Source: a virus. Taken from it: DNA of 24,774 bases. The notes beneath the pieces are model-generated. The model searched no databases. It saw nothing but the letters and a program-made list of their open reading frames with translations, and was not told the origin of the DNA. The DNA lies in the IMG/VR virus record IMGVR_UViG_3300031963_000884, positions 1-24,774 of that record; one strand, given 5' to 3'. Position 1 is the first letter of the stretch. The number at the start of each line of letters is the position of its first letter. Shown piece by piece: positions 1-24,774 of this stretch. The position numbers were made by a program, and so were the translations under genes.

Positions 1-3000
1 GAAATATTAGACTTGAATAAGTTTAATATGGCCAATGTTGTATTTACTGAAAGAGCTATTAATGAGTATGGACTCAATACACAGGGGAATCTTCTTTTTA
101 CAATATCTGAATCTGAAACTGTTGCAGAATATACAAAAGAAAGAACTCTAAGAAAAAGAGTTAAAAGAGCAGATGCTAATATTGTTCTTTTTGACAATCT
201 AGATAAACTAATTGAAGCTAAAGAAACTAGAGAAGCAAATCAAAGACCTGATGCTATAAATGAAAATGTAAAAGAAGTAAAAGAAGGAGTAGAAGATTTG
301 TTTGAATCTAATCCCGAATTGGCATCTATTGGTACTCCTGAACAATACTCTGCATATCTTGATACTATATTTCCTGATAGTCAAGTAAAAGATATTGTTT
401 ATCATGACACTGATAACAAAAATATAACTCAAGAAGGGTTTCTTAAAGAAAGAATAAATCAAGGTGATGGTTTATTTTTAGGTGATGGTTTTTATTTTTA
501 TTTCAGACCAACTCTTAATTTAGAAGAACTAAGAGCTGAATTTCTTGAGTATAAAAATGATATATTGACAGATGACAGTTATTCAAATTGGGAAGAGCGT
601 GACTATACAGAAGAACAATGGGAAAAGGAATGGGCAGAATATAAAAGAAAAGAACGTGCATACAGTAGGTCAAGAAATTATACTATACCTACTATAGTCA
701 ATGCAAAAAAAATCTTTGAAAAATACGGTGAGGATTACAATACAGTAGCAAATAAGCTTAAAGAAGAAGATCCAAAATTTCAAGTGTCTAATTACTTTGA
801 TGTTGTTGCAAAAATGACTGGCATTGATTCAAACACATTAGATAAAAATACCAGAAGAAAATATTGGGAAATTGCTAATAATAAACAAATCACTGTAAAA
901 TCTATTTCAGATATTTTGCAAGAAAAATTTGGATATGATTCTGTTACTAACATACTTAATGTCAAAGAAATTTTAATATTTGAACCAGAACAAATTCACA
1001 TATTAGGTTCTAAACAAGATATAGAAGGATTTAAACAGTTTATTTCTGGTACTCCTATGTTCATGAAAACTCCAGAAGTGGATTACTCATTTTATAGAGA
1101 ACCTGAATTTAAAATAGTTTCAGTAGAAGATGCTATAACTAAGCTTAAAGAAAATCAGTCTGAAGAAATAGCCCAGGCTATGGCAGAAAGATTAAAAGTA
1201 GGTCTTGGTATAAGTTACCAGATTGTTGATAGAGATACTGCAGTTAAAATACTTGAGGATGCACCTATTAAGTATAATGGTGAACCGGCATTCTATTATG
1301 GTAACACAGCATATTTTGTACGTGGGAACTTTAATCTTAATAGTGTTTTACACGAATTTGCTCACCCACTTATAGCCGCTATCAGAAGAGACAATTCTGA
1401 GTTGTTTAATAACTTATATGATCAAGTAAAGTTTACACCTGAAGGGCAAGAGATAATTGAAAAAGTTAAAAGACTTTATCCTGAACTAAAAGAGGGAAGT
1501 AATCTCTTTAAGGAAGAAGTAATTGTACATGCTTTACAGAAAAGTGCATATAATAATATCAATAAACAAGTTGAGTCTAAAGGCTTTGAAGGCTTCATTA
1601 GAAATCTACTCTATTCAATAAAGCAGATCTTAAGAAAACTATTTGGACAAAAGATTAAAGTATCTGATATTAATGCTAATACTACATTAGAGGAGCTTGC
1701 TGAAAAGATGGTAAACAGTGATGTCTTTGACTTAGCTGCTATACCTACAGAAAAAGACTATCTTATGTTCTTAAAGGCAGAAAAAGATAGGATTAACAAA
1801 CTAGATAATACTGCAAAAGAAATTGCTAAGAATATCTCTGCAGATGCAATGATGAAGACAATCAATCTTTTCTATTCTAATGTTAATGCTTCTCTGCAAT
1901 CTAAAAGAAAACTTAAAAGAAGTTCACCTGAGTATAAGATGCTTGAAAAAGCTATCTTAAAGGAAGGGACAAATGAATTACTTCCTAGTATCAGTACTAG
2001 TTTAGTAGGTTATCAGACAGTAACCAAAACAGGTAAAAGAACAAGAGAACAAGTAATAGATGATGCATTAGTATCTGAACAGGAAAGAATAGAATATCTT
2101 ACCCGGCAATCTATAAATGTTGTACATAGCTTCAATACTATTAACAATATAGTAGATAATATTGTAAAAGATTTATATGAGTTAAAGTCAAATAAAAATC
2201 TAGGGTCACGTTCAGTAATGACATTAGTAGGTATATATAACAACCTACTGGCCGGTTGGCAAGATTTGATGTACAACACAGATCAAATTATGGTAAAGGA
2301 TTTTGCTATGGCAACTAATAATCCTTTCTCACAAATGCTTTCTCAGATTAATACTAATATTTCCCGGGGAAATACTTTACTTAAAGAGATCTATAAAGAG
2401 TCTTCTGTAAAATTCTATAAAGAATATACAGGATACATGCATGACTTTGTTAAAAATCAACTTAAGTCAAAACTACTAACATCCCTTAAAAAAATAAAAG
2501 ATCCGTTGTCAGATGAAGAAATAGAAGAGTTCTATAATAAAATCATTGATGATAATCTTAGACAAGATGATATGAATGCTCTAGTTGCTAGAGGAGCTAA
2601 TAAACAATTTGTTCAAGAGTTCATTACTGACTATAACAACTTTAAGGTTGATGAAGGTAAAATACGAGATCTCCTTGAAGGTAAGGTAGAAGACGTAAAC
2701 TGGTTTAACAGATTCTTAGAAGCATACACATCAAGTAATGACCCTATAGTAGGTGGTCTTGCTGTATATCTTCAAGATCTAAGAACTGATGCTATGAATG
2801 AAGCATTGCAACAGTCTGAAAGATTTAGAGCAAGACTAGAAAAAGCATTAGAAAAAGTAGGTTTTAACAAGCTAGCAACACGTCAACTTCTTAAGCTTAC
2901 AACATTTGAAGATACTGTAGGTATATTTAATGATCAAGGAGAGCTTGTAGAAAGACTTGTACATACTCTTCAGAATGAATTTAAAGGATATAGATTTGAT

Positions 3001-6000
3001 CTTAAGAACCTAGATAATAACTATCAAAAGGCTAGAGAAACTGGTGATACAATAAAGATAGCTGAAGCAGCTAAAGAGCTTAGAAAGTTCAACATGGATT
3101 ACATGTGGAATAAGTATTTACCTGAAGTATATGAAGCTGATGAATTATTTGAATCTGAGATTGGTAAACTAGCCTGGTTAGATAGACAAACTGTACTTGA
3201 TAAGTTTAGAACAGAAACAAGAAAGTATGCTGATGAATTAGAGAGATTTGAAAAGTATTCTACTTCTCAGGCTCTTTGGAGAGAGTACGAGAAACTCTTT
3301 GAACTTACTTATGCCGATGGTAGTCCTAAAGTTGATGATCCGGCTAATGGAGTATATGATTTATCTAAAGCATTACTTCTTAGAGAGTACAGAGAAAAGA
3401 ATAAAAAGTACAGAACATTTATTCCTAAAGAAGGCTCACTTCAGAATGCATATAATCAGTTCATTGATCTCTTGACATCTCAAAATATTGTAAGGGGTGA
3501 TAAAGAATTTGAGGATAAAATAAAACAGTGGGAGAAACAAAATCTTAGAGTAGCTTATGCTCAGGAATACTATGATTCTAAGCGTGAAGATATAACAAGA
3601 CTTAGAGAACTACAGGCTAAAGAAAATCTATCTATGGCATCTGACTTTGATATGAGTGGTGCTTATGAAGAAATATTTGACTTGTTGAATGGATTCAGGG
3701 ATGAGCAAAATCAACCTATTCCTTCTGAATTAGGACCAGATAGATTAAAAAGAATCAAAGAACTTCAGGAACAAATCATTGAGTTCAAAGATAACTACAA
3801 CAGAAACATTGGTCTTACTGATGAACAGTTAACAGAGTTTGATAACTATCAAGCTAGAATTGATGCCGGCCAAGAGCTTTCTAGTATAGAAAAGAAAAGA
3901 TACATTTCTCTACTTGAAAAACAAGGTCAAGGTTTATCTCTTACTGAAAGAAAAGAGATGAATGATATCTACAAAAGATTAGGTGAGTTAAGTAGTAAAG
4001 TGCCTACTGAATACTATATTGATACTCTAAACTACTACTTAACTAAACTTGGTCAACCTGAAGTTACTCCTGAAAATGTAGATGAGTTTATTAACTCAGC
4101 TGAGTTTGCAGAATTAGTTTATAGTGATGATAAATTTGGTAAGTGGTTTGTAAACAATCACGTAGAGGTAGAAAAATTTATAAATGGTAAACCTACATTA
4201 GTTAGAGAAAGACTAATGGCTTATAGCATTTCAATTCCTTCTGATCCAGATCAAATTATTAAAACTACAGTAGTTGATAACACAACTGGTAAAGAGGTAA
4301 CCTTTAATGGTATTCCAAATGCTAGGCATTCTAAGTATGTAGTAAGAAATGAATACCGTACTATTCCTATTGGTGAAGATTGGGAAAATTACATTGGTAT
4401 TTATAAAGACCCTGCTGGTAACTGGTTACCAAGAAAGTATGAGCCAGGTAAAAAGAATAGTGCTGCTGATGATAAGTACATCAATAAAGAATATGCACAG
4501 TTAAAGAATACACCACAGTTTGAATTAATTGAGCTACTAAAAGAGTTCTCACTTGATATTCAAAAAAACTTACCTCTTTCTTCAAGAGTAGGCTATGATA
4601 TGCCTAGGTTCTTTATTGATAATAGTCTTGAAGTCTTACAAGGAACAAATATGGCTGAGAAAATTTCTCAGATTAAAGGTTCATTTAAAGCATGGATAGA
4701 TGACAACTTCCGCTCAAGTAATGAAGCTGAATTTGAAAGAAGCCATAACTTTAACCCTAATCAGATATTTGTAAACACAGATTTGTTAGGTGAAGAAATT
4801 GCTTATGTTCCAATCCGTGGTACGTATAACATGGAGATTGAAAAGGTTTCACCTGATATTATTAGAAATTTCTTTAGGTATCAAATGTCTGGTATCTTAC
4901 AAACAAAGCTTATTGAATCTGCAGCTCTCATAGAAGGTATCTTAGAAACATTAGATGACCCTTCTAATGCACCTAAAGATCCAAGAAAGGTAAGCAGACA
5001 AAAATTCAAAGTAGAAGGTATTCTTGAGGCTGTATCTAAGTCACGCGGTGAAGTCTACAATAGAAGAGAGCAAGTAAGATCTCTTGTAATGAGAGAACTC
5101 TACGGAAGGAATGTAGTAGGTATTGAGGAAAGTAACCCGTGGCTATTTAAGCTTACCAACTTTATGCAAAGAACAGCAGGGATGGCAACACTTGCTGTAA
5201 ACATACCTTCAGATTTAAAGAACAGATATGGTCAGATAGTACAAAATGTTATAGAGGCAAGTGGTGGTCAGTTTGTAAACTTAAAAACACTTGCACTTGG
5301 TAAAGTTTGGGCTACTAAAGCTATCACAGAGTGGTCAGCAAAAGGTATCTATACTACCGGCCAACAGAGTCTTACAGTACAACTTATACAACAGTTTGAT
5401 CCTTCTTTTAAAACTGAAGATCAGTACGGTATGTCAGTTGGAAGAAGTATGATTAAAGACTTAGTAGATGGCTCCTGGATGTATGACTTTAGAAAGTTTG
5501 GTGAATTTGAAGCTGCTCTTCAGTTATTTGGAGGGTTTATGCACCATAAGTACATTGATCAGACGTTAAGTGATGGTACTGTAATTCCAATAAGATATAT
5601 TGATGCATGGGAACTTGATGAAGATGGTGTAATGACACTTAAAAAAGGTATTGATCCAGAATGGGGTAATCGTCAGGTTTACCATACTTATATCCAAGGT
5701 GAAACACTTGAGCAGATTGCAAATAAATATTACATTACAGTTGAAGATCTTAAAGCTAAGAATGAAATTAAAGATGTAAAAGATCTTGAGACAGGTACTG
5801 AATTGGTTATTGCCAAGGGTGTTAAGTTTAAGAGATTTAAAAATCAGTTTCAGACTGTCTCTAGACAATTGTATGGTAACTATGACCAGTTTGGGCAACC
5901 AGAAGGTAATATGTACTTAGCATATAGAATGTTCTTCTTTATGAGAAAGTGGGCAACTACAGGTTTTGTAAAGAGATTCGGAATGTCTACTAAAAAAGGT

Positions 6001-6642
6001 AACTGGGGTGGTAAGAGATATGACTGGGGACTTGGGCAACCAACAAGAGGATACTATATTACTTCATTTATTGCAGGCTATAAGCTTATCAAGTCTTGGG
6101 GTAACTATTATAATTACATGGATGAACAAGATAAAGCAGATGTTAGAAGAATGGTAAGTGAAGGCTTTACTACACTGTTCCTTGCACTTGCTGCTTTATT
6201 AATCTTTGCATATGATGATGATGATGAAGACAGATTTGAAAAAATGAGAGAGGCATCAGGGCCTTTGTTTACTCCTGATTTCAAACTGAGAGGTTATATG
6301 ACTAATCATATGCTCTTTTTATTACTTGGAGTTCAACAAGAAACTTCAACATATATGCCAATACCAGGATTAGGTCTTGATGAATACTCTAAGTTTATGA
6401 GTGTCACAAGTCCAGCATTTAACTCAACTATAAAGATTTACATGAAAATCTTTGAAGACATAGTTAACATGATAATCATGAATGATAGTGCATACTATAA
6501 GAGAGATGTTGGACCATACTCATGGCAAGATGAAGGTTCTGCAAAAATTATAACTCATACACTCAATGCATTCGGATTCTCTGGAAAAACTGGTGATCCA
6601 GAAACACTCATTGAGAATATGGAGAAATATAGTAGGATTTAA
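1..6642 (+). CDS. Giant polyvalent virion-type protein (ART-like, metallopeptidase-like, LysM), 5'-truncated
   Basis: The frame is open to the window edge (codons for E-I-L-D precede the TTG at 13), so the true start lies outside; at least 2213 codons are present. Residue numbers count from the TTG. Residues about 125-345 look like the ADP-ribosyltransferase domain of phage polyvalent proteins: YHDT at 130-133, GDGFYFY at 157-163 and a closing FEPEQIHILG at 323-332, with Glu319 as a candidate catalytic Glu. A zincin-like site follows, HEFAH at 447-451, with Glu501/502 as candidate third zinc ligand. Residues about 560-1700 are mostly charged and helical. A LysM module sits at about 1889-1936. 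A hydrophobic helix at 2051-2067 is followed at once by an acidic DDDDED run. I infer a virion-packaged protein ejected with the DNA, like other giant phage cargo or ejection proteins. No RNA polymerase DxDGD-type motif was seen, so it is probably not the crAss virion RNA polymerase. It is the last gene of its strand block. Confidence 0.75.
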   Translation, partial: EILDLNKFNMANVVFTERAINEYGLNTQGNLLFTISESETVAEYTKERTLRKRVKRADANIVLFDNLDKLIEAKETREANQRPDAINENVKEVKEGVEDLFESNPELASIGTPEQYSAYLDTIFPDSQVKDIVYHDTDNKNITQEGFLKERINQGDGLFLGDGFYFYFRPTLNLEELRAEFLEYKNDILTDDSYSNWEERDYTEEQWEKEWAEYKRKERAYSRSRNYTIPTIVNAKKIFEKYGEDYNTVANKLKEEDPKFQVSNYFDVVAKMTGIDSNTLDKNTRRKYWEIANNKQITVKSISDILQEKFGYDSVTNILNVKEILIFEPEQIHILGSKQDIEGFKQFISGTPMFMKTPEVDYSFYREPEFKIVSVEDAITKLKENQSEEIAQAMAERLKVGLGISYQIVDRDTAVKILEDAPIKYNGEPAFYYGNTAYFVRGNFNLNSVLHEFAHPLIAAIRRDNSELFNNLYDQVKFTPEGQEIIEKVKRLYPELKEGSNLFKEEVIVHALQKSAYNNINKQVESKGFEGFIRNLLYSIKQILRKLFGQKIKVSDINANTTLEELAEKMVNSDVFDLAAIPTEKDYLMFLKAEKDRINKLDNTAKEIAKNISADAMMKTINLFYSNVNASLQSKRKLKRSSPEYKMLEKAILKEGTNELLPSISTSLVGYQTVTKTGKRTREQVIDDALVSEQERIEYLTRQSINVVHSFNTINNIVDNIVKDLYELKSNKNLGSRSVMTLVGIYNNLLAGWQDLMYNTDQIMVKDFAMATNNPFSQMLSQINTNISRGNTLLKEIYKESSVKFYKEYTGYMHDFVKNQLKSKLLTSLKKIKDPLSDEEIEEFYNKIIDDNLRQDDMNALVARGANKQFVQEFITDYNNFKVDEGKIRDLLEGKVEDVNWFNRFLEAYTSSNDPIVGGLAVYLQDLRTDAMNEALQQSERFRARLEKALEKVGFNKLATRQLLKLTTFEDTVGIFNDQGELVERLVHTLQNEFKGYRFDLKNLDNNYQKARETGDTIKIAEAAKELRKFNMDYMWNKYLPEVYEADELFESEIGKLAWLDRQTVLDKFRTETRKYADELERFEKYSTSQALWREYEKLFELTYADGSPKVDDPANGVYDLSKALLLREYREKNKKYRTFIPKEGSLQNAYNQFIDLLTSQNIVRGDKEFEDKIKQWEKQNLRVAYAQEYYDSKREDITRLRELQAKENLSMASDFDMSGAYEEIFDLLNGFRDEQNQPIPSELGPDRLKRIKELQEQIIEFKDNYNRNIGLTDEQLTEFDNYQARIDAGQELSSIEKKRYISLLEKQGQGLSLTERKEMNDIYKRLGELSSKVPTEYYIDTLNYYLTKLGQPEVTPENVDEFINSAEFAELVYSDDKFGKWFVNNHVEVEKFINGKPTLVRERLMAYSISIPSDPDQIIKTTVVDNTTGKEVTFNGIPNARHSKYVVRNEYRTIPIGEDWENYIGIYKDPAGNWLPRKYEPGKKNSAADDKYINKEYAQLKNTPQFELIELLKEFSLDIQKNLPLSSRVGYDMPRFFIDNSLEVLQGTNMAEKISQIKGSFKAWIDDNFRSSNEAEFERSHNFNPNQIFVNTDLLGEEIAYVPIRGTYNMEIEKVSPDIIRNFFRYQMSGILQTKLIESAALIEGILETLDDPSNAPKDPRKVSRQKFKVEGILEAVSKSRGEVYNRREQVRSLVMRELYGRNVVGIEESNPWLFKLTNFMQRTAGMATLAVNIPSDLKNRYGQIVQNVIEASGGQFVNLKTLALGKVWATKAITEWSAKGIYTTGQQSLTVQLIQQFDPSFKTEDQYGMSVGRSMIKDLVDGSWMYDFRKFGEFEAALQLFGGFMHHKYIDQTLSDGTVIPIRYIDAWELDEDGVMTLKKGIDPEWGNRQVYHTYIQGETLEQIANKYYITVEDLKAKNEIKDVKDLETGTELVIAKGVKFKRFKNQFQTVSRQLYGNYDQFGQPEGNMYLAYRMFFFMRKWATTGFVKRFGMSTKKGNWGGKRYDWGLGQPTRGYYITSFIAGYKLIKSWGNYYNYMDEQDKADVRRMVSEGFTTLFLALAALLIFAYDDDDEDRFEKMREASGPLFTPDFKLRGYMTNHMLFLLLGVQQETSTYMPIPGLGLDEYSKFMSVTSPAFNSTIKIYMKIFEDIVNMIIMNDSAYYKRDVGPYSWQDEGSAKIITHTLNAFGFSGKTGDPETLIENMEKYSRI

Positions 6643-6647
6643 AAAAA

Positions 6648-6680
6648 AGAAAGGGAGAGTCCTAAGACTCCCCCTTTTCT
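6648..6680. terminator. Bidirectional terminator between convergent modules
   Basis: An interrupted hairpin has an inner stem GAGTC (6657-6661), loop CTAA and GACTC (6666-6670). Past one mismatch, an outer stem pairs GGG with CCC and AAA with TTT. On the + strand it is followed by TTTTCTTT; on the - strand by a T-rich run from the eight A residues at 6641-6648. It fills the whole gap between the stop of the giant gene (6642) and the stop of the DUF932-like gene (6681), so it can end transcription from both sides. Confidence 0.8.
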
Positions 6681-7850
6681 TTACAAAAACAAATCATTAT
6701 CTGGATTCTCATCTAAGTCAAAGCTTAGATCAAAATCATCATTCTTATTCTCTACAACTACTGCAACTTTAGTAGATTCATTGAGGTTGATAGTATCAAA
6801 TGATACTCTCTCCTCTTCCTCAAAGATTTCATATTCTTCAGGAGTAGGTTCTAGAGATGGAACATTCCATACTAGTTCTTCAGCTTCAGCCTCAAACTTC
6901 TCAGATATTGCCTCAGTTAACTCTTCTGTAAATGTTACATCTACCACTTGAGCTTCAAATGTATTACCTTGAATATCAGTATATTGAACTGTCTCACTTA
7001 AAGTAACACTTGAAGGTTCTTCTTCTACTTCAGCAATCTGATCTAACAGGTTAGTCTGATTAGGAATCACATAGAGTGGATCAATAGCTGGTGCACTAAG
7101 CTCTTCATCTTGTGTAAGATCCGGTGCTGTTGCAGTAAGATCAAACTCATTACTAATTACCCAGTGTAGCATTCTTTGGTCTTCCATCCAAGTTCTTGGG
7201 TGAGACTGCTGTAATGCTACAGTTACGTGGTTATAGAATGCCCAGAGAGTATCTTTACCACCATTGTAGAAATAACTAGGCTTATCCATTTGTTGACGGA
7301 TAATACTAGCCTGCTCAGTAGTAAGAATCTCATACTCTGCAAACAGAACACCAAGCAACTCAGCTTGTTTTCTTGTACTCAGAGTAATAGTCTTCATTAC
7401 TTCTTTATCAGCAACCAACTGATTATAATACATAGTAGCATTAACAATCTGACTTTGCATACTTGCAATCACATCTGCATCTGCTGTACCCGTATGCTTT
7501 CTAGCATAGCTACCAAGTTCACCGGCAAGCATTACAGTTTGATTAGAATTTACATAACCACCTGTTGCACACTTAAATCTTATTTGCTTGTTATAACTGT
7601 TTGTCCATGCAAACATGACATTCATCTCAGGATCAGTACCATACTGCAACCTGTATATACCTTGAGCAATCTGCCCATCAATTGAAGACCTATACTCTTC
7701 ATTTAGAATACCAAACCCTTGATTAGCTAGTTCTTGATTAGCATAATCAATAATAGACTTGTGAGAAATTACAGTGTAACTCTGCCCATGTACAGGCAGA
7801 GGAACATTCTCCAGATAATTTCTGGTTACATCTTTAATTTTTCTTGGCAT
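6681..7850 (-). CDS. DUF932-like phage protein with acidic C-terminal tail
   Basis: 389 residues. The central part resembles the DUF932 (phage/plasmid-like protein) family: an early block with I-Y-R-L-Q-Y and C-A-T-G-G, a region around 160-190 with repeated aliphatic residues, and TLWAFYNHVT (201-210) followed by HPR and LHW. The function of DUF932 proteins is unknown; they are common on plasmids and phages near replication or repair genes. Residues about 245-389 form a very acidic, low-complexity tail ending in NDLFL, likely disordered and perhaps a protein- or DNA-mimic surface. The gene starts 2 bp after the PolB stop, so it is co-transcribed with the polymerase, and it is the last gene before the convergent terminator. 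The family call is from memory of conserved pattern only. Confidence 0.6.
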   Translation of the reverse strand: MPRKIKDVTRNYLENVPLPVHGQSYTVISHKSIIDYANQELANQGFGILNEEYRSSIDGQIAQGIYRLQYGTDPEMNVMFAWTNSYNKQIRFKCATGGYVNSNQTVMLAGELGSYARKHTGTADADVIASMQSQIVNATMYYNQLVADKEVMKTITLSTRKQAELLGVLFAEYEILTTEQASIIRQQMDKPSYFYNGGKDTLWAFYNHVTVALQQSHPRTWMEDQRMLHWVISNEFDLTATAPDLTQDEELSAPAIDPLYVIPNQTNLLDQIAEVEEEPSSVTLSETVQYTDIQGNTFEAQVVDVTFTEELTEAISEKFEAEAEELVWNVPSLEPTPEEYEIFEEEERVSFDTINLNESTKVAVVVENKNDDFDLSFDLDENPDNDLFL

Positions 7851-7852
7851 AA

Positions 7853-9754
7853 TTAAAATAGTGTTAATTGATTTTTGTTGGGCTCAAGGTTCTTTATCTC
7901 CTTGTACACCCTTGTTAGATAATAATCATAGTTAATATCATATTCTTCAAAAGGTTTATCTTCAAAGTCTATGAAAAGTTTCTGTAGCCATTTACCGGCC
8001 TCTACTTGTGTTTGCCTATTGTCTAGATAGTTTAACTTAACTATCTTACTACCCTTGTTTGAAACGTAATATCTTATTGTGTTTTGTAAATCTTTAGTAG
8101 TATGATTTCTATCTTTGACAAACTCTTCTATAAACTTCCAATCACCCTTTATCTTTTTGCCACCGCAATAATCATATATGTTTCTGTTTGTCTTAATGTA
8201 ATCCTCCGGCTTAATACCGTGTACAAAATAGTTGAAGATAGCCTTAGCAATTACAGCAAAGCTTTTGTTCTTGTGTAGGGCCAGATTCTCAAACTCAAAT
8301 CTACCCTTACACTTAGCAGAACCAGACTCAGTAACAGCAATATAGTTATTTACATCACCTAAGATTATTTTACTATATGTGTCATGCTCCAATTGTAAGT
8401 TTGTAATCTTCTCCCACTCTGTGCATATCTCATAATACTTATCCTGATATTCTCTTGGGATCATAGTCTCAAGACCATCAGTATTCTGCATTAGAGGGAT
8501 AGAGCCAGGGATACCTTCTGCAATCATCTCATACAACATAGCCAGAGTTAACTGACCATTAATTGTAATTCTCATTGTAAACTCAGGATCATATAGAAAA
8601 CTATTCTCATCATTACTCAAACCATAAGTTGAGTTAAGTATGATCTTATAGACATAGTTTCTAATGTCCTTCTTTGGTATCTTCTTTCTCTCCTCAAAGA
8701 ACCACTCATACTGTTCACAGAATTCTTTCTTTGGAAGATGTGCCGGTGACCAGTTATTTCTAATAGCCAGGTTAGGATAGAAACTAGTAACATCACTAGT
8801 CATAATTATCATATCCTGATTAGACTCATAGACTTTACTTGTCCGTGCACCGTGAATACCACCAAGACCAAAATCAGTTTTTACTCCTTTGTATTGTATA
8901 GAATATTTGAAGCCACCTTTTGTTTCTTTTGTGTCAATCTCTACTTCTTTAAATTTACTTAGTAGCTTCTGAAATGTTGCTGTCTTAAACTTAATACAGT
9001 CTAGGATAATATCTTTTACAATAATCTTGTCCCGTCTTGTTCTCAGACCTTTTAAATCATACTTCTTTGCATTGAGTTTCTTACTCAAGAAATGTAAGAA
9101 TAACTCCTTTGAAATCTTAGGCTCAGATGCACTGAATAGGTTGATGTTATACTCATCAGTCAGTTGTTTCCTGAGAGCAATTTGATCTTTACTAAGGAAA
9201 GCAATCTTCTTAGTGGAGCTCACATCATTCTTACAATACTTGATTATCTCTTCTATCTGATCAAGAGACTTAATCTTAGTACTGTGATGGATAGGCATAT
9301 CAACTATGTTCTCCCAATCCATTGTGAACTGAATCCACTTTAGTGAACTTCTCTTAGCTGGATTATCCCAATGATTAAGTTTGAATACATCTACCTGGTT
9401 AATCTGGAGATCCTTTGGACTAAACTCCAACCATTCACCGGTATCTTGTTTCTGTATAATACTTTGGGCTTTACCATATAACCATTCAGCAATCTCACAT
9501 CCACCCATCTCACGCAACTGGTCAGAGTTCCTAAGAATATACTCAGTAATCTGACTGTCAAACCCGAGACCATTAAAGGACACATGCCATTCACCAAGGG
9601 TGACATTCCTCTCAAGAAACTCAATCAATGCATCAATATCATTCTGAAGATCATGTACTACAAATACTTCAGTGTGTGTACTTTTTATATCCTCAAATAC
9701 TGCTACGAAACAATTACTGAGAGTCTCGTAATCCATGACATAGTGTGTCTTCAT
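7853..9754 (-). CDS. Family B DNA polymerase with 3'-5' exonuclease
   Basis: 633 residues, compact for the family. Exonuclease motifs: Exo I D8-Y-E10, Exo II around N61-G-L-G-F-D66, Exo III Y173-C-K-N-D177. Polymerase motifs: motif A DVTSFYP (321-327), motif B KIILNSTYG (370-378), motif C QNTDG (423-427). Motif C has Asn424 in place of the usual first Asp of DTD but keeps Asp426, the one that aligns with the essential metal ligand. The last five residues are QLTLF, a match to the bacterial beta sliding-clamp binding consensus QL(S/D)LF, so the enzyme is probably tethered to the host clamp. This is the main replicative polymerase of the phage (inference from the surrounding helicase and primase). 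crAss-like phages are known to carry either family A or family B polymerases. The gene follows a terminator hairpin and is 2 bp upstream of the DUF932-like gene. Confidence 0.95.
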   Translation of the reverse strand: MKTHYVMDYETLSNCFVAVFEDIKSTHTEVFVVHDLQNDIDALIEFLERNVTLGEWHVSFNGLGFDSQITEYILRNSDQLREMGGCEIAEWLYGKAQSIIQKQDTGEWLEFSPKDLQINQVDVFKLNHWDNPAKRSSLKWIQFTMDWENIVDMPIHHSTKIKSLDQIEEIIKYCKNDVSSTKKIAFLSKDQIALRKQLTDEYNINLFSASEPKISKELFLHFLSKKLNAKKYDLKGLRTRRDKIIVKDIILDCIKFKTATFQKLLSKFKEVEIDTKETKGGFKYSIQYKGVKTDFGLGGIHGARTSKVYESNQDMIIMTSDVTSFYPNLAIRNNWSPAHLPKKEFCEQYEWFFEERKKIPKKDIRNYVYKIILNSTYGLSNDENSFLYDPEFTMRITINGQLTLAMLYEMIAEGIPGSIPLMQNTDGLETMIPREYQDKYYEICTEWEKITNLQLEHDTYSKIILGDVNNYIAVTESGSAKCKGRFEFENLALHKNKSFAVIAKAIFNYFVHGIKPEDYIKTNRNIYDYCGGKKIKGDWKFIEEFVKDRNHTTKDLQNTIRYYVSNKGSKIVKLNYLDNRQTQVEAGKWLQKLFIDFEDKPFEEYDINYDYYLTRVYKEIKNLEPNKNQLTLF

Positions 9755-9773
9755 TTGTAATGTGTTTAGATAA

Positions 9774-9803
9774 GAAAAGGGAGTAGTTACCCACTCCCCC
9801 TTC
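9774..9803 (-). terminator. Rho-independent terminator upstream of PolB
   Basis: On the - strand the stem GGGAGT pairs with ACTCCC (+ coordinates 9793-9798 with 9779-9784), followed by TTTTCTTA. It lies between the 124-residue gene (stop at 9823) and the PolB start (9754). The gap also has a small CTGTT/AACAG hairpin at 9807-9819. PolB must then depend on read-through or on a promoter I could not identify in the short remaining leader. Confidence 0.7.
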
Positions 9804-9822
9804 TATCTGTTTTCAACAGGGT

Positions 9823-10197
9823 TTACTTTACTTCTAAATACTTCTTGTAATCAAACTTGTCTTTGTTAATAGCAAACAAGTCTACCAAAGCATTAATAGC
9901 ATCTTTGTCTTCAATGTAAAACTCTTGAAAAGTTTCAATAGTCTTACGTTCTTCCTTCACAGTTCTACCATTAGGTCTCTTAGTCTTTAGTGGAGCAGGA
10001 TCACCATTGTCATCAAGCTTAGGCAGCATGTGCAATGTAGTCTTTACTACTTTACTAATGATTACAAACACCTTGGTAGAAGGATCAAAGATACATTCTA
10101 CATAAGGACAGTCTTCTGTTACTGGGAGCATTCTGAAAGTTTCTCCGTCATTCCAGGAAGACTTTACAAGAAGCATGTTACCTCCAATTGGATTCAT
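9823..10197 (-). CDS. Conserved-looking hypothetical protein, 124 aa
   Basis: I do not recognise this protein. It is small, mixed in charge, with a beta-rich N-terminal half (segments such as NMLLVKS and KVFVIISKVVKTTLHML) and a lysine/arginine-rich middle around residues 70-88 (KTKRPNGRTVKEERK), then a helical C terminus. The basic middle could contact nucleic acid, but that is a guess. The gene is preceded by the TTAAAAAC(C/A)AAC leader shared with two other genes in this window, and followed by a terminator, so it may be strongly and separately expressed. It lies 28 bp downstream of its neighbour. Confidence 0.75.
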   Translation of the reverse strand: MNPIGGNMLLVKSSWNDGETFRMLPVTEDCPYVECIFDPSTKVFVIISKVVKTTLHMLPKLDDNGDPAPLKTKRPNGRTVKEERKTIETFQEFYIEDKDAINALVDLFAINKDKFDYKKYLEVK

Positions 10198-10201
10198 TTT
10201 T

Positions 10202-10213
10202 GTTGGTTTTTAA
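10202..10213 (-). promoter_or_regulatory. Shared A-rich leader motif, copy 1
   Basis: The - strand reads TTAAAAACCAAC, ending 4 nt before the ATG at 10197. Almost the same 12-mer precedes the AAA ATPase gene and the SSB-like gene. No Shine-Dalgarno sequence is present. It may act as an A-rich translation enhancer, as is typical of Bacteroidota. Confidence 0.5.
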
Positions 10214-10225
10214 TTGTTTGACAAA

Positions 10226-10792
10226 TTAACCTAGAATTTTTTTGTTTTCCAAATCTAATACTTGTGCGACTAAGTTTTCTTTTTCTAGGTCTGGAGGAGT
10301 ACATAATTCTCCAACATCTCTTAAAATTTGTTCATCAACAGCTAGTAGTGTTGAATAAAGGCTGAAGTACTTATTTGGAAAGAGGAAACTTTCCAAATAA
10401 GGATAGCTTCCGCTATGCTTATCAAAATGGTTTAAGATTCTGCGCCTTAAATCACTGTCCATTTTGCTGTATTTACCATTAATAAAATACTTCCAATCAG
10501 ATTCTATGTCAGAAAAATCAAATGCTAGTAGCAGTTCATTGTCTTGTAATTCTATATAATCAGATAATCTCTTATGATTAATTAGAAACTTTGCTTCAAA
10601 CTGCTTGTATTCTGAATCAGATCTTTTTGTGTAAACACATATTAATTTCATATCCTCGGGAGTGATAGCATTATTCCAACTCAGATAACACTGTTTTGGA
10701 GCTGCTGCACTACCTCTTTTTAAACCAAGGAGCGGATATAAGAACACCTTGGACTTTTGAAAATAATCTTTATAAAGCGCATCTATTGCCAT
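10226..10792 (-). CDS. Hypothetical protein, 188 aa
   Basis: I do not recognise this protein. It has no signal peptide or membrane segment. The N-terminal third is hydrophobic and basic (YFQKSKVFLYPLLGLKRG at about 10-27), the middle is acidic (LLLAFDFSDIESDW at about 87-100), and the C terminus is helical. The 5-bp gap to the upstream nuclease gene places it in the same operon as the RecE-like nuclease. A recombination or replication accessory role is possible from context alone. Confidence 0.75.
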   Translation of the reverse strand: MAIDALYKDYFQKSKVFLYPLLGLKRGSAAAPKQCYLSWNNAITPEDMKLICVYTKRSDSEYKQFEAKFLINHKRLSDYIELQDNELLLAFDFSDIESDWKYFINGKYSKMDSDLRRRILNHFDKHSGSYPYLESFLFPNKYFSLYSTLLAVDEQILRDVGELCTPPDLEKENLVAQVLDLENKKILG

Positions 10793-10797
10793 AAAAT

Positions 10798-11811
10798 TTA
10801 GAGTTTTACATTACCTACTGCTAGCTCATAGGGCAAGGTGTAATCTCTACTCTTGTAATGATACTCTAACTGTGTAAGAATATCATAGAAATTATCATAC
10901 CACTTAGCCAGTGTTTCTTCAGACACTTGGAAAGGATAGACTTGGTTATACTTATCAATAACAATAAACGTAATTACAATCTTCCATTCTTCAGAGTCTG
11001 TTTTGTTTTTTATGAATTCATTATAAGCTAAAATTGAATAGATCACTGCTTGAATATCATAACGATAATAATCAACTGAGTTTGGGAAATCCTGAATTGC
11101 TTTGTTAGTTGTCTTTAAGTCATTAATAAATAAAGTTTTGATGTTTTCATCTACAACAACATTGTCAAGGATACCCTTGTAACCAAAATCATATTTGTCA
11201 GAATCAGACATCAATGGTAACTCCTTGAACACTGTGACATTCTGAGAGTTATCATGATCCAATTGAAGTAAAGCTTTAACCTTGTCATTGTTTCTGAGAA
11301 CCTCAACTGATGTTTCTGCCTGTTGTTTTACTGCAGGGTCAATTACAGTTTTAGTATCTCTGATCTTTAAGAAATCAAAATATTCTTTGTTGTTGTCAGT
11401 GAGAATCTTCTCTACTCTTTGAGCATCAGTCTTGAGTGATTGATAAAGATTATTTGTGAGTAGCTGATTGAGTATCTCTTGCGGGAAGTCTTCCAAAGAT
11501 AATGAATTATTATTCATTGGAACATAATGATTATTAAAAATATGATCAATAATCACCTTGTTACTTTCTGTTGGAATCTTACCCGGTAACATTACAAAGT
11601 AATCATCAAACTTATTTGGTTCAAACAGAAGACAGTGCAGTGCCCTACCCGCAATCAGGTGGGCATCTGTCTTATCTTCTTTCTGTTTCAGTATATAGTG
11701 ACTATAAAAAGCTTGTGGTGAATACATAAGCTTGTTTATGCTACTATAACTGAAATAAAATTTCTCAGAATAGAATCTTTCTAATTCCTCATTCAATATG
11801 CTCAGGCTCAT
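10798..11811 (-). CDS. PD-(D/E)XK exonuclease, RecE/DUF3799-like
   Basis: 337 residues. The N-terminal FSYSSINKLMYSPQAF segment (20-35) and the AGRALHCLLFEP block (54-65) match the start of RecE-type (exodeoxyribonuclease VIII C-terminal, PDDEXK-like) nucleases. Catalytic core candidates are His59, Glu197, Asp216 (in GILDNVVV), Asp231-L-Lys233 (in NDLKTT), and the QxxxY helix at Gln254-Tyr258, all in the expected order. Such enzymes resect double-stranded ends to leave single strands for annealing recombinases; the Sak4-like ATPase at 18809-19558 is a natural partner. The start codon lies inside the upstream gene (23-bp overlap) and has the only clear Shine-Dalgarno sequence seen in the window, AGGAGG 6 nt before ATG. 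The specific DUF3799 name is from memory; the nuclease fold is clear. Confidence 0.85.
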   Translation of the reverse strand: MSLSILNEELERFYSEKFYFSYSSINKLMYSPQAFYSHYILKQKEDKTDAHLIAGRALHCLLFEPNKFDDYFVMLPGKIPTESNKVIIDHIFNNHYVPMNNNSLSLEDFPQEILNQLLTNNLYQSLKTDAQRVEKILTDNNKEYFDFLKIRDTKTVIDPAVKQQAETSVEVLRNNDKVKALLQLDHDNSQNVTVFKELPLMSDSDKYDFGYKGILDNVVVDENIKTLFINDLKTTNKAIQDFPNSVDYYRYDIQAVIYSILAYNEFIKNKTDSEEWKIVITFIVIDKYNQVYPFQVSEETLAKWYDNFYDILTQLEYHYKSRDYTLPYELAVGNVKL

Positions 11812-12847
11812 TTTTTGCCTCCTTTTGTTTTAAATATTCCATTACTGACTCATCAAAGGTGATCTTAGCAACCTTAAGGAATTTTGTGTTTCCTCCATAC
11901 TCAATGTCTGATTTGTACTGTTCAAGAATTCTGCGACCTGCTTCTTTAGTAAAAACATCCTTATCTAACTGAATTTGAATTACATCATCTATCCTCATAC
12001 TACAATATGTAGTACTAGTGAATCCCATATAAGAACACAAAGACTTAAAGTTTACATGATTTCTTGTTTTCTGATCTGATATTCTATTAGAATATTTCTC
12101 AAATAGAAAAGATAGATACAGTAAACTCTCATTATAGTTACAGTTAGCCATGATCTCCATTGCAAGAGTCCAGTTATCTTTATCTGAACTTGTAAACATT
12201 TCAGTAAGAGTCTGGTACATTGCTTCATCAATAGTAGTAGAGTCTTCTCCGTTTACAATACTGATTAAAGATGCCTCATCATAAATATCATTTTTTGCAA
12301 TATGCTCATACAAGTCTTCATAGTCTTTATTTATATAAGTAAAGCCTACAGAATATCTAGAATAATTTTCAGTATCATAATGATAATGCTTTAGTATGTT
12401 ATGAAGATCAGAACCACCAATAACTATATCTTCTTTATAGTTATTTAGAATTTCCATAATCTCCTTGTATCTAGACTCTCCTATATCTACACTTCTTTGT
12501 TCAATCAGATCTTTTACTATTTCAGTTTTAGCATAATGATACCATCTTCTATCAGACAGTGCATTTATAGTTTTGATGCCTGTAATAATCTTAGTTGCAT
12601 CAGATATGTCACGTACTGTTTTAGATTTAGTACTAGCATAGAGATCTTTTAGTTTTATTCTTGGAATAGTTACTCCAGGCAGAAAATAAAACTTCTCATT
12701 CTGTCCAATACTAATATCTTTGTGTACAGTAATAAATTCAGACAAATCTTTTTCATTGTGATCATCCATATATCCTAATACAAAGGATAAGTCTTTAATT
12801 TCCAGCGGACTGTAATTATTAAAATTTATATGAAGATATCTTTTCAT
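11789..12847 (-). CDS. Hypothetical protein, 352 aa
   Basis: I do not recognise this protein. It is soluble, rich in Tyr, Asp, Ile and Asn, with predicted helices throughout. The segment VGFTYINKDYEDLYEHIAKND (around 166-186) and a region with several Cys/Met (CNYNESLLYLSFLFEKY, CSYMGFTSTTYCSM) are the most distinctive parts. No catalytic motif was found. The 3' end overlaps the RecE-like nuclease by 23 bp, so the two are translationally linked. It is the first gene after the two hairpins at 12862-12926. Confidence 0.8.
   Translation of the reverse strand: MKRYLHINFNNYSPLEIKDLSFVLGYMDDHNEKDLSEFITVHKDISIGQNEKFYFLPGVTIPRIKLKDLYASTKSKTVRDISDATKIITGIKTINALSDRRWYHYAKTEIVKDLIEQRSVDIGESRYKEIMEILNNYKEDIVIGGSDLHNILKHYHYDTENYSRYSVGFTYINKDYEDLYEHIAKNDIYDEASLISIVNGEDSTTIDEAMYQTLTEMFTSSDKDNWTLAMEIMANCNYNESLLYLSFLFEKYSNRISDQKTRNHVNFKSLCSYMGFTSTTYCSMRIDDVIQIQLDKDVFTKEAGRRILEQYKSDIEYGGNTKFLKVAKITFDESVMEYLKQKEAKNEPEHIE
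11818..11823 (-). promoter_or_regulatory. Shine-Dalgarno AGGAGG of the RecE-like nuclease
   Basis: AGGAGG on the - strand ends 6 nt before the ATG at 11811, which supports that start. It lies within coding sequence of the upstream gene (codons for K-Q-K-E-A-K), so it could be chance, but no other gene here has such a site. Confidence 0.5.
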
Positions 12848-12861
12848 AATAAAGGAAATTA

Positions 12862-12883
12862 AGGGCAGCTATATCACTGCCCT
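12862..12883 (-). terminator. Terminator-like hairpin downstream of the AAA ATPase
   Basis: AGGGCAG pairs with CTGCCCT around an 8-nt loop; on the - strand it is followed by TAATTTCCTTTATT. It would end the primase-to-AAA operon. The T-run is imperfect, so termination may be partial, which would let the 352-residue gene be transcribed. Confidence 0.6.
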
Positions 12884-12907
12884 ATTATTGTTTAAATATA
12901 GGTAGGT

Positions 12908-12926
12908 GTTCCGTTAAGGGGGGAAC
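12908..12926 (-). repeat. Second hairpin with a six-base C run
   Basis: GTTCC (12908-12912) and GGAAC (12922-12926) form an inverted repeat around a G-rich loop (six C on the - strand). It lies between the AAA ATPase stop (12942) and the terminator hairpin. Between the two hairpins the - strand has TATATTTA (12893-12900), one base from the Bacteroidota -7 consensus TAnnTTTG, but no good -33 box. Confidence 0.4.
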
Positions 12927-12941
12927 TGATGTAATCCTGAT

Positions 12942-14117
12942 TTACCTGACTGCCATCTTGACTACCGCGTTGTCCATCATGAGCTTACTAAACTTAACTT
13001 TGTTACCATTGACTATCTCTTTGACCATATAATATCTAAGGTCATCAGTAAATGAGTCACAGTCTGTAGTCAGTTTTACCAATCTCTTAATCATTGCATC
13101 TGGCACACTATTGTTTTCTGCATGATGTAGACAATAGTTGATAACACGAGTAGTAATCACACTAGACAAATCTGCCCGGAAGTCATCTCCCTTACCAACT
13201 GCACTTGTCAAAGCACCAATTACATACTGCTCATTAGGATTATTTATGATCTCCTGTGGTGGTATAATCTTATCCAACTTGTTATTAATAAACATAGTGA
13301 ATAGACTAGCTACCTCATCACCAACAGAACCCTCACCAATCATTTGAATCAACGGCAAGCTTTCTTCAAACTTTTGAATAGAACTAATTGAGTTAAAGAA
13401 AGTAGTAATTGATCTTGGGTTAACAGACTTACCAATAACCTCTGGATTCATCAACATAAAGTTGATACATCTACCATCTATGCCTGCAGATTCTGCCCAC
13501 TTAGCCCATACGTTTACATCAAAGTCTACCTCAACAGAAATAAATCTGGTCTTCTGAGCTACGTCAAGACTAGTAACATTATAGTCACCATTGTCTGGAT
13601 TGGTAGTCAGAACAATATGCCAGTTCTTTGGTAACTTCCAAGAGATATACTCTTGTCTGTCAATTAATTCCATAGTAGCTTGCATAAATCTATGATCTGC
13701 ACGAGTATAGTCATCAAGAATCAAGAAGCCACCTTCACCCTGTCCCTGAATCCACTCAGGAGAAGCATGAGACATTCTGCTTTGACTTGTAGGTCTAAAT
13801 CCACCTTTGATATAAGTATCAAGCAAACTCTCTTGTATCCATTTCTTAGCTCCATCTTTGTTCTCAACCTCAAACTCTTTGAACGGAAAACCAACCAAAT
13901 CACCTAACTCCTCAATCTGACTTAGATTAAGTTTAATTACAGCCATGTCAAGCTCTTTTGCAAGTTGCAGGATAGAAGAAGTCTTACCAAGACCTGCCTC
14001 ACCCTCAATATTAACAGCTACAGGAACTTTACCCTGAGCTTGAATAAACTGGTTGTTAACAACCATGTGATTTATAAAATTTTTCAGTTCATCAATGTTT
14101 AATTTTACTTGAGCCAT
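12942..14117 (-). CDS. MoxR-type AAA+ ATPase, partner of the VWA protein
   Basis: 391 residues. Walker A GEAGLGKTS at 39-47 (Lys45), Walker B FLILDD at 131-136, sensor 1 in TTNPDNGDYN (Asn173), and a candidate arginine finger in AQKTRF (Arg191). The order and spacing match MoxR-like AAA+ ATPases, which act with von Willebrand factor A proteins to remodel protein complexes or insert metal cofactors. The upstream neighbour, 11 bp away, encodes exactly such a VWA protein. The stop of that gene overlaps the A-rich leader of this one. The C-terminal 190 residues should form the lid and helical domain. The substrate is unknown. Confidence 0.9.
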   Translation of the reverse strand: MAQVKLNIDELKNFINHMVVNNQFIQAQGKVPVAVNIEGEAGLGKTSSILQLAKELDMAVIKLNLSQIEELGDLVGFPFKEFEVENKDGAKKWIQESLLDTYIKGGFRPTSQSRMSHASPEWIQGQGEGGFLILDDYTRADHRFMQATMELIDRQEYISWKLPKNWHIVLTTNPDNGDYNVTSLDVAQKTRFISVEVDFDVNVWAKWAESAGIDGRCINFMLMNPEVIGKSVNPRSITTFFNSISSIQKFEESLPLIQMIGEGSVGDEVASLFTMFINNKLDKIIPPQEIINNPNEQYVIGALTSAVGKGDDFRADLSSVITTRVINYCLHHAENNSVPDAMIKRLVKLTTDCDSFTDDLRYYMVKEIVNGNKVKFSKLMMDNAVVKMAVR

Positions 14118-14120
14118 TTT

Positions 14121-14132
14121 GTTTGTTTTTAA
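14121..14132 (-). promoter_or_regulatory. Shared A-rich leader motif, copy 2
   Basis: The - strand reads TTAAAAACAAAC, ending 3 nt before the ATG at 14117. The TAA inside it (14129-14131) is the stop codon of the VWA gene, so the motif sits across an intercistronic junction and looks like a translation signal rather than a promoter. Confidence 0.55.
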
Positions 14133-15358
14133 AGTTCTAACTTAATTACTTTGCCAGGAAGGCTATTATTCATACTTGATCTTTCAGACAGAACCCATAA
14201 CACTGGATTCTTTGGTTTTACACTAGCACCACATTCACCATCAGTAAAATAAATAAGGCTTGTATACTTTCTAAGATTTGCATTATAATACTCTAATACT
14301 GGGTCAAACTCAGTACCACCACGACCATGTACTTTTATCTCATCTTTACCATTGTATGGTTCTATAGATCTAATAACAGTATCACATTGGATAATAGTAA
14401 TATCAACTCCGGTCTTATGGATGTGTTGCATCTCATTCATAAACTCTTGAAGTTCATCATTACTCACTGACCCAGAAGTATCTATACCAAGAAGCATATG
14501 CTGTTTCATCTTAATCTTAAGACCTGGATTATCAGAATATCTCCTGTTCTCCTTTCTGCGTATCTTCTTAGTAAACACCTTTGTGCTATTTCCAGTAAAC
14601 CTTCTAATATATCCACGCCAGTCAAACTTAGGTGGAATTATTTGATTTGCTTTAATTAGAAAGTCTTCAATATGACCAGGTACATTACCCCTTTTCTTAG
14701 CAGTTTGTTCTGCAACTTCATTAAGTAGAGTAGCTAACTGCTTTTCAATAAGCTTTTGCTCTGCTTCTGGTAAGTTTTCAAACTCCTCCCAAGTACCATG
14801 ATTAGGCATGTTTACTTCCTTATCACCCATAGGCCCTCCAGATATTACAACAGTAATTGCACCAGCTTCCATAGCATCACATAACTTATCAAAGTTAGAG
14901 TCACCTGAGCTACCGTTCTGTTGCTTTTGCTGTTGAGCTTTCTTCAGCTCATCATAATAATACCTAGTACCTGCTTTTCTCTGTAAATTCAAATCAGGAT
15001 AATCATCTATATTAATACCACCTTCAGGAAGAAACTCGTCATCAATATATTGATTGATCTCCATATCCATTGCAATGTTTGCCATTCTCTTATCCTGAAA
15101 CTCAAAGAATTTACTCAAATGAAAATATGCAATATGCAATAACTCATGTTTCAGAAGACCCAGTCTGTGATTATCAGAAAGATCTGTCCAAAAGTCTTCA
15201 TTAATAGTAAGCTGATAGTTGATACCATTCTTACTAACACCGGCTGTGGGAACTCTTTTATCCCACACCTTATTTAGCATAATAAGAAAGAACCCATAGA
15301 ATGGCTCTTTCCACATCAAGTCTTTACTTGCCTTTGCAAGTGTTGCTGCTTTACTCAT
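14129..15358 (-). CDS. VWA-like protein with metallopeptidase-like N domain (DUF2201 type)
   Basis: 409 residues. The N domain has HELLH (71-75) and MANIAMDMEIN (92-102), the usual layout of the putative metallopeptidase domain of DUF2201 proteins, where an Asp could be the third ligand. A Gln/Asn/Ser-rich linker (about 140-155) and a helical part follow. The C domain has the metal-ion-dependent adhesion site of VWA folds: DTSGS (293-297), GGTEF (347-351) and TDGE (372-375). With the AAA ATPase downstream this makes a MoxR-VWA chaperone pair: the VWA protein likely presents the target and the ATPase remodels it. The start overlaps the preceding stop in ATGA. Whether the HExxH site is catalytic is unknown. 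Confidence 0.88.
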   Translation of the reverse strand: MSKAATLAKASKDLMWKEPFYGFFLIMLNKVWDKRVPTAGVSKNGINYQLTINEDFWTDLSDNHRLGLLKHELLHIAYFHLSKFFEFQDKRMANIAMDMEINQYIDDEFLPEGGINIDDYPDLNLQRKAGTRYYYDELKKAQQQKQQNGSSGDSNFDKLCDAMEAGAITVVISGGPMGDKEVNMPNHGTWEEFENLPEAEQKLIEKQLATLLNEVAEQTAKKRGNVPGHIEDFLIKANQIIPPKFDWRGYIRRFTGNSTKVFTKKIRRKENRRYSDNPGLKIKMKQHMLLGIDTSGSVSNDELQEFMNEMQHIHKTGVDITIIQCDTVIRSIEPYNGKDEIKVHGRGGTEFDPVLEYYNANLRKYTSLIYFTDGECGASVKPKNPVLWVLSERSSMNNSLPGKVIKLEL

Positions 15359-15750
15359 TGTTCTTTGAGTTTAATATCAATAACCATTTTGTCTGTAGGG
15401 TAACCCATACTCTCAAGCATTCTTGTAAGTTCTCCAACATGTCTGTTTAGAGTTAGCTCAATTGCATCCTTACTAGTTTTCAAATCTATCATAATTTGAA
15501 TTGCTCTTGCATAAGTTAAGGGTCTCTCAATATTTATATGCTTCTTAAGTACAGCAGTTGCCTTGGGAGCATTTGTCTTCCACTGGTCAATAGTATACTT
15601 AGAAAACTTATAGAAGTAAATCAGATATCCAACATTGTCACTACTAAATTTAAAAGCCTCAATTGCAGCAAAACCTATTGTTGCATTCTCCTGATCTGTA
15701 GACAGCAACATAGTCATTACATTCTCAGCTTCTTCTTTGCTTATTTTCAT
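15355..15750 (-). CDS. Hypothetical protein, 131 aa, in the AAA-VWA operon
   Basis: I do not recognise this protein. It is predicted all-helical, starting with MKISKEEAENVMTMLLSTD and with a central aromatic patch YLIYFYKFSKYTIDQW (about 42-57). The layout of short helices (an 'N-A-T-I-G-F-A-A-I-E-A' segment) hints at a helical-repeat or adaptor fold. ATGA overlap with the VWA gene downstream and TGATG overlap with the DUF6915-like gene upstream indicate coupled translation, so an adaptor or substrate role for the AAA-VWA pair is a reasonable guess. Confidence 0.8.
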   Translation of the reverse strand: MKISKEEAENVMTMLLSTDQENATIGFAAIEAFKFSSDNVGYLIYFYKFSKYTIDQWKTNAPKATAVLKKHINIERPLTYARAIQIMIDLKTSKDAIELTLNRHVGELTRMLESMGYPTDKMVIDIKLKEQ

Positions 15751-16091
15751 CAGTCTTCAATTTTAATTGTTCTAATCATCCACTCCTTTGGACTGTTAAT
15801 GTTATCAATCCATTCTTTTGCACTAGGAATATATCCAAAGCAATCCTCCTTTACATGTTGTTCACCTATGTATCTGGTATATACTGTTTTACCTATAGAG
15901 TTAATAAAGCTAACTCCAAAAAGTCTTTCCAATTCAAATATACCTTCACTGTGATGCCTAAACATTCTATGCATGCTATTTCCTAACCAAGCTTTAGTAG
16001 CATCAAACCATTCATGATACTTTAAATACTCTTCAGGTTCTCCACCCCATTTCCGGGCACTAGATTTAGCATGTTCATACGGATGTGCCAT
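15750..16091 (-). CDS. DUF6915-like protein
   Basis: 113 residues. The start MAHPYEHAKSSARKWGGEPE, the HEWFDATKAWL segment, the HRMFRHHSEGIF segment (41-52), and YIGEQHVKED (74-83) followed by IPSAKEWI match what I recall of the DUF6915 family, a small phage and bacterial family of unknown function. Five conserved His residues in the HRMFRHHSEG and EQHVKED blocks could bind metal. It overlaps the neighbouring genes on both sides by 1 bp, inside the AAA-VWA operon. The family name is from memory. Confidence 0.8.
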   Translation of the reverse strand: MAHPYEHAKSSARKWGGEPEEYLKYHEWFDATKAWLGNSMHRMFRHHSEGIFELERLFGVSFINSIGKTVYTRYIGEQHVKEDCFGYIPSAKEWIDNINSPKEWMIRTIKIED

Positions 16092-16255
16092 TATAAAGAA
16101 CTTATTTTTTCAAGTGCGTCTTCTTTTGCCTGTTGATAACCTTCAGCATGTGCATCCTCTATTAAGTCTTCAGCATATTCAATTATCTCTTGCTTTAATT
16201 CATCTGTCAGAGTTTGAGTATCCAAATTCTCTAACCAAAATCTAAAATCATCCAT
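16091..16255 (-). CDS. Small acidic helical protein, 54 aa
   Basis: This ORF fills what would otherwise be the largest gap in the operon. Translation runs from the ATG at 16255 to TAA at 16091-16093 and begins MDDFRFWLENLDTQTLTDEL; the rest is a long acidic amphipathic helix ending in EKISSL. It overlaps the upstream gene by 8 bp, and its stop overlaps the next ATG in TAATG. This tight coupling and the lack of any other use for the interval support a real gene. The function is unknown. Confidence 0.7.
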   Translation of the reverse strand: MDDFRFWLENLDTQTLTDELKQEIIEYAEDLIEDAHAEGYQQAKEDALEKISSL

Positions 16256-16655
16256 TAGTTTTTTCTGTTAGTTTACCTTCATGAATATGATCAATAACAT
16301 TATTTACTCGTATACTATTGTTTATTCTATAGTCACCAGAGGGAATATGTATTACTACATAACCAAAACCACCTTCTTCATTCCACCAGTCTTCTATATT
16401 ATCTAACAAAGTTCTATATGCATAATTCTCTAACTGTGCATATAAAGATGAATCAAGTTTTTGTAAATCATTATTGTAATCAATACCATGATCGTACATC
16501 TCTTCTAATGTATCAAGATCATCAATCATTTTTTCTGTATATGTAATTTGTTCTATTTGCCCAGAGTCTCCTCCGCCATCATATGATATAAATATTCCAC
16601 CAATACCCTTATTGGCCAACTCAACTAAGAGGCCTGTTACTTCTATTTCTGTCAT
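16248..16655 (-). CDS. DUF6878-like protein
   Basis: 135 residues. The SYDGGGDSGQIEQITY segment (24-39), the DWWNEEGGFGYVVIHI segment (88-103), and the closing N-x-x-R (112-116) fit my memory of DUF6878, a small family of unknown function found on phages and plasmids. The acidic glycine-rich GGGDSG loop is the strongest mark. It lies 2 bp downstream of the GIY-YIG gene and overlaps the 54-residue ORF. Confidence 0.65.
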   Translation of the reverse strand: MTEIEVTGLLVELANKGIGGIFISYDGGGDSGQIEQITYTEKMIDDLDTLEEMYDHGIDYNNDLQKLDSSLYAQLENYAYRTLLDNIEDWWNEEGGFGYVVIHIPSGDYRINNSIRVNNVIDHIHEGKLTEKTNG

Positions 16656-16657
16656 AA

Positions 16658-17083
16658 TTACTTTGTTTTGTAAAACCTACCTAAGATGTTACTATTCAAG
16701 TATTCATCCTTCTCAAGAACCTCATACATAAATTGATACTTAGTCTCTTGATATGTTAGCTCAGTTTTTGAGTTACATATACGGAGAATCTCTCTTTTAA
16801 CTACTCCTCCAGACTTTGCAAATTCTTTAAGAGTCTTGTTACTGCTATAGTAATTTATAAAGTCAGGCTTTAATTCATGCCTATACTTCTTGAGTCTCTT
16901 ATCAGTAACCATAGCCAGAGCTTTTTTACCCAACGGCTTCTTGATATTAGCAAAGAAGTTTTTCTTTCCTATGTAAGCAACAGATTTCTTATCTATTATG
17001 GCTGTCATAATATAAATAAACCCTACTGCTCCTTCAGGAATATCCTGTATTGTAAACTCTTTACCTTCAAATATCCAACTCAT
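16658..17083 (-). CDS. GIY-YIG nuclease, SegE-like
   Basis: 141 residues. GFIYIM (21-26) and AYIGKK (36-41) form the two halves of the GIY-YIG signature, here FIY and YIG. Further support comes from YYSSNKTLKEF (78-88), KREILRIC (96-103, candidate catalytic Arg97) and TYQETKYQF (110-118, candidate metal-binding Glu113), then N-x-N near the end. This layout is that of the stand-alone Seg-like phage endonucleases, often homing enzymes. It may instead be a resolvase or domesticated nuclease, since it is tightly packed: its start overlaps the primase stop in ATGA and no intron or duplicated flank is visible. Confidence 0.8.
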   Translation of the reverse strand: MSWIFEGKEFTIQDIPEGAVGFIYIMTAIIDKKSVAYIGKKNFFANIKKPLGKKALAMVTDKRLKKYRHELKPDFINYYSSNKTLKEFAKSGGVVKREILRICNSKTELTYQETKYQFMYEVLEKDEYLNSNILGRFYKTK

Positions 17084-18060
17084 TTCTTAAGTGCATTAGT
17101 TAATAATCCATGTAGTTTTTCTTTTACCTTTTGTATACCAAAATCTTTTACAGAGTCAGATAAGTCCTTGGACATATCCAGCACTATATAGCTAAGTCCA
17201 TATCTCTCCTGATACTTTTGAGCAGCAGCAATACCGGCTTCATCATTATCAAACAGGACACATACTCCACCATACTTCTTCTTAAAAGACTTAATATACT
17301 GTTCTGGAATCATAGTATTCTCACTGTCTGGTGCAACAGACTCTGCATTTTTGTATCCAAGTTTAGCAAAGGCCATTAAATCTTTTAGTGAGGATGTAAT
17401 AATCAAGAACTCTTTCTCATACGTCAACTGATCCAGACCCTGGATATAGTTTTGTACTTTGATAAATTTCTTGTTTGGATTGTTAGGAAGATAGATCTTG
17501 TATAGAGTACCATCATTTCTAAAGTAACCATAGATATGATTACCTCTAAATGTTATCTCAGATACTTTACCATCTTCTTCTTTCTGCATTGTAAAATATG
17601 AAAGCCCGGAGACATTATATTTCTCAAGTAAATCAGAATTAAGTTTAAACTTCATCCAAAACTTACCGTCAACATTTGTCCAGTGTCTCATTTCATAATC
17701 ACTTACCCTATACTTTGATTGAATCTTGTATTCATTCACAGAACAATAGTTATTGTCCTTCAGAAACCTTTCATAATCAGAACATATCTTGTTGATTGCC
17801 GTAGCATAAGTTATATTAAAGAGTTCACTGACTAGTGTTACCTTGTTACCTTGTTTGCCTGATGAGAAGTCTTTGAACTTATACTCATTATTTTCGGCTT
17901 TAAAGTAAACAAACATTGATGGTGTTTTCTCTGTCTTAAATACAGAGTGAATCTTTACATCTTGACCTGTCAGTTTCTCACTTAATGAAAGATAATATTC
18001 AAATACCCATTCTGCTGGGACATCATTAATACTCCCAATAATATTTTTTGTAGAAATCAT
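17080..18060 (-). CDS. DnaG-like primase with lost zinc ligands and variant TOPRIM
   Basis: 326 residues. The N-terminal part aligns with the CHC2 zinc-binding domain of DnaG: FKTEKTPSMFVY (41-52) matches the FHxEKTPSF block and FKDFSSGKQGN (62-72) matches the FHCFGCGxGGD block, but the four zinc ligands are replaced by Ser39, Lys42, Asp64 and Ser67. The TOPRIM domain is at about 217-310: IITSSLKDLM (220-229) stands where IVEGYxDV is usual, so the catalytic Glu position is Ser223; the DxD pair is present as DNDEAG (271-276), with KDLSD at 298-302. It likely makes primers for phage replication. The substitutions probably mark a lineage variant rather than a dead enzyme, since the ORF is intact. 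It starts the operon that ends in the AAA ATPase. Confidence 0.88.
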   Translation of the reverse strand: MISTKNIIGSINDVPAEWVFEYYLSLSEKLTGQDVKIHSVFKTEKTPSMFVYFKAENNEYKFKDFSSGKQGNKVTLVSELFNITYATAINKICSDYERFLKDNNYCSVNEYKIQSKYRVSDYEMRHWTNVDGKFWMKFKLNSDLLEKYNVSGLSYFTMQKEEDGKVSEITFRGNHIYGYFRNDGTLYKIYLPNNPNKKFIKVQNYIQGLDQLTYEKEFLIITSSLKDLMAFAKLGYKNAESVAPDSENTMIPEQYIKSFKKKYGGVCVLFDNDEAGIAAAQKYQERYGLSYIVLDMSKDLSDSVKDFGIQKVKEKLHGLLTNALKK

Positions 18061-18080
18061 AACAGCAAGTTTAATAATAA

Positions 18081-18106
18081 AGGGGGAGCTATTTCTAACT
18101 CCCCCT
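18081..18106 (-). terminator. Rho-independent terminator after the SSB-like gene
   Basis: An eight-pair stem, AGGGGGAG with CTCCCCCT, around a 10-nt loop, followed on the - strand by TTATTATTAAA. It begins 6 bp past the stop of the SSB-like gene and lies before the primase start, so it separates the recombination operon from the primase operon. Confidence 0.8.
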
Positions 18107-18112
18107 CAACTA

Positions 18113-18790
18113 TTAGTCAAGAGAGAAGTCAGAGGCAACTCTAGGTGGTACATCCATATCATCACCAAATGATTCTACAGGACGTACTTCCATTTTCTTA
18201 AGGTGTTCAGTCTCATCATATTGAAGAACTTTACCACCTTTAGGAGCAAAGGCATATCCATCTTTGGACCCTTTTGGTAACCACATATCGTAATTTGTGT
18301 AGCCACCTTTGCCTTCATACTCTTTACCTGCTACACACATCTCCAGATACTTATCCTTAAATGGTGCAGTACTATTAAACGCTGCAACAAACTCTTCAAT
18401 AGAGTCATGCTTGTTATCTTGGCTCAAGAACCAGTCATTAATATCCAAAGACTTACACAAGTTCTGTAAGAAGATTAGGATAGACCTATCTCTTTGAATC
18501 TTAATACCGGATTTAGTTTCACCGTCAGCATATGCATACTGAGATGCTTTCACCCTACCTATTTGACCTGCATAGTGACCCTTGCTTTCATCATCTTTGT
18601 CAATCATGAAACCTTCAAAACCATCAATAGGTTCAGTTTCTACATTAATCATCACATGATATGCATTTGCAATGAATTTGAATTCCTCAAGTGCTACACT
18701 ATTAATCTTTAGTGTATGATTTCCTGGTGCAATTGTCTTAGGTAGTCCACCGCCACCTTCCTTTACTAGGTCTGTTGTGCTTAAAGCCAT
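18113..18790 (-). CDS. Putative single-stranded DNA-binding protein
   Basis: 225 residues. Beta-rich N-terminal two thirds with repeated hydrophobic-polar alternation (HTLKINSVALEEF, HVMINVETEPI), a glycine-rich GEYEGKGGYTNYDMWLPKG region, and an acidic tail ending in DFSLD, like the acidic tips of SSB proteins that recruit partners. An N-terminal GGGGLPKTIAPG segment opens the fold. The gene is directly downstream (18 bp) of the Sak4-like recombinase, which in other phages works with an SSB. I recall similar proteins in crAss-like phages, but there is no decisive catalytic motif, so the role is an inference from fold pattern, tail and neighbour. A strong leader motif and an immediate terminator suggest high expression. 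Confidence 0.65.
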   Translation of the reverse strand: MALSTTDLVKEGGGGLPKTIAPGNHTLKINSVALEEFKFIANAYHVMINVETEPIDGFEGFMIDKDDESKGHYAGQIGRVKASQYAYADGETKSGIKIQRDRSILIFLQNLCKSLDINDWFLSQDNKHDSIEEFVAAFNSTAPFKDKYLEMCVAGKEYEGKGGYTNYDMWLPKGSKDGYAFAPKGGKVLQYDETEHLKKMEVRPVESFGDDMDVPPRVASDFSLD

Positions 18791-18793
18791 CTT

Positions 18794-18805
18794 GTTTGTT
18801 TTTAA
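18794..18805 (-). promoter_or_regulatory. Shared A-rich leader motif, copy 3
   Basis: The - strand reads TTAAAAACAAAC, ending 3 nt before the ATG at 18790 and identical to copy 2 over 12 bases. It occupies most of the 18-bp gap after the Sak4-like gene. No Shine-Dalgarno sequence is present. Confidence 0.55.
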
Positions 18806-18808
18806 TTA

Positions 18809-19558
18809 TTAATCTACGAATACTTTGTCCCAGTAAGTCTTATACTCACCGGTCTCATCAATTTCAGAAACCACAATTTCTTGATTTCTCAAATGCTCTG
18901 GTCTTGCACCACAAGAGATATCATCATTAGTCTTGAAACTAAGGATATTCTTATCTCCCTTTCTATACAAGTAACCAATAGCATCAGAGTTAGAAGTTGT
19001 TATTCTCTTTAACTTACCTGTCAGATCTAGGTCAAGTGCATTAAATGTACCACCTGCCTTTTCTAACTGAGTGTCTTTTACGTGACCAACAAAGATCACA
19101 TAAGGAGCCCAAGTTAGAATGTAATCAATCACCTTAGTGAAGGCTTGTCTTGTCCAATAATAACCAGCACCTTCAGGTAGGCCAAGAATAGTTCCATACT
19201 TTTCTTTACCACCACCTGGATTAAACCAGTTCTTACCCATTGGACTCTTAGAATAAAGCACTTCAGCATAAGGTACTACCATCTCTTCCAATGCAGTGAT
19301 TGTATCTACTGCAATGTACTTGTATGGATTGCCTGCTTCTTTGATAGCTTTTCCAATTTCTCTGATTTCTTCAAAGCTACTGGCCTCTACCTTCATAGAG
19401 TTAAGATACTTAGTACCTCCTTCTAAGTCTAAGATTAGACAGTTGTCAAGAGTGCTCAACAAACTTGTCTTACCTATTTTAGGCTTAGAAAAGATAATTA
19501 GATTCTTAGGGCTCTTATGAGTAGGAGCTTGCTTTGTTGTTGGCAATACTATTCCCAT
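18809..19558 (-). CDS. RecA-like ATPase of the Sak4 / AAA_24 type
   Basis: 249 residues. A short RecA-fold core with Walker A SKPKIGKTS (24-32; the first Gly of the consensus is Ser24), Walker B YIAVDT (81-86), and GHVKD (158-162) at the position of the sensor strand. Size and motif layout match phage Sak4 single-strand annealing recombinases, also described as AAA_24 NTP-binding proteins. It would load on single-stranded DNA and anneal homologous strands during recombination-dependent replication or repair. The SSB-like gene directly downstream and the RecE-like nuclease at 10798-11811 complete a recombination set. An intact Lys30 and Asp85 suggest an active ATPase. Confidence 0.85.
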   Translation of the reverse strand: MGIVLPTTKQAPTHKSPKNLIIFSKPKIGKTSLLSTLDNCLILDLEGGTKYLNSMKVEASSFEEIREIGKAIKEAGNPYKYIAVDTITALEEMVVPYAEVLYSKSPMGKNWFNPGGGKEKYGTILGLPEGAGYYWTRQAFTKVIDYILTWAPYVIFVGHVKDTQLEKAGGTFNALDLDLTGKLKRITTSNSDAIGYLYRKGDKNILSFKTNDDISCGARPEHLRNQEIVVSEIDETGEYKTYWDKVFVD

Positions 19559-19561
19559 AAC

Positions 19562-20092
19562 TTAAGATTTGATAATTTCATTTAACCATGCTTTCTGACT
19601 CACTGGTTTCTTTAACAAGATTGCAGCAAGATCTCTAATAGTCAATTGACTGATAGGAGAATCAGAATCTGGATCCATTATCTCTTCAAAGTCAGGAAAC
19701 ACACCTGTCTCTGTAGCATCCTGTGGTTCAAACTCAATCTTAACAAGTTCTGATACAGGAATCAAATACCTAAATTGACCTGTTGCGGTCACTTCAGTTT
19801 TGTCATACTCTTCTTCATAGTGAGGATTATGCCTCCACTTGTAAAGAGTTCTGTTTGGGTCTTCAGGTTCAAGTTCAATACTTGTAAACTCCGTGTAAAT
19901 GTCCTTACCTTTCTTGATCTCACTTGGAAAGAAACCAATATGTTGTTCACTCTTTCCTTTAGGAACATAAGCACACTTGGGAATAAACAAAGGACTGTCT
20001 TCCTGAATGAGATTAAACTTCCACTCATGGTGTTTAATCAGCTCTTCAGTTTTCTCATACCTGTTGATTGTACTTTTAGTTGATAAACTCAT
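19562..20092 (-). CDS. Hypothetical protein, 176 aa
   Basis: I do not recognise this protein. Soluble, acidic, with a His/Trp-rich N-terminal part (KHHEWKF, KWRHNPHYEEEYD) and a helical C terminus (SQLTIRDLAAILLKKPVSQKAWLNEIIKS). The C-terminal segment, with conserved-looking spacing of leucines and a final basic helix, looks like a protein-binding module. It sits 3 bp from the Sak4-like gene and 8 bp from the DnaB-like helicase gene, so a replication or recombination accessory role is likely from context only. Confidence 0.78.
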   Translation of the reverse strand: MSLSTKSTINRYEKTEELIKHHEWKFNLIQEDSPLFIPKCAYVPKGKSEQHIGFFPSEIKKGKDIYTEFTSIELEPEDPNRTLYKWRHNPHYEEEYDKTEVTATGQFRYLIPVSELVKIEFEPQDATETGVFPDFEEIMDPDSDSPISQLTIRDLAAILLKKPVSQKAWLNEIIKS

Positions 20093-20100
20093 AATTTACA

Positions 20101-21108
20101 TTATTTAGTTGTTAGTCTTTTCTCCTGTTGAGGAGGTGTAATCATCTCTACAATTTTCATTTTCTCAAATTCAGCTTTAAAGAAACTTAGTCTTGTATCA
20201 CCATTTCTACATTTTAGAAAGTGTAATACTAAAACCCGGTCATCCTCAATCACATACCTATCAGGGCCATAAAACCTAATCTTCTGTTTAGCAGGTCTAT
20301 TGATACCTATAACAGTATCAGCATGCTGTAACAGAGCATCTGCCCCAAATAAATCAGATTCAAGTATGTAATTACCATATTTACCCTCTTCATTTCTCTC
20401 AGGGTTATCTATATTTCTATTGAGCTGACTCAGCACAACAAAAGCTATAGGATAAACTCTTTTGAGGTGTGTAAGCATCTCACCAAGATTGTTAAGCATA
20501 TCATGCTTATCTTTCTCATAAGGTGCTTTCTTAAACAATAAAGAGTGATCTATAGTAATCAACACTTTTGGAAAAATCATATTGCCTGTAGAATCATACG
20601 TTGCGTGTTCCATCATATACTCCCCTATAATCTCCTTGAATTCAGCTATTGTACAAGGTGTCTCTACTATATCTATGGGATATTTAACTTTGGACTTTGC
20701 ATAATCATAACATCTTTGTAAATCAGTATCACTTAGCTTACCATCAGCACTACATAAGTACTTATATGACCTACCTATGACACTGGAGTATTCCCTGATT
20801 GCAGAACTTCTTGCAAGCATCTCAAACTGAAACTGCAAGACTCTGAAATTTTCCCCTGGATTCAGAACAAATGATTCCCTTACAATTTGCTCAGCAATCA
20901 ATGTCTTACCACTTGCAGGTCTTCCTCCAATAACAGTAATAGTATTCCATTCAATACCATCTGTCATAGCATCATTAAACTTTGGCCAAGGTGTCTTGAG
21001 GCTTCTGATATTACCCTGCATTCTACCTTGCAGATATCTAAGTGACTCTTGAAAACCCTCCCTCTGACTACTCCATCTTTTCTTTGGAGTCTTGTTTACA
21101 TTACTCAT
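20101..21108 (-). CDS. DnaB-like replicative helicase (RecA-fold domain only)
   Basis: 335 residues. Walker A GGRPASGKT (61-69), catalytic Glu candidate in FQFEM (Glu96), Walker B LITIDHS (183-189), VVLSQLNR (224-231) and FLKCRNGDTR (297-306) with basic finger residues. These are the DnaB family motifs in order. The N-terminal helical collar domain of bacterial DnaB is missing or reduced to about 40 basic residues, so the protein is shorter than the usual 450 or so; this is common in phage DnaB-like helicases. It would unwind DNA at the fork with the primase at 17080-18060. The gene upstream could encode its loader. Confidence 0.92.
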   Translation of the reverse strand: MSNVNKTPKKRWSSQREGFQESLRYLQGRMQGNIRSLKTPWPKFNDAMTDGIEWNTITVIGGRPASGKTLIAEQIVRESFVLNPGENFRVLQFQFEMLARSSAIREYSSVIGRSYKYLCSADGKLSDTDLQRCYDYAKSKVKYPIDIVETPCTIAEFKEIIGEYMMEHATYDSTGNMIFPKVLITIDHSLLFKKAPYEKDKHDMLNNLGEMLTHLKRVYPIAFVVLSQLNRNIDNPERNEEGKYGNYILESDLFGADALLQHADTVIGINRPAKQKIRFYGPDRYVIEDDRVLVLHFLKCRNGDTRLSFFKAEFEKMKIVEMITPPQQEKRLTTK

Positions 21109-21286
21109 CTATTACTTGTGTTTGTTCTTCTCTCTTTGCGTAGTTATAGAGAAGATGTAACACTGTAATTACTAATTCTATTCCCAGATATTGCCAGATA
21201 GACAGGGGTACAATAACAAGGTTAATAACTGTATAACCAATGATTGTTCCTATTACAGCAATACTGAGAAGTCTAAAACTTCTCAT
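21101..21286 (-). CDS. Small two-helix membrane protein, 61 aa
   Basis: Two hydrophobic segments at about 6-26 and 33-49, separated by a short W-containing turn, then a charged tail (YAKREEQTQVIDE). It overlaps the helicase gene by 8 bp and the upstream gene by 4 bp (ATGA), so it is translated with the replication genes. It has no lysis-gene neighbours. A membrane anchor for the replisome or a superinfection/host-interaction peptide are possible; nothing in the sequence decides. Confidence 0.7.
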   Translation of the reverse strand: MRSFRLLSIAVIGTIIGYTVINLVIVPLSIWQYLGIELVITVLHLLYNYAKREEQTQVIDE

Positions 21287-21876
21287 ACTACTCTCTCACT
21301 AAAATGTGTTTCTGTGTAATCCCCGCCACCATTCTGATATACTTCACAATAGTTTGCTAGTTCAGATTCAAATGATTTTTCTGCGGAGTTTTGTTTTCTG
21401 ATAAAGTACTGTGATGTCCTCATGTACTTATATCCCTGCCTTTCATATTCATCTACATACATTTTTGTTGCATTAATCACCGTCTCCCAATCATAATTGT
21501 GATTCTCAAAGAACCACCTAAAATTATTCTCTAAATTCTTCTTGTCAGTCCTAGCATATTTGCCAGATGGAAGTTTAAATTTAGGAAAAATTTCTAAATA
21601 TTCATCAATTCTTTTGTCAAAATCTTCACCCATAATAGCAGAAGATGTTTTCTTCTTACTGTTTTTGAAGAATGACTCTAACTCCTGTACTAAGACAAAT
21701 GCTCTACCAGATAATTTACCATCTTCTAATAACCATCCATCATTAGTTAACCGCATATATTCTACGGTCAGGTTAAGATTAAACAAAGGACACATGTTAT
21801 GCTTCTTACACCACAACAAATAAAGTTGATTAGGAGTAAGATCATTCTTAAGCAGTTTGTTAAAGATATCTACCAT
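21283..21876 (-). CDS. Possible helicase loader or replication accessory protein
   Basis: 197 residues, no certain family. The first 70 residues (LTPNQLYLLWCKKHNM to LSGRAFVLVQELESFF) look like a winged-helix unit, with a GWLLEDGKL wing. The C-terminal part is helical, with an aromatic-rich core (NNFRWFFENHNYDWETVINATKMYVDEYERQ) and a MRTSQYFIRKQ segment, the kind of layout seen in DnaD/DnaT-like loaders. It lies two genes upstream of the DnaB-like helicase in the same operon. The role is an inference from position and fold pattern. The start overlaps the ung stop by 7 bp. Confidence 0.7.
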   Translation of the reverse strand: MVDIFNKLLKNDLTPNQLYLLWCKKHNMCPLFNLNLTVEYMRLTNDGWLLEDGKLSGRAFVLVQELESFFKNSKKKTSSAIMGEDFDKRIDEYLEIFPKFKLPSGKYARTDKKNLENNFRWFFENHNYDWETVINATKMYVDEYERQGYKYMRTSQYFIRKQNSAEKSFESELANYCEVYQNGGGDYTETHFSERVV

Positions 21877-22583
21877 TCTATGTCAAATTTATAGTTTCTC
21901 TTTACTATCTCAGATGTCTGTTGAAAAACATTTTTACAATCCCATTCTTTTAAGTTGTTGTAACTTGCTGAAGCAGGGTGTGTTACATTGAACTTATAGT
22001 TGTTATCATTAACACAGTCTGACCACTCTTCTGCTTTTTTACCCATATAGATATACACAAGGCCTGGGTTATTCCAAGATAACCAATCAAACACATAGGC
22101 TAAGAAAGGTCTCCATATAAGATAATGTTGACCTACCTTACCTACATTAGTTGTCAAAGCAGTATTAAGTAACAACACACCTTGGTTAGCCCATCTTGTT
22201 AGATTTTTATCTCTGCATGCAGTTACACCGTTGTAAACAGTTCTGTTTATTGCATCAAACATATACTCTAAACTTGGTTGCATATCATCAGTGTCTTTAA
22301 GACTAAATGCTATCCCATCAGCATGACCTAACCCTGGGTATGGATCCTGACCTACTACAACTACTTTTAACTGATCATAGGGACACTCTTCAAATGCTCT
22401 AAACCAGTTCTTCATAGTAGGAGTAAATCTTTTACCATCTTGGGTTTGCTTTACTAACTGACTAACAATAGTCTCAAATTCTTTACTGTAGATAAATGTT
22501 CTTAGTACTCTTCCCCATCCTGATGGTTCTAGCTTAGCATGTATTTTGTCTTTTATTTCTTCAATATCAAGTTTGTAACTCAT
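21870..22583 (-). CDS. ung: Uracil-DNA glycosylase, family 1
   Basis: 237 residues, normal length. GQDPYP (78-83) is the water-activating motif with catalytic Asp80; the usual last His is Pro83, as in poxvirus enzymes. GVLLLNTALT (135-144) holds the conserved Asn140. The leucine-loop motif HPSPLS is replaced by HPASAS (202-207), keeping His202. The enzyme removes uracil from DNA, either for repair or because the phage must protect its own genome during replication. It ends in TAG (21870-21872), which shows that TAG is a stop here. It is divergent from the + strand gene at 22602, with 18 bp between the starts. Confidence 0.95.
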   Translation of the reverse strand: MSYKLDIEEIKDKIHAKLEPSGWGRVLRTFIYSKEFETIVSQLVKQTQDGKRFTPTMKNWFRAFEECPYDQLKVVVVGQDPYPGLGHADGIAFSLKDTDDMQPSLEYMFDAINRTVYNGVTACRDKNLTRWANQGVLLLNTALTTNVGKVGQHYLIWRPFLAYVFDWLSWNNPGLVYIYMGKKAEEWSDCVNDNNYKFNVTHPASASYNNLKEWDCKNVFQQTSEIVKRNYKFDIEW

Positions 22584-22589
22584 AATTTT

Positions 22590-22597
22590 TATATTTG
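22590..22597 (+). promoter_or_regulatory. TATATTTG, Bacteroidota -7 promoter element
   Basis: An exact match to the Bacteroidota -7 consensus TAnnTTTG lies 4 nt before the ATG at 22602. A TTTG that could serve as a -33 box is at 22572-22575, but the 14-bp spacer is shorter than usual (about 17-23). If used, the transcript would be leaderless or nearly so. Confidence 0.5.
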
Positions 22598-22601
22598 TGT
22601 T

Positions 22602-22916
22602 ATGGCAATTAAAGTAAAAGAACTTAAGAATGATGCACTTGTTGAAGTTAAAGTCAACAAGAGCTTTTATTTAATGGTAAAAGCTTTGTCTTACCATCTC
22701 TTTCAAACAATCAAAGATGATTCTGAAAGAGAAGAATCTCTAAAGAAAATTATGACTGGTAAGTATGAGGATATGAATGACTTTGAAAGATCATTCTATA
22801 CTACAACACTTTTACTAGCAGAAATAGAGAGACAAGCTCAGCAAAATAATCTTTATGATGAAAAAGAAATTCTTGAACCTGGTGATGAAGGTTATGTAGC
22901 ACCTACCCAAGAATAA
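22602..22916 (+). CDS. Lone + strand gene, 104 aa, unknown
   Basis: Start taken at ATG 22602 (MAIKVKELKNDALVEVKVNK), because an upstream in-frame ATG at 22539 would add 21 residues that read antisense to the start of ung and would remove the promoter. The protein is helical and acidic, with an N-terminal beta-like KVKELKNDALVEVKV segment, a DDSEREESLKKIMTGKYEDM region and an acidic tail. I recall similar small proteins in crAss-like phages but no function. It is the only gene on this strand within the - block, has its own likely promoter, and its 3' end overlaps the convergent neighbour by 14 bp. Confidence 0.75.
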   Translation: MAIKVKELKNDALVEVKVNKSFYLMVKALSYHLFQTIKDDSEREESLKKIMTGKYEDMNDFERSFYTTTLLLAEIERQAQQNNLYDEKEILEPGDEGYVAPTQE

Positions 22917-23289
22917 TATTGTACTTACTAGCTAACTCATTTAATGCTTCTATAGCAAGAGTAAGCTCCATAGTACTACAATCACCAAAGGATTTGCACA
23001 TAGCTTTCTTTGTGCCATCATCATATATCTCATAACAAAGCCCGGCTTTCTCTTTGATAATAAGTTTCATATCATCAAAGCTAAAACCTAATTCACCTGC
23101 AAGCTCTCTGATACTTGCATGTATTTTAGCAATCTGGGCAGCACTACCCTTCTTACCTTTTTTACAAATAAATATTTCTACTTCTTCTCCTTCCTGTATC
23201 TTTTCTAAGAAGAGATTATACAAGAGCATATCTTTCTTATTAGAATAACCCAGCTTGGAGTTTTTCTTCACTAAAGTTCCTGAAAACAT
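22903..23289 (-). CDS. Possible NinB-like recombination protein, 128 aa
   Basis: 128 residues. The segment AAQIAKIHASIRELAGELGFSFDDMK (50-75) followed by IKEKAGLCYE and a CKSFGDCSTMELTLAIEALNELA block resembles the layout of NinB-type phage recombination proteins, which bind single-stranded DNA. The likeness is only moderate and from memory; an unrelated small DNA-binding protein is possible. The N-terminal part is basic (KKNSKLGYSNKKD). The stop is TAG and the last 14 bp overlap the + strand gene tail to tail. Confidence 0.65.
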   Translation of the reverse strand: MFSGTLVKKNSKLGYSNKKDMLLYNLFLEKIQEGEEVEIFICKKGKKGSAAQIAKIHASIRELAGELGFSFDDMKLIIKEKAGLCYEIYDDGTKKAMCKSFGDCSTMELTLAIEALNELASKYNIILG

Positions 23290-23294
23290 AAGGA

Positions 23295-23552
23295 TTACAT
23301 TTTATTCTTAGCCCACTTCTTATAGAGTAGAATTAGAGTTTGTATATCTTCTATATCTCTAATACATATCTCCAAGTCATAGCAGTAAACTACCCAATTC
23401 TTTTCACCGGCTTCATCACTAGCATTAGATGTCAAATCAAGAGCAGGTTCAAGATTAAGTGTATAGTAATAGTAATCACTTTGATCACCACTCTCTTCTA
23501 CAAGAACATCAACTCTCTCAAATCCTTCTTCTATAAGTTCTTCTTCTCTCAT
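23295..23552 (-). CDS. Hypothetical acidic protein, 85 aa
   Basis: I do not recognise this protein. Very acidic N-terminal half (MREEELIEEGFERVDVLVEESGDQSD) with a YYYYTLNLEPALDL segment, then VVYCYDLEICIRDIEDIQTLILLYKKW. No membrane segment. It is 5 bp upstream of the NinB-like gene and 3 bp after the next one, so it is part of the same operon. Confidence 0.7.
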   Translation of the reverse strand: MREEELIEEGFERVDVLVEESGDQSDYYYYTLNLEPALDLTSNASDEAGEKNWVVYCYDLEICIRDIEDIQTLILLYKKWAKNKM

Positions 23553-23555
23553 GAT

Positions 23556-24017
23556 TTATCTTTTATTAATTGGGTAATTCTTTACTACTTTATCAGAATA
23601 ATTCATTACCAAATCTACAAACTCTTTTGATACATCTGTCTTATTCCATTTACCGTGAAGTTTAATTCTTTCTTCACGTTGTTTGTCAATGACAAGAAGA
23701 GCCATGTAGTAGTTATCCTCATCCTGAGACTCAAGCATAGATTCAATATTCTTCCCTTCATCTTCCTTGAGTATATTTAAAGATACTAATAAATTGATCT
23801 CAAAGATTAGAATGAAGGGTTTAAATTGATCTTGCTTTGTACCTTTTCTATACATCCACCATAAGTAATTTAGATTCTTACCAACAGGGGTTGTATCAAC
23901 TAAGGTCATTTCAAAGTGTTCTTCTATAATTTTCTTTACCAAACTCTTTCTTTTACTTAGAGTTGCTTTGGATATTTTTTTATCAATATCCCAATCACCA
24001 CCTATACTAATTGCCAT
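23556..24017 (-). CDS. Hypothetical protein, 153 aa
   Basis: I do not recognise this protein. It begins MAISIGGDWDIDKKISKATL and has a basic region at 20-35, a WWMYRKGTKQ segment (about 53-62) and a hydrophobic FILIFEINLLVSLNIL stretch (68-83) that is more likely a buried helix than a membrane segment. The C terminus is basic. It is 1 bp from the SPL-like gene. Confidence 0.7.
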   Translation of the reverse strand: MAISIGGDWDIDKKISKATLSKRKSLVKKIIEEHFEMTLVDTTPVGKNLNYLWWMYRKGTKQDQFKPFILIFEINLLVSLNILKEDEGKNIESMLESQDEDNYYMALLVIDKQREERIKLHGKWNKTDVSKEFVDLVMNYSDKVVKNYPINKR

Positions 24018-24018
24018 A

Positions 24019-24774
24019 TCAGAAAATATATCTTATTGTGTTCCAAGGTATAATCTGGTCATGTAGCTCAGTAAACTGTTTAATATACTCAGCTTTTAGA
24101 TCATGTTTATACCTGATATTCTTACCACCATACTCAGATATTTTACTCTCTTGTATTTCTGGTTTCCATAATAGCTCCTCACCTGGTAGATTATGCTCTA
24201 GATTGTACAAATGTTTCTGTTCATTGTGTGTTAAGAAGATTACTTCAGCTTTGACATCATTAGTATCCCAGGCAAAAACATTTGCTCTTGCACTAACTGC
24301 ATCAAACAAATCCCTGTAACTTTCTAACCAAAAAGCTTTTACAATGACAGGACTAAAATTAAGATGAACTTCATAGCCAGCATCAATAAACATATCAAGG
24401 GCTTCAATTCTTTCAAACGTAGAAGAAGTATTTGGTTCAAGTATTCTTCTATAATGTTCAGGCATAAGACTAAATCTAATTCTGATTTTACCTTCAGGAT
24501 TAAACTTAAGTAAATCCTTATTTACATACTTAGTAGCAAATGAACCCATAGCAAGTGGATGATCTCTAAAGAATGCAAAGATCTTTTCCCATTCATGATA
24601 TTTAGCATGCAGAGCAAAGTCTTCATTACAAGAAATATCATAAGTTACATACTCTCCCGTCTGATTTGGTTTCTCTACATCTGCAAAGTATGCATGTGAA
24701 TTAATCTCCGTCAGGATATCCATAGTATTAGTTGCTATGCTTAATCCTTCCGGTTTGTGTCTCTTCATGTAACA
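24019..24774 (-). CDS. Spore photoproduct lyase-like radical SAM protein, 5'-truncated
   Basis: At least 251 residues. The Met at 24768-24766 is probably internal: the codons just before it at the window edge read Cys-Tyr, so the protein reads CYMKRHKPEG, which fits the last Cys of the radical SAM CxxxCxxC cluster of SPL (YCY at its end). The first two Cys would lie beyond the window. The EVHLNFSPVIV segment (about 153-163) and the GKIRIRFSLMPE block (93-104) are typical of SPL. SPL repairs the thymine dimer spore photoproduct with S-adenosylmethionine and a 4Fe-4S cluster; a related photoproduct or other dimer may be the target in a phage. It is the first - strand gene of the window. Confidence 0.8.
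   Translation of the reverse strand, partial: CYMKRHKPEGLSIATNTMDILTEINSHAYFADVEKPNQTGEYVTYDISCNEDFALHAKYHEWEKIFAFFRDHPLAMGSFATKYVNKDLLKFNPEGKIRIRFSLMPEHYRRILEPNTSSTFERIEALDMFIDAGYEVHLNFSPVIVKAFWLESYRDLFDAVSARANVFAWDTNDVKAEVIFLTHNEQKHLYNLEHNLPGEELLWKPEIQESKISEYGGKNIRYKHDLKAEYIKQFTELHDQIIPWNTIRYIF

Follow-up and report, generated by a model that had tools for sequence, protein, structure and literature searches.

Recurrent association of a DUF6878-DUF6915 cassette with an AAA+ ATPase and metallopeptidase-VWA gene pair in crAss-like and unrelated phages

Whether a tightly packed run of phage genes is a working unit, and what such a unit might do, was the question raised by positions 12942-16655 of a 24,774-nucleotide stretch of viral DNA (IMG/VR record IMGVR_UViG_3300031963_000884, positions 1 to 24,774; the window). 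The first-pass annotation had described this region as a cluster of six genes, nearly all of them overlapping by a few base pairs, in which an AAA+ ATPase and a VWA/metallopeptidase-like protein are accompanied by four small proteins.

Layout and extent of the gene cluster

All six open reading frames were confirmed on the minus strand. From the DUF6878 gene through the VWA gene, successive genes overlap by 8, 1, 1 and 4 bp, in line with the 1-8 bp reported earlier, but the VWA and AAA genes are separated by an 11-bp gap. Since the gene order is kept in about 80 IMG/VR relatives and purifying selection acts on each of the six genes (dN/dS 0.07-0.58), the cluster goes beyond a chance arrangement. 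Its carriers are a family of uncultured crAss-like phages. Upstream of the DUF6878 gene, a SegE-like GIY-YIG gene (16658-17083, minus strand; Pfam PF19835, 78 bits) forms a conserved flank found in 54 of the 54 relatives that span the region; it is not claimed here as a member of the module.

The idea that the six genes make up one unit did not hold. The 54-aa gene, an acidic ORF (16091-16255, minus strand) that overlaps both neighbours, is coding and poorly conserved; it was found in 8 of the 54 spanning relatives (dN/dS about 0.23 where present) and probably lies outside the core module. Small genes preceding DUF6915 in actinophages were considered as its counterparts on size and overlap and were rejected, their sequences being without similarity to it. 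The 131-aa gene (15355-15750, minus strand), which overlaps the VWA gene, has no Pfam or PHROG family and is specific to the crAss-like clade of the window. The model of its helical product (pLDDT 90) resembles the ARM/HEAT fold weakly and gave no significant Foldseek match against the PDB; ARM repeats were not accepted as a fold match, the best VIA-align Z of 4.6 being within the chance range.

Homology links the 131-aa protein to the C-terminal domain of a 352-aa protein encoded downstream of the AAA gene (11789-12847, minus strand), outside the range first annotated (profile hits of 2.8e-13 and 1.7e-13; hhalign probability 96.9%). The top BFVD matches of the 131-aa model, which are 378-396-aa proteins of crAss-like phages and related podoviruses (Foldseek E 0.08-0.13), agree with this homology. 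The 352-aa gene, whose position after AAA is conserved in relatives, therefore belongs with the cluster, which reaches 11789.

The AAA+ ATPase and metallopeptidase-VWA pair

The AAA gene (12942-14117, minus strand) encodes a 391-aa protein that matched PHROG 1297 ('ATPase') at 1.9e-36, with midasin as the best PDB sequence match (3.5e-7). It fell below the cut-off of every Pfam AAA model, the MoxR-type model AAA_3 giving 13.1 bits against a cut-off of 27. Walker A (G42/G44/K45), Walker B D135, the sensor N173, R191 and R235 are conserved out to N4 gp24, and Walker B reads DD instead of the usual DE. As judged from its sequence, the protein is a MoxR/midasin-like AAA+ ATPase of PHROG 1297 and not MoxR proper. 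Introns of relatives are located at Walker B of this gene and were counted in favour of a functional module, because such a site is typical of conserved functional genes.

The VWA gene (14129-15358, minus strand) encodes a 409-aa metallopeptidase-VWA protein with DUF2201_N and DUF2201 domains (PF13203, 64.7 bits, cut-off 23.2; PF09967, 63.6 bits, cut-off 26.4). Its motifs were read directly from the DNA and aligned among 16 VWA sequences, including those of N4 gp25 and a Moorella phage. The HExxH zincin motif (HELLH, residues 71-75; 15134-15148, minus strand) is invariant as H71-E72-x-x-H75, as is H80, and the MIDAS motif DTSGS of the VWA domain (residues 293-297; 14468-14482, minus strand) is invariant as D293-x-S-x-S, as are T349 and D373. 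The catalytic motifs of both proteins and the MIDAS are intact, and the pairing of an AAA protein with a VWA/metallopeptidase protein was borne out, the former as MoxR/midasin-like. A tblastn search with the VWA protein matched 362 phage records, and AAA and VWA genes were both present in 74 loci, most of them 7-18 bp apart. The metallopeptidase-VWA was not found in the cultured phages crAss001, crAss002 and phi14:2; scans with the VWA proteins of loci L171 and L348 gave no additional viral lineage.

The combination of AAA and metallopeptidase-VWA is an already known conserved phage pair, for which no tested function was found in the literature. N4 gp24 (AAA+) and gp25 (vWFA), which are Schitoviridae core genes, are of the same families as the window pair and likewise adjacent, and their ATPase, HExxH and MIDAS residues align with it. 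However, identity is only about 25%, and in N4 the AAA gene precedes the VWA gene. DUF6915 is absent from N4, and DUF6878 was not found in it. Both pairs lie outside the late block, those of N4 being middle genes. The same architecture, a MoxR-like AAA protein with an N-terminal metallopeptidase fused to vWA, is described for group 2.2 jumbo phages in a passage of PMC7824862 that does not mention DUF6878 or DUF6915 partners. There the pair is proposed to act in virion assembly, by analogy with the Acidianus two-tailed virus (PMC7824862), and N4-like roseophages encode virion proteins near gp24/gp25 (PMC4193335). Accordingly, the window pair could be a chaperone-protease that processes structural proteins, with the small genes as unrelated passengers. 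We regard this as improbable, because the middle-gene status of gp24/25 argues against it, as does the placement of the pair, in the window and its relatives, inside a replication block with DnaB, AAA_24, primase, PD-(D/E)XK and family B polymerase genes; in the window it lies on the strand opposite to a 2213-aa ORF. The occurrence of the set on two cellular contigs, described below, also speaks against virion assembly.

The bacterial pairs NorQ-NorD, RavA-ViaA and CbbQ-CbbO likewise join an AAA+ protein with a VWA-MIDAS partner, and by analogy the window pair likely works as they do. To our knowledge, none of their VWA partners is a DUF2201 metallopeptidase fusion. The targets of these pairs are respiratory, CO2-fixing or membrane enzymes. 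A DUF2201 VWA and an AAA gene are also found in the AAA - DUF3150-like - VWA clusters that phages and plasmid-like elements carry (loci L290 and L339), which at times adjoin DUF6878-DUF6915. Unlike in these clusters, the window showed no recognisable DUF3150-like gene; in L290 the match to DUF3150 was itself under the Pfam cut-off, and in L339 it was made by eye only.

The DUF6878-DUF6915 cassette and its recurrence beside the pair

DUF6878 and DUF6915 are a separate cassette of two genes; our literature search found no paper on either family. The first gene (16248-16655, minus strand; PF21798, 49.3 bits, cut-off 24.3) encodes a strongly acidic 135-aa protein (pI 4.2, net charge -18), is present in 54 of the 54 spanning relatives and evolves fastest in the cluster (dN/dS 0.44-0.58). 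The second (15750-16091, minus strand; PF21866, 137.1 bits, cut-off 27), present in 48 of the 54, encodes a helical 113-aa protein in which H7, D30, H41, R42, H46, E77, H79 and D83 are invariant in our alignments. Its structure model (pLDDT 93) gave no significant Foldseek match against the PDB and did not reveal a function; 6wq2, an archaeal filamentous virus protein, was rejected as a fold match, its best VIA-align Z of 5.7 being within the chance range. In other loci DUF6915 has an alternative acidic partner, phrog_9564 (median pI 4.4, against 4.1 for DUF6878); hhalign profile comparison of the two partners as possible members of one superfamily gave probabilities of 2% and 0.5%, from shallow alignments. 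A Ro-like VWA protein beside DUF6915 in Streptomyces phage Daubenski was absent from the other DUF6915 isolates examined and was dropped.

Within the available flank (up to about 6 kb), AAA and/or VWA was found near the cassette in 22 of 43 distinct non-crAss loci, whereas the DUF6915-phrog_9564 loci gave 0 of 56. VWA clusters carrying the cassette occur in at least seven phage lineages, with less than 40% identity between their VWA proteins. Cassette and pair were also found together in two cellular genomes, on an Opitutaceae contig and on an alphaproteobacterial contig, where the set adjoins apparently plasmid-type genes. At least seven gene orders were observed, several with overlapping genes, such as AAA-DUF6878-DUF6915-VWA (L171), DUF6878-DUF6915-AAA..VWA (L288), DUF6915-DUF6878-AAA..VWA (L266), VWA-DUF6878-DUF6915 (L270) and VWA-AAA-DUF6915-DUF6878 (L348). 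Where cassette and pair share a contig, they lie close together in every lineage but one, and by a rough estimate random placement is very unlikely to account for this. The association is recurrent in unrelated phages, which upholds the earlier suggestion that these two small genes are linked to the pair, and the recurring combination in differing orders points to an undescribed working module.

The first-pass annotation took small genes lacking the pair in most genomes as grounds for refutation. This is the situation of many DUF6915 genes, those of the DUF6915-phrog_9564 class and those on four bacterial plasmids carrying the cassette (pair in 0 of 4), but not of the phage DUF6878-DUF6915 cassettes, about half of which adjoin the pair, the other half lacking it. 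Conversely, the pair lacks the cassette in N4 and in the Moorella phage; 25 relatives of the L269 VWA protein included 21 without the cassette (some with short flanks). Neither therefore strictly requires the other. Such separate occurrence is what would be seen if both modules simply favoured an early/middle operon position and met via insertion hot-spots, without shared function; other portable genes nearby, such as the SegE-like endonucleases, and the mostly fragmentary phage records fit this too. We nevertheless consider a chance meeting of this kind unlikely, given the direct adjacency in several unrelated lineages with differing orders, the contrast between the two DUF6915 classes, and the two cellular genomes.

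Proposed function and significance

We tentatively favour a reading in which an ATP-driven remodelling machine acts on, or through, the DUF6878-DUF6915 pair in the replication phase. The mechanism that we infer is as follows. The MoxR/midasin-like AAA+ ring and the metallopeptidase-VWA protein would form the machine, as in NorQ-NorD and RavA-ViaA, the NorQD mechanism (PMC13036017) being cited in support of such remodelling; in many phage lineages its substrate or intermediary would be a two-protein unit made from the cassette. The ring may pull on the VWA protein, docked via its MIDAS, and a DUF6915-containing complex would thereby be loaded, activated or dismantled in the early/middle (replication) phase, with DUF6878 and DUF6915 as putative clients or adaptors. 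In the crAss-like clade, the 131-aa and 352-aa proteins, which have a common helical domain and whose genes flank the pair, could be added adaptors or a scaffold. A bolder version would unite AAA, metallopeptidase-VWA, DUF6878 and DUF6915 in a single portable system of four proteins that belongs to mobile elements. The machine would then mature or load DUF6915, read as a metalloprotein because of its invariant His, Asp and Glu residues, with acidic DUF6878 as chaperone or inhibitor, and would serve either to act on a conserved host target or to assemble the replication complex; we rate this version as quite doubtful.

Alternatively, the machine could dismantle or inactivate a host complex, with acidic DUF6878 as an inhibitor or DNA mimic. 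This counter-defence or takeover role, put forward in the first-pass annotation, would suit the acidity of both DUF6878 and phrog_9564, the rapid evolution of DUF6878, and the mobility of the cassette across phages and plasmids, which face common defence pressures. However, acidity is common among phage proteins, and no recurring defence genes were seen beside the cassette in the loci read. PADLOC matches of the core proteins were all at noise level, from models that list defence and not counter-defence proteins, and the only match among the window proteins was a DUF6915-E2 match of 15 bits. The role gained no direct support and seems unlikely to us.

As a pair, AAA and VWA belong to the core genes of N4-like phages and are present in many other phages. 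The recurrent partner cassette provides concrete candidates for the target of the tentatively favoured remodelling machine, whose role may be tested with the small proteins. The crAss-like phages share this cassette with other phage lineages as well as with chromosomes and plasmids, and the DUF6878 and DUF6915 families gain a shared context.

Gene order in the crAss-like lineage

The record studied here is a 24.8-kb IMG/VR fragment, for which 80 relatives with identities of 64-100% were fetched. Its larger relatives encode proteins distantly homologous to the major capsid and portal proteins of crAss001, which places the lineage, by homology, among the crAss-like phages; no cultured member was met. 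In nearly all relatives the gene order is kept from DnaB to the family B polymerase: DnaB, 176 aa, AAA_24, 225 aa, primase, SegE, DUF6878, (54 aa), DUF6915, 131 aa, VWA, AAA, 352 aa, PD-(D/E)XK, 188 aa, 124 aa and polymerase. In Cellulophaga phage phi14:2 (L175:19565-28370), genes for gamma-glutamyl cyclotransferase, ATP-grasp and amidotransferase follow the primase and occupy the place of the SegE-to-AAA stretch. The ORF at 24019-24768 matches SPL, the spore photoproduct lyase family, at 66 bits, which was unexpected in a phage replication block. A DUF932 protein (6681-7850) adjoins the polymerase gene, and contig L169, too, has what by eye is a DUF932-like protein close to DUF6878-DUF6915.

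The first-pass annotation had proposed a six-gene AAA-VWA chaperone cluster (12942-16655) with small proteins as possible adaptors or targets. All six ORFs are present on the minus strand, with gene starts taken as the first ATG/GTG/TTG: DUF6878 (16248-16655) overlaps the 54-aa ORF (16091-16255) by 8 bp, which overlaps DUF6915 (15750-16091) by 1 bp, followed by the 131-aa gene (15355-15750; 1 bp) and the metallopeptidase-VWA gene (14129-15358, 409 aa; 4 bp), while the AAA gene (12942-14117, 391 aa) begins after an 11-bp spacing without overlap. Among 54 loci each spanning the primase to the 352-aa gene (11789-12847 in the window), DUF6878 was found in 54/54, DUF6915 in 48/54 and the 54-aa gene in 8/54. 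The dN/dS is below 1 for each cluster gene, and DUF6878 has the highest evolutionary rate.

A gene of 110-165 aa ending at the VWA start was found in 130/141 VWA-bearing loci (re-fetched copies counted). The 131-type profile, built solely from genes positioned there, matched the C-terminal domain of the 352-aa protein (2.8e-13; reverse search 1.7e-13; hhalign 96.9%), and these matches indicate that proteins with a common helical domain flank the AAA-VWA pair on either side. The predicted 131-aa model is confident (pLDDT 90), its fold resembling ARM/HEAT repeats at best loosely.

The AAA-VWA pair

Pfam matches in the cluster support DUF6878, DUF6915 and the DUF2201_N plus DUF2201 protein, which by its domains is a fusion of a zincin-like metallopeptidase domain and a VWA domain. 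PHROG 1314 and many RefSeq phage records label this family 'HNH endonuclease'; judging by its Pfam domains and its motifs, this label is probably a misannotation. The AAA protein fell below every Pfam AAA cut-off and was matched by PHROG 1297 'ATPase' (1.9e-36) and, among solved structures, by midasin. The ATPase, HExxH and MIDAS residues are kept as far as coliphage N4 gp24/gp25. Metallopeptidase-VWA relatives occur in 362/50,697 phage records. Since N4-like phages have gp24/gp25, with no known function, among their core genes (PMC4193335, PMC7650795), and a jumbo-phage report describes a metallopeptidase-fused MoxR-vWA pair with a proposed role in virion assembly (PMC7824862), the pair by itself is not new. 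No DUF2201_N protein was found in crAss001, crAss002 or phi14:2.

In three relatives the AAA gene carries a group I intron directly after Walker B (~residue 142), at L004:7344-7580, L005:2791-3027 and L323:3604-3830. An insertion occupies the same site in L060/L061, and another lies within Walker A in L072, where Rfam gives no match.

Association of the DUF6878-DUF6915 cassette with the pair

DUF6915 has two partner classes, and no surveyed locus had both partners beside it. In 112 isolate records, chiefly of Streptomyces and Gordonia phages, and in the majority of the viral contigs surveyed first, it adjoins phrog_9564, an acidic protein family marked by the motif QYTPYFNDGD.CEF. This pair is conserved across Streptomyces, Gordonia, Sinorhizobium and cyanophage genomes (L083, L085-L091 and some 50 of the viral contigs in the range L093-L172); no published account of it was found. 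No DUF2201_N protein was found in the whole genomes of seven such isolates, and the only one in huge phage LR756502 is distant from DUF6915. In the second class the neighbour is DUF6878. This cassette was found in 24/26 cellular contigs retrieved via DUF6878 and on four plasmids (L354-L357; three alphaproteobacterial, one Teredinibacter), all with DUF6915, annotated merely 'hypothetical protein', beside DUF6878 and all lacking a DUF2201_N protein. Domain variants include tandem DUF6915 domains in one Reinekea ORF (L337:4604-5284, by eye), an ORF in which DUF6915 is extended and matches far more strongly than in single-domain ORFs (L331:1729-2574), and, in two cellular contigs, fusions of a PcfJ-like domain to a following DUF6878 (L339:5005-6405, PcfJ match below cut-off; L337:5209-6402, PcfJ by eye).

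The starting point was L171, an unrelated contig rich in GC whose genes run AAA, DUF6878, DUF6915, VWA; a scan with its DUF6915 found AAA and VWA often near DUF6878-class DUF6915. Among distinct non-crAss loci, mostly fragments, AAA or VWA lay in the available flank of 22/43 DUF6878-type loci (12/24 with full flanks) versus 0/56 phrog_9564-type loci (Fisher 1.8e-10, uncorrected for kinship, which was treated by clustering alone). The VWA proteins of cassette loci and the crAss-like clade form seven clusters below 40% identity, one including N4 gp25. Orders vary, as in an Opitutaceae contig (L348: VWA, AAA, DUF6915, DUF6878, DUF6878) and an alphaproteobacterial one (L339: AAA, DUF3150-like, VWA, DUF6915, PcfJ/DUF6878). 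Of 16 DUF6878-type contigs picked for a pair incompletely seen nearby, 13 wholly lacked DUF2201_N, and two of the other three had it within ~6 kb; it occurred in 1/20 phrog_9564-type contigs (mostly large). The cassette accompanied only 4/25 relatives of the L269 VWA and 1/4 of the L288 VWA, with both cassette genes or neither, never one alone. Where one contig has both cassette and pair, a rough estimate makes random placement very unlikely. Because each unit occurs without the other and their proximity recurs, the cassette is a unit distinct from the pair, and the two have been repeatedly joined.

Proposed role

DUF6915 has invariant His, Asp and Glu residues in the alignment, which would suit a putative metal site; no structure match backing such a site was found. 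VWA partners are the route by which MoxR-like ATPases act. For NorQD it has been proposed that the ring twists the linker of its partner and stretches it, so that metal can be inserted into a target (PMC13036017). Beyond this cited part we infer, as the simplest reading, that the phage AAA-VWA machine would act in a similar way on the DUF6878-DUF6915 unit, or through it, during the replication phase, with the 131-aa and 352-aa proteins as possible clade-specific adaptors.
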